Source: Desulfobulbus oligotrophicus (GTDB lineage: Bacteria > Desulfobacterota > Desulfobulbia > Desulfobulbales > Desulfobulbaceae). Taken from it: a stretch of DNA of 64,000 nucleotides. Each line of letters begins with the position of its first letter. Position 1 is the first letter of the stretch. Location of the stretch: NCBI RefSeq assembly GCF_016446285.1, contig NZ_CP054140.1, positions 2,904,001-2,968,000 on the forward strand. Direction: 5' to 3'. The notes beneath the pieces were generated by a model. It ran no database searches. It was not told the origin of the DNA and saw nothing but the letters and a program-made list of their open reading frames with translations. Both the position numbers and the translations under genes were made by a program. Below are positions 1 through 64,000 of the stretch, one piece after another.

Positions 1-1157
1 ACAGTGCGCCGTTGCTGATGATATGCCTCCAGCTCCGGTTGCCACTGCTGTTCCAGCTCTGCAACAGGTACACCCTGTTCAAGAGCAATACGCACCTGCT
101 GATCACCGATGATCAGATCCATGGGTAATCGATCAAACTCATACTCATACGGCGGTGGTTTATAGGCAAACTGGTCAGGATACAGGGAACAGATGGCCTG
201 GAGCAGGGCCAGACTGGTTCGATACGGGCGAAACCGGACAGCATCGGTTACGTGGATGTGAAAACCTGTGCAGGTCTGCTGCATCCATTTACCGGAGGTC
301 GGCTCAAAACGAATCGGCCGCAACACGCAACCGGGCAGATCCTGCACCGTTAAGACGTCAAGTATCGGGCGATGGTCTAAAAAGGGTGCACCGACCAGCT
401 CAAAGGGCAGAGCTGTCCCCCTTCCTTCAGAAATATTGGTTCCTTCCCAGATAACCTGCCCGGGATACACCAGGGCGGTTGCAAAAGACGGCATGTTGGG
501 CGATGGAAAAACCCAGGGAAAGCCGGTCTCGGGAAACAGCATGGAACGTCGCCAGTTTTTCATCGGAATCACAGCAAGATCAGCGTTGATCTGCAGCTCA
601 CGGTTACAGAACAGGGCCAGTTCTCCCATGGTCAGCCCGTGCCGCATGGGAATCGCACAACGTCCGACAAAAGAGGCAGAGGAGGAACTGAGGACATTGC
701 CCTCCACCAGATGACCGCCGATGGGGTTGGGCCGATCGAGAACAATGACCTGTATGCCGGCGTCAGCCGTGGCCTCCAGGCAGTGTACCACTGTCCATAT
801 AAAGGTGTAGACACGGGTGCCGACATCGGGCAGGTCCACCAGGAGGACATCGATGTTGCTAAGCATGGCAGATGAGGGTTTCCGTGTTTCTCCGTACAGC
901 GAGTAGATCGGCAGCCCGGTTGCAGAGTCAATGCCGTGGTCGGACTCGATCATGTTGTCCTGTTTTTCACTGAAAAAACCATGCTGTGGAGAAAACAGAC
1001 AGGTCAGCTGCCCCGGATAGACTGCATTGAGCAGATCCCGGCTGTGCACAAATCGGCTATCTGTTGACGCCTGGTTAACCAGCAGCCCTAAACGTTTACC
1101 AACAAGCAGAGGATGCGTGTTTCGACACACCTCTTCAATTCCAATGGAAAAAACCAC
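1..1157 (-). CDS. DUF1343 / NamZ-type exo-beta-N-acetylmuramidase, 3' end cut by window edge
   Basis: The 385 visible codons belong to the DUF1343 family, whose characterised member NamZ removes terminal N-acetylmuramic acid from peptidoglycan fragments. Landmarks are GLLVNQAS near residue 24, FSPQHGFF near 55, DLPDVGTRVYTF near 108, LDRPNPI near 140 and MRHGLTMGEL near 171. The start is the GTG at 1155-1157, because GGAGG lies five bases before it and the family fold begins straight after. No signal peptide is visible, so this copy may act in the cytoplasm on recycled wall fragments; that is inference. The reading frame leaves the window at base 1, so the C-terminus is unseen. An IS element ends only 21 bases upstream of the start codon, so the native promoter has been pushed more than 1.3 kb away. 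Confidence 0.88.
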   Translation of the reverse strand, partial: MVFSIGIEEVCRNTHPLLVGKRLGLLVNQASTDSRFVHSRDLLNAVYPGQLTCLFSPQHGFFSEKQDNMIESDHGIDSATGLPIYSLYGETRKPSSAMLSNIDVLLVDLPDVGTRVYTFIWTVVHCLEATADAGIQVIVLDRPNPIGGHLVEGNVLSSSSASFVGRCAIPMRHGLTMGELALFCNRELQINADLAVIPMKNWRRSMLFPETGFPWVFPSPNMPSFATALVYPGQVIWEGTNISEGRGTALPFELVGAPFLDHRPILDVLTVQDLPGCVLRPIRFEPTSGKWMQQTCTGFHIHVTDAVRFRPYRTSLALLQAICSLYPDQFAYKPPPYEYEFDRLPMDLIIGDQQVRIALEQGVPVAELEQQWQPELEAYHQQRRT

Positions 1158-1178
1158 GATACCTCCAAAATATACTAA

Positions 1179-2510
1179 CAGGCTGTTGAAAAACAGGAAA
1201 ACACGAGACAAGGGTTGTTTGTTTGCCCTTCGATAGCTCTTTGACAGTGAGCCCTTGGCCGTTTGTTTGTCATGATGCGTTGCCGGTTTTCATTTTCCGA
1301 GGCGCTTCAAGCCGCTCTGATGAGGGTTTTCCCTCCTACCCGGAGGCAACTACCCCCAGATTACGCATTCGGACCATGTTGTAGGCTGCCGCTGAGAGCG
1401 TGAACAGCCAGTCAATCTTTTCCACACCTTTGTACCTGGCTTTGCGTAACCAGGCGACGGTCTTCATCCAGCCAAATATCTCTTCCACCCGTTTGCGTTT
1501 TTTCTGACTCACAGCATAACCTGCATGACGGGTGGTCCGGCCATCAATGGCCGAACCTTTGACTTTCTGCGCTACATGTGGCGTGACAGTCAAGCTGCGC
1601 AGGTCATCGACGAACTCCTTGCAGTCATACCCTTTGTCCGCGCCGATGGTGACCCGATGGACACCTGGAATATCGGAAGCCATGGAAAAGGCGGCCTCGC
1701 GTTCAGCCGTCCCGGTTGCCTGGGTCAGGCGAGTATCGACGACCAAACCGTTCCGATTTTCCATCAGCACATGCCCCATGAAGCAGAGCCTGGCCTCCTT
1801 GCCTTTTCCTTTTCTGAACAACCGGGATTCAGGATCGGTGACTGATGCGTGCGTGTCATTGCGGCGCTTCTTCCCGTGGAAATCCACTGCCGGATTGCGG
1901 TTGCCGCCGGTAGAGACCGGAGGCTCCTCATCTTTGGGCCGAAAGCTCTTCAGCGATGCCCACGTTTCGATCAACGTGCCGTCAACGGTGAAATGGTCGT
2001 CGGACAGGAGTCCGGCTGCCTCGGCTTGGGAACAGATGGATCGTAAGAACATCACCGCAAGATCACTGTGCAGAATGCGCTCCCTATTCTTGGAATAGAC
2101 GGAGTGATCCCAAATTGCTTCATCCATGGACAGACCGACAAACCAGCGGAAAAGAAGATTGTAATCAAGCTGTTCCACCAACATCCGCTCGCTACGGATC
2201 GAATAAAGAATTTGCAGCAGCAGGGAGCGAAGCAGTTGCTCGGGCGGAATCGATGGTCGTCCTGTTCGTGAGTAGAGTTCCCGAAACACGGGAGAGAGTT
2301 CCTTCAGCGCTTTATCAGCCATGATTCGGATAGGGCGCAGGGGATGCGTTTGGGGAACCCGGGATTCGGGTGAGAGATAGCTGAACAATTTCTGTTGCTG
2401 AATGTCAGGACCGCGCATATTCCCACCTGTTTGTCAGTTATTCCAATTGGTTGGATAATACACGGTATTGTTTTGTATGTCCCGTTATTTATGAGTTTTT
2501 CAACAGCCTG
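1179..2510 (-). mobile_element. Complete IS5-family insertion sequence with 16-bp inverted repeats and CTAA target duplication
   Basis: The ends are perfect 16-base inverted repeats, CAGGCTGTTGAAAAAC at 1179-1194 and its complement at 2495-2510. CTAA at 1175-1178 is repeated at 2511-2514. A four-base YTAR-type duplication is typical of IS5-family elements. The 1332-base element carries one transposase gene on the minus strand and looks intact, so insertion is probably recent. It sits between the upstream region and the ribosome binding site of the DUF1343 gene, with transposase and target gene transcribed in the same direction. Confidence 0.93.
1336..2418 (-). CDS. IS5-family DDE transposase
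   Basis: This 360-residue protein has the N-terminal helical domain common in IS5/IS1182-like transposases (residues 30-110, including a GRPSIPPEQLLR-like segment) followed by an RNase H-like catalytic core. Likely catalytic acids are D146 in TVDGTLIE, D261 in IGADKGYD and E313 in RVEEIFGW. It would cut and join the ends of the surrounding element. The frame is uninterrupted and the length is normal, so it may be active. The ATG at 2416-2418 follows a GGTGGGA-like ribosome binding site. It is the only gene of the element. Confidence 0.95.
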   Translation of the reverse strand: MRGPDIQQQKLFSYLSPESRVPQTHPLRPIRIMADKALKELSPVFRELYSRTGRPSIPPEQLLRSLLLQILYSIRSERMLVEQLDYNLLFRWFVGLSMDEAIWDHSVYSKNRERILHSDLAVMFLRSICSQAEAAGLLSDDHFTVDGTLIETWASLKSFRPKDEEPPVSTGGNRNPAVDFHGKKRRNDTHASVTDPESRLFRKGKGKEARLCFMGHVLMENRNGLVVDTRLTQATGTAEREAAFSMASDIPGVHRVTIGADKGYDCKEFVDDLRSLTVTPHVAQKVKGSAIDGRTTRHAGYAVSQKKRKRVEEIFGWMKTVAWLRKARYKGVEKIDWLFTLSAAAYNMVRMRNLGVVASG

Positions 2511-2514
2511 CTAA

Positions 2515-2904
2515 AGCCGATGTAACTGTCTGATCAGATAGGCAACTGTTTCTGCAGAAGAAAAGAACAGCAGCACAGATGCGTGCCGGTCGGCAATAAA
2601 AAAAGCATCTTGTGCAGTCGCCGGCTACTGATCTCCAGTATACAAACAATCACCTGTGGGCCCTCAGCCAACCGATCATAACCAGAAGATGCGGTTGTTC
2701 CTAGCCAACCACCCGCCTTTCGTCAAGCAATCAGATACGATCAGGTGACAATACCGGCTGAAAATAACAAAAACACAGGGTAACAGGGTCTTTAAAATGC
2801 AGACCCATTTTTTTTACTTTCGTGATAAATCATTAAAAATCAATAAATTATATAACAGTTGATAAAAATCTGTTCAAATTTTTGTATTTTTTGTGTTGCA
2901 GGTA
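2515..2904. other. Intergenic stretch upstream of the porin, no gene seen
   Basis: About 390 bases between the IS element and the porin promoter. No convincing open reading frame or RNA fold was recognised. The segment next to the IS must hold whatever promoter served the DUF1343 gene before insertion, but no clear -35/-10 pair could be assigned to it. The last 100 bases are AT-rich. Confidence 0.5.
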
Positions 2905-2933
2905 TTGCCATCCTCAATTTCCTTTGTTATAGT
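2905..2933 (+). promoter_or_regulatory. Sigma70-type promoter for the porin gene
   Basis: TTGCCA at 2905-2910 and TATAGT at 2928-2933 are separated by exactly 17 bases. The start codon lies about 95 bases downstream, which leaves a long untranslated leader of roughly 85-90 bases. An AT-rich tract precedes the -35 box, as in strongly expressed outer-membrane protein genes. Confidence 0.72.
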
Positions 2934-3027
2934 GTGGGCAAATGATGCGGAATAACCGCATCAGCAACCTAGAGTTTACAGGCAATAACGCCCAGATAAA
3001 CATAGTATGATTAAAAGGAGAAAGGAT

Positions 3028-3852
3028 ATGAAAAAAGTATTGAGCGTAATGGCCGTTTCCGCATTCGTTCTGACTGCAGGTAATGTTCTGGCCGGTGGCC
3101 CGAGCAAGCAGTACACAGCCCCCGGATGCCCGGATGAATGCCAGCAGCAGATCGATGACCTGAACTCTTCCCAGGCACAGCAGGATGAGCTGTTGAGTGC
3201 CCATGGCAAGCAGCTGCAGAACCATGAGAGCCGGATTACTGATCTGGAAAGAGCCTTTGATGACTACTGGTATGCCCGTCTCGGTATTCGTGCTGCCTGG
3301 GTCAATCAGAAAATGGCTGGCAATGGTTTCCCACAGTTTGACGCTGACAGTGAAGTCGGTTTCGGCGGTGCCATTGCCTTTGGCCGCGAGTTTGCCATGT
3401 ACAATGCACCCGGCAAGTTCCGCGCTGAGATTGAGCTTGCCAAGCAGGTCAGTGATATTGACGACAATCCGGTCTTCTTCGCTGATGCCGATGGTTCTCG
3501 CCAGCTCACCGATGGTGAGATTGACATCACCACTGTTATGATCAACGGCTACTATGAACTGCCGGTCTTTGACGCCTTCTCTGTTTACGCCATGGCTGGT
3601 GTTGGTTTTGCCAAATATGACGTAGACGCAACTATAACCGCCTTTGGTGCCGATGGTTTGCCAATCGGGTCGATGGATGGCGGCGCCAGTGACAACGTCT
3701 TTGCCTACAAGGCAGGTGCTGGTGTAACCTACAACTTCACCGATGAGATCGCTGCAGACTTGGGTTACGAGTACCTGGGCGTTGCTGACACCGACATCGC
3801 TGACAGCATCAACGGTCACAACGTTGTTGCCTCTGTACGCTTCAAGTTCTAA
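3028..3852 (+). CDS. Outer-membrane beta-barrel porin-like protein
   Basis: A 274-residue secreted protein. Residues 1-22 form a signal peptide ending NVLA before GG. Residues 35-75 hold two cysteines (CPDEC) and a Q/E-rich stretch that could form a short coiled coil. The rest is an OmpA-type or OMP_b-brl eight-strand barrel: alternating aromatic and acidic strands, Gly-rich turns, and a terminal VRFKF with phenylalanine last, the signal read by the BAM complex. The start at 3028 is chosen over an upstream in-frame ATG because AAGGAG stands seven bases before it. A promoter lies upstream and a terminator follows the stop, so it is transcribed alone. Substrate is unknown; a structural or diffusion-pore role is inference. 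Confidence 0.85.
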   Translation: MKKVLSVMAVSAFVLTAGNVLAGGPSKQYTAPGCPDECQQQIDDLNSSQAQQDELLSAHGKQLQNHESRITDLERAFDDYWYARLGIRAAWVNQKMAGNGFPQFDADSEVGFGGAIAFGREFAMYNAPGKFRAEIELAKQVSDIDDNPVFFADADGSRQLTDGEIDITTVMINGYYELPVFDAFSVYAMAGVGFAKYDVDATITAFGADGLPIGSMDGGASDNVFAYKAGAGVTYNFTDEIAADLGYEYLGVADTDIADSINGHNVVASVRFKF

Positions 3853-3880
3853 TTTCAGCAGAGACAACGCATCTGTACAG

Positions 3881-3914
3881 ATCCCCGGCCGATTTTCGGT
3901 CGGGGATTTTTTTT
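3881..3914 (+). terminator. Rho-independent terminator after the porin gene
   Basis: A GC-rich stem of 12 base pairs (ATCCCCGGCCGA against TCGGTCGGGGAT, with one G-T pair) has a three-base loop and is followed directly by a run of seven T residues on the plus strand. It starts 28 bases after the porin stop codon. Confidence 0.92.
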
Positions 3915-4001
3915 ATCTTTCCTGCTGCTGTTCAGGCTTTTCATCCCCCACAGATCAAGCAAATCGGATTTGGCACAAACCCAATGCCGCCAAGGGCGTT
4001 C

Positions 4002-5174
4002 TCACCTGCTGTCCATCTGCCAGTACTTTGTCCAGGTGCGCCAATCCGGTAACCACTGGATACGATTGCCGTGGGGATGGGTCCAGGCCAGATGCCAGTG
4101 ATGGTGGTGCCCCTGATTCCAAAGATCAGCGGTCCAGGCAACCCAACCGGCAGCTGGTGGTTTTGCCCCCTGTCGTACAGGTTCCCACTGCAGCCAGAGT
4201 ACGGGTTGCGGATAGCCGGTTGCCCAGGTATGCAGGTGATGATGCAGCCAATCCCCCTTATCATGCAGATAGGTGGTCAGGTAGGTGTTGAACACCACGA
4301 CCGGCGCATCGGTTAAAGGGCTGATCTGCTCCTCTAAGAAGAGCGGCAGCTGATCAGGCAAGTCCACACGGTGGAGCGGAACAGGCACACCGGATTTACG
4401 AATGCTCTGTATTGCCGTAACTCCTTGATACAGTTGCTTCAACCGTTCCGGTTGATCACCCCAGACAAAGGACGATAAGTACAGTTCGTCTGACCGTTCC
4501 CGGAGCAATACAGGGGCAATATCAGCACCGATCCGTGTGCGGATCTGCGGGCAGACCGTTGTCTGCGGCAGCAGGAATGTGCCTTCACTGCACACGGAAA
4601 ACTGTGCTGGAACAGCTCCTCCCAGATCAATACATTCCGTAGTTCCAGAAGCATTATATACCAGACGATAGTGGCGCTGATCAGCCGCCAGGTTAAGCCC
4701 GGCACCGGCACCGAGTTCGACCAGATGTATCGCCCGCCATCCCGGATAACAGACCGGCAGCAGCCAACACAGACCACGGGCGGTTTCATTGGTCTGCACC
4801 CGGGCTGTGCGCATAAACGCGGTCAATGCCTCCTGTCTGGCTGCCAGTGCCTGGTAAAGACAGGATCCAATCTCCTCGTCCCGGCAGGATCGCGCCCCGC
4901 CGACCGTTGGAAAGTATTGTGCCAGCGCCGCCACCTCACGACGCCCTGCCAAGATGTCCCGATGCAGTCCAGCCGGCAGCAGCAGGGTAACATCAAAGGT
5001 GGACCGCTGGGATGCCGCCCGTACCAGCCACTCAATTAACGGGTCTTCACTCTCTTCCTCAGCCAGCCAATCGGCGAGAATACCAAACAACCGGGCATAC
5101 AGCGGTGAGTACCCGGCGGCAAAATCGCGTTGCCGGTGGAATCGATGGGCCAATCGACCCTGGACATCATCCAT
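4002..5174 (-). CDS. DUF2332 family protein
   Basis: A 390-residue protein of the DUF2332 family, which has no established biochemical role. The family-like opening is visible (RFHRQRDFAAGYSPLYARLF), as is ELGAGAGLNLAAD near residue 170, which resembles the glycine-rich SAM-binding loop of Rossmann methyltransferases. Later come LYLSSFVWGDQPERLKQL and the conserved FNTYLTTYL region. No signal peptide or membrane segment is present, so it is cytosolic. GGAG lies nine bases before the ATG. It is convergent with the porin gene and separated by about 110 bases from the operon upstream on its own strand, so it may be a separate unit. A SAM-dependent role is only suggested by the loop. Confidence 0.82.
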   Translation of the reverse strand: MDDVQGRLAHRFHRQRDFAAGYSPLYARLFGILADWLAEEESEDPLIEWLVRAASQRSTFDVTLLLPAGLHRDILAGRREVAALAQYFPTVGGARSCRDEEIGSCLYQALAARQEALTAFMRTARVQTNETARGLCWLLPVCYPGWRAIHLVELGAGAGLNLAADQRHYRLVYNASGTTECIDLGGAVPAQFSVCSEGTFLLPQTTVCPQIRTRIGADIAPVLLRERSDELYLSSFVWGDQPERLKQLYQGVTAIQSIRKSGVPVPLHRVDLPDQLPLFLEEQISPLTDAPVVVFNTYLTTYLHDKGDWLHHHLHTWATGYPQPVLWLQWEPVRQGAKPPAAGWVAWTADLWNQGHHHHWHLAWTHPHGNRIQWLPDWRTWTKYWQMDSR

Positions 5175-5285
5175 GGTGAACTACTCCATCAGAAACAATG
5201 GTCGTTGCGAAAAAGTACGACTGCTCACCCCCCTGGCTCAGCGGCACAACCACCACCGATCAACAACTGACCTGATCACCTGCCT

Positions 5286-6293
5286 TTACTGCTCAACTTG
5301 ATGTGCACTCCCGTCGGTTGTCGGTTGTTTATGCTCCTTCGCACGTACCAGTGATGCCCGGGTGATATTTTTTATCTCATGTATCTGCCAGGCATCGATG
5401 TGAAACAGTTGTGCCTGGTTGGAGACCTTGAGCACAAAGCTCTCATCATCAGCTGGTGCTGCCCCATCTTCGTCTGCAGATTGAGAAAGGTCCTCTTCCC
5501 TGCCGACCACGTAGTTGATAGTGGTCTTGTCGTCGAGCTCTACGCTGTAACTGAGTACCGGCCTGCCCAGGCCGTATTCCGGCTTTTCCACCGTTCCCAG
5601 CAGTCCGGCGACACGAAGACCGGTCAGCTGTCTGACCACCTGATCCCGCCGATCCCTGATGATCTCCTCCTCTTTGCTAAGATCAGCAGGCTGAAGTCCG
5701 TCCGGACCACGCTCTAAATGAAGGCCGGGCAGATCCACCCGTACCACCTGCTCCGGCTTGAGTTGTAAGATACCGGTATCTATCCAGTTGTCAGCCGCTG
5801 TCTCCAGCTCATACCGGCCGGCGGTAAAGGTCTGGATTTCGTTGTCACCATCAGCACGGATATACCTTTTGCGCAGTCCGGCGGAAGAGCCGAAATACAC
5901 AATACCCAAGACTTTTTCACCCTGCCGCAAGGTCAGCTTCCATTCAAACTGATCTGTTGCGACCTTGAAACGATTGACCGCTTCAGCAGTCGCAGCCTCA
6001 GGCCACCCCCGCTGCAGGCCGGCTATCTGCTCAAGAAACTCCTGAACTCGCCCGCTATCCGCGGGAAACGAATCCTTTTCCGGCAACAACCATGTCTCAT
6101 GCTCTTTCTTCAGGAGCAATCTACGCCCGTCCCGGTCTTCAAGGACCATTTCCGTCACATCGGCTGCTTTCAGGTGCAGGAATGGCCCTCCGGCAGGTCG
6201 GCCTGTATCGGTGTTGCGAAGAGTATGCGTTGCCACCATTAATCCGGTCTGCACCAGCAGCAGCAGCGTACCGATAATAATCAGTTGTTTCAT
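5286..6293 (-). CDS. DUF4340 domain protein of a Gld-type ABC exporter operon
   Basis: This 335-residue protein has one N-terminal membrane anchor (residues 2-20) and a long periplasmic part made of the repeated beta-rich DUF4340 fold: VTEMVLEDRDGRRLLLKKEHETW, then a second copy near residue 180. DUF4340 proteins are habitually found behind GldG-like auxiliary subunits of ABC-2 exporters. The ATG is two bases beyond the stop codon of the upstream permease-auxiliary gene, with GGGAG eight bases before it, so translation is very likely coupled. It is probably a periplasmic accessory subunit of the exporter. The transported substrate is unknown. Confidence 0.84.
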   Translation of the reverse strand: MKQLIIIGTLLLLVQTGLMVATHTLRNTDTGRPAGGPFLHLKAADVTEMVLEDRDGRRLLLKKEHETWLLPEKDSFPADSGRVQEFLEQIAGLQRGWPEAATAEAVNRFKVATDQFEWKLTLRQGEKVLGIVYFGSSAGLRKRYIRADGDNEIQTFTAGRYELETAADNWIDTGILQLKPEQVVRVDLPGLHLERGPDGLQPADLSKEEEIIRDRRDQVVRQLTGLRVAGLLGTVEKPEYGLGRPVLSYSVELDDKTTINYVVGREEDLSQSADEDGAAPADDESFVLKVSNQAQLFHIDAWQIHEIKNITRASLVRAKEHKQPTTDGSAHQVEQ

Positions 6294-6295
6294 GG

Positions 6296-9223
6296 TTACG
6301 ATCTCCCGGCTGTCAACAGTGCCTCACGTCGGCGCGCCCTGGCCTGAACAAATCGCCATACTCCCCAGACCATGAGCAGACCAAGGGCTGCCATTCCATA
6401 GTTCAGATATTCCCAGAACATCCGCCCCTCTCTGCTGATCGGCAGTAAAGTGCGGGCAAAATGACCACGCCCCCGTATGCTGAGCAGATCGCGATCTTCC
6501 AGAGACCAGTCAACCGCATTGGCCATCAGCTGTAGCGGGTTGAGATACCGGGTGCCACCTGCCCCTGATGCCAACTCCAGACTGGTATCCGCCAGAAAAC
6601 TATTGGATGCCAGGACAATGATCCGCGCCGCATCAGGCGAGTGCTCCACAACCCGCCCGATCACGTCCGGTGTTTTCACCTCCTGTACCAGTGTGCCCTC
6701 CAGGTCGGCCGTCTTTTTTTCCAATGCACCCTTTTCTTTTTCCGCCTGCTGACGTCGTGCCTCTTCAAGCAAAGGAGATGGTTTCCCCTTAAACCAGGAA
6801 TCAAAGGTTCCCTCCAGCACCACTGCCAGTAACTGATGACCAGCTGATTCACCCTGGGCAAAACCTGTCTGACCGAAACGCTCAAAATCCGGTTGGATGT
6901 CCAACGAGTCGGAAAGCCATGACTCCTGGGAACTTTCCAACAGCCGGATCACCTGACGGTTCTTATTTTTTTCAGCATCCACGGTGATCGGCGACGCCCA
7001 GGTCATGGATACCTGATCAATGCCGGTCAACAGACCACTGGAACGGTTCATGCCGTTGTTACGGATATCGATGAAGTAGGGATAATTGAACAGGTGGGTT
7101 TCGCGGATACTGTACGCCCCGGCCTGCCGCTCAACCGGAACGGGGAAGGCGGCATTCTGGGAATCCAGCACCAGTGTCGGGGTCATGCTAATGCCGTAAC
7201 CGGCCAGCCAATCCGCAAGACCGCTCTTTGTATCAACCGCGCTGATCCGCCCCTGAAGACTGACAGCAAAGGGCGAGGTTGCCAGTACCACTGTCCCACC
7301 CTGCATCAGAAACTGATCAATAGCAAAGATCTGCTTCTTCTCCAGCCGCTCCGGAGCAACGATCACAAGGATATCGGCCTCTGCATCCACCTGGCCGGTG
7401 CTCAGATCAACGGGTAAAATCCGGTGATCCTGCTCTATAAACTGCTGCAGCAACTGAAAGGTATTGCCCTGATCCAACATCCCCATCTGGGCCATTGCCG
7501 GATCAGGGGATGGTGTATACAGGGCAACGGTTTTCAGCATACCCCTGGAAAAACGCTTCAACCCGGCCTCAATGGCGGTCTTCAGAGCAACCCTGTCCAA
7601 TTGGGAAGGCAGGACGACCTGTATCTGCCGGCCCCTGTTTTCCAGGGTCATATAAAACCAGAAGGGCTGGGCTGAAAGCAGATCAGTCATCATCGGCTGC
7701 ATGCCGAACTGTCTGGTCAGTTGTGCGGCCAGTTTCCCGTCATCAGCATCCGGATCAGCAAAACTGACGGCAAACTTATCTCCACTCTGTTCTTTCAGAT
7801 CATTCAGGACCGCCTCAAGATCGCCTTTCAACTCGATCAACGGCTCCGGCAGCTTTGCTGCCGGCGAAATGTATCCATGAAAAACAACCTGATCGTTGAT
7901 TGCAGCAAAAAGATCACCACCGCCCTGGTAACTGTACAGAACCTTTTTGATCGCCCGGGTGATATCGTGCTCAGGATTGCGCAACTCCACCTCAATTTTG
8001 GTGTCGCCTTCGCTTTTCACCTCGATCAGCTCCTGAAAACCCAGGGTGACATACTCGTTGCCGTACTTGACGAGCACATCAAAGTAAGAGTTGGTCACGG
8101 CGGCCTGATAACGGGAGGCGGTCTGAAACGGAATTGGACGAATACCGTACTTCTCACCGGCCTCCTGCTCCATTTCCGGCTTTTCCTGTGGATCGACAAA
8201 CTCGACTTTGACGCGCCCCTGACCGGCCACCTCATACTCCCGAAGCAGATCGCGCAGCTGCGGCTGTAACGGGGCCAGGAGCGGGTGCGTCTGGGCGGAA
8301 AAATAGCCACGGATCAGAAGCGGTTCCTGCAGCCGACTCAGATAAGAACGGGTTGTCGGTGAAATCGAATAGATACGCCCCTCTGTCAAATCAACCCTGA
8401 GGTGACCGAGCGGGGCCAGCCAGAGATTGAGCATACAAAAGTTGGCCATCAGTACACCTGTCACCACCAGCCACCGGCGGTGATTGGCATTTCCTGGATT
8501 GCCGGCCCAGCGTTGACGTTCAAGGCTGAAGACGTTGAGGGATAAAAAAATACCGATCAGACTCAGGCAGTACACCAGATCACGGAGGTCGACGACCCCT
8601 CTGGTGATGGCAGAAAATCGGGACCCGGCACCAAACAACTTGAGAATCTCACCACCCTGATTGCCGAAAAAGACCGTCAGGGTATCAGATCCCAGCAGGT
8701 AAAGTGTCATACAGGCCAGGGTGGTGACAATCAGACTGACGATCTGACTGCTGAATTGGGCGCTGACAAACAGCCCGATGGCAATGTAGGCTCCTGCCAG
8801 ACAGAGACTGGCCAGGTAGCCGCCGAAAACCGGCCCCCAGTCCAACTGTCCAAGAAGACTGACTGTAACGGGCAAGGGCAGTGTCAGCAGCAGACCGATG
8901 GTCACCAGGCCAAGACAGGCAATAAACTTACCGCTGACCAGAATTGCCGGATGCACCGGTGCCGTGAGCAGCGGCTCCAAGGTTCCGGAACGTTGCTCTT
9001 CCGACCATACCCGCATGGTAATGGCAGCTGACAGAAAAATCAGCAGCAGGGGCATCCATTCGAACATGGGCCGGACATCGGCGATATTACGACTGAAAAA
9101 TGTTTCAACCCAGAAAAAGATAAACAGGGTGGTGCCAAGAAAGGCACCAAAGAAAATAAAGGCTGCCGGGGTGGCGAAAAACACCGACAACTCCCGGCGT
9201 GCAACCGCATGCAGGATGTTCAT
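6296..9223 (-). CDS. Fused ABC-2 permease and GldG-like auxiliary subunit
   Basis: At 975 residues this protein joins two subunits that are separate (GldF and GldG) in gliding bacteria. Residues 1-240 form an ABC-2 type permease with about six membrane helices, including the SEEQRSGTLEPLLTAPV motif that follows the first pair of helices in this class. A further helix near 255-275 leads into the large periplasmic GldG/ABC_transp_aux domain (about 290-930), and a last helix lies near 945-965 before a basic tail. The start overlaps the stop of the ATPase gene by four bases (ATGA) and has GGGGAAG as its ribosome binding site. With the ATPase upstream and the DUF4340 protein downstream it makes a complete exporter-like complex. 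Gliding motility itself is not implied. Confidence 0.88.
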   Translation of the reverse strand: MNILHAVARRELSVFFATPAAFIFFGAFLGTTLFIFFWVETFFSRNIADVRPMFEWMPLLLIFLSAAITMRVWSEEQRSGTLEPLLTAPVHPAILVSGKFIACLGLVTIGLLLTLPLPVTVSLLGQLDWGPVFGGYLASLCLAGAYIAIGLFVSAQFSSQIVSLIVTTLACMTLYLLGSDTLTVFFGNQGGEILKLFGAGSRFSAITRGVVDLRDLVYCLSLIGIFLSLNVFSLERQRWAGNPGNANHRRWLVVTGVLMANFCMLNLWLAPLGHLRVDLTEGRIYSISPTTRSYLSRLQEPLLIRGYFSAQTHPLLAPLQPQLRDLLREYEVAGQGRVKVEFVDPQEKPEMEQEAGEKYGIRPIPFQTASRYQAAVTNSYFDVLVKYGNEYVTLGFQELIEVKSEGDTKIEVELRNPEHDITRAIKKVLYSYQGGGDLFAAINDQVVFHGYISPAAKLPEPLIELKGDLEAVLNDLKEQSGDKFAVSFADPDADDGKLAAQLTRQFGMQPMMTDLLSAQPFWFYMTLENRGRQIQVVLPSQLDRVALKTAIEAGLKRFSRGMLKTVALYTPSPDPAMAQMGMLDQGNTFQLLQQFIEQDHRILPVDLSTGQVDAEADILVIVAPERLEKKQIFAIDQFLMQGGTVVLATSPFAVSLQGRISAVDTKSGLADWLAGYGISMTPTLVLDSQNAAFPVPVERQAGAYSIRETHLFNYPYFIDIRNNGMNRSSGLLTGIDQVSMTWASPITVDAEKNKNRQVIRLLESSQESWLSDSLDIQPDFERFGQTGFAQGESAGHQLLAVVLEGTFDSWFKGKPSPLLEEARRQQAEKEKGALEKKTADLEGTLVQEVKTPDVIGRVVEHSPDAARIIVLASNSFLADTSLELASGAGGTRYLNPLQLMANAVDWSLEDRDLLSIRGRGHFARTLLPISREGRMFWEYLNYGMAALGLLMVWGVWRFVQARARRREALLTAGRS

Positions 9224-10149
9224 TGTTCTTCCCCGCTCCTCATGTTGATATCACTAAATATCTTCTCCAGGCTCCGCGATTCAGGCTCAAGCCCCAGCAG
9301 GGGCCAGCCCTTGGCAACAATAGCCGCGGCAACAGCCGGCGCCATCTCATCCATTGGTCTGTCCCCGACAACTGCCCAGCACAGTCGTCCGGGTTCCCGG
9401 ACCACCGGCTCAACTGTCCGCACACCTTCCAACCCGGTCAGCACGCTCTCAGCCTCCATCCGATCAACAGTCACCAGCAGTCGTTGTGCCTTGCTCAGTT
9501 CTTCGATCCTGGCATCCAGCGCCTTGCGGCCATGCTGCATGATGATCACCCGGTCGCACACCGCCTGTACCTCCTGAAGAATGTGGGTGGAGATGATCAG
9601 GGTCGCATCAACGGAAAGTTCACGGAGCAGGTGGCGCATGTGTTGAATCTGGGTCGGGTCGAGGCCGTTGGTGGGCTCATCAAGGATCAGAATCCTGGGT
9701 TGATGGAAGATGGCCTGAGCCACACCGACCCGTTGCCGATACCCCCGCGACAGGGTTCCGATGGTCTGATCTGCCTTGTCAATCAGCCCGGTACGTTCCA
9801 GAGTCTCCTGTACCAGGGTACCCATTTTCTTGGTCGGCACACCATGCAAAACAGCATGATAGGCAAGGTAGCCCACGACCGTCATCTCTGGATACACCGG
9901 ACAGTTTTCGGGCAGATAACCGATCTGCGCCTGGATTGCCCGGCGATCTGTCTCCATATCCATCTGCTGGATCCGGATAGTACCGCCGGTCGGCTCGAGA
10001 AAACCTGTCAACATCTTCATGACCGTTGTTTTACCGGCTCCGTTGTGGCCAAGTAAGCCGACAATTTCGCCGGAATCGATCGTAAAGGAAATATCGTCCA
10101 CAGCCTTCAGAGAGCCGTAACTTCTGGTCAAGTGGGCAACATGAATCAT
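9220..10149 (-). CDS. ABC exporter ATP-binding protein (GldA-like)
   Basis: A 309-residue ABC ATPase of the ABC-2 exporter class. Walker A is GHNGAGKTT near residue 34, the Q-loop lies at IGYLPENCPVYPEMTV near 86, the signature is LSRGYRQRVG near 143, Walker B is ILILDEPTNGLDP near 161, and the switch histidine is in ISTHILQEV. The C-terminal 90 residues form the extra domain usual in GldA-type subunits. GGAG lies seven bases before the ATG. It is the first gene of the three-gene operon and would power the fused permease encoded next. Substrate unknown. Confidence 0.92.
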   Translation of the reverse strand: MIHVAHLTRSYGSLKAVDDISFTIDSGEIVGLLGHNGAGKTTVMKMLTGFLEPTGGTIRIQQMDMETDRRAIQAQIGYLPENCPVYPEMTVVGYLAYHAVLHGVPTKKMGTLVQETLERTGLIDKADQTIGTLSRGYRQRVGVAQAIFHQPRILILDEPTNGLDPTQIQHMRHLLRELSVDATLIISTHILQEVQAVCDRVIIMQHGRKALDARIEELSKAQRLLVTVDRMEAESVLTGLEGVRTVEPVVREPGRLCWAVVGDRPMDEMAPAVAAAIVAKGWPLLGLEPESRSLEKIFSDINMRSGEEQ

Positions 10150-10444
10150 ACGAAAACTCCAGGTGTGTGTCTGTAGAGACAGTGCTCAGAGAGAGCTGCT
10201 TATTCCGGGCAGCAACCCGCTGTTCAAACGATGAGGGACACAGCAAAGATGGACTGCCCTTCCACTGGACTGAGAGCAGGTGAACGTATATTCCGCGTGG
10301 TATACAAGCAGAGGTATACCCGGAGAAAAGATCCACCGTTTCTTCTGATTTGGGCGCATATCATAAAGCAGACATGCAACTTGTCAACCCGGACACGACA
10401 GTATCTGTACAGGCCGACTGTAGCGCTCTGGTCTGTTGCCGCAC

Positions 10445-11332
10445 TTAAAGCGTTCTTCCCCGTCTGCCATGAAAAGTGGTCATGAAGATGCCTGAAAAGA
10501 TGAGAGCAGCTCCTTGCGCATGGTATCTGGTCAACGGTTCGTCGAGAAACAAGACCGCCAGGACAGCACTGAATACAGGCATAAGGTGGACAAAGGGACT
10601 GGCCTTTGCCGGACCTATGGCCCGAACCGCTGCATTCCAGAAGATAAAGGCCACCACAGAGGCAAAGAGCGCCACATACCCGATGGTAAGTACTGTTGCC
10701 GGGTTTATCGCAACACGGTATCCGGCCTGTATCTCTGCCAGGTAAAAGGGAAAGATGGCCAGCAGGCCGATAATGCTGATAAATGTCAGATACGCGAGGG
10801 GGTGCAGTCCATGGGGATAGCGTTTAAGACGTGCGGAGTAAAGCGCCCAGATCACGGCTGCGGTCAGGATCAACAGATCACCCTGGTTCAGCGACACCTG
10901 CCAAAGCGCGGTCAGCTCACCTTTAGCCATGGTCCACAACACACCTGCCAAAGAAAGCAGTACACCGCACCATTGCCGCGGCTGTACAGTTTCCCGATAC
11001 AGCAGCCGGGAGAACAGAACAATCAGTACCGGCGTGCAGGAGTTAACCAAACCTGCATTGATCACCGTGGTATACTGCATGGCAAAGTAGAGCAGAGTGG
11101 TGAAGCCAAACACACCGAGCAGACCCTGCACCACGATATAGCGGCAGTGAAGACGAAACATCGGCCATTGCGCTCTGAGGTGCTGCCGGGTAATGATCAG
11201 CAAGAGAAGCAGGGCAACAGCCCAGCGCCAGAACGACAGAGCCAGCGGTGGGATGGCTGCATGCATGCCGCGGCTGAGTACAAAGTTACCTGCCCAGAAC
11301 AGAGCGGTGAGGATGAGCAGGAAATACGGCAT
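10445..11332 (-). CDS. EamA/DMT-superfamily transporter
   Basis: A 295-residue protein with ten predicted membrane helices in two EamA repeats. The first begins MPYFLLILTALFWAGNFVLSRG and the second near WALYSARLKRYPHG. Members export or exchange amino acids, nucleosides or other small metabolites, but substrate cannot be read from sequence. The frame is open for another 78 codons upstream, yet those are Pro/Ser/Cys-rich and not transporter-like, so the ATG at 11332 is preferred even though its ribosome binding site is weak. It stands alone, 80 bases from the lipoprotein gene upstream. Confidence 0.87.
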   Translation of the reverse strand: MPYFLLILTALFWAGNFVLSRGMHAAIPPLALSFWRWAVALLLLLIITRQHLRAQWPMFRLHCRYIVVQGLLGVFGFTTLLYFAMQYTTVINAGLVNSCTPVLIVLFSRLLYRETVQPRQWCGVLLSLAGVLWTMAKGELTALWQVSLNQGDLLILTAAVIWALYSARLKRYPHGLHPLAYLTFISIIGLLAIFPFYLAEIQAGYRVAINPATVLTIGYVALFASVVAFIFWNAAVRAIGPAKASPFVHLMPVFSAVLAVLFLDEPLTRYHAQGAALIFSGIFMTTFHGRRGRTL

Positions 11333-11411
11333 ACAGCTCGGACTGTGTGTTGGGGATTTTACATGACAAATGGTTGAAAGCTGACCAAAGTGACCAGACA
11401 GGTTGTCTGCT

Positions 11412-11906
11412 TCAGAACCAGCCACCCCACAGACCATTGTCATGTTCCTGTTCACAGGTGGAACCGGTGATGGTACGGGGCTGGTAGATCTCCAGCACGC
11501 CCGGCTCGGGCATGCGGACAATGTTGACGATGTTGCGGGAATACCAGATACCGGCCTGCCGACCATCAGGAGTGAGGATCAGGCCGCCACGAAACTCGCA
11601 GCCCGGTCCGTAATGCTCAGTGCGCCACCACTGCAGCCAGCCGTTCAATCTGGATTCACTCAACTCGATCTCGGCCCAGACTCTGCTGCGAAGCGTATAC
11701 TGATCACTGATGGCAATGATCGTATCCGGAGCCGTGATCGAACCAAGATAATAGTAACGGTGGTCTGGAAGCACAGTCCCGGTTTCAACCAGTTGCCGAA
11801 CGCCCATATCAATCTCCCACAACCCGCCGGGCTGATGCGATACACACCCCAGCATGAAGACCAGTGCCAGCGCTATGCCGCCATGATGCACCCAAAACTG
11901 TCGCAT
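11412..11906 (-). CDS. Putative lipoprotein of unknown function
   Basis: This 164-residue protein was not recognised beyond being a lipoprotein. Residues 1-21 are a type II signal peptide with lipobox LGC at the cysteine near residue 21, followed by VSHQPGG, so it should be membrane-anchored and periplasmic. The mature part has many aromatic residues (YYYLGSITAPDTIIAI, WLQWWRTEHYGPGCEFRGG) and two cysteines besides the lipid-bearing one, which might form a disulfide. The pattern suggests a small beta-rich domain. AGGAGG stands six bases before the ATG, so it is very likely expressed. It lies between the transporter and RlpA genes on the same strand with no tight coupling. Confidence 0.7.
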   Translation of the reverse strand: MRQFWVHHGGIALALVFMLGCVSHQPGGLWEIDMGVRQLVETGTVLPDHRYYYLGSITAPDTIIAISDQYTLRSRVWAEIELSESRLNGWLQWWRTEHYGPGCEFRGGLILTPDGRQAGIWYSRNIVNIVRMPEPGVLEIYQPRTITGSTCEQEHDNGLWGGWF

Positions 11907-12342
11907 GCAAACCTCCTGTTGAAGATCATCGGGCTTGCAGCAGATCCTGTGAGCAGCACATCTCCTCTGCTGTCGGCCGGAGACAGCGTTTGCACTCCGT
12001 CATCCCTCTACGCCCTGATCATCAGTCTTCTTGCCTTGTAGCCCTGCTGTGTCATGAAAACACCGAAGCCAATACATGCATCAGCCAACGTTTCCGCTAA
12101 AACCACAAAGTACAGCCAACAGGGTTTCATTCCTACCAGTAATGCCCGTGCGCATACAACCTCTGTGCGATCCCGCTGATACAGGAGACTTGGCAGAAAG
12201 AAAAAAATGATCTGTAAACAGAGGGGCAAAACCAGGTCCGACCCGTGAGATATCTGCTCTTTCTGAGCAGTGAACTCCACAATTCAGCCGGCCGTATCTA
12301 CACGGTCAACAAGGGCGTGGTACAGCGTAAGATCTGCTGCGC
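11907..12342. other. Intergenic stretch between lipoprotein and rlpA genes
   Basis: About 440 bases with no confident gene. A minus-strand frame at 12008-12280 (90 codons, hydrophobic) begins with GTG but lacks a ribosome binding site and any recognisable family, so it is not called. No clear terminator for rlpA was found. Confidence 0.4.
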
Positions 12343-12834
12343 TCAAGTGGAGGAGGTGGAACTGACGATTTCCAGTTTAACATGCGCAAGACCGGCTCTC
12401 AGCATGCCGATCTTGCCGGCAGCTGCTGTGGAGAGATCTATGACACGGCCGCGACACCATGGCCCGCGATCATTCACAACAACATCCACGGTTTTGTTAT
12501 TGCGGAGATTAGTCACTCGAACAGTGGTACCGAATGGCAGCGTTTTATGCGCTGCAGTCATGGCATGCTGACTGAACCGCTGACCACTGCTGGTTTTTCG
12601 CCCATGAAATTTATCGGCATAGATAGCAGCGATACCCTTCATTGAGGAGGTTTTTCGGGAGCGTTTAGTGGATTTTGCCAGTTTGGCCCGAGGCGCGTTT
12701 TTGTGTGCAGCAGCATATGTTACTTTGTCTCGTTGAGCAGCAGATGCAACGGCATTCAGTGGTTGTCCTGCGGAAAATTCGATCATCGCCAAGCCGACAA
12801 ACATTAACAAAATAAGCTTGGTAGCTTTCACCAT
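12343..12834 (-). CDS. rlpA: RlpA-family septal ring lytic transglycosylase-like protein (short form)
   Basis: A 163-residue secreted protein. Residues 1-23 form a signal peptide. A Lys/Arg/Ala-rich linker (30-62) leads to a double-psi beta-barrel domain (65-155) with the RlpA hallmarks GIAAIYADKFHGRKTSSGQRF, TAAHKTLPFGTTVRVTN and VVNDRGPW followed by RVIDLSTAAA. RlpA proteins cut or bind denuded glycan strands at the septum. Unlike E. coli RlpA it has no SPOR domain and no lipobox, so septal targeting must differ. The ATG at 12834 is preferred over an upstream start because GGAG lies eight bases before it and the signal peptide begins there. Confidence 0.88.
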   Translation of the reverse strand: MVKATKLILLMFVGLAMIEFSAGQPLNAVASAAQRDKVTYAAAHKNAPRAKLAKSTKRSRKTSSMKGIAAIYADKFHGRKTSSGQRFSQHAMTAAHKTLPFGTTVRVTNLRNNKTVDVVVNDRGPWCRGRVIDLSTAAAGKIGMLRAGLAHVKLEIVSSTSST

Positions 12835-13464
12835 ATAATTCTCTCCAGTTGAAGTCAAAAATGGCTTTTCTCTTTCAAGACGGTGCAAAATAACAGAAAT
12901 TCGATATATTGCAAGACAAACTGTTTTTTTTACCTCAGCATCAAAACCTAACTTTCTGAAATAAAACAAAAAAAAATTTCCTTTTCCCGCATCCGCAGCG
13001 TTCACTTATCGTAAAGAGATCGAGATAAAAAAACGAAACCTATCCTACTGAAACTCTGCATCTTTTCTCCTTCCTGCCCACAAAAAACCACTGTTGGGAC
13101 AAACAACGTCCAAAGAAACAGCGGCAGAAGAGAAAAAAAACGAGACAAGGTGTTGGCCGGTATGCGACTGCAGCCATATCCACCACCTCCCTTCACTCTC
13201 TCATCAACCGTGGTACATCCATGCACCACAGTTGACCAGAAACCAGACGCCGCATCACACAGGACACGTACAAAAGAGATACTTCCGCAGCAAAGCCGCA
13301 GAGAACAGGGCCGGTTCTGACATAAACAGCACTGTTGTCGGCACTTGTCGGCACCATTGTTTTCAACAGCCTTACCATCACAGTCAGGTTTTCTTTAAGC
13401 AGCCCCTTTTCTGCAAATGCCCGGCAGCATCAGGCAGGCTGAACAAGCAGAGAAACTCACACCA
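12835..13464. other. Long AT-rich intergenic stretch between nrdJ and rlpA
   Basis: About 630 bases that follow nrdJ and precede rlpA on the minus strand. Only short frames with unnatural composition were seen. The part at 12900-13030 is rich in A and T and probably carries the rlpA promoter, but no boxes could be fixed with confidence. No terminator with a T-run was found behind nrdJ. Confidence 0.4.
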
Positions 13465-15660
13465 TTACGAGCATTTCGAATACCCGCAATCCCGACACAC
13501 CTCACACCCTTCCTCAAAGAGCAACTTCCCCCGGCACTCAGGACACACCGAGGCAAACCCATGCTGGGTCGCTGCCATAAAGGATTTAAGCAGTTTGCCG
13601 AGCTGGGCCGGAAGATCAAGCAGATGCCCGGAAGAACGATCCAATTGCTTGATGATCTCGTCCATGGGAATCTGGTATCTCAGGGCCAGCGAGACCAACC
13701 GGCAGGTTGTGGTCCACATGGTTGACTTATCCTTGAGATCCACCCGATTGTCGAAGGGAAACTTGGCAAAGACCTCCATGGGTTTTTCATCTTCATCAAA
13801 GCAGACAATCAGATAAATGGTTTCCTGGTTGATGTCTTTAAGACGATAGCGTTTGGCACTGAGTACATCGGGCAAAGTGGCCTTGCGGACAAGCCCCTGC
13901 GTGGAGGCAACCGCGGTCTTGTCGTCACTGCCCGCAACGGTGTTGAGCACCTGATGGTCACGGGAGCCGTCACGGTACACGGTCAACCCCTTGCAGCCCA
14001 GCTCGAAGCCGAGCATATAGGCGGCACGGACATCGTCTTGTGTTGCTGAGGCAGGCAGGTTAATGGTTTTAGAGATCGACGAGTCAACGCCGTTCTGCTG
14101 CAGCCTCCCCTGCATCTGGATATGCTGTTCAGGGCTGATATCCTGAGCAGTGCGAAAGATCTCCTGCCAGCGCTCAGGTATCTCAGCATGACCGATGACA
14201 GTGCCGCTGGTTGCCACCTTTTCCATCAGTCCCGGAGAATAAAAGCCCTCAGCCCGAGCAACCTGCTCAAACAGTTTGTTGACCATCAGGAGCCGATCGC
14301 CGTCCATAACGTTCTTGATCATCACAATGGAGAAATAGGGCTCGCATCCTGATGCGCAATCGGCAATCATCGACACCGTGCCTGTAGGTTGAATCGACGT
14401 CAGAGCAGCGTTACGTCTGGCCGGATACATGTTGATCGTGGGATCGTACGCCGGAAACGGGCCCTTCAGGGCTGCCAGTTCAATTGAGGCCGTCTCTGCC
14501 TCCTGGCGGATAAAAGACATCACCTGGGCAGCCATCGCCCGGCCATCCTCGCTGCCATACGGCAGTTCAAGCTGGATAAGCATGTCGTGCAACCCCATGA
14601 TGCCGAGACCGACCTTGCGGGTTTTCTGGGTCATCTCCGCAATTTCCGGAATAGGAAAACGGTTGCAGTCAATAACGTTGTCAAGAAAACGAACCGCCAA
14701 CCGGGTTGTGGCCCCCAGCCGTTCCCAGTCAACCTCACTATTTCTGACATACTGGGCTAAGTTGATCGAACCCAGGTTGCAGGACTCGTAGGGCAGGAGC
14801 CACTGCTCTCCACAGGGGTTGGTGGCTTCAAATTCGCCGAGCTGGGGTGTGGTGTTGTCGCGGTTGGCCGCATCAATAAAGAGCACGCCCGGTTCACCGT
14901 TATGCCAGGCCAGATCAACGATCTTGTCAAAGACTTCCCGGGCGCGCAGGGTATCAATAACCTTGTTACTGGAGGGATCGATCAGGTCGCAGGCCAGATC
15001 CTCCCTGACCGCATGCATGAACAGATCCGTGATGGCCACACTGAAGTTGAAGTTGGTGTAACGGGTCTGATCCTGCTTGGCGACGATAAACTCCATGATA
15101 TCAGGATGATCGACCCGGAGCACTCCCATATTGGCACCACGTCGTTTGCCGCCCTGCTTGATGGTTTCCGTTGCTGCATCAAACACGGCGGCAAAACTCA
15201 AAGGCCCGGAGGCAACCCCCTGGGTGGAACGAACAGCAGAATTTTTCGGTCGCAGGCGAGAAAAAGAATAACCGGTGCCGCCGCCGGTCTTATGGACCAG
15301 GGCGCCATGACGAATCGAAGTGAAAATACCATCCATCGAATCATCCACCGGCAGGACAAAACAGGCGGACAACTGACCAAGATCAGTACCGGCATTCATC
15401 AGACACGGCGAATTCGGTAAAAAGTCGAGATGATAGATCATGGAAAAAAACCGGTCTGCCAGCTCTTCATAATCCGGTTGATCACTGTCAACCCGGGCCA
15501 CGGCATTGGCAACGCGATGACAAAGGGTCTCCCAGTTCTCAAGAGGCGTACCTGTCACATCTTTGAGATAATATCGTCGCTCCAGCACAGTTTCTGCGGT
15601 ATCCGTCAACTGCTGTCTCGGTATGCTTCTGGTCATTACGGCCTCTTTTTGTGCATTCAT
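13465..15660 (-). CDS. nrdJ: Adenosylcobalamin-dependent (class II) ribonucleotide reductase
   Basis: NrdJ reduces ribonucleotides to deoxyribonucleotides using an adenosylcobalamin radical, with or without oxygen. From this start the protein has 731 residues. Active-site features are C86 in LPNSPCLMNAG, C100 in LSACFVLPV, the loop NPCGEQWLLPYESCNLGSIN with the radical-bearing cysteine, and KQGGKRRGANMG. The last 30 residues are a zinc-ribbon-like tail with four CxxC-type cysteines (CPECRGK, CEVCRDCG), which serves as the redox shuttle in this class. The ATG at 15660 follows GGAGAGG by ten bases; the ATG at 15636 with AGAGG five bases before it is an alternative. Two NrdR-like boxes lie in the promoter. 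Its cofactor need matches the cobalamin-controlled receptor at 30309-32375. Confidence 0.96.
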   Translation of the reverse strand: MNAQKEAVMTRSIPRQQLTDTAETVLERRYYLKDVTGTPLENWETLCHRVANAVARVDSDQPDYEELADRFFSMIYHLDFLPNSPCLMNAGTDLGQLSACFVLPVDDSMDGIFTSIRHGALVHKTGGGTGYSFSRLRPKNSAVRSTQGVASGPLSFAAVFDAATETIKQGGKRRGANMGVLRVDHPDIMEFIVAKQDQTRYTNFNFSVAITDLFMHAVREDLACDLIDPSSNKVIDTLRAREVFDKIVDLAWHNGEPGVLFIDAANRDNTTPQLGEFEATNPCGEQWLLPYESCNLGSINLAQYVRNSEVDWERLGATTRLAVRFLDNVIDCNRFPIPEIAEMTQKTRKVGLGIMGLHDMLIQLELPYGSEDGRAMAAQVMSFIRQEAETASIELAALKGPFPAYDPTINMYPARRNAALTSIQPTGTVSMIADCASGCEPYFSIVMIKNVMDGDRLLMVNKLFEQVARAEGFYSPGLMEKVATSGTVIGHAEIPERWQEIFRTAQDISPEQHIQMQGRLQQNGVDSSISKTINLPASATQDDVRAAYMLGFELGCKGLTVYRDGSRDHQVLNTVAGSDDKTAVASTQGLVRKATLPDVLSAKRYRLKDINQETIYLIVCFDEDEKPMEVFAKFPFDNRVDLKDKSTMWTTTCRLVSLALRYQIPMDEIIKQLDRSSGHLLDLPAQLGKLLKSFMAATQHGFASVCPECRGKLLFEEGCEVCRDCGYSKCS

Positions 15661-15804
15661 CTTGTGTATTCCTCTCCTTGCCCGCTGAGGATCAACCAGG
15701 GTTGACAGTCGCTCCTGTTTGCGCATAAAATCTGCCTGCAAAGTCCTTTTTCACCATGCAGCGATGGGCCTGCAACAGGCCGCCTGAACCTCTAAAGCGA
15801 GAGC

Positions 15805-15833
15805 ACATTATCACAACATATAGCGCCATTCAA
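15805..15833 (-). promoter_or_regulatory. Sigma70-type promoter of nrdJ
   Basis: Read on the minus strand, TTGAAT (15828-15833) and TAATGT (15805-15810) are separated by exactly 17 bases. The transcript would have a leader of roughly 140 bases before the nrdJ start. One of the two NrdR-like boxes fills the spacer. Confidence 0.62.
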
Positions 15834-15858
15834 GAGCAAAGAGCACCATATGAAGTGT
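15811..15858 (-). promoter_or_regulatory. Pair of NrdR-like boxes over the nrdJ promoter
   Basis: Two 16-base near-palindromes resemble the NrdR consensus ACACWATATATWGTGT: TCACAACATATAGCGC at 15811-15826 and GCACCATATGAAGTGT at 15843-15858, each matching at about 12-13 positions. They start 32 bases apart, three helical turns, which is the spacing known for NrdR pairs. The proximal box occupies the spacer between the -35 and -10 elements, a position suited to repression when dATP is plentiful. The nrdR gene is not in the window. Confidence 0.72.
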
Positions 15859-16164
15859 TTTTTAAAAAGTGCGCGTTTTCAAAGAGTTCGTCTTCAAACC
15901 CGGTACTACACCCCAAAAACAGAATGTGCTTTCATACCGGATTCTCTCTGCATCCAGCCGGCATCCAGCCGGCTCCACGACAGCAAAACAATACATGCAG
16001 CATCTTTTGTCAGGATTTTGATGCTTCTTGCTGCTTGCGGATTCCCGACACCATCAGTATATTGCGGCTTTCTTCCGTACGCAGTCAACTGTACACGCAG
16101 CCGAGTCTTTCGTTCTGTTTGTACATGCCCACAACCATTGCCTGTTAGAGGACATTATCTGCCC

Positions 16165-17028
16165 ATGTTGAAGTCATTTTTACTCTGCATCACCCTCCTG
16201 CTACCGTTCACCTCCCTGGCGCAGGATCTCGACAAAATCAATAGTGACGGTGACCTGTACTGGTCGGTTCAGACATCCTGGCCGATTCCGGTAAAATCCC
16301 GTGCCATCGTCCAGTCACTGGACAACAAGAAGGTTTTTATTCTGGGGACCAATGCCAAGGTCTACATCTTCACCTCGGACGGTAAACGGTTGGGTGTTAT
16401 TCCTGTTGACCCGAACGTCGCTGCCATTGATATCGCTCCCCGCGGCGAAATGCTCTACCTGGTGAACAACAAAACCAACACCTACACAGCCATTGATGTC
16501 AGCTTCAAACAGAATATCGATATCAGCGGAGCCCCGATACGCGGCGCAGCCGACGCACCGGTCACGCTGGTCGTGTTTTCAGACTTTGAATGTCCATGGT
16601 GCAGCAAACTCGAGCCGGTGCTGGCAGAACTGCTGGCACAAAATCAAGAGACACTGCGTATTGTTTTCAAACACCTTCCTCTGCCCATGCACCCGCAGGC
16701 TGAAACAGCAGCACTGGCAGCAATCGCTGCGCAGCAACAGGGAAAATTCTGGGAAATGCATGACGCCCTCTTCCAAAATACTACTTGGAACCGCAACACT
16801 GTTGACGAAACCGCCCTGCGGATCGGCCTCAACATGGAACAGTACCGGGTTGCCATGAGCAGCCCGCAGACAGTGGAGCAACTTGCCAAAGACAAGAGCG
16901 ATGCCCAGGCAGCCGAGGTCACAGCTACGCCCTCGTTGTTCATAAACGGCCGTCCGGTGCGTGATCGCTCCCTGCCGAACCTGCAGAAGATGGTTGCCGA
17001 GGCGTTGGAAGCCAGTGCGACCAAGTAA
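16165..17028 (+). CDS. DsbA/DsbG-like thiol-disulfide protein with N-terminal beta domain
   Basis: A 287-residue periplasmic protein. Residues 1-20 form a signal peptide (LPFTSLAQ). Residues 30-115 make a small beta domain with a YVTN/NHL-propeller flavour (KVFILGTNAKVYIFTSDG, EMLYLVNNKTNTYTAID). Residues 120-285 form a Thioredoxin_4/DsbA fold with active site CPWC in FSDFECPWC and the cis-proline loop TATPSLFINGRPV. It probably oxidises, reduces or isomerises disulfides outside the cytoplasm. The frame is open further upstream, but the signal peptide fixes the start at 16165; the ribosome binding site is weak. Its end overlaps the likely GTG start of phoH by 14 bases. Confidence 0.87.
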   Translation: MLKSFLLCITLLLPFTSLAQDLDKINSDGDLYWSVQTSWPIPVKSRAIVQSLDNKKVFILGTNAKVYIFTSDGKRLGVIPVDPNVAAIDIAPRGEMLYLVNNKTNTYTAIDVSFKQNIDISGAPIRGAADAPVTLVVFSDFECPWCSKLEPVLAELLAQNQETLRIVFKHLPLPMHPQAETAALAAIAAQQQGKFWEMHDALFQNTTWNRNTVDETALRIGLNMEQYRVAMSSPQTVEQLAKDKSDAQAAEVTATPSLFINGRPVRDRSLPNLQKMVAEALEASATK

Positions 17029-18037
17029 GACAAAACACTCTGCAGCTCTTCATGCAGAGATCTCGCAGGACCTTGCATTTACCGACAACCAGACAGTGCA
17101 GCAACTCTTTGGCGACCTCAACCGGAACCTGCTCATTATTGAACAGGCCACAGGCGTCAAGATACATGCAAGGGGCAACGGTGTGAAGATCACCGGCCCG
17201 GCCCATGCTGTGGAACTGGCTGCCTCCACCCTGGAGCAGATGTATGGTCTCCTGCTCAAGGGGTATCCGGTCTTCGGTCAGGATATTGCCTTTGGTGTCA
17301 AGATTCTGGAATCTTCACCCCATATCAGGCTGGAAGAAATATTCCTTGATAAGGTATGCATCACCGCTCGTAAACGGGTTATTTCACCGAAGTCGGTCAA
17401 CCAGAAACTCTATATTGAGGCGATTCGCAACAACGACATTGTCTTCGGCATCGGCCCGGCTGGAACCGGCAAAACCTATCTGGCCGTGGCCATGGCTGTA
17501 TCAGCTCTGCTCAAGGAACAGGTGGCTAAAATAATCCTGACCCGCCCTGCTGTGGAGGCCGGAGAAAAACTGGGCTTTCTGCCTGGCGACATGGCACAGA
17601 AAGTTGATCCCTACCTCCGGCCGCTCACCGATGCCATCAACGATATGATGGGCCAGGATCGCACCCAGGAGCTGATTGAGCGCGGCATGATCGAGGTGGC
17701 GCCTCTGGCCTTCATGCGTGGCCGCACCTTAAACAACGCCTTTATCATTCTTGACGAGGCCCAGAACACGACCCGGGAACAGATGAAGATGTTTCTCACC
17801 CGTATCGGTTTTGACTCGCAAGCCGTGATAACCGGAGACATCACCCAGATCGATCTGTCCGGATCGCAGCAGTCCGGGCTGATCCAGGCTGAAAAGATCC
17901 TCACCGATATCAAGGGAATCGCCTTCCGGCACTTCTCCAAGGCCGATGTGGTCCGGCACCCCCTGGTCCAGGAAATCATCCAGGCCTACGACCAGCGGGA
18001 CCAAACGCATTCATCCCGCTCTGCCAAAGAGAGTTGA
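17015..18037 (+). CDS. phoH: PhoH-family ATPase
   Basis: PhoH (YbeZ) is a cytosolic P-loop NTPase tied to RNA metabolism and commonly encoded beside YbeY, as here. From the proposed GTG at 17015 it has 340 residues. An N-terminal KH-like segment (about 15-80) precedes the PhoH domain: Walker A GPAGTGKT, then the family segment [18 protein letters not shown], and Walker [10 protein letters not shown] with the following TGDITQIDL. The start is uncertain: the frame runs further upstream inside the dsbG-like gene, where it is clearly non-native, and GTG 17015 has GGAAG three bases before it. The stop is four bases before the ybeY start. Confidence 0.93.
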
Positions 18038-18041
18038 GAAG

Positions 18042-19223
18042 ATGCCAGTTCACTGCCGGTACTCCCGGGGCACTGATCAGCACCGACTCAACCGCCGTCT
18101 GCTTCAGCAACGCTGCGACAGCCTGTTGTACCTGCTTGGACGCACCACTGCCACTGTCAGTGTTGTTTTTATCGATGACCACGAAATGGCGGCCTACAAC
18201 CTTCAGTACCGCAATAAACAGGGCCCGACCAATGTCCTCTCCTTTCCGGTGGACACTGATAACCGCGACGGCTTTCTTTATCCAGAGGACGAGCTGGGGG
18301 ATATCTTAATAGCAGTTGACACCGCCCGTCGCGAGGCCATGGAACAGAAGTCCGGTCTCCATCATCGCCTGACCGAACTGATTGTCCACGGCATGCTGCA
18401 TCTCATCGGTTACGATCATGAACGATCGGAAAGCGAAGCCGAGCATATGCAACATTACGAACAACAACTTTTTCAGCAAATTCAGACAACAAGGAGTTCT
18501 CCCATGCCTTTTCTCGCTATTAATGTCGATCATGTGGCCACCATCCGTCAGGCACGCGGCGGAGTGGAACCGGATCCGGTGCTGGCGGCCTCGCTGTGTG
18601 AACTGGCCGGTGCCGACGGTATAGTCGTTCATCTGCGGGAAGATCGACGGCATATCCTGGATCGGGATGTCCGTCTCCTGCGACAGACCGTCAAGACCCG
18701 CCTGAACCTGGAGATGGCCAACACCCCGGAAATCATTGACCTCGCCCTGGAGGTGAAGCCGGATATGATCACCCTGGTGCCGGAGAAACGCGAGGAACTG
18801 ACAACAGAGGGCGGGCTTGATGTGCCGGCTCATGCCAAAAACATCGCCAAGACCATTGCCCGTATGCAGGCAGCAGGGATTCCGGTATCGATCTTCATTG
18901 ACCCGGATGCAACGCAGGCCCAGGCAGCCCTTGATGTCGGCGCCACCTATGTTGAACTGCACACCGGGAACTACTGCGAGGCCCGCACCATGGAGGAACA
19001 GGAACAGCAGTACACCCTCATCGAACAGGTCTCGGAACTGGCCTACGAACTGGGACTGAAGATCAATGCCGGTCACGGCCTCGATTACCGCAACGTGCAT
19101 CCCATTGCCGCCCTGCCCTTTATCGACGAGCTGAGCATCGGTCACGCTGTCATCAGTCGGGCAGTGCTTGTTGGTCTTGAAAATGCGGTGCGGGAGATGC
19201 TGACCATTGTCCGCTCGGTTTAA
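18042..19223 (+). CDS. YbeY-PdxJ single open frame: endoribonuclease YbeY joined to pyridoxine 5'-phosphate synthase
   Basis: From ATG 18042 the frame runs without a stop through two complete enzymes, giving a possible 393-residue fusion. Residues 1-154 are YbeY, the metal-dependent 16S rRNA maturation and quality-control RNase, with the zinc motif [12 protein letters not shown] near residue 115. Residues 155-393 are PdxJ, beginning [20 protein letters not shown]. The linker around residues 140-154 is Q-rich and has no stop codon. An internal ATG at 18504 with a good AAGGAG could also produce free PdxJ, so the locus may make both a fusion and a separate enzyme. The YbeY start lies four bases after the phoH stop. 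Whether the long product is stable cannot be judged from sequence. Confidence 0.85.
18504..19223 (+). CDS. pdxJ: Pyridoxine 5'-phosphate synthase (internal start within the YbeY-PdxJ frame)
   Basis: PdxJ condenses 3-amino-2-oxopropyl phosphate with 1-deoxyxylulose 5-phosphate to form pyridoxine 5'-phosphate, the last ring-building step of DXP-dependent vitamin B6 synthesis. The 239 residues equal the usual family length. Signature segments are [84 protein letters not shown] and [17 protein letters not shown] stands seven bases before ATG 18504, the strongest ribosome binding site in this operon, so independent initiation is likely even though the upstream YbeY frame enters it without a stop. 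Confidence 0.9.
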
Positions 19224-19399
19224 CCGTGCTCAAGGCGGGCTGGTGCCGATTCTGTCTCTCCATACGACTGTTGCCGGCAATGAGCCAGCCGCTTGAATAT
19301 ATCTGATGGGTTATCTGTTTATACTGCCCGGCAATCCAATCGCGCCGTTACAACGCGGCCTAAGCTGTTGTAAATGCAGCGCCTTAAAGCAAATGCCGT

Positions 19400-19428
19400 T
19401 TGACAAAGCAGAACGAGGAGAGTATACA
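19400..19428 (+). promoter_or_regulatory. Promoter of the tRNA-Leu gene
   Basis: A perfect TTGACA at 19400-19405 and TATACA at 19423-19428 are separated by 17 bases. The mature tRNA begins 10 bases after the -10 box, so the primary transcript needs almost no 5' trimming. Confidence 0.82.
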
Positions 19429-19438
19429 ACACCACTTG

Positions 19439-19525
19439 GCCCGGATGGCGGAATCTGGTAGACGCAAGGGACTTAAAATCCCTCGGCCTTTGGCTGTACG
19501 AGTTCGATTCTCGTTCCGGGCACCA
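19439..19525 (+). tRNA. tRNA-Leu (anticodon TAA), CCA encoded
   Basis: The acceptor arm GCCCGGA (19439-19445) pairs with TCCGGGC, followed by discriminator A and an encoded CCA. The D-arm is GCGGAATCTGGTAGACGC, the anticodon loop ACTTAAAAT gives anticodon TAA, a long variable arm (CTCGGCC, loop, GGCTGTACGAG) marks it as a class II tRNA, and the T-arm contains GTTCGATTC. Length is 87 bases with CCA. Its 3' half is duplicated at 23907-23958, so this gene is the integration site of a mobile element. Confidence 0.97.
19474..19525 (+). repeat. attL-like 3' part of tRNA-Leu (52-bp direct repeat, copy 1)
   Basis: From the anticodon loop to the CCA end, 49 of 52 bases are identical to 23907-23958, the first 35 without a mismatch. 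The repeat falls exactly in the tRNA part that site-specific integrases use. The distance between repeat starts is 4433 bases. Confidence 0.9.
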
Positions 19526-19533
19526 AAAAATAT

Positions 19534-19580
19534 AAGGGCCGGCCTCTTTATAGTTGAAGAGACCGGCCCTTTTCTTTTTC
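19534..19580 (+). terminator. Rho-independent terminator after tRNA-Leu
   Basis: AAGGGCCGG and CCGGCCCTT form the base of a stem that continues with CTCTT/AAGAG after one mismatch. An eight-base loop and a T-rich tail (TTTTCTTTTT) complete it. It begins nine bases after the tRNA. Confidence 0.9.
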
Positions 19581-19808
19581 TCTTCGCATCAGAGGTCCGA
19601 CCTGATACGCATGGCCGGTGCTGATACCAAAACATTGTGTCAGCAATACTTCGGCTCTGGATACCTTCCCTGGCAGATAACATTACACTCCGCCCATCTT
19701 CTCGACGAACACACACTGAAAGTTGTTGACCAGATCAATTCTCCCGACATTGGATAACATCAACAATGGTTAGGATTCATTACAGTGGTCATATGTTCGG
19801 TCAACAGT

Positions 19809-20669
19809 TTATACTGCCTTCCGCCCCAGCGACCATAGCATCATCCCGCGACAGCCATCACGATTGTCCAGAAATAGACCTTCCTGCAAACGGGTATCGA
19901 TGTATTCGGCAATCATGATCCGTACCGAATCCGTCATGGGCGTGAAATCCTCCATCGCCTTATCTCTGCTCCAGGAAATCGGCCTGCTCCAGTGCTCAAA
20001 GCGAAGTTCGGGACGGTAGCCAAGGGCATAGATCAGATTGAAGGGGTAGATGATATCCGTACCGTGGCCGATCATCTCCTCAGCAAAGAGTTTACGCCAA
20101 ACATCGCCGTACCATTGCCGCCAACTGCGACCGGCAAAGGCTGCCATGAAGCAGAAACCCGTTTCCGGCTTGCAGGCATTCATCATCTTGCAGAGCATCT
20201 CCGGACTATCAATTCCCGGAGTCATCGAGGCAAAAACCAAGTCAAAACGACCACGCCAGCCCAGGGCATCAAGGTCCACATCCTGCCAGGTCGACTGGTG
20301 GCAGGTGATGTTTTCAATCTGACCCTCCCTGACACGATTACCAAGGATTTCCAACATAGCACCAGCGGGTTCCAGGGCAACGAGTCGGCTGCATTCGGCA
20401 GCCATCGGCACAGCCCAGTTGCCAGGACCTGAGCCGATATCCAAAACCTCCATGGCGGCCGAAAGGGCACCGGTTTTCTTGAGCCATGCAATGATATCGT
20501 CCCGCTGGTCACAATTTTGACGTTGACCAGTACGTTCGGCAAAGTCAGCAGCCCTCTTGTTCCATCGGACAACAGGATCTTTCTCCTGCAAACGACGCTT
20601 TTGCCGGGACGATTCATGGATTGCTTCCTGCCAGCGGGCAGCAAAAAATTCAGCGGTATTTTCAGGCAT
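19809..20669 (-). CDS. Class I SAM-dependent methyltransferase
   Basis: A 286-residue Rossmann-fold methyltransferase. Motif I is LDIGSGPGNWAVPMA near residue 75, the acidic residue that grips the SAM ribose lies in VALEPAGAML near 97, and the post-I/II segment is FDLVFASMTPGID near 142. N- and C-terminal parts are helical and Trp-rich. The acceptor is unknown. It is transcribed away from a complete ABC importer 380 bases off, and both lie between the two tRNA-Leu repeats, so a shared pathway is plausible, for example modifying the imported compound. That link is inference from position only. Confidence 0.86.
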   Translation of the reverse strand: MPENTAEFFAARWQEAIHESSRQKRRLQEKDPVVRWNKRAADFAERTGQRQNCDQRDDIIAWLKKTGALSAAMEVLDIGSGPGNWAVPMAAECSRLVALEPAGAMLEILGNRVREGQIENITCHQSTWQDVDLDALGWRGRFDLVFASMTPGIDSPEMLCKMMNACKPETGFCFMAAFAGRSWRQWYGDVWRKLFAEEMIGHGTDIIYPFNLIYALGYRPELRFEHWSRPISWSRDKAMEDFTPMTDSVRIMIAEYIDTRLQEGLFLDNRDGCRGMMLWSLGRKAV

Positions 20670-21049
20670 CTGAGCACCTCAAGCAATGTGTTAAAAAAGG
20701 GTGAAGACCGGTTACTGCACACCTGGAGCATCTACAGCAGCAGCACCCCGGAACGAGCCGCCTGGGCCGGTATGAGCCGGTTACTACTGTGGGTCGATAT
20801 CCGGGCTTTGCGCCGGCGACCTTGGCCAAAAAAATAAAAATGATCCTTGAAGCTTTACGGCTTAAAAGCTAATAGTTTTTCTATCCTCCTGTTATTCTTC
20901 GAGTTCTGAAAGACTGGAGAAAGCCCTGGAAAAGAACCTCAGCCAATTGCGGGCTAACCGCATAATGTACCGACGATTTGATGCAACATGCCTGTAAACA
21001 AGAAAAAGCATTTGGCGGCTGCGTGGTCGTTGGTCAGCAAGGTCACAGT
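20670..21049. other. Divergent regulatory region between methyltransferase and ABC importer
   Basis: About 380 bases. No riboswitch was recognised. In particular the core of a TPP element, looked for because the binding protein is Thi5-like, is absent. A plus-strand frame ending at 20837 has a somewhat protein-like end (WAGMSRLLLWVDIRALRRR) and might be a worn gene remnant, but nothing supports a call. Confidence 0.4.
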
Positions 21050-21742
21050 ATGTCCATCATCTGCGATAATATTTCGTTCACATATCCTGCAGCAGAACAT
21101 CCGACCCTCACCGGTATATCGTTTGACCTGTCCACACCAGGATTCCATTCTTTCTTTGGCCCTTCTGGAGCGGGAAAAACCTCGCTGGCAAAAATCATAA
21201 CTGGTGACATTGGCGGTTATTCCGGCCGGGTGGCAACTGAGGGACTTAAACATCTCCTCTACTCCTACAACAAAGAACAGCTTCCTGGCTGGTCAAACGT
21301 CGGCCATCATTTATCGCGGGTCATATCATCGTCAATGTCTGCCGAAAAAGACAAGCTGGTGGAGATTTTCGGTTTGTCCGACTGCATCAAATCCCGTTTT
21401 GACCAATTGTCCATGGGCCAACAAAACCGTGTCAACCTGATACGTTATCTACTGCAGGACTGCGATCTGCTGGTCATGGACGAAAGCCTGGCCAATGTCG
21501 ATGAACGCACCCGAGAGAAGATTATTCTGGCCATCAAAGAAATGTTCCCTGAACGCTATTTCATCTATATTTCCCATAATGTCATGGAGGTCGCCAAATT
21601 CTGCGATTCGATCCTCGTTTTTCGCAGCAGCGGTACAGCTCAGCAAACCGTTATGATCCACGGCTGTAATATCGGTAAAAAAGAAATCCTCTCGCCCACA
21701 GCTCTGGATGCCACCCTGCTGGAGATCATGAATGCTGCCTAA
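21050..21742 (+). CDS. ABC importer ATP-binding protein (TauB/SsuB/ThiZ type)
   Basis: A 230-residue ABC ATPase. Walker A is GPSGAGKTS near residue 38, the signature is LSMGQQNRVNL near 126 (SMGQQ in place of SGGQQ), Walker B is CDLLVMDESLANVD near 146, and the switch histidine is in IYISHNVMEV. The Walker B glutamate is followed by S rather than the usual P. The Q-loop region (YSYNKEQLPGWSNVGHHL) resembles importers of taurine, sulfonates and pyrimidines. The start at 21050 has AAGG seven bases before it and is preferred over an in-frame ATG 24 codons upstream. Its stop overlaps the permease start by 11 bases. Confidence 0.9.
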   Translation: MSIICDNISFTYPAAEHPTLTGISFDLSTPGFHSFFGPSGAGKTSLAKIITGDIGGYSGRVATEGLKHLLYSYNKEQLPGWSNVGHHLSRVISSSMSAEKDKLVEIFGLSDCIKSRFDQLSMGQQNRVNLIRYLLQDCDLLVMDESLANVDERTREKIILAIKEMFPERYFIYISHNVMEVAKFCDSILVFRSSGTAQQTVMIHGCNIGKKEILSPTALDATLLEIMNAA

Positions 21743-22481
21743 ACGTGTTTTCCAGTTTTTAATTATCTATTTTCTCTTCATCAGCGGCCTGATCATCTTG
21801 AAATACAGCCTGCATCTTTCGGACTACGTCATTCCCGCACCATCTGCCATGCTGCACACGCTGATCGCAGAGTACCGCCAGTACAGTTTCGCCACGATCA
21901 ACACCATGACGATAGCAATAATCGGCCAGATACTGTCCGTTATAATGGCCTTCGTTATCGGTATAATGGGTCGTCAGTCCACCTGGCTCGGCTCGTTCAT
22001 CAAGGTCGCGGCCTATAATATCCAAGCGTATCCAATTGTAGCGCTTGCGCCGATCCTTTTCATTTTACTAGGCGATGGTTTTATCACCCGGCTGCTGATC
22101 GCCGCGATGATCTGTTATTTTCCGGTTCTTCTCTCTATATTAGGGATCATGTCGAAGCCGATTGACGATATCGAACATTTCTACCGGGTTACCGGCCGCA
22201 TGCGCTGGCAACTCGAGGTCAAGATCCGGACCTTTGAAAATCTAACGCAATTAACCACGGTTATCGCAGGCAGTGCCACGCTGGCAATGGCGGGAACTAT
22301 TGTCGGAGAATTCATTGCCGCCGAGGCAGGCATAGGATACAGCATTCGCATCGCCCTTTATCAGAGTGATCTGGGTAAAATTCTGATTGCCCTTTTTTTT
22401 ATCGGCATCACCATCGCCGTGTACCAGGCATTGCTGGAATTACTGGGAGCAACGGTCAGGCGAACCTGGGCAGGAAAATAA
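21732..22481 (+). CDS. ABC importer permease (SsuC/TauC/ThiX type)
   Basis: A 249-residue inner-membrane permease with about six helices and the BPD_transp_1 fold. The EAA-like coupling loop lies near residues 150-180 (FYRVTGRMRWQLEVKIRTFENL). The conserved GTIVGEFIAAEAGIGYSI segment near 195 is typical of the SsuC/TauC group. It overlaps the ATPase gene by 11 bases, indicating coupled translation, and precedes the binding protein by 54 bases. With them it forms a full importer for a small organic solute of unknown identity. Confidence 0.9.
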   Translation: MLPKRVFQFLIIYFLFISGLIILKYSLHLSDYVIPAPSAMLHTLIAEYRQYSFATINTMTIAIIGQILSVIMAFVIGIMGRQSTWLGSFIKVAAYNIQAYPIVALAPILFILLGDGFITRLLIAAMICYFPVLLSILGIMSKPIDDIEHFYRVTGRMRWQLEVKIRTFENLTQLTTVIAGSATLAMAGTIVGEFIAAEAGIGYSIRIALYQSDLGKILIALFFIGITIAVYQALLELLGATVRRTWAGK

Positions 22482-22535
22482 AATCTCCTTCGACAAAAAA
22501 CGAGAAATCAGGCTTACAATTTCAATAAAGCGAAG

Positions 22536-23537
22536 ATGAAGAATACAGCTCAAAGATGCATCCAGGCTGTTTTGCTGCTGTTGATGACGACCCTGCTTGT
22601 CACGAATACTGCGAGCGCGAGTGATACAGTCAGGTACCGCCTCAAATGGCTCCGCAACGCCAGTGTTGTTGGTGACTTGTACGCAGAAGCCGGCCATCTG
22701 TTCGAAAAGGCAGGGCTTGATGTTGAGATCAAACCAGGTGGACCGGAAAGAGATGCCATCCGGGAGCTTGAATTGGGACACGCTGATTTCGGGGTAGCTT
22801 CCGCCGACCAGGTACTGAGAGCCCGCGTCAAAGGTTCACCGGTGGTGGTAATCGCCCAGCTGTTCCAGGTTAATCCACTGCAATGGATGTACCGTCCGGA
22901 AAACATGAAGATCAATAGCCCGGCCGACTTAAAGGGAAAGGACATCGGGGTGACGTTCGGAGGGAACGACGAAACTATTATGCGGACTTTGCTGGCCGAA
23001 GCGGGACTCGGTGAATCGGATATAAAGCTGTTCAGCGTTCGCTATGATTACACACCGTTTTATCGACGCAAGATTCAACTCTGGCCGGTCTATCGGAACG
23101 CCCAGGGCCCTATCATCACCGCACAACTCAACAAAGTGGGAGAACAAATTACCTTTTTCAATCCCGCAGACTTTGGGGTGAAATTTGTGGCCAATTCCGT
23201 GGTAACCCATTCACGTACCCTGACGGAGAAGCCGGACTTGGTGCGGCGTTTCCTGGAGGCCCTGCTTTCCGGATGGCAACAGGCGCTTGATCCGAAAAAT
23301 GAAAACGAGGTCCTTGCAATCCTGCAGAAATACGATCCCGATACACCTCCTCCAATTCAGAAAGAGCAACTGAAGATCACACGAGAACTGGTCCAGCCGC
23401 AGCCCTCTCAAGCCATCGGCACAATTGACAAAGACGCCTGGGCACAGACCCAGCAAATAATGTTTAAGCAGAAACTGCTGCCTCAGCAAATCGATCTCAA
23501 GGAGATCCTCAAACCTGTCGGTACCACAACCAACTAA
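22536..23537 (+). CDS. ABC importer substrate-binding protein (NMT1/THI5-like)
   Basis: A 333-residue periplasmic binding protein. Residues 1-28 form a signal peptide ending TASAS. The NMT1/THI5-like fold follows: LKWLRNASVVGDLYAEAGHLF, GLDVEIKPGGPERDAIRELELGHADFGVASADQVL, LKGKDIGVTFGGNDE and the helical hinge-lobe region after residue 160. The group includes binders of hydroxymethylpyrimidine, taurine, nitrate and aromatic sulfonates, so the ligand is open. No lipobox is present. Third gene of the importer operon; no clear terminator follows. Confidence 0.88.
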   Translation: MKNTAQRCIQAVLLLLMTTLLVTNTASASDTVRYRLKWLRNASVVGDLYAEAGHLFEKAGLDVEIKPGGPERDAIRELELGHADFGVASADQVLRARVKGSPVVVIAQLFQVNPLQWMYRPENMKINSPADLKGKDIGVTFGGNDETIMRTLLAEAGLGESDIKLFSVRYDYTPFYRRKIQLWPVYRNAQGPIITAQLNKVGEQITFFNPADFGVKFVANSVVTHSRTLTEKPDLVRRFLEALLSGWQQALDPKNENEVLAILQKYDPDTPPPIQKEQLKITRELVQPQPSQAIGTIDKDAWAQTQQIMFKQKLLPQQIDLKEILKPVGTTTN

Positions 23538-23906
23538 GTGTACTGTGGTTGCAACAAAAAATTCATCTGTCCCGGTTTTTTCTTCTGTTGATGTGAGAGT
23601 TGGCACTCACCCACCCCCAATCCCGCTCAGTTTTGATTGCTTAATGGAAATATCAGGATAAACCGGAGGGAGTTGTCGCGACACCAGCAAAAAAAAGGAC
23701 GTGTTGCCGGATCAAAAAGACGCGAGGACTCCTGCCACCGAGACTGTCAGGAAACGACTGGAAAGGAAGCGTCAGCAGACACATACCTGGTAATCTTCTC
23801 GGACTAACCCTACAAGAACAGTGGAACAAAAATGGAACAAATTAGATTTTTTTAAAAAGGAAAATATAATTTTCCCATAATGTTCACTAAATAAATTCAA
23901 TACACG
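23538..23906. other. Intergenic tail of the importer island
   Basis: About 370 bases between the importer operon and the second tRNA repeat. No gene, integrase fragment or terminator was recognised. Confidence 0.45.
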
Positions 23907-23958
23907 TAAAATCCCTCGGCCTTTGGCTGTACGAGTTCGATGCTCGTTCCAGGCTCCA
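23907..23958 (+). repeat. attR-like partial tRNA-Leu (52-bp direct repeat, copy 2)
   Basis: Matches the 3' part of tRNA-Leu at 19474-19525 with three mismatches (positions 23942, 23951 and 23955). Two of the changes alter the acceptor strand (AGGCTCCA instead of GGGCACCA), and the 5' half of the tRNA is missing, so this is not a functional tRNA. It is best read as the far attachment site of an element integrated at tRNA-Leu, or as the junction between two tandem elements. Confidence 0.88.
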
Positions 23959-23970
23959 AGAATAGTGACG

Positions 23971-24009
23971 AAATCTCTGGATTTTCCATTTCGGAAAATC
24001 CGGAGATTT
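23971..24009 (+). terminator. Strong hairpin behind the partial tRNA
   Basis: AAATCTCTGGATTTTCC and GGAAAATCCGGAGATTT pair over 17 bases with a single mismatch around a five-base loop, followed by GACTTTTT. It stands where a terminator for a tRNA ending at 23958 would be, 50 bases before the next gene. Confidence 0.8.
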
Positions 24010-24059
24010 GACTTTTTGCTCCAAACTTGCTCCATTGCCTTTGGAGCAAGGAGCGCAAA

Positions 24060-25160
24060 ATGCGAAAAGAAGAATTCCGAACATGGCTGCGTCAAGTAAA
24101 AGGGCTGCAAGCAAGTACAGCTGGAAGCAGAGTAAGCAATTGTGAGCGTATAGAAGCTTTTGAAGGTGACTTGGACACTCTTTTTCAACAAGACGGGCTT
24201 GCTGCTCTTATTGACAAGCTTGTTTATTCAAAGGCAGACCAGCGGGCACATCTGTTGCCGCGTCATGCAATCCCCATAGATGGTGATATTTATAACGGCA
24301 CCGCAACTTTGCGCACGGCTGCACGTCTTTATCAAGAATTTGCTGGCTCTGATATCATGTCTGTCCATCCATCAGTTGCGCGCCCTCCCAAAAAACGAAA
24401 TAAAGCCACTGGGGAATGGCCCAGTTGGGACAGACCAACGGCAGAAACTACTTTGAAATTGACTAAAATGGTTATTCCGTATGTCCGCTTTCTTCATCCA
24501 AACATTGTGGAGCAGGTTGTCGCGGATAACGAGCTAAACAGGTTCCAGTGGCGGAAAAAATTGATAAGCCGAGGGATAGACCCTGAATTTTATCTGTGGG
24601 ATAGGTCAAGCTGTACATTTCCCGGTATTCGTCGTTATGCAGGCAGCAAAGAAATCGCATACTTCCGTGGGCAATTAAGTCAATCAGATGTGGAAATTTC
24701 AGACGCACTCAGACTTGATGACAACTCCTCTCCAAAACATATCTGGTCATTCATTTTTAGGGGCAAACCCTTTCAAAATTTTGGTCCAAAAGGGTACTCC
24801 ATTGCCCATCTGGCAGACCATAAAGACTATAAAAATAGAAGGGATGATGAGTTTGAGTCTGTCGGAACGGTGCCGGAAAAACTCTATGGGCTATTTAGCT
24901 GTGCATCTAATGCCGCTTATATCCCGGATACGTTATTAAAGCTGACAGATTTTAACATGCAGACCAGACTATTACTGCTGCACAAAGCCCAAAGTCTTTA
25001 CGGGGAGTTTTGTAATCTTCTTCCGCCAGCTTTTCGACTTAAACAGCAGGAGTCGTCAGAATGGCATATTGAAAATTTTGACTGGTGTCCTCCTGTTGGG
25101 GAAGGGGCTGAATTGGAGAGTTTCTTTATATTTCGGGCTGAAACAATTAACTCCTTATAG
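24060..25160 (+). CDS. Unrecognised protein with a possible HNH-like nuclease patch
   Basis: A 366-residue cytosolic protein that I cannot assign to a named family. Residues 1-90 are helical, with the feel of an integrase SAM-like or restriction-enzyme N-terminal region (FRTWLRQVKGLQASTAGSRVSN, then an IPIDG segment). Around residues 245-260 the segment GYSIAHLADHKDYKNR has the His-x3-Asp-His-Lys spacing seen in some HNH nucleases, followed by LYGLFSCASNAAYIPDTLLKLTD. A nuclease role is therefore possible but unproven. AAGGAG stands six bases before ATG 24060. It is AT-richer than core genes and lies directly beyond the partial tRNA, beside an integrase relic and a helicase, as island or defence cargo would. 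Confidence 0.72.
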   Translation: MRKEEFRTWLRQVKGLQASTAGSRVSNCERIEAFEGDLDTLFQQDGLAALIDKLVYSKADQRAHLLPRHAIPIDGDIYNGTATLRTAARLYQEFAGSDIMSVHPSVARPPKKRNKATGEWPSWDRPTAETTLKLTKMVIPYVRFLHPNIVEQVVADNELNRFQWRKKLISRGIDPEFYLWDRSSCTFPGIRRYAGSKEIAYFRGQLSQSDVEISDALRLDDNSSPKHIWSFIFRGKPFQNFGPKGYSIAHLADHKDYKNRRDDEFESVGTVPEKLYGLFSCASNAAYIPDTLLKLTDFNMQTRLLLLHKAQSLYGEFCNLLPPAFRLKQQESSEWHIENFDWCPPVGEGAELESFFIFRAETINSL

Positions 25161-25167
25161 GTATATC

Positions 25168-25807
25168 ATGGCAACCCTCCGTAAACGCGGCCCCTACCAA
25201 TGGGAAGCCCGTATCCGTAAAAAAGGCTATCCCACTACATGCAAGGCTTCTGAAACCAAAGCCGATGCCGAGGCTTGGGCTAAGGACGTCGAGAGCGATA
25301 TGTACAAGAACCTTTTTGTGCCCAGCAAAGAGACGGAGCAATATACGCTGAACGAGTGCCTGGATCGCTATATTGAAGAATATGTACCGAGCCTGAAACA
25401 CCCCAAACGAGAAGGGTACCGCGCAAGGTTTTTGCAAAAACACCCCATTGCCCACAGGATCATGGCAGCCATCCGCTCCAAGGATGTTGCCGAGTGCCGC
25501 TATCCCCTGTAGCCTTGAATGTGTTGAAGTCGCTACCCAAGCACAAAGACACTTACCTGGTATTTGGCGTAGATAAAGAAGAAATCACTTACGCCATGAA
25601 AGATACCCGAAAAAAACCGGGGTTGAGGACTTGCGCTTCCATGACTTGCGCCATGAAGCCACCAGTTGCTTCTTCGAAAATACTGACTTGTATGTGATGG
25701 AAATTAAGGCCATTACCGGGCATAAAACGCTGCAAATGCTAGTGCGGTATACATATTTGCGCACGGTGCGGCTGGCGGATAAACTGGTGGGAGCAAGGCG
25801 GGGATAG
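25168..25807 (+). pseudogene. Decayed tyrosine-recombinase integrase
   Basis: The first 110 codons (MATLRKRGPYQWEARIRKKG onward) are a normal phage-type integrase N-terminus with an AP2/Arm-like DNA-binding domain and the start of the core-binding domain. Near 25495 the frame jumps to PLSPVALNVLKSLPKHKDTYLVFG, so most of the core-binding domain and the first catalytic arginine region are deleted. A second shift near 25620 restores LRFHDLRHEA, then ITGHKTLQMLVRYTYLR with the catalytic tyrosine, ending at TAG 25805-25807. At least one large deletion and one frameshift make it inactive. It probably once served integration at tRNA-Leu, though it lies about 1.2 kb beyond the partial repeat. Confidence 0.87.
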
Positions 25808-28365
25808 TGAAAAACAAAACACGCATTATCATAAAGGGGAAAGATGAAACCGACAATATACTCGGTGTTTCCAAGCGTGGCTGTTTAGTTGATGTTACGT
25901 TCGCCAACGGTAAAACGTACTCCTACAATGAGAGCAATGTTCAGCTCAAAAGATCAGCCTTGTCAGATGATCATGCGCGAGAGTGTTTTGAATACCTTAA
26001 GCGAATTGCAAAACTCACCGGATTGCAAGTAGCCGAAGTGGGAAACACCTTGGCGAGCCAGTATGCAAAAATTGATTTCGTAGATCCCGACAGTATGCTT
26101 GGCACTTTTTTATCCGGCAATGCCCCACAACTTGCCGTCACAGAGTCTATATTTGCCGTTTACCCGTTTAATTTTAACGCAAGTCAAAAAAAGGCTGTTG
26201 AAAACGCGCTTGCGCATCCCCTTAGTGTAGTTGAAGGGCCTCCGGGAACGGGCAAGACACAGACTGTTTTGAATATTATTGCCAATGCAGTCATGCGCGG
26301 TGAAAGCGTTGCCGTTGTCTCAAGCAACAATTCGGCCACTGCTAATGTCTTGGATAAACTACAGAAATACGGCATAGATTTTATAACCGCCTATCTTGGC
26401 AATCAAGCCAATAAACAGGAGTTCATCAACTCGCAAAAGCCGCTTCCTAATTTAAAAAGCTGGAAGCTTCCCCAGGAAGAAGAGCGCACAATAAATCAGT
26501 CTCTTCACTCTTTACACGCTTCACTGAGCAAAATGCTCGAAAAAAAGAATAAATTGTCACAGATCAGGCAGCAGAACAGATCGCTGGAGCTTGAGTATAA
26601 ACGTTTTTGCGAATATGCAACCTACAACGATGAATTTATATCGCGGTACCTAAGGCCGACCAGCTCAGATATTGCACTTGAATTATGGCTTGAATGTGAA
26701 AAATATGCTGAACGTGGTAGGCCTCCTGGATTGTTTACCCGAATTGTGAATCGATTTCGAAGGGGTGTCGCAAACAAGTTATTCTATTCAGAACCCCCTG
26801 AAGTAATGGTTGCCTTGTGTCAAAGGCGTTGGTACGTGGCAAAAATTGATGAACTTGAGCGTTCAATGTCACAGCTGGATAAGAAACTTGAAGAATTTGA
26901 TTTTGATGAAAAAATGAGCGAATGTTCCGACCTGTCGATGAAACTATTTCGCAGCCGTCTTGCCGAGAAATATGCACGTACCGCCAGGACAATATTCGCC
27001 CTTAACGATTTATGGAAACACCCGAAGGATTTTATTGGCGAGTACCCGGTCATACTTGCAACCACATACTCTCTTCGCAGTAGTCTTTCCCACAAGGTAA
27101 TGTACGATTACGTCATCATAGATGAAGCCTCTCAAGTTGATCTTGCCACGGGCGCACTTGCTCTTTCATGCGCTAAAAAAATTATTGTAGTAGGAGATTT
27201 GAAGCAACTCCCTAATGTTGTTGATTCAGCTTTGGCGCGTCGCACCGATTCAGTATTTTCTGAATTTAATCTGCCTGAAGCATATCGGTACAAAAATCAT
27301 AGTTTGCTGGCGGCGGTGTCAGAGTTATTCCCACGAGTGCCTCGAACATTATTGCGTGAGCATTACAGATGTCACCCCCAAATTATAGAATTCTGCAACC
27401 AAAAATTTTATAATAATCAGCTTATTATTCTTACAGAGCCTACATCTGAACGTCGGCCGCTCATCGTATACAAAACTCCTCCGGGCAATCATGCCAGAGA
27501 ACGCGTTAATCAGCGGCAAATTGACATTATAAAAAATGAAGTCATTCCCCAACAATGCCTTGACGACAGCACCATTTCACTCGGTATTGTCACGCCGTAC
27601 CGCAATCAAACCAATGCGCTGCAAGAGGCTTTTCGTAACACTTCCATACAGGCAGACACGGTTGACAAGTTTCAAGGGCGCGAGAGGGATGTGATAATCC
27701 TCTCAACCGTTGACAACAAAATTTCAGACTTTGCAGACAACGCCAACCGCCTGAATGTTGCTGTTTCACGTGCCGTTAAACAGCTTATTGTCGTGATGAA
27801 CAGAGGGGATGATGCGCATGATACGAATATTGGCGATCTTGTGCGCTATATCAAGTACAACAACATGGAGATCGTTCATAGCTCGACATATTCTGTATTT
27901 GATTATCTATATGACAGTTATCGCAGTGAGCGGAATAGAATTTTAAAGAAGCGAAGAAGAATTTCAGAATATGACAGTGAAAATTTAATGTATATTATGA
28001 TCTGCGAACTGCTTGAGAATGAACGCTTTACGAAACTGAGTGTGGCGGAGCACGTTCCTCTGAAAATGATAATTCGAGATATAGAAAAACTCACCGAAGA
28101 CGAAAAGCGCTACGCTGGAAATATATTGACTCATGTCGATTTTCTTATCTTTGATAAACTCGGTAAAGTCCCCTTGCTTGCGATCGAGGTTGACGGGGTG
28201 GCCTTCCACAAGGATGGTTCGCGTCAGGCTGAGCGGGACAAGTTGAAAAATGGGATCTTTGAAAAATACGGCTTGCCGCTCATTCGTTTCAAGACAGATG
28301 GCAGTGGCGAGCGCGAACTACTCTACGCCAAATTGAACGATGTTTTGGCGCAGTCCACCCCATGA
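25807..28365 (+). CDS. SF1 (UPF1/Dna2-like) helicase with C-terminal nuclease-like domain
   Basis: An 852-residue protein. Residues 1-50 form a small beta domain. Walker A GPPGTGKT lies near 144-151, and a long charged, partly coiled insertion spans 210-400. Helicase motif II is YVIIDEASQVD near 440, followed by VVGDLKQLP, REHYRCHPQI near 515, VDKFQGRERDVIILS near 615 and LNVAVSRA near 648. Residues about 770-845 contain VPLLAIEVDGVAFH, RDKLKNGIFEKYGLPLIRF, the D/E pattern of DUF559/DUF2726-type PD-(D/E)xK-like nucleases. Helicase-nuclease pairs of this kind are frequent in phage defence. The GTG start shares its first base with the integrase stop codon. Codon use is AT-rich, so the gene is probably acquired. 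Confidence 0.86.
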   Translation: MKNKTRIIIKGKDETDNILGVSKRGCLVDVTFANGKTYSYNESNVQLKRSALSDDHARECFEYLKRIAKLTGLQVAEVGNTLASQYAKIDFVDPDSMLGTFLSGNAPQLAVTESIFAVYPFNFNASQKKAVENALAHPLSVVEGPPGTGKTQTVLNIIANAVMRGESVAVVSSNNSATANVLDKLQKYGIDFITAYLGNQANKQEFINSQKPLPNLKSWKLPQEEERTINQSLHSLHASLSKMLEKKNKLSQIRQQNRSLELEYKRFCEYATYNDEFISRYLRPTSSDIALELWLECEKYAERGRPPGLFTRIVNRFRRGVANKLFYSEPPEVMVALCQRRWYVAKIDELERSMSQLDKKLEEFDFDEKMSECSDLSMKLFRSRLAEKYARTARTIFALNDLWKHPKDFIGEYPVILATTYSLRSSLSHKVMYDYVIIDEASQVDLATGALALSCAKKIIVVGDLKQLPNVVDSALARRTDSVFSEFNLPEAYRYKNHSLLAAVSELFPRVPRTLLREHYRCHPQIIEFCNQKFYNNQLIILTEPTSERRPLIVYKTPPGNHARERVNQRQIDIIKNEVIPQQCLDDSTISLGIVTPYRNQTNALQEAFRNTSIQADTVDKFQGRERDVIILSTVDNKISDFADNANRLNVAVSRAVKQLIVVMNRGDDAHDTNIGDLVRYIKYNNMEIVHSSTYSVFDYLYDSYRSERNRILKKRRRISEYDSENLMYIMICELLENERFTKLSVAEHVPLKMIIRDIEKLTEDEKRYAGNILTHVDFLIFDKLGKVPLLAIEVDGVAFHKDGSRQAERDKLKNGIFEKYGLPLIRFKTDGSGERELLYAKLNDVLAQSTP

Positions 28366-28410
28366 ATGGCCCAATGACTTTGAGTGTTCGATTTTTCATC
28401 GGTCGAGCCC

Positions 28411-28575
28411 TCAGTTGTACTCCAAAGCCATATCAATCCCCCTGACTACTTCCGCAAAGACCTGTTCACGACCCAGGGCAAGGTAGATATGGTTCAAGGC
28501 CTCTTGGTGTAGAGCAATTTACTGTGTGTCTGTGCCGCCGAAACGCCAGAGCCTTTCGGAAAGTTCTCGGCTCAT
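28411..28575 (-). pseudogene. Small broken reading frame behind the relaxase relic
   Basis: On the minus strand, ATG 28573-28575 starts MSRELSERLWRFGGTDTQ, then an in-frame TAA, then the protein-like continuation LNHIYLALGREQVFAEVVRGI to a TGA at 28411. If the TAA is a nonsense change the original product was about 54 residues. I do not recognise the family. Its place behind a MobA/MobL relic suggests plasmid or integrative-element cargo. Confidence 0.4.
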
Positions 28576-28911
28576 TTTTTTTTCGACGCGGCGATTCCAT
28601 GGTCATATCGGCTTCCATTCGCTCCCGGCAGAACGCAAAGGCCTCGGCCTTGTCGTCCGACTCGGCAAAGTATTCCATGTTGGGCTTGATTTGCTCCAGA
28701 TAATGGTTGTCTGTTTTGTGTGATTCCAGCTTGGCAATCGCCGGCAGGGCGGTCCGGCTTTCGTCTTTTGTCGGAGCAGCCATTGGAGCCGGAGACTGGG
28801 GTTGGATATTCTGGTTGCCGCGCTTCGTACGGATTCCTTTCCGTTCCATCGCCGCGATGCTCGGCCCCAGATGTATGGTCGGTTGGTAATCCCCCCAGAA
28901 AAAGGATCATT
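28576..28911 (-). pseudogene. MobA/MobL relaxase remnant (C-terminal part)
   Basis: The minus-strand frame reads TYQPTIHLGPSIAAMERKGI and then RTKRGNQN, matching the conserved segment that follows the relaxase domain in MobA/MobL (MobQ) proteins, plus about 80 further residues of Lys/Glu-rich tail. The catalytic N-terminus is absent: the frame loses similarity at about 28911, where IS3-like sequence begins. This is therefore a fragment cut by the IS insertion and later deletion. It shows that the block once belonged to a mobilisable plasmid or integrative element. Confidence 0.7.
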
Positions 28912-28951
28912 TCAGAGTAGAATTTCCGAGAATAAGCAAGATGGGGATTTT

Positions 28952-29143
28952 ATGATGAAAAAGTCAGGATTCATGGATAGTCAAATTTTGGCGATTTTAA
29001 AGCAGTCCGAGAATGGGATACCCGTTCCCGAACTTTGCCGCGAGCACGCCATAAGTAGTACGCCTTTTGACAAATGACGGGCCAAGTTCGGCGGTATGGA
29101 TGCATCCATGATGGCTCGCATGAAAGAGCTGGAAAAGGAAAAT
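28952..29143 (+). pseudogene. IS3-family orfA transposase remnant
   Basis: The frame begins MMKKSGFMDSQILAILKQSE and continues NGIPVPELCREH, the helix-turn-helix N-terminus of IS3-family OrfA. The codon for the conserved Trp after FDK is TGA (29075-29077), then RAKFGGMDASMMARMKELEKEN follows in the same frame. After that the similarity stops and a toxin-like sequence takes over. OrfB and the right end are absent. The left end may lie near the C-run at about 28890, where the relaxase relic breaks off. Confidence 0.85.
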
Positions 29144-29413
29144 GTCCATACCCTGATCAAAGAAATTCTGTCCATGGATGGTGAGTTCATTGTCTCCAGA
29201 CATGCAAAAGAAAGGATGAAAGAGCGGGGTTACACCCTGCATGATGTTGAATATATTCTTTTGTATGGAACCATTACAGGTAAGCAGTTCGTGAACAGTG
29301 CCGGCAACTGGAGATATACAATAACTGGCCCAGATCTGGACGGTACTGACGGAAGTGCTGTCACTGCTATCATTCATAGAAACGCAATTGTTCGTGTGAC
29401 GGTTCTTTCTTAG
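29096..29413 (+). CDS. DUF4258-domain protein, probable toxin of a type II toxin-antitoxin pair
   Basis: Up to 105 residues. The DUF4258 core is FIVSRHAKERMKERGYTLHDVEYIL, with the later strands GNWRYTITGPDLDG and TAIIHRNAIVRVTVLS. DUF4258 is a RelE-like small fold often paired with MqsA-type antitoxins, as here. The first 16 codons come from the IS3 orfA remnant, which is in the same frame, so the start codon appears to be borrowed from the IS: ATG 29096, 29108, 29111 or 29120 are possible and none has a good ribosome binding site. The native start seems lost, so expression may be weak. The stop overlaps the ribosome binding site of the antitoxin gene ten bases on. Confidence 0.75.
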   Translation: MDASMMARMKELEKENVHTLIKEILSMDGEFIVSRHAKERMKERGYTLHDVEYILLYGTITGKQFVNSAGNWRYTITGPDLDGTDGSAVTAIIHRNAIVRVTVLS

Positions 29414-29423
29414 GAGGAAAAAA

Positions 29424-29951
29424 ATGAAAATTTGCGCACTGTGCAATGGCCCTGTTGAGGTCATCAAGGACAAGCCATACGAATATACGGAAAGCGGTCT
29501 GGATGTTGTCCTTTATGGTATCACCCAGTACCAGTGTACCAGCTGTGGTGAAACTTTTGCGGCTCTCCCGAAAATCCAGGATCTTCACAAGGTGATAGGA
29601 AAAGATATCTGCGCCAACAAAAAGGCCTTGCTCAAACCCGAAGAAATTATATTCCTTCGCAAGAACATGCATCTCAAGGCAAAAGATATGGCCAAGATAT
29701 TGGGAGTAAACCCCTCTGTTTATTCTCGGTGGGAAAACGGAAAAAAGACGATCAGTGATCCTTATGACAGGCTGCTTCGCATGGTATATATGGCATGCAC
29801 GGCAGAGAGAAGCGACTGTAACGACGCGCTGACAGTCAATCTTTTCAAAAACCTTTCTTCCAAGCGGAAAGAGATTGAGCAGCCCAGTCAGATTATCCTC
29901 AACCCGCAAGAATGGCTGCTTGGAGATGTTACCGCCAGTGGGGTGTCCTGA
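29424..29951 (+). CDS. MqsA/YgiT-type antitoxin with zinc finger and helix-turn-helix
   Basis: A 175-residue protein. Residues 1-45 hold a YgiT-type zinc finger with two CxxC pairs (CALC and CTSC). A central helical part with LLKPEEIIFLRKNMHLKAKDM leads into an Xre-like helix-turn-helix (MAKILGVNPSVYSRWENGKK, about 90-115). MqsA-type antitoxins bind and block the toxin through the zinc domain and repress their operon through the HTH. AGGAGG lies seven bases before the ATG, much better than anything for the toxin gene. The C-terminal 40 residues are extra compared with E. coli MqsA. Confidence 0.88.
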   Translation: MKICALCNGPVEVIKDKPYEYTESGLDVVLYGITQYQCTSCGETFAALPKIQDLHKVIGKDICANKKALLKPEEIIFLRKNMHLKAKDMAKILGVNPSVYSRWENGKKTISDPYDRLLRMVYMACTAERSDCNDALTVNLFKNLSSKRKEIEQPSQIILNPQEWLLGDVTASGVS

Positions 29952-30308
29952 CCCGGTCCCACTTCTAAGGTTGTACAAACCAGGTACTTCAAACAACCGT
30001 TTGATTTATAAATATAAAAAAGTCTTTAAGTCAGGCACAAAAAAGACCTGCAAACCAACAGTCGCATAAACAGGACAGCCCTGCACCCTAATGACAGGTT
30101 TGTCTGCTTAGCGTACACTAAAAACACCGTCAGAGTTTATTGGTTCTGTCCCGGTCGTCACCTGATCATGATTAATCATCGAAAGGCACCCTACTTTTAA
30201 ACATTCCACAGACGATGCCCTCACCAACGATCAAACAAAAAGCATAGAGATACGTTCTGCTGCTCGGGACGGCTGTCCAGCCGTCCCGAGCAGACCGATG
30301 AGCAATAA
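29952..30308. other. Intergenic stretch with a long perfect hairpin
   Basis: About 357 bases between the antitoxin and the TonB receptor gene (read toward it from its 3' side). No gene is seen. At 30260-30293 CTGCTCGGGACGGCTG is followed by a two-base spacer and its exact complement, a 16-pair hairpin with no T-run on either side. It lies 15 bases after the receptor stop codon and may act as a transcript end or stabiliser. Confidence 0.6.
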
Positions 30309-32375
30309 TCAATACGTATACCTCAAGCCCACATAAAAGTTACGGCCAGGCATGGGATAATCCATGGTATAGGCATAGTCTTTGTCAAAGATGTTGTTCA
30401 CCTCGGCCCGCAGCTCCAGCCGCCCCTTCCCCTCAATATCCAGCAGTCCTTTTTGTACACTCAGATCAACAACCGTGAAATCACCGAACTTTCGATACTC
30501 ACCATAGGTCGGACTGCCTGAGTAATAGTTCCAGTCTTTAGAGTAGGCTTTGCCGATATACGAGGCGTTCAGCGTTGCCGACAAATCAACACCATGGTGA
30601 CTGAAAGACAGGCCATAGGATGCGGTCACCTTGGGGACGTACGGCAGGGTGTCCGGATCTTGAGCCACCATAAAGTCCGGACGGTGGTCCTCGTTTTTCC
30701 GCTGGGTCATCACGGTCAGGTTGCCGTAGGGTCGCAGCGAAAACTCCTGATCAAAAGCCTTGCCAACGTCAACGCCCAAACCGAACTCAAGACCGGCATA
30801 CACAGCTTTACCTGTCAGGTTTTCAAAAACTGTATTGGGATATTCTCCATAAGGCCTGACGGAACGGGATACGATCTTGTCTTTATAATCGGTATGAAAG
30901 TAGGTTAACTCCGCATCGACAAACTTCCAGGCCAGATCAGCCCCCACTTCAAAACTCTGACTCTTTTCCGGATTTAAATCGGCATTGGGAAAATAGTTAT
31001 ACGAGTCACCCGCCATCTGGCGCGGTGTGGGCATGTGGAAACCTTCAGCATAGTTCGCTCGCAGCTTGAGGATATCCATCGGCAACCAGGCCACACCCAG
31101 CGAAGGGGCAAAATTTGTGTCAGAGGACCGGATACCGGCGACCTTGTCGGTATTCTTGTACGAGTCATAGCGACCACCGGCAGACAGGATAACCTTCTCA
31201 TCAAAAAGGCGCAGCTTACCCAGCAGATACCCGGCGTAATCAGTGGATTTTGCACTGGTACGGGAAGAACCGTAGCCATAGTCCGAGGATGTGTCCAGAT
31301 CATACCTGATGTAATCAAACCCGGCGGTCAGTGTGACAAGCTCTCTGTCATATGTCACGCGGGCCTGTCCCTGCTGCAGATCGGTATCACCGTTACTCCA
31401 GCCATCAGACACAGGATAGTGTACAGTTGACCAGGGAAGGTTGCGATCAGTGTAATTCAGGCGTCGGCTCTCATGTTTGCCAAATGTATAGTCAGCCGCC
31501 CAACTGAGTGTTTTATCTTTGGTCGCACCTGCATAACTCAAAGTGGTATTGGATGCGGTCTCATCAGAACTGCCAAACGAGTCCGGATACAGTGAGGAAT
31601 CCGGCCAACCGCTAAAAGGGACCTGTCCGTCATCAAGCTTGAAGTAGTTGAGATGGGCGCCTACCCGGTGGTTTTCTAAAAACGTGTAGCCGGCGTCCAG
31701 GTCCACCCCGGTGCGGCCGTCAACACTGGTGTGCCGCCATTTTTCTCCGAATCCGGTTTCGTAATCACCAATTCTACTGTGTGTCAGTGCACCGGAAAAA
31801 TCAAAGCCACCCTTCCCGCCGGACAACGCCACCTGCTGATCAAAACGGCCATAGCTGCCGATTCCAAGCTCTGCACTGGTGGTAAAACCCTCCTCACCAC
31901 GCTTGGTGATGATGTTCACCACGCCGCCAATGGCTGAAGTGCCGTATTGCACGGCTGCAGGCCCTCTGATCAGTTCAATGCGCTCCACATTGCCCAGATC
32001 TTTCAGGTTCAGAAAACTGGTGCCGGTGCGGTGCCCGTTCAGTAGAATGAGCGTTGCCCCCTCCAGTTCATTGCTCATGGAGGAGTTGCCGATACCCCGG
32101 ATATACAGAGCACTGCCGCCGGCGCCGTTACCGCTGGTCGTATAGGTCTGAAAGCCTTTTTTACTTAAAAACTCGCCCACATCTTTTGCTGTGGAGTTCC
32201 TGATCTCCTGTTCAGTAAAAACAACAATGTTGGACGTCACCTCCCGTTTGGTTGCTTCCGTTGAGTCGGCAGTGACGACCATTGTGTCTAAAACAACGGA
32301 GTCCTGTCCCCAGGACATGGTCGACAGTGACAGTGGTACCAGAACCAGCATCGATACACCCAGTTTTTGTTTCAT
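30309..32375 (-). CDS. btuB: TonB-dependent outer-membrane receptor, probably cobalamin (BtuB-like)
   Basis: A 688-residue receptor. Residues 1-23 form a signal peptide, followed by a TonB box (DTMVVTA near 30). A plug domain (about 40-150) has ALYIRGIGNSS, VERIELIRGPAAVQYGTSAIGGVVNIITKRG. A 22-strand barrel fills the rest, ending NFYVGLRYTY with a terminal aromatic residue. Corrinoid specificity is inferred from the cobalamin riboswitch upstream, not from the protein. GGAGG lies six bases before ATG 32375; the open frame continues upstream into the leader but is not coding. It would supply cobalamin to enzymes such as NrdJ. No BtuFCD genes are adjacent. Confidence 0.9.
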   Translation of the reverse strand: MKQKLGVSMLVLVPLSLSTMSWGQDSVVLDTMVVTADSTEATKREVTSNIVVFTEQEIRNSTAKDVGEFLSKKGFQTYTTSGNGAGGSALYIRGIGNSSMSNELEGATLILLNGHRTGTSFLNLKDLGNVERIELIRGPAAVQYGTSAIGGVVNIITKRGEEGFTTSAELGIGSYGRFDQQVALSGGKGGFDFSGALTHSRIGDYETGFGEKWRHTSVDGRTGVDLDAGYTFLENHRVGAHLNYFKLDDGQVPFSGWPDSSLYPDSFGSSDETASNTTLSYAGATKDKTLSWAADYTFGKHESRRLNYTDRNLPWSTVHYPVSDGWSNGDTDLQQGQARVTYDRELVTLTAGFDYIRYDLDTSSDYGYGSSRTSAKSTDYAGYLLGKLRLFDEKVILSAGGRYDSYKNTDKVAGIRSSDTNFAPSLGVAWLPMDILKLRANYAEGFHMPTPRQMAGDSYNYFPNADLNPEKSQSFEVGADLAWKFVDAELTYFHTDYKDKIVSRSVRPYGEYPNTVFENLTGKAVYAGLEFGLGVDVGKAFDQEFSLRPYGNLTVMTQRKNEDHRPDFMVAQDPDTLPYVPKVTASYGLSFSHHGVDLSATLNASYIGKAYSKDWNYYSGSPTYGEYRKFGDFTVVDLSVQKGLLDIEGKGRLELRAEVNNIFDKDYAYTMDYPMPGRNFYVGLRYTY

Positions 32376-32489
32376 ACAACTCCTCCCTCCCTTTGTTGTC
32401 CTTTTGCCGACACAGGCTGTCGGCGTTGATATGTTCTGCAAGCCCCTTATCTTGCAGCCTCGGCTCCGCAACATCTCTGTATCACAAAT

Positions 32490-32527
32490 AAAAAAGGCGT
32501 CCTGAGTCGAAATCGACCCAGGACGCC
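32490..32527 (-). terminator. Rho-independent terminator between riboswitch and btuB-like gene
   Basis: On the minus strand GGCGTCCTGGGTCGA pairs with TCGACTCAGGACGCC (one mismatch) and is followed by TTTTTTATTT. It lies after the riboswitch aptamer and 115 bases before the receptor start codon, so it is the likely expression platform: bound cobalamin would favour this stem and stop transcription. Confidence 0.85.
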
Positions 32528-32585
32528 CTGTTATCCTGAAAATTATACCCGCAAGACGCTCGTCCAAAGCAATCTACGGAAAAAA

Positions 32586-32760
32586 CTTCAGGCAGGTCTT
32601 CTGACTTGTCCCGTTTTCGCGGCCTTCCCATCCTGATACAGGACAGTGACACGCAAAGGCGAAAACGCGTCGCACCAAAGAGCGACGAGAGGATTTACAG
32701 CGATGGGCTCGTCCCCGAATTGCACGGGGTTCCCTTGTTAGGCTACACAAGCACCTGAAG
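32586..32760 (-). promoter_or_regulatory. Cobalamin riboswitch
   Basis: Read on the minus strand from 32760 down, the element opens with CTTCAGG (closing stem P1, pairing with CCTGAAG at its end), then GGTGCTTG, AAGGGAACCCCGTGCAATTC with GGGGACGAGCCC, CGCTGTAAATCC, the central CACTGTCC stem with GATGGGAAGGCC, and the 3' core GTCAGAAGACCTGCCTGAAG. These are the conserved blocks of the adenosylcobalamin aptamer. The 7-bp P1 stem is perfect. The regulated gene 210 bases downstream is the TonB receptor. Confidence 0.94.
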
Positions 32761-32883
32761 ATACAGCAGACCATTAAAGTAAAACACCGGGATTGTCAAG
32801 CCCGGTTTACACAATACAACACACGGATAAACCGTAAAAACTGCATACAAATTTCCTTACCACGTTCCCCCCCCCGACTCTTC

Positions 32884-35800
32884 TCAAGACCCCACAGAAC
32901 CCGATGCGATCCGCTGACAGCCGGGACCTTGTATCTGACTTTGCCCACCGGTTCGGGGAGAGATCTGTATCTGCGTACTGATCCGGTCTTTGAGGGCGGC
33001 AACATGCGATATGACACCGATCAGTTTACCGTCCTGCTGCAGGCCCGAAAGAGCCTCCAGCGCCGTATCCAAAACCTCTTCATCCAGGGTGCCGAACCCT
33101 TCATCCAGAAACAGTGAATCCACCCGGACATTTTTGCCGGCCATCTGAGACAGGCCCAGTGCGAGCGCCAGGCTGACGATAAAACTCTCGCCACCGGAAA
33201 GATTTCTGGTGGACCGGACCTCGCTTGCCTGATAGGTATCGATCACATCAAGATCAAGCGGTTGTTTTTCATTGCGAATCAGCAGGTAGCGATCGCTCAT
33301 TTTCTGCAGTTGCCTGTTGGCGTATCCGATCATGATGTCAAAGGTCAGCCCTTGGGCAAAGTTCCGATATTTTTTCCCGTCAGCCGAACCGATTAACTCG
33401 TGCAGGTTCTCCCACCGGCGACAGTCTTTTTTCTGGGCCGCTATCATTGCCCGCCTCTCCTGTATCCGCTCCTTTGCAACGGCATGCTCTTTCAACCTGT
33501 GTTCAAGACCGGCAATGGCATCTCGCGACTCTTTGAGCAATGCTTCACAGCGTGTACGTTGCAGCTCAAGTTCCTGCAAAGATTTATCAGTTACCTGTCG
33601 ACTCATCTCCCTGGCTAATCGCTTTTCCCGGTCCTCCTGCCGGGCGTTGAGGTCGGTCTGTCGATCGTCGAGCTTCTTTGCCTGTGCAGACAGTTCCGCC
33701 CGCCTGACAGCAGGAAGCATTGCCTCGACAACCTGCGCTTCATGGGTAAAACCTGCAGATCGGAGCTCAGCAAGAAATTCCACTTCGTGTTTGTGCAGCT
33801 CCCCCCCACGCTGGTTGATGTTTTTTTGCAAAGATTCAATATGTGCCAGTACAGCCGTTTGCTGCTGCTGCACCGCACTGTATCGCTCCCTGGCCAGCTT
33901 CTCAGCTCTTTCAGCATCAGCCACACCCCTGCTGAGACGCCTTTCCTCAGCATCAGGATCTGTCGTGCCGTACAGTGCTTTGCGCTCATCACTGCTGCTG
34001 GTCAATGCTGTCTTTAATACCTCCAGACGCTTTGTTTTTTCAATCAGGGCTGCATCCTGAGCTTCAACAATTGCATCTAACTGCTTGATTGCACCAGTGC
34101 TATCGACAAGCAGCCTTGCGAGTTTATCTTTTTGTTTCACCTTATCCAGCCAGGCATGCAGCCGTGCCCGAAGTATCTCCACAAGTGTTGCAACGTCGTA
34201 TTGACCGATATCAGGGATACCCAGCGGCTGCAGTTTACCCGCCACAATCTGTCGGGATGCGGCAACAGCAGTACAGAGTTTTTCCAGGCTCTCCTTTGCC
34301 ACGGCACATGTTGTTGCAGCGGTCTTTTGCGCATGGACAGCTGCTGACTCAAGCTTTTCAGCTTCTGCCAACCTCTCCCGAGCCAGACCTTCAGCTTTTT
34401 CAAGTTTTCTGATGACAGTCTCCTGATCCTCAGCCTTATTGATCAGCCGGGTCAACGCTGTAATCTGCTCTTCAAGCTCATGAACAGCTGGAACATTCCC
34501 CTTGGCAAACGGATGTTCCAGCGCACCGCACAACGGGCAGGCTCTGCCATCTTCCAACCTGGCCCGGTACTCTTCAAGCTCGCTTATCCGTGCCACATAG
34601 GCCATCTCGCGAAGCAGGCCATCCTTTTCAGTACGATATTCACGCAGCTGTCGATCTCCCAACATCTGCCGGAGGCTATCCCTGCCCTGCTGCAACGCTT
34701 GCACGGCTTTTTCCAGCACTTTCTTGTGGCCGCAAATATGCTTTTGATATCCGGCAAGTAACGTGATTGCCTCTTTCTGCTTGTTCACCGCCTGTTCATA
34801 ATCGCGTTCTTTTTGAACAAACTCCTGCTGCTGTGCACATAAAGTTTGCAGCTGTTCTTCAACACCGGTCAGCCCACTGATCAACCACTCATCCTGTGCA
34901 TGCTCGCTGAGGTATTGATCTGCCTGCTGCAGTTGTTGTTCAGTATGGATACGTTTGTGCTGCTCCTGGGCAAGGGCCTGCCTGCTAGCCTCGATTTTCA
35001 GCGCATCCTGCCTGCACTCCTCTTCACCTTCTGCAACAGTCTGCTGTTGATCAGCAAGCCTCTGATCAAGGAGGCGGACCCTTTGCAGTACAGGTGCAGC
35101 TTTTTTCAGCTCCTCTTTGACACGCATGGTCTGCTGCTCTGCTGCCTTGTGTTCCCGGGCCTGATGCGTGACAGCGGCTTCCAGTTGTGGAAGCATCTTT
35201 TCCTCTCTGGCCAGCTTCCCCTGATCGTCTGCCTGCTGTTTGCGGACAGCGATCAACCGTGCATAGGTACCATCGAGCAAGGCTGCCTGCATTGCCTGAT
35301 TAAGCCTGTCGCGCTCCGGCTGAAAGGCGGCACTCTCCTTGTGCAGCCTGTTTGCCTCATTGATCAGATCAATACGTTCTTTTTGCAGGGCATCGATGAT
35401 GTTGAGCCAGGCGATACCTTTTTCTGCCACCGCAACCCTGGCCGTGCGTTCCTGAGCCTCTTTCTTCTTTATTTCAAGCGTCTGCCCTACCTCCTGTTCC
35501 TGTTCAGAAGTTAACACAACGATTCCCGCTGTCTCTGCTTCAAGAACAGCCAACTTCTCCCGTGCCTGCTGCTTTTGTTCATGAACCCGCACAGATATCC
35601 GGCTGTAGATTGTCGTGCCTGTTATCTGTTCCAGGATCGGCGCCCGATCATCAGGTGCAGCCTGGAGAAATGCGGCAAAACCGCCCTGGGCCAACAGCAT
35701 GGATCGGGTGAAACGGTCAAAATCCATACCTGTTGCCGATTCAATCTGTTCCGCCACCTCTCTTATCTTTGACTCAACAATTGCACCTGTATCAGCATGG

Positions 35801-36150
35801 GCGATTTCATGTTTCGGAGCCTGAAGCTCACCATCCGGACTTCTCCGTGCCCGGTGCTGGCTCCAATGGCTGCGAAAACGTCCGGCCTGCGTTTCGAAAG
35901 TCACCTCGGCAAAACACTCACCGGTCCGGCGGGACATGATCTCATTTGTGCTTTTGGTGACCCTGTTCAGGCGGGGAGTCCGCCCGTACAGCGCAAGACA
36001 GACAGCATCAAGGACCGTACTCTTACCGGCCCCCGTAGGGCCGGTGATGGCAAAGATCCCGTCGGCTGTATAGGCGGGATGCGTCAGATCTATCTCCCAT
36101 TCACCGAACAGTGAATTGAGATTTTTGAAACGTATCTGCAGTATTCTCAT
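32884..36150 (-). CDS. sbcC: SbcC-type SMC-like ATPase of the SbcCD nuclease
   Basis: A 1088-residue Rad50-like protein. The N-terminal ATPase half has RFKNLNSLFGEWEIDL and Walker A GPTGAGKST near residue 37. Long coiled coils fill about 190-480 and 560-860, joined by the zinc hook CPLC near 527. The C-terminal half has signature LSGGESFIVSLALALGL and Walker B SLFLDEGFGTLD near 1020. With SbcD it cleaves hairpins, palindromes and protein-blocked DNA ends. The ATG at 36150 has GAGAGG six bases before it and starts 11 bases after the sbcD stop, so the two are co-transcribed. Confidence 0.96.
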   Translation of the reverse strand: MRILQIRFKNLNSLFGEWEIDLTHPAYTADGIFAITGPTGAGKSTVLDAVCLALYGRTPRLNRVTKSTNEIMSRRTGECFAEVTFETQAGRFRSHWSQHRARRSPDGELQAPKHEIAHADTGAIVESKIREVAEQIESATGMDFDRFTRSMLLAQGGFAAFLQAAPDDRAPILEQITGTTIYSRISVRVHEQKQQAREKLAVLEAETAGIVVLTSEQEQEVGQTLEIKKKEAQERTARVAVAEKGIAWLNIIDALQKERIDLINEANRLHKESAAFQPERDRLNQAMQAALLDGTYARLIAVRKQQADDQGKLAREEKMLPQLEAAVTHQAREHKAAEQQTMRVKEELKKAAPVLQRVRLLDQRLADQQQTVAEGEEECRQDALKIEASRQALAQEQHKRIHTEQQLQQADQYLSEHAQDEWLISGLTGVEEQLQTLCAQQQEFVQKERDYEQAVNKQKEAITLLAGYQKHICGHKKVLEKAVQALQQGRDSLRQMLGDRQLREYRTEKDGLLREMAYVARISELEEYRARLEDGRACPLCGALEHPFAKGNVPAVHELEEQITALTRLINKAEDQETVIRKLEKAEGLARERLAEAEKLESAAVHAQKTAATTCAVAKESLEKLCTAVAASRQIVAGKLQPLGIPDIGQYDVATLVEILRARLHAWLDKVKQKDKLARLLVDSTGAIKQLDAIVEAQDAALIEKTKRLEVLKTALTSSSDERKALYGTTDPDAEERRLSRGVADAERAEKLARERYSAVQQQQTAVLAHIESLQKNINQRGGELHKHEVEFLAELRSAGFTHEAQVVEAMLPAVRRAELSAQAKKLDDRQTDLNARQEDREKRLAREMSRQVTDKSLQELELQRTRCEALLKESRDAIAGLEHRLKEHAVAKERIQERRAMIAAQKKDCRRWENLHELIGSADGKKYRNFAQGLTFDIMIGYANRQLQKMSDRYLLIRNEKQPLDLDVIDTYQASEVRSTRNLSGGESFIVSLALALGLSQMAGKNVRVDSLFLDEGFGTLDEEVLDTALEALSGLQQDGKLIGVISHVAALKDRISTQIQISPRTGGQSQIQGPGCQRIASGSVGS

Positions 36151-36161
36151 CAACAGCCTCT

Positions 36162-37391
36162 CTATTCAGCCTGTACATCGTCTTCAGCAAGTGACAGAAG
36201 CGTTTCCCGGTAAGTGCGCAACAGTTCCGGACGCTGCTCTTCCGCCACTCCATGCATCTCAAGGCAGCGCACAAACACCTCCTCGGCGTTCAGGTCGTCA
36301 AGGGTCTCCTGTGCAGCAGTCTGCCGCAGTACCTGCTCGAAAACACGGGTATTCTTGATCCGCAAAATCCCCATTTCCGTACCGGCAACAGCTCTTTGCA
36401 AACGCTCACGCAGATCACCGATGACCTCATCCCCCTCGTAGATCACTTCCAGCCAGGCACGAGAATCAGCGGCCACAAGTTGCATAATGCGGCTCTGTAT
36501 AGTACTCCAGTCGCCCCTGATCTGTTCGAGCTTCTGCAACACCGGTACATCGATTAACTGCACAGATACGGCTGAACCGTTACAGGCAACCCGGCAAACA
36601 CTCTTCTGGTGCTGTGCCTCTCCAAACCCCATGGGCAAGGGAGACCCGCTGTACCTGATGGTCTCAAGACCGCCTACCATCTGCGGAACATGGAGATGTC
36701 CCAGCGCCACATAGGTAAAACAGGGTGGAAAGATCCGGGCAGTGACATGGGCCAGGGAACCGATGTACAGTTCACGCACACCATCTCCGTCGACAGTTTT
36801 TCCTCCGCTGGTAAACAGATGTCCCATGCCGACAATGGGGATGTCGGCTCCCAGTTGCCGGCGTTTTTGCAGGGCTGCGGCAGCAACTGCGGCATACTGA
36901 CGATGAAGACCATCAAGCAGCTTCTGTTCCTTGTCTTCGATGCTCTCCCCTGCCTCGGCAACGCGAATATCACGGTCCCGAAGATAGGGCACAGCGCAGA
37001 CCAGCAGCTCGGGAACATCCTGGTCATCATAGAGAACCAGGACCTCGTCTTCAGGATCATCGGTAATGTTGCCGATCACATGAATATCAAGAGCTTTGAG
37101 CAGTTCTTTGGGCGCATTGAGAAAAGACGGCGAGTCATGATTACCGGCAATGATAACCACATGCCGACAGGAAGAGGCTGCCACCCTGTACAGAAAACTG
37201 TAGTAGAGGCTCTGGGCTCGATTACTCGGTGTGCTGCTGTCAAAGATATCCCCGGCCACCAGCAGCACCCTGATCGAATGGTCCTGGATTGTGGTAAGCA
37301 GCCAGGTCAAAAAGGCATCGAACTCTGCATAGCGTTTTTTGCCGTACAGACTCCGCCCGATATGCCAGTCCGATGTATGAAGAATATTCAC
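36162..37391 (-). CDS. sbcD: SbcD exonuclease subunit
   Basis: A 409-residue Mre11-like calcineurin-type phosphoesterase. Metal ligands lie in LHTSDWHIG near the start, VAGDIFDSS near 45, IIAGNHDSP near 80, VGMGHLFTSG near 188 and ALGHLHVPQ near 225. It pairs with SbcC to form the SbcCD nuclease. The preferred start is GTG 37391, because AGAGG lies five bases before it and the protein then opens MNILHTSDWH as in other SbcD proteins; a GTG two codons upstream is also possible. First gene of the sbcDC pair. Confidence 0.95.
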   Translation of the reverse strand: MNILHTSDWHIGRSLYGKKRYAEFDAFLTWLLTTIQDHSIRVLLVAGDIFDSSTPSNRAQSLYYSFLYRVAASSCRHVVIIAGNHDSPSFLNAPKELLKALDIHVIGNITDDPEDEVLVLYDDQDVPELLVCAVPYLRDRDIRVAEAGESIEDKEQKLLDGLHRQYAAVAAAALQKRRQLGADIPIVGMGHLFTSGGKTVDGDGVRELYIGSLAHVTARIFPPCFTYVALGHLHVPQMVGGLETIRYSGSPLPMGFGEAQHQKSVCRVACNGSAVSVQLIDVPVLQKLEQIRGDWSTIQSRIMQLVAADSRAWLEVIYEGDEVIGDLRERLQRAVAGTEMGILRIKNTRVFEQVLRQTAAQETLDDLNAEEVFVRCLEMHGVAEEQRPELLRTYRETLLSLAEDDVQAE

Positions 37392-38307
37392 AGGCACCTC
37401 TTACTCTGAGATAAAAAGACATAAAAACGTCGTCGCCACATGTTGATGAAGAGTCAGTTCAGCGGGTGCGATAAACACGAGCACCGTAACAATGTTCATC
37501 GTCTGAAAAATCATCACTCTAACAGTGGACAGCATCTTTTCAAATACTGGCGGCCAAGCTCGATCGCAACTTCTCTGTACTCAATGCCGACCTGTTTATC
37601 GGCAGACACCTCAAGGTACATGCCAATGAAAGTCTACGCATTTATCGAAGATCTCCCGTACTCTTGCGCAGGTTTACCAAAACAGGCAGACAAGCAAAAT
37701 GATAATCTTAACGGCAACTCTTTGTAAAGACTATCGAATATCCGGGACACCACAAATACGTCAGCATGCGGACAGACTCTGCGATCTGCAAATAAGGAAA
37801 GTTTTCAATGAAAAATCTCGACACAGCTGCTATATGCAGGGATACTTTTGCAACGGCAGTGAAACAAAGAAAAAAAACGCTGTGGCCTCATACTGATTTC
37901 AAGGTACATTTCTGTTCGAAAAAACAGATGCGTTGCACGTATCCACAAAACAACCAGCAACTGCGATACTCAAAGACCATGGCAAGACAATGGCCGGAGG
38001 ACAGCAGGACGGGAAGCGTTCCTGACAACCTCAGGATTAAGAATCTTCTGCACAGATAAAGTTTCTGACCAACCCGCTGCTGTACAAGAATCTCCGGTAA
38101 CCCTAAGCTTTGACACACAAACACCTGACATGCTTTCTGTCTTTGAGACAAAAACACCCTGGCATTTAAGAAATAACAGCTTTGCAAAAATTCTATTTTA
38201 TCAATACATAGCTCCTTTTATTCTGTTTTGTTAAGAGTGGAACTGATCTGAAGAGTGCTGTCACCATCGGGTAACAGTGATAACACCCAACTGTCGTTTT
38301 AAAAATT
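37392..38307. other. Long intergenic stretch between sbcD and the aspartase gene
   Basis: About 915 bases without a supported gene. A minus-strand frame at 37514-37621 (35 codons) reads like protein but has no ribosome binding site. Near the right end a weak promoter (TTGCAA 38182-38187, 17 bases, TACATA 38205-38210) could serve the aspartase gene. CTGTCACC-ATCG-GGTAACAG at 38258-38277 is an inverted repeat with one mismatch, suitable as an operator. Confidence 0.5.
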
Positions 38308-40182
38308 ATGCACATTAAACAACACCACATTGAACAGGCCGCCGGAGTTACCGGTATTAACACCACAGACCTTGCCGCTTTTCTTGCCGAGGGAAGCAAT
38401 CACAATTACGGACCGAACGAATGGCTCTTTCAGGAGTCTACTCCTCGATTATGGACCGGAATTATTCTTGAAGGCGAGGTAGAGATCGTCCGCGGTTTAC
38501 ATGGGAGAACCCAGCATATTATGACACTGTCGAAAGGGGCACTGCTCAGCGAGGGATTGCTCCTGGAAGATGATGTTCACATCAACGGCGCCTATACGCG
38601 TCATGGCGCAACCGTGCAGCAGATTCCACGGGAAAAGCTGGCAGCCTGCCAGAAGACTCACCCGGACCGGTACTATCGAATAGTTTCCCGGGTAGCTGTC
38701 GGTATCAATCGCCGGATGCGCCTGCTCTCCGATCAGCTCTACACCAGCAGACAAGAGACGCATCAAATAAATGGTTTCCGCACAGAGTACGACTCTCTGG
38801 GCCAGCGCGAGATCCCGAATCAGGCATACTATGGGGTGCAAACGCTGCGGGCCATGGAAAACTTTGCCATCTCCGGTGTGTTTATCCATAACTTTGAACA
38901 CATGATTGAAGGAATGGCCATGGTGAAGATGGCCGCAGCTCAGGCTAATTACGAGCTGGACAGATTAGATGCGACGAGGATGGCGACTATCTGCACCGTA
39001 TGCGATGAACTGCTGAAAGGTCAACTGCACGATCAGTTCACTGTTGACATGTTCCAGGGAGGTGCCGGTACCTCCAGCAACATGAATGCCAATGAGGTGA
39101 TCGCCAACCGGGGACTGGAGTTGTTGGGACATCAGAAAGGTGATTATGTACATCTTCATCCCAACGATCATGTGAACTGCTCCCAGTCGACCAATGATGT
39201 CTACCCAACAGCGATAAAACTGGCGGTACTTCTGTCCATTCGCAGTCTCGTGCCGGCAATGCATGAACTGGAAAGAGCTCTGAAGCGAAAGGCTGAGGAG
39301 TTTAAAGACGTACTCAAGATGGGGCGGACCGAAAATCAGGATGCTGTCCCCATGACACTCGGTCAGGAATTCAGCGCCTACGCAGTGATGATAGGCAGCT
39401 CTATTCGGGCAGTGGAGCATGGGGCCGATGAGCTGCTGGACATCAATATGGGAGCGACCGCTATTGGTACCGGTATTAACAGTCCACCCGGTTACGCGGA
39501 TCTGGTGACCAAAAAATTAGCGAAAATCAGCGGCTTTCCCCTTCGCCGGGCACACAACCTGGTGGAAGCCACCCAAAATGCGGGTTCCTTTGTCCAGATG
39601 TCCGCCTCCCTGAAACGAGCTGCCGTGCAGATCTCAAAAGTCTGCAATGACTTACGCTGGTTATCATCCGGCCCCCGATGCGGGCTCAACGAAATCAACC
39701 TGCCGCCGATGCAGCCCGGATCAACGATTATGCCCGGTAAAGTAAACCCGGTTATACCAGAACTGGTGAACCAGGTGTGCTACCAGGTTATGGGATACGA
39801 TACGGTTGTCTCGATGGCTGCCGAAGCCAGTGAGCTGGAACTGTGCATGGCCGAGCCCATTATCGCCTACGACCTCCTGCACGGCATAATGATTCTCAAA
39901 AACGCCTGCATTACCCTGGCAGCACGCTGTATCAACGGTTTGACAGCCAACCGTGAGCAATGCCTCATGTATGTGGAGGACAGCATCGGCCTGATAACTG
40001 CAATCGTACCGATCATCGGTTACGATCAATCAGCAGATATCGCCATGGAGGCTCTGCAAACAGGAGCTTCAGTATACTGCCTCATCCTGGATAAAGGTTT
40101 ATTATCCAAAGAACAGTTAGATGATCTGCTGCGACCGGAAAACATGACCGATCCTCGCGAGATTCCCAGATATCAGGCTTAA
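38308..40182 (+). CDS. aspA: Aspartate ammonia-lyase with N-terminal cyclic-nucleotide-binding-like domain
   Basis: A 624-residue two-domain protein. Residues 1-150 resemble a Crp/FNR cyclic-nucleotide-binding beta-roll (NEWLFQESTPRLWTGIILEGEVEIVRG, then ATVQQIPREKLAAC) without a DNA-binding helix-turn-helix. Residues about 157-620 are a complete aspartase: TEYDSLGQREIPNQAYYGVQT, GGAGTSSNMNANEVIANR, HVNCSQSTNDVYPTAIK, GRTENQDAVPMTLGQEF, and the flexible catalytic loop GSTIMPGKVNP with serine near 472. The enzyme interconverts aspartate with fumarate and ammonia. The extra domain suggests allosteric control by a nucleotide or other ligand, which is inference. Normal AspA has about 470 residues. 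No strong ribosome binding site is visible before the ATG. Confidence 0.93.
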   Translation: MHIKQHHIEQAAGVTGINTTDLAAFLAEGSNHNYGPNEWLFQESTPRLWTGIILEGEVEIVRGLHGRTQHIMTLSKGALLSEGLLLEDDVHINGAYTRHGATVQQIPREKLAACQKTHPDRYYRIVSRVAVGINRRMRLLSDQLYTSRQETHQINGFRTEYDSLGQREIPNQAYYGVQTLRAMENFAISGVFIHNFEHMIEGMAMVKMAAAQANYELDRLDATRMATICTVCDELLKGQLHDQFTVDMFQGGAGTSSNMNANEVIANRGLELLGHQKGDYVHLHPNDHVNCSQSTNDVYPTAIKLAVLLSIRSLVPAMHELERALKRKAEEFKDVLKMGRTENQDAVPMTLGQEFSAYAVMIGSSIRAVEHGADELLDINMGATAIGTGINSPPGYADLVTKKLAKISGFPLRRAHNLVEATQNAGSFVQMSASLKRAAVQISKVCNDLRWLSSGPRCGLNEINLPPMQPGSTIMPGKVNPVIPELVNQVCYQVMGYDTVVSMAAEASELELCMAEPIIAYDLLHGIMILKNACITLAARCINGLTANREQCLMYVEDSIGLITAIVPIIGYDQSADIAMEALQTGASVYCLILDKGLLSKEQLDDLLRPENMTDPREIPRYQA

Positions 40183-40390
40183 CCGATAGCGTACGCACTC
40201 GCAGACACAGCACCGGACACCTGTGTCACCAGGGCTGCGGTCTGCCTGGATAAAGACCCGCGTTGGCACAATGAAACACGCGGGCGGCAGGGTAGCACCA
40301 AACCCTTCGTCGTTTGCGCCGGCGTGTTGTCTTTATCGGGTGGAAACAGTGTTTTTGCTCCAAGACACAATCAGTACCAACGGAGCTTGC

Positions 40391-40723
40391 TCAGACAGCT
40401 GCATGCAGCTTCACAAGGTTTAAAATATGCAGATAGCTGTCGGGATCCAGATGGGTGAAAGCTACTCCCATGCCGACAGCATCATGACGACGGACAACCC
40501 CCTGCGCACGAAACTCCATGCTGCTGGTAGTACCGGTCAGGTGAATCTCAACTTCACAGGGAGTATCAAGGGTAAGACGCTGTGGTGTCTCAAGGAACAC
40601 CCCGGCAAGACTTATATTGTGTGTATCAACTGCAGTCTCCAAGGTCTGGTTTTCTCCATGACGAAGCACCGCAGTACCGACAAAACTAATCCGTTGTGCT
40701 TTGCGTCGTTCTCCGGTGTTCAT
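40391..40723 (-). CDS. PilZ-domain protein
   Basis: A 110-residue single-domain PilZ protein. The c-di-GMP-binding elements are visible as RRKAQRISF near residue 6 (the RxxxR-type motif) and NISLAGVFLE near 36 (D/NxSxxG motif), followed by the beta-barrel to HLDPDSYLHILNLVKLH. It is probably a c-di-GMP receptor acting on an unknown partner. Its ATG directly follows the stop codon of the L,D-transpeptidase gene, so the two are translationally coupled, hinting that cell-wall modification could be under c-di-GMP control. Confidence 0.88.
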   Translation of the reverse strand: MNTGERRKAQRISFVGTAVLRHGENQTLETAVDTHNISLAGVFLETPQRLTLDTPCEVEIHLTGTTSSMEFRAQGVVRRHDAVGMGVAFTHLDPDSYLHILNLVKLHAAV

Positions 40724-41518
40724 TTATCGATCCTCGGCAAACACGTGCTGCATAGCCAGTTTTCGAGCTGACGACCCAACGATATACTCACCATTTTGGA
40801 CAGTAACATCAGGAACCCGCTTTGAATTTTCAAAGGCTGTGTAGACTGGTTCCAGGCTTCGCCAGAATTTAATCCAGGGGGAAACTGCGAATTTGTTGAG
40901 GTTCCGTGGTGTCAGGGCAAAGGGGAAGATGTGCACATCAAAACGCTCCTGCCCCTGTTTCAGCGACTCATTGGCAAGCAGATAGATCTCTTCCATACGA
41001 CCGTTCGTCATGGCAAAACAACCCACAGACTGGCAGTTGCCATGTACCATGATCAAACCACCGGTCCGGTTTTTAGCTGTATCAAACGCATTGGGATACC
41101 CTATATCAAAGGCCAGATGATACCCTGATTTCGGATTCATCTGTTCAGCGGCAACACTGTAAAACCCTTCTGGTGCCTGCCAGTCTCCTTCACTGATCTT
41201 AGGACCGGGAAAACCTGAATAGTTACAGATACGATACGACTTGAACAGTTCAAAACCTCTTCCTCTGTTCATCCAGACTTCCAGTACACCGGGCAACTTA
41301 AAAATACGGACAAAAATAGGCTGACCAAGAGCAAAACCTTTACCCAGCAGCTCCTGTTCGACTTTGGGTCGGATGTTCACCATCAACCCTTCTGACTTAG
41401 GCGTCGACGGCGGTTCGGCTGCTGCTGCCTGGCAGACGGACAGAACCCCGGCACAGAGGAAAAAAGACAAAATTCTCAGACTTTTACACAGAGCCACATG
41501 AATCCGATCAGAACGCAT
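40724..41518 (-). CDS. L,D-transpeptidase (YafK/YkuD-type)
   Basis: A 264-residue secreted protein. Residues 1-34 form a signal peptide (AGVLSVCQAAAAE). The YkuD/YafK catalytic domain spans about 60-205: LEVWMNRGRGFELFKSYRIC, GPKISEGDWQAPEGFYSV, DIGYPNAFD, and the active-site motif MVHGNCQSVGCFAMTN with catalytic cysteine near residue 168. Such enzymes make or cut 3-3 peptide crosslinks or attach lipoproteins to peptidoglycan; the YafK subgroup of E. coli releases Braun lipoprotein. The C-terminal 50 residues are extra. Coupled to the PilZ gene that follows. Confidence 0.9.
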   Translation of the reverse strand: MRSDRIHVALCKSLRILSFFLCAGVLSVCQAAAAEPPSTPKSEGLMVNIRPKVEQELLGKGFALGQPIFVRIFKLPGVLEVWMNRGRGFELFKSYRICNYSGFPGPKISEGDWQAPEGFYSVAAEQMNPKSGYHLAFDIGYPNAFDTAKNRTGGLIMVHGNCQSVGCFAMTNGRMEEIYLLANESLKQGQERFDVHIFPFALTPRNLNKFAVSPWIKFWRSLEPVYTAFENSKRVPDVTVQNGEYIVGSSARKLAMQHVFAEDR

Positions 41519-41632
41519 GAATCTTTACCCAAATAAAAAGATAGAAAAACGCCCGGTTATAGAATCAACATCACCAGACACTACAATGGCCACCAGTGTA
41601 TATCAGCCAGTCCGTTCTTTCTGCGCTTCCGT

Positions 41633-42763
41633 CTACCCGGAAGCCGCACATTCATTTTTGCCGAGGTCCAGCTCTTCCTGCCGCTCATCGTCTTCCTCGC
41701 GAAGATTGGCATTCACCTGGCGGATAATATCATACTCTTCGGGTTGCGGCCGCATGTTTGCCTCTATGAAGGTCACAAAGTCCGCCTCGGTATCAAGGTT
41801 GTAAATAGCGCCATTCCGCTCAAGAATCTCGGCCAGCGTATGGGCAAACAGCAGGTTAGTATCAGCCTCTCCCCAGTCAGAGTAATGTCCCGGGAGCACG
41901 ATCAGTGAACGATCAAGCTGTTTGATCTTCTGTATTGAGGCAAAGAGCTGGCCTGCCCACTCTTTAGCCTGCCCACCCAGATCCGGACGACCGACTGAGT
42001 TGATGAACACCGTATCTCCGGAAATGATGTACTGTTCAGCAACAATAAAAGAAGTTGAGCCTGGCGTATGTCCCGGAGTGAACAGCACCCGCACCCTGGG
42101 ACCGCCGCTGCTGAAACCAAGAATTTCACCATCCCGTAAGGATATGTAGGAATTTCTGGAGGTTTTGAAGTCCTCATCGTTCGCGTAAAACACAGCACCG
42201 GTGCGACCGGCAAGATCCCGACTGCCGGCGATATAGTCGGCCTGGAGATGTGTCTCAAAGGTCTTGGTGATGGTGCAGCCGTGTTTTTGGGCAAAGTCGA
42301 TGTAAAACTCGAGGTTGCGTGAAGGATCAAAGACCATCATCTCCTGACCACTGATCAGGCCATAGCTGCAGGAGGCCTTGCCGGGGCGGATAAACTGGTA
42401 GAGCGTATAATCTTCTCCCTGTTGCACAAGTTTCGGCACCAGAAGGTTACCCCACGTCTTGATACCGCCGGCCAGATAGCGTACATCGTAGCCGTGGCGT
42501 TCGAAAATTTCGGCAACATAACGAGCAGAACCTTCTTTGGCGCAGACAATGCGGATTTTTCTGTCCGGTGGTGTCCGGCTCATTGCCTCAGCCTCATCCT
42601 CCATAAACTCGTAATAAGAGATGTTTATCTGCTCAAAGGGATAGGGACTCTCTATATGAAACCGTTCGAAATCCTTTGGATTACGGACATCGACCACCAC
42701 GATATCCTCTCGGGTTACCAGCCAGTGAAACAACTCTTTTGCCTCGTATGTCTGTACTGTCAC
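41633..42763 (-). CDS. Rhodanese and metallo-beta-lactamase fusion, persulfide-dioxygenase-like with altered metal motif
   Basis: A 376-residue protein. Residues 1-110 form a rhodanese domain with the active cysteine C74 in IVCAKEGSARY. Residues 120-335 form an ETHE1-like metallo-beta-lactamase domain. Instead of HxHxDH it has H172-L-Q-A-D176-Y177, so two histidines of the binuclear site are lost, while the three ligands that hold the single iron of ETHE1 are kept: H172, H232 in PGHTPGS and D250 in SGDTVF. This fits a mononuclear sulfur-handling enzyme. The start is GTG 42763, because GGGAGG lies five bases before it; an in-frame ATG eight codons upstream has no ribosome binding site. Likely role: sulfane-sulfur or persulfide metabolism. 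Confidence 0.9.
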   Translation of the reverse strand: MTVQTYEAKELFHWLVTREDIVVVDVRNPKDFERFHIESPYPFEQINISYYEFMEDEAEAMSRTPPDRKIRIVCAKEGSARYVAEIFERHGYDVRYLAGGIKTWGNLLVPKLVQQGEDYTLYQFIRPGKASCSYGLISGQEMMVFDPSRNLEFYIDFAQKHGCTITKTFETHLQADYIAGSRDLAGRTGAVFYANDEDFKTSRNSYISLRDGEILGFSSGGPRVRVLFTPGHTPGSTSFIVAEQYIISGDTVFINSVGRPDLGGQAKEWAGQLFASIQKIKQLDRSLIVLPGHYSDWGEADTNLLFAHTLAEILERNGAIYNLDTEADFVTFIEANMRPQPEEYDIIRQVNANLREEDDERQEELDLGKNECAASG

Positions 42764-42807
42764 GGCATCCTCCCAAGCTACATTCAAAACCGTTTACCAT
42801 TCAAATC

Positions 42808-42836
42808 ACGCTATCGAAAGAGTCGTATATTGTCAA
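42808..42836 (-). promoter_or_regulatory. Possible promoter of the rhodanese-MBL gene
   Basis: On the minus strand a perfect TTGACA (42831-42836) is followed after 17 bases by TAGCGT (42808-42813). The -10 box is poor, so this is tentative. The start codon lies 45 bases downstream. Confidence 0.4.
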
Positions 42837-43043
42837 TGGTATAATAAGGTTATCAACAGATCTCCGGTAACTCTTTATGACAGATCTCAGTCATCTGGCC
42901 AACCATACCACTTCCGGAATGTCCCGGACCGGGCCGGCCGGTTGGAAATGACAGCAACAGGTCACTGTCCGCTACGAAAAATAACAACAGATGAAAAGCA
43001 GCCCGGTGAAAACATCCTTCACAGACAGTCCATCTCATTTCCT

Positions 43044-43073
43044 TTGACATCTGGCAGATACACCACCTAAAAT
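43044..43073 (+). promoter_or_regulatory. Promoter candidate for the hybrid sensor kinase
   Basis: TTGACA at 43044-43049 and TAAAAT at 43068-43073 are separated by 18 bases and point toward the kinase gene 120 bases downstream. Apart from this and the opposing promoter, nothing else was recognised in the 429-base divergent gap 42764-43192. Confidence 0.6.
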
Positions 43074-43192
43074 AAAAACACTATGCCGTCTTTCAATGTC
43101 TGCTCGCCTCTTAAAGACCTCTGCGTCTTCAGCCACTACAGACAGTTCGATGTTGTCGTAAACTTCCTGCAAAGAACACCTTAATATTGATT

Positions 43193-45061
43193 ATGAATAT
43201 CATCTACGGCTGGATCATATCGCTTGCTCAGGTCCGATTCTGTATGTTTGCTGCTGCAGCGATTCCGGAAAAAAAAAGCATCCAGTTTGGTTCAGCCAAT
43301 CCCCAGATACCTCCCACCCTTGACATTCCAACTATTGCCGGATTGTTCATAGTCCTCCTACTGTTCTTGATACTGATCATCCTCAATCAGAAAAAAAAAT
43401 CCATCATATCAAATAAGTCCAAAGCACTTGCAGAAACTGAGGCCCGTTACCATCTCCTTTTCGAACATTCCCCCATTCCACTGTTGGAAGAGGATCACAG
43501 TGAGGTTAAAACCTTTCTCGACCAGCTAACAAAACAAGGGGTCAAGGACCTGCGCCGCTACTTTGCCGATAACCCGGAAAGTCTGGCCCGCTGTGCTGGT
43601 ATGGTTCGGATACAGGCCGCCAACCAGGCCGCTCTTTCCCTCTACGAGGCAACAACACCCAATGCTCTTCATACACTGACTCGCATCTTGCCGGACAGTC
43701 AGCTATTTGCTTTTAAAAATGAATTGGTAAAAATTTTTACAAACGGAAACAGCGAGAATGTACTGGAAAACAGAACGTTGAACGGTGCAACGCTCATCGT
43801 TGAACGGCGAGTTGTGGTTGCCAGCGGATTTGAACAAAACTGGAACAAAGTCTTTGCAAGTGTCATAGATATTACGGAGCAGGTACGACTGCGTAATGAG
43901 AACAAGGCTTTTGAAGAACAGCTGCAGCACACTCAAAAACTAGAGGCTATCGGCAGCCTGGCCGGTGGTATTGCCCATGACTTCAACAACCTGCTTGCTC
44001 CTATCATGGGACGCGCTGAACTGATGCTGCTCGAAAACCCGGACAACGCTCCTGTACAACAGCACTGTCAAAACATTATTGAAGCCTCCAAACGCGCCCG
44101 CAATCTTGTAAAACAGATCCTGGTCTTCAGTCGTCAAGTTGATCAGGAAATCAAACCTGTGTCTCTTGTTGAAATCATTCAGGAAATCATCAACCTCACA
44201 CAACCGACCCTGCCGGCGAACATCAGTATCACCTGTGATGTACCCGAGACCTGTCTCCAGATCATGGCCGATGCAACACAGTTGCACCAGGTGATTATGA
44301 ACCTGGTAACCAATGCCTTCCATGCCATGGAAGAAAAAGGCGGTTGCCTCAGTATCCACCTGGAAACAGTTTCCCTGGGCATTGATTCATCCTCTGAACC
44401 TCCTGTTTCGCCAGGCCTGTATCAACAACTTCGTGTTGTTGATACAGGGCATGGTATGGATCAGCTGACCGTTTCCAAAATTTTTAATCCGTACTTTACA
44501 ACAAAACCGCGAGATAAAGGAACCGGTCTGGGGCTGACAGTGGTTTTGGGAATTTTACGCGGATACGGTGGCGAGATCCTGGTTACGAGTGCTGTTGGTG
44601 AGGGAACCACCTTTACCCTTTATTTTCCGGCCGTGGAATTAGCTGCTGTACAGGATCCGATCATCTATGGGGATTCGAACATGCTGCCGGTTGGAAATGA
44701 ACATATTCTGGTGGTTGACGACGAAAAATCGATTGCCGATGTCACCACCGGCATGCTTGAAAAACTTGGTTATACAGTAACGGCCCGTATCAGCGGCTAC
44801 GATGCGCTGGAAGCCTTCCGTAACCTTGCAGACCGTATCGATCTGGTGATGGCTGATCTAACCATGCCGCAGATGACTGGTTTGCAGCTGTATCGGGAAA
44901 TTAAAAGGATACAGCCGCATGTCAAGGTCATTCTGTGCACCGGTTTTAGCGAACAACTGGACAGTCGCAGTGCAAAATCCATCGGCATCGATGGATTTCT
45001 GCACAAGCCTGTGGTCATGTCGGATCTTGCCCACTGCATCCGTTCTGTTCTTGACGGTTAA
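43193..45061 (+). CDS. Membrane-bound hybrid histidine kinase with receiver domain
   Basis: A 622-residue sensor protein. The N-terminus is hydrophobic, and a clear membrane helix lies near 46-66 (AGLFIVLLLFLILIILNQKKK). Residues 80-225 are PAS-like. The HisKA H-box GGIAHDFNNLLAPIMGRAEL lies near 260. The HATPase part has NLVTNAFHAM (N-box), VVDTGHGM and GTGLGLTVV. Residues about 505-620 form a receiver domain with ILVVDDEKS, phosphoacceptor aspartate in LVMADLTMPQMTG, and FLHKPV. No periplasmic sensor loop of size is seen, so input is probably cytosolic. No partner regulator is adjacent. The ribosome binding site is weak. Confidence 0.92.
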   Translation: MNIIYGWIISLAQVRFCMFAAAAIPEKKSIQFGSANPQIPPTLDIPTIAGLFIVLLLFLILIILNQKKKSIISNKSKALAETEARYHLLFEHSPIPLLEEDHSEVKTFLDQLTKQGVKDLRRYFADNPESLARCAGMVRIQAANQAALSLYEATTPNALHTLTRILPDSQLFAFKNELVKIFTNGNSENVLENRTLNGATLIVERRVVVASGFEQNWNKVFASVIDITEQVRLRNENKAFEEQLQHTQKLEAIGSLAGGIAHDFNNLLAPIMGRAELMLLENPDNAPVQQHCQNIIEASKRARNLVKQILVFSRQVDQEIKPVSLVEIIQEIINLTQPTLPANISITCDVPETCLQIMADATQLHQVIMNLVTNAFHAMEEKGGCLSIHLETVSLGIDSSSEPPVSPGLYQQLRVVDTGHGMDQLTVSKIFNPYFTTKPRDKGTGLGLTVVLGILRGYGGEILVTSAVGEGTTFTLYFPAVELAAVQDPIIYGDSNMLPVGNEHILVVDDEKSIADVTTGMLEKLGYTVTARISGYDALEAFRNLADRIDLVMADLTMPQMTGLQLYREIKRIQPHVKVILCTGFSEQLDSRSAKSIGIDGFLHKPVVMSDLAHCIRSVLDG

Positions 45062-45123
45062 TCATGCAATAGCATGGCTCTAAAAAATTCTTCGGTGAGA
45101 GCCGCAGCGTTCACACCAACGAT

Positions 45124-45921
45124 TCAGAGTGTAGATACAGATGCTCTCCTTCCTTCGATTTCAAGAAAGTTAAGCGTAGCGTGGACAGTAAAGAGCGGGA
45201 AGAAAAATGCCATCAAAAACACGTTCAGCAAAGGCACCATGCTGATCAGTGCCGGGAAGAGACCAAGTCGAAATGAAGGCCAGGTATGCTGCCTGAGCCA
45301 GGCAAGCTTTTGCCCCAGTGACCAACGGTAACGGGAAGATGGAAAATCAATAAACATCAGGGTGGAATAAAAAACATACAGCAGAAAGACTGACGCCTGT
45401 CCCAGAACCGGCATAAAGTTCAGTACTAAGGCAACAACGGTGACCACCAACCCCAGGCCACCGATCTTGATGCCTTCAATGAGATCCACAAGCACACCCG
45501 AGAGACTGAAGGCAGCTTCGCCGGTTTTTGCCTGATCACAGTAACGGTCACCAGTCCAGGAGCTAAGAAAGACATAGCCCGGGGTTGTCAGACTGTAAGA
45601 AAAAATAAAGGCCAGGTAAAAGGCGATAACCCGAGTAAGAATGAGGTATATCCATTTCAGCAACGTCCAGCCCCAAAGCACGGGCCAGTGCCAGAAATGT
45701 TCCACAGCCGGCTGATTAACAAAAAAATTACCGGTGAGCTGATTGATAAGATCAACAGTATACAGGTATCCCAGCCAGGTAAGTGAACCGGTGAGGATGA
45801 TCAGAATCAGGCTCCAGCCCAGCAGTCGGGGTGACGTAACAAGAAAGACCAGGGAACGGGAAAAAGCCACCCAGGGAGTCTGGTGTCTGTCGTCCGGAGA
45901 AGGTGGTGCAGTAATCGGCAT
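45124..45921 (-). CDS. EI24/CysZ-like integral membrane protein
   Basis: A 265-residue membrane protein of the EI24 domain family with about five hydrophobic segments: SLILIILTGSLTWLGYLY, the GWTLLKWIYLILTRVIAFYL pair, GGLGLVVTVVALVLNFMPVLG, VFLLYVFYSTLMFIDF and the last near 235. The family includes the sulfate permease CysZ. The LEIEGRR segment close to the C-terminus resembles other EI24 members. A transport role, perhaps sulfate, is possible but not shown. It is convergent with the sensor kinase gene and stands alone. Confidence 0.82.
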   Translation of the reverse strand: MPITAPPSPDDRHQTPWVAFSRSLVFLVTSPRLLGWSLILIILTGSLTWLGYLYTVDLINQLTGNFFVNQPAVEHFWHWPVLWGWTLLKWIYLILTRVIAFYLAFIFSYSLTTPGYVFLSSWTGDRYCDQAKTGEAAFSLSGVLVDLIEGIKIGGLGLVVTVVALVLNFMPVLGQASVFLLYVFYSTLMFIDFPSSRYRWSLGQKLAWLRQHTWPSFRLGLFPALISMVPLLNVFLMAFFFPLFTVHATLNFLEIEGRRASVSTL

Positions 45922-46049
45922 AACAGGTATGGTAGACAGCTGTTTGAAGTCTGTCGATCGAGTTCATGACAGTAACGAAAAGGTGGTTCTCCCTTCCTCT
46001 CCTGAAAACAGACTATTGTATTCCGCCCACCGGGCGGACCAGGTACTTA

Positions 46050-46334
46050 TCACCCCTGGTATGCACAACTCACCAAATCCGCCATTTCGTACTCTAAATG
46101 ACAGGCAGAGAGCGCCTGAACAGCCTGATGCAGCTGTTTTTCACCGCTGATGTCAAGAAAACAGCCCTGCTCATTTTCATGAATTGCACAACCACTGTTT
46201 TTGAGAGCGATAACAGCATCATCCAACCGGGTAACGACAATTCCCATTCGGGAAAAATCATTCATATAAAACAACGGCCAGTCTACCTGACAGGTAACCG
46301 GTTTTCCTTTTTCTGTAATCGGCAGCAATCCCAT
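46050..46334 (-). CDS. Small ACT-like protein of unknown role
   Basis: A 94-residue protein. After a short beta-rich lead (GKPVTCQVDWPLFYMNDF) the segment MGIVVTRLDDAVIALKNSGCAIHENEQGCFLDISG, followed by a helix and a last strand, has the beta-alpha-beta-beta-alpha-beta order of ACT-type ligand-binding domains. I do not recognise a named family. GAGGAG stands just before the ATG, so expression is likely. It could be a free-standing small-molecule sensor; that is inference. It lies downstream of the radical SAM gene after a 308-base gap. Confidence 0.62.
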   Translation of the reverse strand: MGLLPITEKGKPVTCQVDWPLFYMNDFSRMGIVVTRLDDAVIALKNSGCAIHENEQGCFLDISGEKQLHQAVQALSACHLEYEMADLVSCAYQG

Positions 46335-46642
46335 AGCTCTCCTCTTTGAGTTCTATTGATACGAAGTTTATGATTTTCACATGGATCAAGTGATACATAC
46401 CCGCAAAAGACGGGCCTGTCGGTCCAAGGCTTCACTGTATGGTTAAGCAGTGCACCGGCCAACCTGCAAACAATTTTTTCCAGGGCAGACATCTGGCGAG
46501 CACGCCTTAAAAAACCAATGCCCCCTCTGCAGGTTGCATCATCCTCTACCTGAGATGACAACATAAGCAGTCGACAATAAAAAACCAAGGATTCCTGCCA
46601 CTCGAAAAAAGAGCAGCAGCCGGAAATGTCGGCGCGGTTGTT
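46335..46642. other. Intergenic stretch before the ACT-like gene
   Basis: About 308 bases with no convincing gene, hairpin or promoter. A minus-strand frame of about 100 codons overlaps it at 46283-46588, but its composition is not protein-like. Confidence 0.4.
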
Positions 46643-47773
46643 TTATGGCCTGTGATGACACACGGCCCGGTCAAGCATCAGAGGCAGACCGCCGCGCTCT
46701 TCAGCAGTATATCCAAAGACCTCTTGCCACACCGTATCGTTTTCCATGCAGAAGTAGATGCAGGTGTCGGGATGCACGTATCGTTGCAACCTCTCAAAAA
46801 TATACTGATACATGATGACCCGCTGGGGACGGATGTACCGGCGCTTCCCATCAAGACCATCTATAAACTCCTGATAAAAAAAACGTGAGACCGGAAAACG
46901 TTCAGCAGCGATCTGTTTGAGAGACGGCAGATAGCGCAATGCACCCAAACTGATCCAGGCGATGGCGTCTGCTGGAACTGTAGCAAAGAGCTTATCAATG
47001 GTATGGGCGTATCCCTCCTGCCACCCGTCATGAAAAATAATCGGATCAAAATGGAAAGCCAGTGCATACCCCCACCTGGAGCACTGTGCAGCTGCCTGGA
47101 GCCGTTCGTTAAGGGTGGCTGTGCGAACCTCCTCCCGCATCATGATCGGAGGACTGTTCAGTGACCAGGCAACGATTGTTCGCCCCTGATGATACAGTCC
47201 CTGCAGGTTGGCAATGTTTACGCTTTTGGTCTTCAGTTCTAAAACTGCATTGGATTGTCCGGCCATGTACTCCACCAGCCGGGGACTGAGGTGGGTTAGG
47301 GTATCCAGAGCCAGGCTGTCGGTGAACTCGCCGGTCCCTATGCGAAAAAAACGATGCGGTTCCGCATGCAGGGATTGGTCAAGCTCAGCAAACAGATCTT
47401 CGACATTCACAAAAAAACTGAGCCACGGATTGTTGAGATACGCCTGGAGTATACAGTACACACAGTCCATTGGGCAATTCATGCCGATGTTCAATACCTG
47501 ATACCCGCAACAACGATACTCCCGAGTGCCGGGGCAGGGTTTAAAAAAGGCACCTCGGTGCCGGCACAAAAACAGATGACGTTTGCCGGCACTCAGATTG
47601 TGCGGGTACCTGCCGTCAATAACAGGCCGACCGTTCTCTTCAACCACACTCACCGGCAGTCGGCTACGGTCAATTATCTCCTGTGTATACGGGTGGTCAA
47701 GGCAATCCCTGGCTATATGGAGCTGGGTCACAAAACGCCCGGGATCACCATACGACGACACTGAATACTTCAA
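46643..47773 (-). CDS. Spore-photoproduct-lyase-like radical SAM protein
   Basis: A 376-residue radical SAM enzyme of the SPL family. The [4Fe-4S] cluster cysteines are C100, C104 and C107 in NCPMDCVYC. More cysteines upstream (C70, C80, C88, C89 in FLCRHRGAFFKPCPG and YRCCGY) follow the SPL-family pattern. Later segments RIGTGEFTDSL, ELKTKSVNIANL and WSLNSP match the SPL barrel. In spore formers SPL repairs thymine photoproduct; in a Gram-negative non-spore former the substrate may be another DNA lesion. The start is TTG 47773: AGGAGG lies seven bases before it and it overlaps the upstream glycosyltransferase stop (TTGA). A GTG four codons later is an alternative. Confidence 0.88.
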   Translation of the reverse strand: MKYSVSSYGDPGRFVTQLHIARDCLDHPYTQEIIDRSRLPVSVVEENGRPVIDGRYPHNLSAGKRHLFLCRHRGAFFKPCPGTREYRCCGYQVLNIGMNCPMDCVYCILQAYLNNPWLSFFVNVEDLFAELDQSLHAEPHRFFRIGTGEFTDSLALDTLTHLSPRLVEYMAGQSNAVLELKTKSVNIANLQGLYHQGRTIVAWSLNSPPIMMREEVRTATLNERLQAAAQCSRWGYALAFHFDPIIFHDGWQEGYAHTIDKLFATVPADAIAWISLGALRYLPSLKQIAAERFPVSRFFYQEFIDGLDGKRRYIRPQRVIMYQYIFERLQRYVHPDTCIYFCMENDTVWQEVFGYTAEERGGLPLMLDRAVCHHRP

Positions 47774-48621
47774 CGACTCCCCTCCTCCTGGTGATAGCCC
47801 GCGGCCAGATCAAAATACTCCTGCCCCTCTTCAACACGACCACGCTTAAGGCAGCCCTGTCCGTAGATCCGGCATTTACGTGTCAACTCCGCGACAGCGG
47901 CATGCCGCTGCTCAAAAGTCAATCCACCGGCGTCGAGAAGATGGCACAATGAGCGGATACGATACACATCCATGCCCGCGCGATGGATCGTTGACAGCTG
48001 ATCGGAACGGCCGCCATATTTGCAGGTCAGTGCCTCTGGAACCAGAAGAAACGGCTCCCTGCTGCCTACACGCAGCCACAGGTCATAGTCTTCACAGCAC
48101 GGAAGAGACTCGTCAAACAGACCATAACGATCAAACAGCTCTCGCCGTACCAGCACAGTAGACATCCCGACAACGCACATGTTCAAGCTGCGCAGGAAGA
48201 TATCTCCGTGCGGCGGCTCATATTTCTTTTTCTGATTGACGCGCTGATCACGACGAAACCAGAGCTCCCGGGTATGGGAAATCAGCAGATGCGGCGCAGC
48301 CTGCATGGCTGTCATCTGCACGGCAAGTTTCTCCGGCAGCCACCGGTCATCTGAGTCAAGAAAGGCAATAAACCGGCCTCTGGCCATGCGGACACCATGG
48401 TTGCGGGCACAGGCAACACCTTGATTTTCCTGACAGAACAGACGGACAGGGACAGAAGTGGAGCTGGCCAGACGCTCCACCAGCCTGACCGTATCATCGG
48501 TGGAACCGTCATCAATGACAAGCAACTCACTGCAGGGAAGCGACTGGGAGAATACCGATTCTATAGCCTGTTGCAGATACCCTGCACGATTACAGGTCGG
48601 AATAATTACGGTGATCAACAT
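47770..48621 (-). CDS. Family 2 glycosyltransferase
   Basis: A 283-residue GT-A fold enzyme. Residues 1-110 carry the nucleotide-sugar binding core: ITVIIPTCNRAGYLQQAIES, VIDDGSTDDT, GVACARNHGVRMARG and the metal-binding DSDD motif near 93. The acceptor part contains LFDESLPCCEDYDLWLRV, the ED motif where the catalytic base sits. No membrane helix is present, so it works at the inner face of the membrane or in the cytosol, probably on a surface glycan. It overlaps the following radical SAM gene by four bases, an unexpected pairing for a repair enzyme. The ribosome binding site is weak. Confidence 0.9.
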   Translation of the reverse strand: MLITVIIPTCNRAGYLQQAIESVFSQSLPCSELLVIDDGSTDDTVRLVERLASSTSVPVRLFCQENQGVACARNHGVRMARGRFIAFLDSDDRWLPEKLAVQMTAMQAAPHLLISHTRELWFRRDQRVNQKKKYEPPHGDIFLRSLNMCVVGMSTVLVRRELFDRYGLFDESLPCCEDYDLWLRVGSREPFLLVPEALTCKYGGRSDQLSTIHRAGMDVYRIRSLCHLLDAGGLTFEQRHAAVAELTRKCRIYGQGCLKRGRVEEGQEYFDLAAGYHQEEGSR

Positions 48622-48797
48622 GAACGCAATTTACTGTAAGTTGCCGACCGTTGCCACCTTTAGGCGCAGCCAATTTATTCTGGCGATTTGTCAACGATTG
48701 GGTATAGTACATAGTTTAATTTCTAAATCTCCTTTGCTCCTACCCTGGTGAGCTGGACGGCAAGGCGCTGCCCCATGGGAGTTGAGCAGGTTTTTTT

Positions 48798-50303
48798 ATG
48801 TACACAGACATTCTTATCAACGCAACTTTCTATGAAAACCGAATCGCCCTGGTGGAAAATGGTCATCTGCGTGAATTTCATCTGGAAAGGGTTTCAGAAA
48901 AGGGTTTAATCGGTAACATTTACCAGGGCAAGGTTGTTCGGGTACTACCGGGTATTGATGCCGCTTTTGTGGATATCGGTCTTGATCGAACCGGTTTTCT
49001 GTATGTTGACGAAGCTCTCTACATTTTTTCCGACAACTATCAGCGATTAAACCCTGGCCATAAGTTATGGACCAAGCCGCCGGCACCACCGTACACACAC
49101 CTGACAATCAATCAGATTCTACGTGAAGGTCAGGAAATTCTGGTGCAGATTGCCAAAGAACCTATCGGTTCCAAAGGTGCGCGTCTCACCTGCAACATCA
49201 CCCTGCCCTGCCGCAACCTGGTCTTCATGCCGCTCACCGATCATATCGGCATCTCCCGTAAAATCGAAGACGAAACGATACGTCATCAACTCCGTGAAAA
49301 GATTGAAGCCCTTCGTCCTCCTGGAACCGGCTTTATTGTACGTACTGTTGCCGAAAATATCGATAACGATTCGCTTGAAGCCGACATGGAGTTTCTCCTG
49401 CTGCTCTGGGATGAGATATTGACCAAAGCACAAAAATCACAGGCTCCCGCCCTGATCTATAAGGACCTTGATATCATCCTCCGTGCTGTCCGGGACTTCT
49501 TCACTGAAGAGACCAACGAACTGGTGACAGATAATCGGGAGGTCTATGACCAACTCCTCTCCTATGCGGAGATCTTTGCGCCGCAGCTGCGCGACAAAAT
49601 AACCTACTATCAATCGGATATGCCGTTATTTGAGCGCTATGGGGTTGAGGCGGACATCAACAGCGCCCTGGACAAAAAAGTATGGCTGCGTTCCGGCGGA
49701 TACATTGTTATCGAACCAACAGAAGCGCTGACGGTCATTGACGTTAACACCGGCCGGTACGTAAGTGCCGCTGACCTGAGCGAGACCATCTTTAAAACCA
49801 ACATGGAAGCGGTGAGAGAAATAGCGCGTCAACTGCGTCTGCGCAATCTTGGCGGCATTATCATCATTGACTTCATTGATATGGAAAATGAGGAGCAGAG
49901 GGAAGAACTGTTCACCGCCTTCCAGGAAGCAATGCGCGCCGACAAGAGCAAGGTCAACATCCTCAAGCTCTCAGAATTCGGCCTTGTGCAGATGACCAGA
50001 AAACGGCTTTCTGAAAGTCTTATGCAGACAATGTGCGAACCATGCCTTTACTGCAGTGGTGATGGCCACATCAAATCCCGTCTTACTATCTGTCATGAGA
50101 TCTTTCGCAAAATTACCCGCGATGCCCGTAAGATAGGAGGGGCACACGTCAGTATTAAAGTTCATCCTCAAATCGCCGAGATGTTACTCAACGAACAATC
50201 GTACACCATTGAACAGTTAGAAAGAATCACTGAAAAACGTTTCACAATCATTCCTGTTCCTGATATGCACATCAAACGATATGATGTCATCTGGAATGAA
50301 TAA
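48798..50303 (+). CDS. rng: RNase E/G family ribonuclease
   Basis: A 501-residue RNase G-like endoribonuclease. The S1 domain lies near residues 35-130 (GNIYQGKVVRVLPGIDAAFVDIG, split by an insertion around LWTKPPAPPY). The catalytic DNase I-like part has GGYIVIEPTEALTVIDVNTG and GGIIIIDFIDM with the two metal-binding aspartates. The zinc link is CEPCLYCSGDGH rather than the usual CPxCxGxG, but cysteines are kept. It processes 16S rRNA ends and degrades mRNA in related bacteria. There is no C-terminal degradosome scaffold. It leads a plus-strand run with the M23 and LptF/G genes. Confidence 0.94.
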   Translation: MYTDILINATFYENRIALVENGHLREFHLERVSEKGLIGNIYQGKVVRVLPGIDAAFVDIGLDRTGFLYVDEALYIFSDNYQRLNPGHKLWTKPPAPPYTHLTINQILREGQEILVQIAKEPIGSKGARLTCNITLPCRNLVFMPLTDHIGISRKIEDETIRHQLREKIEALRPPGTGFIVRTVAENIDNDSLEADMEFLLLLWDEILTKAQKSQAPALIYKDLDIILRAVRDFFTEETNELVTDNREVYDQLLSYAEIFAPQLRDKITYYQSDMPLFERYGVEADINSALDKKVWLRSGGYIVIEPTEALTVIDVNTGRYVSAADLSETIFKTNMEAVREIARQLRLRNLGGIIIIDFIDMENEEQREELFTAFQEAMRADKSKVNILKLSEFGLVQMTRKRLSESLMQTMCEPCLYCSGDGHIKSRLTICHEIFRKITRDARKIGGAHVSIKVHPQIAEMLLNEQSYTIEQLERITEKRFTIIPVPDMHIKRYDVIWNE

Positions 50304-50351
50304 GTCCAATGAATCGGCTTCTTATCAAACTTACTCTTTTCACGGTTGCCC

Positions 50352-51728
50352 ATGGTTAAACATATCCGTTTACGCAGCTCCTCGCGAAGGCCCGGTTGCA
50401 TGCGATCGTTCTTCCTTCTGCTCAGCATCTGCAGCAGTCTCGCACTCCTTGTCGCTGCCTATCTGCTCTTTGAATTCGAAAAACCGACACTGCACCTGGG
50501 GAAGGAGATCAAGTATCTTGGCGGTAGAGTTGAGTTGCCCATTAAGATTTCCGACCGGAAAAGCGGTGTCAGGTCCATTACCATCTCCCTGAAACAGGGC
50601 GAGAGGAACGAAAGACTCCTGGAGAAGGTCTTTCTTCGTCAAGCCTGGTTTAAACCTGCGGGCCCAACCGCATTGAACGAGGTTGTCGTGATTGATGCTC
50701 AGAAGGCGGGGATCAAAGAGGGGGAGGCTGAACTGATCATCACAATTCGAGACTTCTCGCTCAACGGTTTTTTCCAAGGTAACAAAACCCTCAAAAAAAT
50801 CCCGGTGACCATGGACACCAAGCCGCCGGCTCTCACCCTGGTGCATGCTCAGCAAACGATACAAAACGGGGGCAGCGGGGTTGCACTTTACACTGTTTCT
50901 GAACAACCGGGACGGCATGGTGTGATGATCGACGGCACCCGGTTCCCAGGGTATCCCACCGGAAAAAAGGACACCTATGTGTGTTATTTTGCGCTGCCCT
51001 GGGATGCCAAACAACCTGGAAAAATGCGTGTGGTTGCCGAGGATGAAGCCGGGAATGAAGCCAGTATCTCCCTGCCGACAGTGTTTAAAAACGCACCGAT
51101 CAAACGGGACAGCATCACCATCAGTGACCGGTTTCTCCAGCAGAAGATGCCGGAATTCGAGCAACATTATCCGGAACTCACCGGCACACTGGTCGAAAAG
51201 TACCTCTTTGTGAACAACCAGATTCGACTCAAAAATGACGAAACCATAGCCCAGGTATGTGCCGGCGCTGACCCGCAACAGCTGTGGTCTGACCGGTTCT
51301 TGCGGATGCCGGGGGCAGGACGGGCCGGATATGCCGATCAACGGACCTATCTCTACAATGGAACGGTTATTGACACACAAACCCACCTTGGCGTAGACAT
51401 CGCCTCTCTGCAACAGGCTGAAATCCGTGCAGCCAATCGCGGCAAGGTGATCTTTGCCGGCTATCTGGGCATCTACGGCAACATGATCATCATCGACCAT
51501 GGTCAAGGGGTGGCCAGTCTCTACTCTCATCTCAGCAGCATTGATACGACAGTGGGAACGCTGGCGGCAAAAAATCAACCAATCGGTCGCTCCGGAACCA
51601 GCGGAATGGCCGGCGGGGATCATCTTCACTTCTCCATGCTGGTCCATGGCATTTTCGTGACCCCTATCCAGTGGTGGGACCAGCGGTGGATTGACGCGAA
51701 CATAAAATCAGCACTCAATGCACTCTGA
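50352..51728 (+). CDS. M23-family metallopeptidase, membrane-anchored
   Basis: A 458-residue envelope protein. A membrane helix lies near residues 18-38 (FFLLLSICSSLALLVAAYLL), so the protein is tethered and faces the periplasm. A beta-rich region (45-310) precedes the LytM/M23 domain at about 335-435, with zinc ligands in THLGVDIA and DHLHFSM and the connecting SLYSHLSSI. All ligands are kept, so it may be an active peptidoglycan endopeptidase. The ATG 50352 is followed by a basic stretch before the helix; ATG 50400 with GAAGG nine bases before it is an equally fair start. Its end overlaps the LptF/G start by 11 bases. Confidence 0.9.
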   Translation: MVKHIRLRSSSRRPGCMRSFFLLLSICSSLALLVAAYLLFEFEKPTLHLGKEIKYLGGRVELPIKISDRKSGVRSITISLKQGERNERLLEKVFLRQAWFKPAGPTALNEVVVIDAQKAGIKEGEAELIITIRDFSLNGFFQGNKTLKKIPVTMDTKPPALTLVHAQQTIQNGGSGVALYTVSEQPGRHGVMIDGTRFPGYPTGKKDTYVCYFALPWDAKQPGKMRVVAEDEAGNEASISLPTVFKNAPIKRDSITISDRFLQQKMPEFEQHYPELTGTLVEKYLFVNNQIRLKNDETIAQVCAGADPQQLWSDRFLRMPGAGRAGYADQRTYLYNGTVIDTQTHLGVDIASLQQAEIRAANRGKVIFAGYLGIYGNMIIIDHGQGVASLYSHLSSIDTTVGTLAAKNQPIGRSGTSGMAGGDHLHFSMLVHGIFVTPIQWWDQRWIDANIKSALNAL

Positions 51729-53226
51729 ATCCGGCAAAAAGAAGAGAGATGAAGAAGGGGGGGCTCGTCGAAGCTTCCGCTGGCGACCACCTCTGCTGCT
51801 TTACAGTTACATTGCCAATGAACTGTTAGCCCCGTTTTTTGCCAGCTTCCTCATCCTCTACTGTGTTTTTTTCCTGGTACGACTCATCCCCCTGCTGGAC
51901 ATCGTCCTCAGTCTGCGCATCGGCCTGGCCGACTTCATCCGGCTGTTTGCCTATATCTTTCCCCATATGCTCCTCTACATCATTCCCATGGCCAGCATGG
52001 CCGGAGTGATCGTAGGGTTTACACGACTTGCCAGCGATCGCGAAATTCTGGCGTTTAAGGCCTGTGGTGTCAGTCTTGTCCAGATGTTACCGCCGGTGCT
52101 GGTCATCTTGGCCGTTATTGCCTGTTTGACAGGTCTCTTTTCCATTCAGCTCATCCCTGCCGGTGCCTTAGGTGTCAAGCAGCTCATGTTTCAGCTTGCC
52201 AAGGAAAAGATCGACAAGGGTCTCAAGGAAAAGGAGTTTACCGAAGCTTTGGGCGACATCGTGCTCTACGTTGATAAGATTGACAAGCAGCAGCGCTGGC
52301 ATGGGGTATACGTTTCCGATATGCGCGGCCGAACCGAACCCCTGGTCACTGTTGCAAAGCAAGGCCAGATGCATGCGGACATGGAACAGATGCTGGTTAC
52401 TGTAGTCCTCAACGACGGCACACTGCACAACACCGAGGGCATGGACAACCAGACAATCCGGTTCGGCAGATATCAGCTCAGGATATCCCTGCGACCGCCG
52501 ACAACAATCGGTAAAGAGGATCTTTCCAGCCAAACCCGCGGGGCGATGACACAAGAGCAGTTGTCAGCCGCGGCATCCCAACTCGACCCTGACTCAAAAG
52601 CCGCACGTATCTATCTCTCCGAATACCATAACCGCATGGTCCTGCCGGTCGGCTGTTTTATACTCGGTGTCATTGGCCTGCCTCTCGGCCTGCAGGCATC
52701 ACCGGGAAGACGCGCTGTGGGGATTCCTCTCGGGTTAGCGGTTTTTATTACCTATTACATTGCCTTGACAACCTGTCGTGCCCTTGGCGAAACAGGTATC
52801 CTTCCGCTCGTTCCCAGTCTGTGGCTGCCCAATGTGATTTTTACTCTGCTTGCCATATCCCTTCTCTGGCGGACCTATCAGGAAAAACCGCTTCTTCCCA
52901 GACAGATCCGGCAGCTTTGGTATGTAGTTTACGAAAGTCTGTTAAAAAAAATTATCCGCCCGATTATCAGCCGCCTGCGTAAACCAGTCCATAACGGTCA
53001 TTCCAAAGGTATCGACACCTCTTCTGATGCTGTTTCTGAGACCACTGCGCTCCACGTTCATGCCGATGTCAACACCGGTATCTTCCATCTGCCGCCATGC
53101 AAAAACTACAACTGCCCGACCTGCCGATTACGCTTCAAAAATCCCCGAGTTGCCCGGGAGGCCGGTTTTACTCCCTGTGAATTCTGTGCCACTCTCCTTG
53201 CGCAGAAAGCGGATGGACCGCAGTAA
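51718..53226 (+). CDS. LptF/LptG-family permease with Ada-like zinc-binding C-terminal tail
   Basis: A 502-residue protein. Residues 25-395 form a LptF/LptG permease: three helices near 35-130, a periplasmic beta-jellyroll (about 155-275, GDIVLYVDKIDKQQ), then three helices from LPVGCFILGVIGLPLGLQ onward. LptFG with LptB moves lipopolysaccharide out of the inner membrane. After a linker, residues 440-500 hold VNTGIFHLPPCKNYNCPTC, then EAGFTPCEFC, the pattern of Ada-type or small zinc-ribbon metal-binding domains. The family normally ends near 370-400 residues, so the tail is an addition on the cytosolic side. The start overlaps the M23 gene by 11 bases. Confidence 0.9.
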   Translation: MHSESGKKKRDEEGGARRSFRWRPPLLLYSYIANELLAPFFASFLILYCVFFLVRLIPLLDIVLSLRIGLADFIRLFAYIFPHMLLYIIPMASMAGVIVGFTRLASDREILAFKACGVSLVQMLPPVLVILAVIACLTGLFSIQLIPAGALGVKQLMFQLAKEKIDKGLKEKEFTEALGDIVLYVDKIDKQQRWHGVYVSDMRGRTEPLVTVAKQGQMHADMEQMLVTVVLNDGTLHNTEGMDNQTIRFGRYQLRISLRPPTTIGKEDLSSQTRGAMTQEQLSAAASQLDPDSKAARIYLSEYHNRMVLPVGCFILGVIGLPLGLQASPGRRAVGIPLGLAVFITYYIALTTCRALGETGILPLVPSLWLPNVIFTLLAISLLWRTYQEKPLLPRQIRQLWYVVYESLLKKIIRPIISRLRKPVHNGHSKGIDTSSDAVSETTALHVHADVNTGIFHLPPCKNYNCPTCRLRFKNPRVAREAGFTPCEFCATLLAQKADGPQ

Positions 53227-53423
53227 AGGCCAGGCCAGGACACACTGCATGAACTGGACACAACCTCAAGAAATGTCACCAGGAGTGAAACAACCGCCGG
53301 TCTCCTGATTATGAGTTGGAGGTTGCCACAACATCAAATACCTTTTATATTTCCATGGAGTTACTTGAGCTATAAACAGGAAGTTCAGAATCTTTTCCAT
53401 CCCTTTCACAAACATACCTATTG

Positions 53424-55049
53424 ATGCAACTAGCTTCAGCGACGCAGATGCGTGAACTTGACCGGCAGACCATTGAAGAAATCGGTATTCCGGGCATGGT
53501 ACTCATGGAAAACGCCGGCCGGGGGACAGCGGACAGTATGCAGCAGTTCTTTGGTCCTGTGAACGGAAAAACCGTTTGCATCTTTGCCGGGCCCGGCAAC
53601 AACGGCGGAGATGGACTGGTGATAGCCCGTACTGTTCATGGCCAGGGAGCCGTTCCCTTTGTCTTCTTTGCTACTGATCCGGAACAGTTAACCGGAGACG
53701 CCGGGCACAACTTCAGCATTCTCAAACGGTTACGCATTCCATACCAGGTGCTGGATTACAAAGAAAAAATGCTCACTCTGGTGGACACGATACTGACCCT
53801 TAACCGGATGCATCCTGTCCACTGTCTGGTAGATGCCCTGTTTGGCACTGGTCTGGAACGACCGATCAGTGGTCCGTTTCTTGAACTTGTCAAAGGCATC
53901 AATATATTACACGACCATCACCACATGCCTGTCGTCAGCGCCGATATTCCCTCCGGCCTCCACAGTGACAGCGGCACTGTCCTTGGTGAAGCGGTTCATG
54001 CTGATCTCACCGTGACCTACGGTCTTCCCAAACCCGGTCTCCTGCACCATGGCGGCCCTCACGTCGGCAGACTCGTCCGTGTCGACATAGGTCTTCCCAC
54101 TAAAATAATCAGCCAGATGCAGTTAAAGGGCTCGATCCTTGACAGTGACATAACCGCTGCTTTGCGACCTCGACAGATCGGGGCACACAAGGGTTCCCAT
54201 GGACATCTTCTTATCCTTGCCGGTTCCACCGGGAAAACCGGTGCAGCTCTCCTCGCCGGCCAGGGAGCATTGCGCAGTGGCGCCGGCCTGGTTACCTTTG
54301 CTGTTCCAGGTAATCTCAATCCGATATTTGAAACCGGTCTTGCCGAAGCCATGTCTGTCCCTCTGTACGGATCAACCGACATCTTCTCCATCACCGATTA
54401 CGAGCACATCTTAGCTCTTAGTCAGGGAAAAGACGGGATAATCCTTGGACCGGGTATCGGTACTGATATCGGCACAGGACAGCTGGTACTGCGTCTTTAC
54501 ACGGAAAGTCCGCTGCCAATGGTCGTTGATGCCGATGCACTGAACATTTTGGCGGCGCATCCGCAACAGGTACGCCAACCGGCAGGACCACGAATACTCA
54601 CGCCTCATCCCGGCGAGATGTCCCGGCTGCTGGGCACATCCATCGAACAGGTACAGGCTGACCGACTTGCCGCCGCTCTATGGCTCCAGACCGATTCCCA
54701 CAATGACCTTCCCCCCATGATCACTGTCCTTAAGGGGGCCGGTACTGTCATTACCTCGACAGATGGGTATTGGACAATCAACACCACAGGTAATCCCGGC
54801 ATGGGTGCCGGCGGTATGGGGGATGTTCTGGCAGGAATCATTGGTGGTTTACTGGTTCAAGGCCATACTCCCTGGCAAGCAGCCTGTCTCGGTGTTTACC
54901 TCCATGGCCTGGCTGCTGACCATCTGGCCTGTAAACAGCCTTTCGGCTATACGGCCTCAGATGTTGCCCTTGCCTTACCACAACGTATCGGCACCCTTAT
55001 TACAGCATCCGACAAGGAGATCTTATGCTCACCGCCCAAGATATCATGA
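53424..55049 (+). CDS. nnr: Bifunctional NAD(P)H-hydrate epimerase / ADP-dependent dehydratase
   Basis: A 541-residue metabolite-repair enzyme. Residues 1-225 form the YjeF_N epimerase domain (MRELDRQTIEEIGIPGMVLMENAG, FAGPGNNGGDGLVIAR, DALFGTGLERPISGP, DIPSGLHSDSG). Residues 240-520 form the carbohydrate-kinase-like dehydratase domain (GAHKGSHGHLLILAGSTGKTGAALL, GPGIGTD, DADALNIL, LTPHPGEMSRLLG, TTGNPGMGAGGMGDVLAG). Together they return hydrated NADH and NADPH to active cofactor. Length is normal. ATG 53424 is used although no strong ribosome binding site precedes it. Its last 25 bases overlap the CBS-protein gene. Confidence 0.95.
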   Translation: MQLASATQMRELDRQTIEEIGIPGMVLMENAGRGTADSMQQFFGPVNGKTVCIFAGPGNNGGDGLVIARTVHGQGAVPFVFFATDPEQLTGDAGHNFSILKRLRIPYQVLDYKEKMLTLVDTILTLNRMHPVHCLVDALFGTGLERPISGPFLELVKGINILHDHHHMPVVSADIPSGLHSDSGTVLGEAVHADLTVTYGLPKPGLLHHGGPHVGRLVRVDIGLPTKIISQMQLKGSILDSDITAALRPRQIGAHKGSHGHLLILAGSTGKTGAALLAGQGALRSGAGLVTFAVPGNLNPIFETGLAEAMSVPLYGSTDIFSITDYEHILALSQGKDGIILGPGIGTDIGTGQLVLRLYTESPLPMVVDADALNILAAHPQQVRQPAGPRILTPHPGEMSRLLGTSIEQVQADRLAAALWLQTDSHNDLPPMITVLKGAGTVITSTDGYWTINTTGNPGMGAGGMGDVLAGIIGGLLVQGHTPWQAACLGVYLHGLAADHLACKQPFGYTASDVALALPQRIGTLITASDKEILCSPPKIS

Positions 55050-55480
55050 CCCGTGAAGTAATTACCGTCAATGCAAACACATCCGTGCGGGATTTGGCCG
55101 CTGTGCTCCTCACCAGTAATATCAGTGGTGCACCGGTGGTTGATGACACTGGTGCTGTTATCGGTATCGTGACTGAAAGTGATCTGATCTTTCAGAATAA
55201 AAAGGTACACCTGCCCACAACCTTTGCCCTGCTTGACGCCTTTGTCTTTTTGGAACGACCGGGAAAAATGGAACAGGAACTCAAGAAGATATCCGGTTCA
55301 AAGGTCGGTGACATCTGTTCACGTAAACTGGTGTCCGTCACTCCGGAAACAGGACTTGAAGAGCTGGCTACCCTGATGACAGAGAAGAAAATTCACACCT
55401 TACCGGTGATGACTCAAGGAAAACTGGTGGGCGTCATTGGTAAATCCGATATCATCCGGACCATTGCCCATGGAAGGTAG
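55025..55480 (+). CDS. CBS-domain pair protein
   Basis: A 151-residue protein made of two CBS motifs forming one Bateman module. The first is IMTREVITVNANTSVRDLA ending GAVIGIVTESDL; the second is ICSRKLVSVTPETGLEELA ending GKLVGVIGKSDIIRTI. Such stand-alone modules bind adenine nucleotides and regulate partners. AAGGAG five bases before the ATG sits inside the end of nnr, and the genes overlap by 25 bases, so they are coupled. A link between cofactor repair and adenylate sensing is plausible but unproven. It converges with the GGDEF gene two bases away. Confidence 0.9.
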   Translation: MLTAQDIMTREVITVNANTSVRDLAAVLLTSNISGAPVVDDTGAVIGIVTESDLIFQNKKVHLPTTFALLDAFVFLERPGKMEQELKKISGSKVGDICSRKLVSVTPETGLEELATLMTEKKIHTLPVMTQGKLVGVIGKSDIIRTIAHGR

Positions 55481-55482
55481 GT

Positions 55483-56790
55483 TCAGTCGCTACCGTAAAG
55501 ATGCCAACGGTTACGGCCTCTTTTTTTGGCCTCGTACATGGCAATATCGGCATGACGAAGCATGGTGTCATCATCTTGACAGTCATCGGGAAAGACCGAA
55601 ATACCTATGCTCGCCCCAATGGAACAGATATGTTCGGCAGCCTTGATCGGCTCGTTAAGCGAGTCAATGACCTTCTGTGCGACCAGGGTGGCACCTTCAA
55701 GAGTTTCGGTACTCTCAAGAAGGATAACAAACTCATCCCCGCCAAGTCGGCAAACCGAGTCAGAAGTTCGCAGAACCGTGCGTAACCGTTCTGCGACCTG
55801 CATCAGAACAATGTCTCCCACGCCATGACCATACTGATCGTTGATCGGTTTAAAGCGATCAAGATCGATAAACAGCAGACAGAGTAAACGGTTATACCGC
55901 TTAGCCAGGGAAATTGCCTGCGGCAGACGTCTCCGAAAGTAGTTCCGATTGGGAAGATTTGTGAGCGGGTCGTGGTTGGCCATGTAGCGGATAAGTTCTG
56001 CAGCCTCTTGTCGCTCGGTCACATCCTGAAAAACAAGAACCCCACCGATCAACCGTTGTCCTTGGAGAATCGGAGTTGAGCGGAAATCCGCTGGAAAACT
56101 GGTACCGTCCTTCCGCAGCATCCTTGCTTCGTCAAAACAAATGGTGGTCATGTTGTCTACCTGGCTAAAGTAGGGACAGCAGTCCTCCACAAAATCATTG
56201 CTGCCGGGCAGGGATATTCGAAAGATCTGCCGGCAGTCCGCCCCCAACACCTCATCGTTATCATATCCCAGCATCTTCAACGCCGCCGGGTTGATGTAAC
56301 TGATCCGTCCCAGATTATCAATACCGCAAATACCGTTAGCCGCCGCATCAAGGATCATCTCATAGTTGCGGGATAACAGCTCAAGCTCCTTCTTGGCATA
56401 ATGCGACCCGAGGATGTAACGAATGCGGTTTTTCAGGACCGGCCAACGCAACGGCTTACGAATATAATCAACAGCTCCGGCACCGTACGAACGGTCTATA
56501 CTTTTTTCATCATCCAGAGCCGTCACCATCAGAACGGGCGGCGGATCGGCCATTGAGGAACGAATGTGCTCGCAGACACCCGGTCCGTCTATACCCGGCA
56601 TCGCGATATCAAGAATAACCAGATCAAACTCTTGAACTGCCAATTTTTCAAGGGCCGCCCTACCGTCTTCGGCCTCAACAACCGCATACCCCTCACTTTC
56701 GAGAAACTGACGCATAAGCATGCGCATGACTTCATCATCATCAACAATCAAAATGACAGGAGTAGAACCCGAAAGTAAGGAAACCGTCAT
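55483..56790 (-). CDS. Response regulator with PAS and GGDEF domains (diguanylate cyclase)
   Basis: A 435-residue soluble regulator. The receiver domain (10-128) has ILIVDDDEV, phosphoacceptor aspartate in LVILDIAMPGIDG near 58, and YIRKPL. The PAS domain (140-265) has ILDAAANGICGIDNLGRISYINPAA and VFQDVTERQE. The GGDEF domain (270-432) has DPLTNLPNRNYF, FIDLDRFKPIND and an intact GGDEF site. An RxxD inhibitory site (RTSD) lies five residues before GGDEF, so product inhibition is likely. Phosphorylation would switch c-di-GMP synthesis, a possible source of signal for the PilZ protein at 40391. It lies 68 bases after the hybrid kinase gene on the same strand, its likely partner. Confidence 0.94.
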   Translation of the reverse strand: MTVSLLSGSTPVILIVDDDEVMRMLMRQFLESEGYAVVEAEDGRAALEKLAVQEFDLVILDIAMPGIDGPGVCEHIRSSMADPPPVLMVTALDDEKSIDRSYGAGAVDYIRKPLRWPVLKNRIRYILGSHYAKKELELLSRNYEMILDAAANGICGIDNLGRISYINPAALKMLGYDNDEVLGADCRQIFRISLPGSNDFVEDCCPYFSQVDNMTTICFDEARMLRKDGTSFPADFRSTPILQGQRLIGGVLVFQDVTERQEAAELIRYMANHDPLTNLPNRNYFRRRLPQAISLAKRYNRLLCLLFIDLDRFKPINDQYGHGVGDIVLMQVAERLRTVLRTSDSVCRLGGDEFVILLESTETLEGATLVAQKVIDSLNEPIKAAEHICSIGASIGISVFPDDCQDDDTMLRHADIAMYEAKKRGRNRWHLYGSD

Positions 56791-56858
56791 AGGCGTAAAA
56801 CAGAATAGGGTGATAAAATTAAAACAGCGGCTCCTAGTATTGTATGAAAAACTATTAA

Positions 56859-58553
56859 TTATTCAAGCTGTTCAAGAAAAAATTCTTTAACCTGTCGGCT
56901 CGCATTGACTATTTGCTGAAAAATTCTCGTTATTTGCTGCAAATTATTATTTTTCCCCATACTTTCTGCCAACTGACACAGATGAGAAAGATTCTCAGCC
57001 CCAAACTGACTGCTGTTTCCCTTCATGGTATGAGCGATCTTACTGATCTCTAACGGATCGTTCGCCTGAACCGCCTTTTCTAATTCAGCAAGGCGTCGAT
57101 CCAGTGACTGAAGAAAGACCTGAATAACCGGTCCAATGTCACCGACATAATCCCGCAAACGTTGGAGAACCTCCAGGTTAACCACTTCCGGTGTCGGATT
57201 CTTCATTTCGGCAGTCTGTTCCATTTTCATCGACAGAGGGAAAAAAGTAAGCGGCAGCTCCGGCAGCCAGTTGGAAAGGACTGCCATGAGTCTGGTAAAA
57301 TCAATGGGTTTGACCAAATAATCGACCATGCCCACTTCTTTGCATCTCTGCTGGGCAGCAGCCGTGGCATCAGCTGTCAGGGCTATGATAACCGGTGAGG
57401 GATACTGATGTCTCGCCGCCTCCTCCAAAATAGTTGCAGCCGCGGCAAAACCATCGACAACCGGCATCTGGCAGTCCATGAAGATCAGATTGAACCGGTT
57501 ATTTCGGCACGCTTCAATGGCCTCCTGCCCATTGCGGGCAAAAACAATGTCAACAGGTACGTGTCGAAAAATTTCACCCATGATGACACGATTTGTTTCC
57601 TCATCATCAACAATCAAAAGGCGGAGGGTATGTGGTGATCCATCCTCTGTAACCGATGGTTGTGGTTCTCTTGCCTCAGTTGTCACAGGTTCGGGATCCA
57701 GGTGTTCGACATGGCTCAGCTTTGCTTGCAACTCCATGTTGCCCGCTTCCCGCGGCAGGGTAATGACAAACCAGAACGTTGAACCCTGACCCAGCTCCGA
57801 TTGCACGCCAAAATCACCGTTCATAAGTTTGATCAGTCGGGCGCTGATCGAGAGCCCCAACCCACTGCCTCCATAACGGCGGGTGGAAGAGCTGTCAACC
57901 TGGGTAAATGGCTGAAAAAGCTTCCCTATAGACTCTTTGGCAATACCCACTCCGGTATCCCGCACCTCGAATCTGAGTTGATCGCTCCCTTCGGAAGAAG
58001 ACACCTTCAACACCCGAAGGGTAACCGTCCCCTGTTCAGTGAATTTGATGGCATTCCCCAGCAGGTTGACCACAATCTGGCGCAAACGATAAGCATCCCC
58101 CTGATACAAAGGTGCCAGGTCGGGATCACGCTCAATGGTGACCGTCAGCCCCTTACTTTTGGCAGTCACCTGATAAAGTGACAGCAACTGTTCAAGCAAC
58201 ACCCGCAGATCAAAGGGTTCGATGTCTAAAACCATTTTATCTGCCTCTATTTTGCTGAAATCGAGCAAATTATTGATCAATGTCAAGAGGCTGGCAGCAG
58301 AGGTTTTGATCAGTTGAGCAAAGTGTTTCTGCCGGGGGTGTAATTCTGTGGTGAGTAACAGTTCACTGATCCCTATCACCCCGTTCATTGGCGTACGGAT
58401 CTCATGGCTGATCATGGCCAGGAATTCGGATTTAGCCTGGTTTGCAGAGTCTGCCTGCTGAACTTTTTGCTGTAAGTTGAGATTCTCTTCTTTAAGCTGC
58501 TGCAGCTCAGTTTCCAGTTTCTTAATCCGGGATTCTAAAGATATCTCTGCCAT
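56859..58553 (-). CDS. Soluble hybrid histidine kinase with receiver and Hpt domains
   Basis: A 564-residue phosphorelay protein without membrane helices. Residues 1-38 form a coiled coil. HisKA has its phosphohistidine in [15 protein letters not shown] near 50. The HATPase (about 150-275) has [19 protein letters not shown] and [10 protein letters not shown]. The receiver domain (about 315-440) has [10 protein letters not shown] and the aspartate in [13 protein letters not shown] near 367. A C-terminal Hpt domain (465-560) has histidine in [14 protein letters not shown]. This is the full three-step relay, and the adjacent REC-PAS-GGDEF gene is the obvious output. It starts three bases after the stop of the helicase fusion gene. 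No sensor domain beyond the coiled coil is present. Confidence 0.94.
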
Positions 58554-58556
58554 AAT

Positions 58557-61500
58557 TCACGAAAACAGCGAAAGTTGACGAGGCCTGGACGTACGGCTCC
58601 GTATCGGTTCAGGTGTTGGCAGGTTGGTAAAAGAGGCGGCAGGCAACTCCTGTAAAAATCGGGAAGGTGTGCATGGTCTCAGCGGTCCGCCATAGCGGGA
58701 TCGCTCTTTGCACCAGGTTAAAAACAGGGTTGTGGTTGCTCTGGTCAACCCCACATACAACAGCCTGCGCTCCTCTTCAAGCTGCTGCTCCCCATCTTCC
58801 CCGTCAATCGAGCTGCCCATGTACAATGGCAACAGCCCGTCCTCAAGACCTGTAATAAACACCAGTGGAAACTCCAATCCTTTGGCCGCATGTAATGTGC
58901 AAAGGGTTATCGCCTCAGCGCGAGGATCGTAGATAATCGAATCACTGTACTGGAGAAGATGAGCTGCAAAATCAGTCAACGGGAGGTCAGTGGCCACAGC
59001 CGACTCAATCAGCCGCTGCATATCCGGGTGATCGGCAGCGAGCAGGTAGTGTTCGACCAGAGCTTGCAAAATTGACGCCACGGGTTGAGTATCAACAAGG
59101 GATTGCATCTCTGCGGCAAAGAGACACAGCCGTGCGCAGGCAGCATCATCCGTGCCATGCAGCCAGTCTGTCATGTGTGATAAGCTGATCCCCGCTCTTA
59201 AGCCGGGTGTGCGAAAATGAGTTCGCAGCCGATCAACCACCTGTTCATCAATCCCCGGTTCCTGACGCACCAGAAACATGAGTTGGCTGAACTCGGCCAG
59301 ACCGGTAAGGGCGAGTATCCAGAAATAAAGCAGACGACAGTCCCCTTTCGTGTAATAAGCTTCCAGATCAACCACCTGGAAAGGAATACCACGTCTGGAC
59401 AGTACCGCTCCGATGGCTGCCGCCTGAGCCGAGGTCCGGTACAGCACGCCGATATCACGGAAAGACACAGCTGATGCTTCGATTCGGTCGTCTCGTTCTA
59501 TAGATCGGTGTGAGGTGCCTCCCAGGTGCACCTCAATATTATCGGCAATAAATGCGGCCTCCTGTTCAGGATGCGCACAGCGCTGTACATAAAGAGTCCC
59601 CTGGAGGTTGTTACAGGCTTCCATTTCCACCAAAGGAAGCGGATGGTCATTGTGTGCTATCAGTTGTTCAGCAGCACGGACGATACTGACACCACTGCGA
59701 TAGTTACGAAACAGTCGATGTACTTCCGGATGCAGATCGTCTCTGAACGTATGAAACCATCGCGGATCAGAGCCACGAAAGCCATAGATGGCCTGGTCAG
59801 GATCACCGATGGCAAACACGGTAGAGGTCCGGGCCAGCAAGGCTATCAACCTGTACTGTGCTGCATTGACATCCTGAAACTCATCAACAAACAGATGACC
59901 GGTTGCCCTGCGTATCGTTTCCGCCTCAGGGCCGTCCACATGCAACAACTCTACGGTACGTGAAACCACCGCCTCAATATCGATCAGAGACCGTTCATCA
60001 AGGGTCTGTACATAGCGTTGCACAACGCTGTTTTCCGTACCGGACTCCAACTGACTGAAAAAACGGCTGAGCAGGCGCGAGAAGGCCTCACGGTCCCTGG
60101 CGCTCCAATCGGGCTGGAGCTCCTCAAGCACCAACATCCGTTCCTCCGGACCGGCCACCTTGAGTTCTGGTCTGAATCGACGCAGATGCCCCAAGCAGTA
60201 CCCATGAAAGGTGGCAACTGTGACTGATCCACTCTGGTCTGGAATATCCCGGGAGATCCGTTCACGGACTTCAGCTGCCGCCTTATTGGTAAAGGTAATG
60301 ACCGTGCACGGTATGGCTCCCGAACCGGCCACACACTGAACCCGACTGACCAGGGTATGGGTTTTTCCAGTGCCTGGCCCGGCTTGTACCACTATGAGAG
60401 CAGCCGTGCTGTCAACTGCCTGCTGCTGCTCACTGTTTAATGATACCCGACTCCTTTTGGCAGGAGTCGGGATGTCGTCCATTGGTACGGGGTCAAGTGC
60501 GGTTCTGGTTCGCTTTCCTGCCTTCTTCCGTTGTTCTGAGGTAACAGCCGAAGCGAACAGGTTCCCCTGGCCGCAGAGGCGGGCACGTTCGTCACCTGAA
60601 AAAACCTGAATGACCCCAAATTCTCCATCATAACCGGGCCGGCGAAGTACCTGGTTAGCTCGAACCCGCCTGATCGCTTCCGCCAGCAGCGAGGATCCCC
60701 GGGTCTGAATATCTTCAACCGGTGTTTCCAGCAGCAGAGTGAATTCAGAGCCAAAGGTATTGATTAAACGGACATAACTGTTTTGCACCTTCTTCGTGTT
60801 CGGACCACAGTCAAGGAGCTCTGCAATCATTTCCTGCAGGGGAATCAGACTGTGTACCTGTGGGCTGCCGGGCGGATACACCGGTTTTTCCCGATCCGCC
60901 AGTTCCAGAACCCGATGGAGCACCCCGATTGTCAACGGCTTGCCGCAGGCCGGGCACAGGTTGTTAAGTTTTCTGCTTTCCTGAGGTTCCAGACAGATCT
61001 GACATCGGCGATGACCGTCACAGTGGTACTTCCCGCCCTCCGGATAAAACTCGACAGTCCCGGTAAAAACCTGCTGACCGTCCTGATTGACCGGAGATTC
61101 CACTGCACTGCGAAGAGAAAAGAAGTCAAGACCTGTGTTGAAGATGTTCGCCTCTCTTCCCAGCTTAGCCGGTGAGTGGCAGTCCGAATTGGAGAGAAGA
61201 GTAAATCTGTCCAGAGCAGAGACCATCCGGTTCATCTCCGGGTCTGAAGAAAGGCCGGTCTCCAGGGCAAAAATATGATGACTGAGATCTCCAAAACACT
61301 CCTCAATGGAGTCGAATCCGGATTTGGAGCCAAACACGGAGAACCATGGCGTCCAGATATGAGCGGGCACCAGGAATCCGGCCTCGGATCTCTCCAACAG
61401 GATTTCAAGAAGAAGGCGGGAATCAAGACCAAGAATCGGCCGACCGTCAGCACTGATATTACCCAGGGTCGCCAGGGTGGCATTGATCTGTCGAGCAGCA

Positions 61501-61865
61501 TGAAAATCAGGAACATACAGTAAGTTGTGGATCTTCCTGACCTTACCGTCACGCTTGTAGATTGAACTGATCTCGGCGCTGAGTACAAAGCGAATGGATG
61601 CCGGCGACAGGGCTGGACGGATTCCCATTGGCAGCACAGGACTCATGTCAATGATCTGATCGGCTTTCAGACGAAAAAAGCCCGGTTCAGCCGGCTCTAA
61701 ACATTCCTGGAGGTGGGCAAACCAACCGGGATGAGTGAAGTCACCGGTCCCCACCACGTTGATACCCTTGACCGCCGCCCAGGCAGCTAAGCCGTGGAGC
61801 GTGCTCGCCTTGCTGGTGGCCCGAGAATAATGGCTGTGAATATGCAGATCAGCAATATAGCGCAT
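58557..61865 (-). CDS. Endonuclease Q-like PHP protein fused to UvrD-type helicase
   Basis: A 1102-residue fusion. Residues 1-420 match the TIGR00375/Endonuclease Q family: YIADLHIHSHYSRATSK, VVGTGDFTHPGW, PAHIWTPWFSVFG and SNSDCHSPAKLG carry the PHP metal ligands, and a zinc site (CQIC, CPACGKPLTIGVLHRV) follows near 305-335. Residues about 475-1085 form an SF1A helicase: Walker A AGPGTGKT, FTNKAAAEVRERI, HLFVDEFQDVNAAQYR, GDPDQAIYGFRGSDP, LHAAKGLEFPLVF and LLYVGLTRA. EndoQ nicks DNA 5' to deaminated bases in archaea and some bacteria, so the fusion suggests nick-and-unwind repair in one chain. The ATG at 61865 shares one base with the nadD stop (TGATG); the frame upstream is nadD in another phase. 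Confidence 0.92.
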   Translation of the reverse strand: MRYIADLHIHSHYSRATSKASTLHGLAAWAAVKGINVVGTGDFTHPGWFAHLQECLEPAEPGFFRLKADQIIDMSPVLPMGIRPALSPASIRFVLSAEISSIYKRDGKVRKIHNLLYVPDFHAARQINATLATLGNISADGRPILGLDSRLLLEILLERSEAGFLVPAHIWTPWFSVFGSKSGFDSIEECFGDLSHHIFALETGLSSDPEMNRMVSALDRFTLLSNSDCHSPAKLGREANIFNTGLDFFSLRSAVESPVNQDGQQVFTGTVEFYPEGGKYHCDGHRRCQICLEPQESRKLNNLCPACGKPLTIGVLHRVLELADREKPVYPPGSPQVHSLIPLQEMIAELLDCGPNTKKVQNSYVRLINTFGSEFTLLLETPVEDIQTRGSSLLAEAIRRVRANQVLRRPGYDGEFGVIQVFSGDERARLCGQGNLFASAVTSEQRKKAGKRTRTALDPVPMDDIPTPAKRSRVSLNSEQQQAVDSTAALIVVQAGPGTGKTHTLVSRVQCVAGSGAIPCTVITFTNKAAAEVRERISRDIPDQSGSVTVATFHGYCLGHLRRFRPELKVAGPEERMLVLEELQPDWSARDREAFSRLLSRFFSQLESGTENSVVQRYVQTLDERSLIDIEAVVSRTVELLHVDGPEAETIRRATGHLFVDEFQDVNAAQYRLIALLARTSTVFAIGDPDQAIYGFRGSDPRWFHTFRDDLHPEVHRLFRNYRSGVSIVRAAEQLIAHNDHPLPLVEMEACNNLQGTLYVQRCAHPEQEAAFIADNIEVHLGGTSHRSIERDDRIEASAVSFRDIGVLYRTSAQAAAIGAVLSRRGIPFQVVDLEAYYTKGDCRLLYFWILALTGLAEFSQLMFLVRQEPGIDEQVVDRLRTHFRTPGLRAGISLSHMTDWLHGTDDAACARLCLFAAEMQSLVDTQPVASILQALVEHYLLAADHPDMQRLIESAVATDLPLTDFAAHLLQYSDSIIYDPRAEAITLCTLHAAKGLEFPLVFITGLEDGLLPLYMGSSIDGEDGEQQLEEERRLLYVGLTRATTTLFLTWCKERSRYGGPLRPCTPSRFLQELPAASFTNLPTPEPIRSRTSRPRQLSLFS

Positions 61866-62542
61866 CAGTTTGATTTCCAGCCGTAGAGTGCGTGCTGTTG
61901 AATATAGTGGAAGACCGCCGACGGGAGCAGCGGCGGTATGCACCCGTTTTTCAGATCTTCCCGGATGGACGATGAAGAAACCGGTAACGCAATACCATCC
62001 AGGTAGTCTACGATTCTGCCATTGTTGCCGAGCCAGCGCTTTTGCACGGGGTTATACACATAGGCAGGAGGTAGAGCAGACAGCGCTGCATTGATCGATG
62101 TCACATCAACAGTATCCCGCGTCACCACAATAAGATCAACAAGGTCAAGCAGTTCTTCAACCCGGTACCAGTGCCCAAGCTCCAGTAAAGAATCGGCACC
62201 AACAACAAGGGCGAACTGTTCCGCCTCCATTTCCTGCATCAGCGCCTGTACCGTATTGATGGTGTAGGAAGGTTTCGGCAGCTGCTGTTCAATGAGCGAG
62301 CACAGCACCTGATCTTTGATATCCGGGCATTCGCCAAGGGCAGCGTTGAGCATTGCCACCCGATCGGTAAAGCCGGCTACAGGTTGCCGTTTGTGGGGAG
62401 GCAGCTTTGCCGGAATAAACAGCAACCGGTCCAGCCGACAGCGGGTAAGAACGTGCCGGACCAGATCGAGATGTCCCTGATGGACAGGATCAAAGGTGCC
62501 GCCGAATAGGCCGATCACCGGTTTTTTCGTCCAACCGGCCAT
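61865..62542 (-). CDS. nadD: Nicotinate-nucleotide adenylyltransferase
   Basis: A 225-residue NadD that transfers AMP to nicotinate mononucleotide in NAD synthesis. Signature segments are GLFGGTFDPVHQGHL near residue 12 (with the HxGH-type nucleotide-binding motif), FIPAKLPPHK near 42, DSLLELGHWY near 115, and the C-terminal SSSIRED matching ISSTxIR. Length is normal. It begins two bases after the proA stop and ends on the start codon of the EndoQ-UvrD gene, so all three are in one operon. Confidence 0.95.
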   Translation of the reverse strand: MAGWTKKPVIGLFGGTFDPVHQGHLDLVRHVLTRCRLDRLLFIPAKLPPHKRQPVAGFTDRVAMLNAALGECPDIKDQVLCSLIEQQLPKPSYTINTVQALMQEMEAEQFALVVGADSLLELGHWYRVEELLDLVDLIVVTRDTVDVTSINAALSALPPAYVYNPVQKRWLGNNGRIVDYLDGIALPVSSSSIREDLKNGCIPPLLPSAVFHYIQQHALYGWKSN

Positions 62543-62544
62543 GC

Positions 62545-63816
62545 CTAGGTACGGATCTCACCACTACCGTAGACAATGAACTTCTGGGTCGTCAACTCCT
62601 TTAACCCCATGGGGCCGTAGGCATGCAGCTTGGTGGTCGAGATCCCTATTTCTGCTCCCAGACCAAACTGACCGCCGTCATTAAACCGCGTCGACGCATT
62701 CACCATGACCGCCGACGCATCGACTTCCTGCAGAAATCTCTGGCCATGCGCATAGGAACGGGTAAGGATCGTTTCCGTATGTCTGGAGCCATAACGGGCA
62801 ATATAATCCATGGCCTCATCCAGACCATGCACCACTTTGACCACCATGGCCAGATCAAGGAACTCTGTTCCCCAATCGGTCTCTGCTGCCGGTTGAATCA
62901 TCTCCTCACAGATCAAGCAACTGGACCGGCAACCTAAAAGTCGTACATTTTCCTTTTTCAATGCCTGACTCACCTTAGGCAGGAATTTTTCGGCAATCTC
63001 GCGGTGCACCAGTAATCCTTCAAGGGCATTACACACGCCCGGCCGTTGCACCTTGGCGTTGAGGATGATCGAGACAGCCATGTCCTGATCAGCATCCGCA
63101 TCAACAAAACAGTGGCAGACCCCCTTGTAATGTTTGAGCACGGGGATACGGGATTTTTCGGTTACTGCCCGGATCAACCCCTCACCACCCCGTGGAATCA
63201 CCAGGTCAATAGACTCTTCCTGTTGCAGCAGGATATCGACGGCTTCCCGGTCGGTGAACGGCAACACCTGAACAACTGTCGGGGTAACCGAATGTCTGAT
63301 CAGAACTTCCTGTAATACTTTAGCCAGGGCCAGGTTGGAATAAATTGCCTCAGAACCGCCGCGCAGAATGACGGCATTACCGGCTTTCAGACACAGGGCG
63401 GCCGAGTCAATGGTAACGTTTGGTCGAGATTCATAAATCATCAGGATAACACCCAACGGCACCCGCATCCGCCCGACAGTAATGCCGCTGGGACGCCGTC
63501 GCATCTCCGAGATCTCACCCACCGGATCTTCCAGGGCAGCCACCTCGCGCAAGCCCTGCACCATATCACCAATACCCTTTTCTGTGATCTGCAGGCGATC
63601 AAGCATGGCTGTGGACAGTCCCTTTTTTTTACCGGCCTCCATGTCCTTAGAATTTTCAGCAAGAATGAATGCCTGCTGCCTGAGCAAAGCCTCAGCAATA
63701 TCGCCTAAAATGCTATTCTTCTGCATAGTCGGCATGGCAGCAATGATTCTGGATGCAGATCTGGCTTCCTGCACCATCTCCAATACCGATTTTGCAATCT
63801 GCGCACCTTCCATCAT
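62545..63816 (-). CDS. proA: Gamma-glutamyl phosphate reductase
   Basis: A 423-residue ALDH-fold enzyme that reduces gamma-glutamyl phosphate to glutamate semialdehyde in proline synthesis. Visible segments are RMRVPLGVILMIYESRPNVT near 115, LKAGNAVILRGGSEA near 145, VIPRGGEGLI near 208, NAKVQRPGVCNALEGLLV with the catalytic cysteine near 261, and VNASTRFNDGGQFGLGAEIGIST near 375. Length is normal. Two ATGs (63816 and 63813) follow AGGAG at three and six bases; the second has the better spacing. First visible gene of the proA-nadD-endoQ/uvrD operon. The remaining bases to 64000 show no gene. Confidence 0.96.
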   Translation of the reverse strand: MMEGAQIAKSVLEMVQEARSASRIIAAMPTMQKNSILGDIAEALLRQQAFILAENSKDMEAGKKKGLSTAMLDRLQITEKGIGDMVQGLREVAALEDPVGEISEMRRRPSGITVGRMRVPLGVILMIYESRPNVTIDSAALCLKAGNAVILRGGSEAIYSNLALAKVLQEVLIRHSVTPTVVQVLPFTDREAVDILLQQEESIDLVIPRGGEGLIRAVTEKSRIPVLKHYKGVCHCFVDADADQDMAVSIILNAKVQRPGVCNALEGLLVHREIAEKFLPKVSQALKKENVRLLGCRSSCLICEEMIQPAAETDWGTEFLDLAMVVKVVHGLDEAMDYIARYGSRHTETILTRSYAHGQRFLQEVDASAVMVNASTRFNDGGQFGLGAEIGISTTKLHAYGPMGLKELTTQKFIVYGSGEIRT

Positions 63817-64000
63817 ACTCTCCTGACCAATTGTATCACGACCGCACCCGACATTACCTGATGACAATCATCCTGATGCCGGCGAAGGCCTGAGAAAATA
63901 TGTTTGAAAATTGTATGAACATAACAAGCATCCTGCAAACACTTGTGGCAGTGGCCGGCTGACGGACAACAAGATCATGCCCCCTCCCCACTGCCTAACA

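Follow-up and report, generated by a model that had tools for sequence, protein, structure and literature searches.

Two probably separate anti-invader genes, one with a predicted recombinase-like domain, at a tRNA-Leu locus of Desulfobulbus oligotrophicus

Two neighboring genes in a 64,000-nt stretch of the Desulfobulbus oligotrophicus genome (the window) raise the question of whether they are parts of a single defense system or independent passengers of one mobile element, and of what each might do. The first, p1, had been put forward as an HNH-like protein and the second as a helicase with a nuclease-like tail. Our reading, to which we give about an even chance when its parts are taken jointly, is that they lie at the left end of a decayed element, with p1 acting as a restriction-type enzyme and the helicase being an independent second cargo.

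The features on which this reading rests are collected in Table 1. The preliminary description had placed a mobile block at tRNA-Leu; a repeated tRNA 3' end does lie near p1, its second copy ending ~100 bases upstream, but p1 and the tRNA gene proper lie 4.5 kb apart. Only these two copies occur in the 64,000-nt window, with no third copy that would mark the right end of the element. The terminator call behind the second copy comes from a consensus scan only, and its region is aligned in a related locus (L022). We fetched 13 same-genus stretches and listed the genes of 11, in 4 of which the same tRNA-Leu is followed by integrase open reading frames (ORFs). The block most likely forms the left end of an integrative element that inserted at tRNA-Leu and has since decayed, in which the order would run from attachment repeat through terminator, p1, and integrase to helicase.

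Table 1. Positions in the window of the genes and sites discussed
Feature	Coordinates	Strand	Evidence or remark
tRNA-Leu(taa)	19439..19525	+	Integration site; ARAGORN, Rfam tRNA
tRNA-Leu 3' end, repeat copy 1	19471..19529	+	59-nt direct repeat
tRNA 3' end copy 2, probable left attachment site of element	23904..23962	+	92% identical repeat
Probable terminator behind tRNA 3' end copy (stem and T run)	23971..24009	+	17-pair stem
p1, 366 aa	24060..25160	+	ORF from ATG 24060; relatives; structure
Tyrosine integrase remnant	25168..25807	+	tblastn using the L023 and G001 integrases
SF1 (Upf1/IGHMBP2-like) helicase with C-terminal DUF2726 nuclease-type domain, 852 aa	25807..28365	+	Pfam, sequence, alignment

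As had been suspected, nothing but a dead tyrosine integrase separates the two genes. About 111 residues from the N terminus survive in the remnant together with pieces of the C-terminal part, and tblastn gives the pieces 62%, 45%, and 77% identity to the integrase of G001; about 116 middle residues are lost (about positions 133 to 248 of a relative), there are frame changes, and complete N-terminal, core-binding, and catalytic parts are not found in the ORF region. The flanking genes are both real and open: the helicase ORF matches Pfam families above the cut-off (see below), and for the p1 ORF, comparison with relatives puts pN far below pS (in the comparison of the relatives in L023 and L036, pN is 0.108 and pS is 0.579). 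The p1 frame is open in three loci with a broken integrase.

We divide p1 into an N-terminal domain (p1N, residues about 1 to 100) and an unclassified C-terminal domain (p1C, about 118 to 366). Structure prediction gave a confident helical model for residues 1 to 99. A re-comparison of this model with 131 Foldseek chains, which is not a search, placed recombinases in the top 16 rows, including 5vfz (Z 7.5 over 78 residues, rmsd 2.6), 4a8e (Z 7.0 over 74 residues, rmsd 2.8), and Cre-type entries (Z 4.4 to 3.7), with the first other row at Z 3.4, all values in a range (below 8, or below about 13 for helical bundles) where the tool warns that a match may mean a common arrangement. Foldseek alone returned nothing at E <= 0.001 for this domain, and two relatives gave sub-threshold Pfam matches to Phage_int_SAM (E of 0.24 and 0.11). 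On the strength of the model, p1N is predicted to resemble the core-binding domain of tyrosine recombinases. A closer kinship, with p1N as a sequence relative of the neighboring integrases, found no support, the p1N profile scoring 11.5 against them in hhalign, below many shuffles (12 best of 200, 14.8 to 18.9).

Sequence comparisons further placed this domain at the front of NucS-type nucleases (L040/L057 and L058) and of AAA proteins near restriction-modification (RM) or nuclease genes (L033, L034, and L059), which we label McrB-like, the label being our own. RM genes also adjoin p1 itself in three of the nine loci with p1C, and none were found in the other six within the stretch read, which is short in L022 and L023. 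In Arenibacter (L024) a type I RM locus lies beside the p1 relative, and on two phage contigs the relatives, 58% identical to each other, stand beside two different type II RM cassettes, whose methyltransferases are 24% identical over part of their length and whose restriction endonucleases (REases) show no match to each other. A rescan of viral contigs for further p1 relatives added nothing to these two contigs, and phage records gave no match to p1 or p1C. Plasmids gave no match to p1C, and their matches to p1 are confined to its N-terminal part, except for one extending to residue 203. On our reading, p1 is most likely a two-part enzyme of the restriction type that acts on DNA. The broader proposition, that restriction enzymes have taken up a tyrosine-recombinase-type core-binding domain as an exchangeable module for gripping DNA, joined to NucS-type nucleases, to McrB-like motors, and, in p1, to p1C as an undescribed nuclease fold, is one that we advance tentatively, as possible though on balance doubtful.

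Its position between attachment site and integrase suggests another role for p1, that of a stand-alone homing endonuclease or of an accessory to the integrase (e.g., an excision or target-choice factor). In the window, L022, and L023, p1 follows a shared leader and precedes the integrase start by 7 to 9 bases, p1 is missing upstream of an integrase found at this tRNA in the same genus, and the predicted fold of p1N is itself recombinase-like. We nevertheless regard this role as unlikely: p1 accompanies its integrase in three of nine p1C loci, but the other six have no adjacent integrase in translations of the stretch read (L036 was also searched by tblastn), and the presence of p1N on AAA and NucS-type proteins, like the RM neighborhoods, points to restriction.

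If p1 is a restriction-type enzyme, p1C would be its catalytic part, and here no search made supports the proposed HNH character, although p1C might still have such a fold. The patch said to read His-x3-Asp-His-Lys is in fact His-x2-Asp-His-Lys (H250 L A D253 H254 K255). No HNH family was matched by p1 in Pfam, PADLOC, or NCBIfam; a PHROGs search recovered a single unknown family (E of 0.37), seven members of an alignment of relatives (A5) gave only Couple_hipA in Pfam (E of 0.12), and no PDB sequence identifies p1C. One candidate, in which the AHLADHK...YGL...N spacing was read as HNH_2-like, failed in hhalign: against 15 HNH_2 domains (kept from 23 loci, 8 being dropped where the motif filter missed the domain), the p1C region reached a score of 9.8, compared with 12.4 to 15.6 for the ten best among 100 column shuffles, and the score for whole p1C was 20.6 over 7 columns elsewhere, a value without a shuffle control. 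Structure prediction, which had been suggested as a means of finding an HNH fold, delivered the confident N-terminal domain only; the p1C model was poor, with mean AlphaFold pLDDT of 49 for whole p1 and 42 for p1C alone (5 and 6 input sequences), and no nuclease fold emerged, structural re-comparison of the low-confidence model yielding one row at Z 2.1.

Such silence from nuclease profiles would suit a p1C that binds DNA or a nucleotide without nuclease activity, for instance as a regulator or immunity partner of a nearby RM system, as would a patch spacing that we take to differ from canonical HNH motifs and the occurrence of p1C behind a different N terminus (L037) or, on a contig containing Ns (L025), apparently with no p1N at all. 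We consider this quite improbable in view of the invariance of H250, D253, H254, K255, N259, R260, E264, and N284 in all six aligned p1C sequences and of the NucS nuclease domains that fill the place of p1C behind the same N-terminal domain.

The second gene encodes an SF1 helicase of the Upf1-like type that ends in DUF2726 and adds one more member to a known kind, with matches to AAA_11 (99.7 bits), AAA_12 (99.3 bits), and DUF2726 (49.0 bits). Helicase and nuclease residues are invariant in six aligned proteins, D778, E794, D796, Q807, R810, D811, and K814 among them. Its N terminus is shorter in the alignment than in relatives, and the window protein may be impaired. In PADLOC it matches MkoA (E of 1.5e-52), and it stays below the NCBIfam cut-offs for IGHMBP2 (TIGR00376; 169.4 of 348.9 bits), Hhe (NF042953; 115.6 of 2000 bits), and ProA (NF058533; 124.2 of 1500 bits). 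Relatives lie behind a methylase/TIR cluster in Parabacteroides, ahead of a NERD protein in G007, and on apparent islands in Escherichia coli; no match was confirmed on viral contigs. With the DNA of an E. coli relative as the query, a relative was found in 643 of 5,426 complete E. coli genomes, and the family is therefore testable in laboratory strains.

The preliminary description's pairing of the two genes as parts of one system, split by the integrase, is very improbable. They are consecutive on one strand, the helicase GTG shares one base with the stop codon of the integrase, and both families occur in defense-type neighborhoods, but of nine genomes or records with p1C only that of the window has the helicase as well, the other eight (two of them virus records, maybe fragments) giving no helicase match in searches of which one recovered its positive controls (G000 and G007) and the other had none, and helicase-bearing G007 and G341 give no p1 match. 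A defense character is retained for each gene singly (the RM-linked p1 loci, the NucS and McrB-like fusions of p1N, and the helicase neighborhoods) but not for a joint system; they are probably two separate anti-invader genes.

Under our preferred reading, the helical p1N clamp, of the tyrosine-recombinase core-binding kind, would grip DNA that p1C then cuts. We infer cutting because the H-x2-D-H-K patch is invariant and NucS nuclease domains replace p1C on the same head. The enzyme might work alone or alongside an RM system, and its use to the mobile elements that carry it would lie in keeping out competing DNA. The helicase would travel, driven by ATP, along invading nucleic acid, and its tail, of the PD-(D/E)XK type, would cut it. 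What the analysis shows is the anatomy, the conservation, the domain exchanges, the gene neighborhoods, and the predicted fold of p1N, whereas DNA binding, cleavage, and defense are inferred.

In the open-licence PMC literature we found no paper that deals with p1 or with the helicase-DUF2726 architecture. If the reading is true, the reuse of a recombinase clamp by restriction enzymes would add a DNA-gripping module to the reader domains, p1N could help to find RM-linked enzymes that lack annotation, and p1C, unmatched in Pfam, PADLOC, NCBIfam, PHROGs, and PDB sequences, would be a candidate new nuclease family.

Comparison with known systems places the two proteins as follows. Mokosh combines a helicase with a PLD-type nuclease domain or partner, and Mokosh, Hhe, and IGHMBP2-type systems have PLD or DUF3320-type parts. 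The window helicase shares the SF1 core of MkoA/MkoC, Hhe, and IGHMBP2-type helicases but differs in its C-terminal DUF2726 and in falling below every listed NCBIfam cut-off; no PLD family appears among its matches listed (25 of 28) or among those of p1, of the integrase piece, and of two TA genes. In PMC3710099, AbiJ-NTD3 proteins carry DUF2726 domains of the REase fold, and SF1 helicases carry REases of the Vsr type; these resemble the window helicase in having an REase-type domain in a conflict protein, whereas the window protein joins DUF2726 itself to a helicase of the Upf1-like type. The helical fold predicted for p1N resembles the core-binding (SAM-like) domain of tyrosine recombinases (phage Brujita integrase, 5vfz; archaeal Xer, 4a8e; Cre), but p1 shows no Pfam recombinase match and no significant integrase profile similarity. 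Modification-dependent restriction enzymes, as treated in PMC7641849, fuse a DNA-reading domain (EVE or DUF3578 types) to a nuclease or McrB and parallel p1N as a small domain on nuclease-type and AAA proteins near RM genes; in contrast to an EVE-type barrel, p1N is predicted to be all-helical and recombinase-like.

The preliminary description had treated an HNH-like 366-residue protein (p1) and an SF1 helicase as a candidate defence pair split by an integrase wreck. In the window genome (3.10 Mb, single contig), the block does comprise two open plus-strand genes with tyrosine integrase remains between them; p1 has an alternative longer reading from a TTG at 24027, and the helicase GTG shares one base with the integrase stop. 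The proposal of one system was not upheld, as the helicase accompanied p1 in none of the eight other bearers of its C-terminal domain (p1C, about residues 118 to 366), two of them virus records that may be fragments. These bearers were the genomes or records of loci L022 to L026 (0/5, in a search without a positive control) and G667, G482, and the L046 record (no match, with positive controls G000, the window's own genome, and G007 both matched). Of 95 relatives searched with the helicase, 15 gave a match at E ≤ 0.001; outside the window's own genome, only G007 matched at length (44% over 304 to 846 and 36% over 8 to 303), and the remaining matches were below 60 bits and in the helicase core. 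At E ≤ 1e-40, it was present in 2 of 267 genomes of the phylum, its own and G341, where it is split and lies near tRNA-Arg. The p1 query found no match in G007 or in G341; by handle number (G095 to G473), the latter belongs to the set of 395 phylum genomes, in which p1 matched in its own genome alone. We conclude that p1 and the helicase were probably carried independently of each other as cargo of an element that is now dead; of the two, p1 is the interesting one.

Features of the block and its surroundings (window positions)
Feature	Position	Strand	Remarks
tRNA-Leu(taa)	19439-19525		ARAGORN; integration site of the element
Methyltransferase, ABC transporter, NMT1-type binding protein	19530-23903		Flanked by both copies of the tRNA-Leu 3' end
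Copy of tRNA-Leu 3' end	23904-23962		59 nt, 92% identity; about 100 bases 5' of p1
p1	24060-25160	+	ATG start, 366 aa
Tyrosine integrase remnant	25168-25807	+	Between p1 and helicase
Helicase	25807-28365	+	GTG start, 852 aa
Short ORF	28950-29077		Downstream of helicase
DUF4258 protein, then MqsA-type antitoxin	29096-29951		TIGR03830 above cut-off
SbcC-type gene	32884-36153		Name is our own reading

The helicase is of a known kind. Its helicase domains and nuclease-like tail were borne out by Pfam matches over the cut-offs (AAA_11, 99.7 bits; AAA_12, 99.3; DUF2726, 49.0); against defence models, it matched the MkoA helicase core best in PADLOC (1.5e-52) and fell under the cut-off of every NCBIfam family listed. 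In an alignment of six helicases, including that of the window, whose N terminus is shorter than in the other five, every protein has the Walker A, DEASQ, QGRE, and SRA motifs as well as the tail residues D, E-x-D, Q, RD, and K. A NERD protein (74.3 bits) follows the helicase in G007, where a truncated copy of the helicase N terminus is also read from translation upstream of the full gene, beside a PLD-like fragment (L038, 688-1071 and 1781-2350). A Parabacteroides relative sits behind a type IIG-like methyltransferase and a bSEFIR-like protein. Relatives occur in 643 of 5,426 complete Escherichia coli genomes, flanked in the two genomes read by a POTRA-domain gene and ibrA/ibrB-like genes. 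The helicase matched 612 plasmid records (six at ≥80% query coverage) and seven phage records (none at ≥80%).

The decaying mobile block described at tRNA-Leu is corroborated by the repeated tRNA 3' end, with a 17-pair stem and T run immediately 3' of the copy, and by the broken integrase; a third copy was not found within the window. The locus is an integration hotspot in the genus. In 13 same-genus stretches taken downstream of pdxJ, ARAGORN found tRNA-Leu(taa) in 12, and integrase ORFs lie 3' of it in 4 of the 11 with genes listed (G011, G005, and G009, identified from translations, and G001, checked by alignment). Differing integrase ORFs occupy the same tRNA-Leu in L084, L085, L086, and L088. 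Relative to the 352-aa integrase ORF of G001, the window remnant retains the N-terminal 111 residues (62%), the C-terminal 65 (77%), and a 44-residue piece in a different frame (45%), and lacks about 116 middle residues. The block between the tRNA copies, whose ORFs included no recognized integrase and of whose genes only the methyltransferase was found in the 13 stretches (G015, 76%), is possibly a second, integrase-less insertion. Downstream of the helicase are a short ORF that resembles the start of IS3 orfA and a probable toxin-antitoxin pair (DUF4258 and MqsA-type genes); the SbcC-type gene is 64% identical to another in the same genome (G000:C1:697824-701066).

The p1 family is rare. Nine loci carry p1C, namely, the window, Desulfovibrio MAG contigs L022 (72%), L023 (65%), and L025, an Arenibacter locus (L024), G667 (L029/L036), G482 (L030/L037), and two IMG/VR contigs (L026 and L046); remnants of p1 occur in G706 and, near tmRNA, in G590. 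In overlapping samples, each of which took in either the genome of the query itself or one belonging to an already known relative, p1 was found in 1/95 relatives, 1/395 genomes of the phylum, 6/247 of the family of G475 (remnants counted), and 2/249 of the family of G476 (one via the N-terminal domain only), and a p1C model recovered 1/395 in the phylum of G476. Codon comparisons clearly point to purifying selection where synonymous sites are unsaturated (L023 versus L036, pN 0.108 and pS 0.579; window versus L022, pN 0.167 and pS 0.729, near saturation). In the window, L022, and L023, a same-family integrase, broken in all three, begins 7 to 9 bases 3' of p1. Restriction-modification (RM) genes adjoin p1 in L024 (type I methyltransferase, specificity subunit, and restriction endonuclease [REase]) and in L026 and L046 (cytosine methyltransferase, REase, and Vsr-type genes); none were seen within the stretch read in six of the nine loci, L022 and L023 being short contigs. 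The p1 neighbor in G667 is a DUF4145-like protein (22.5 bits, under the cut-off of 23.1), with tRNA-Ser beyond, and L037 and L025 offer no evident partner. Phage contigs L026 (7129-12348) and L046 (6685-11817) keep p1 (58% identical) and the genes flanking the cassette (82% and 69%), with differing methyltransferase/REase cassettes at the same place: the methyltransferases share 24% identity over a part, and the REases do not match each other.

Searches of p1 against family and defence libraries and PDB sequences gave no usable match, and its presumed HNH identity was not confirmed. AlphaFold (five sequences) gave block means of pLDDT 71 to 90 for residues 1 to 100 (p1N) and <50 for most of the rest, p1C alone being no better (mean 42); Foldseek returned nothing significant. 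In a VIA second look at 131 Foldseek chains, the top 16 rows for p1N were tyrosine recombinases, with phage Brujita integrase (Z 7.5, rmsd 2.6, 78 aligned) and an archaeal Xer (Z 7.0, rmsd 2.8, 74 aligned) ahead of Cre-type entries (Z 4.4 to 3.7; first unrelated row, 3.4), values in the range (Z < 8 in general; for helical bundles, Z < about 13) that may reflect a common arrangement. As a sequence-profile test against the neighboring integrases also failed, we treat this likeness as a fold-level lead. In sum, p1 is rare and linked to RM genes; its head is like a recombinase clamp in predicted fold, and its tail is unclassified and probably catalytic. The H250-x2-D253-H254-K255 motif of the tail is invariant in 6/6 aligned sequences.

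By tblastn or profile search, p1N was also found heading other proteins: a NucS-type protein in G895 (L040 and L057; NucS_C, 24.3 bits, cut-off 24), downstream of genes read as an AlbA-like gene and a type I REase; a NucS-annotated protein in Nitrosospira, near an N-6 DNA methylase; sphingomonad AAA proteins, labeled McrB-like by us on account of profile hits to AAA_5 and REase-type families (L034) and of annotation, one of which (L059) adjoins a site-specific methyltransferase, a DEAD/DEAH helicase, and a restriction endonuclease gene; and a 240-aa Qipengyuania protein with a RecB-like nuclease on one side and an exonuclease on the other. Since the same N-terminal head bears a known nuclease domain where p1 has p1C, we infer that p1C is itself a nuclease.
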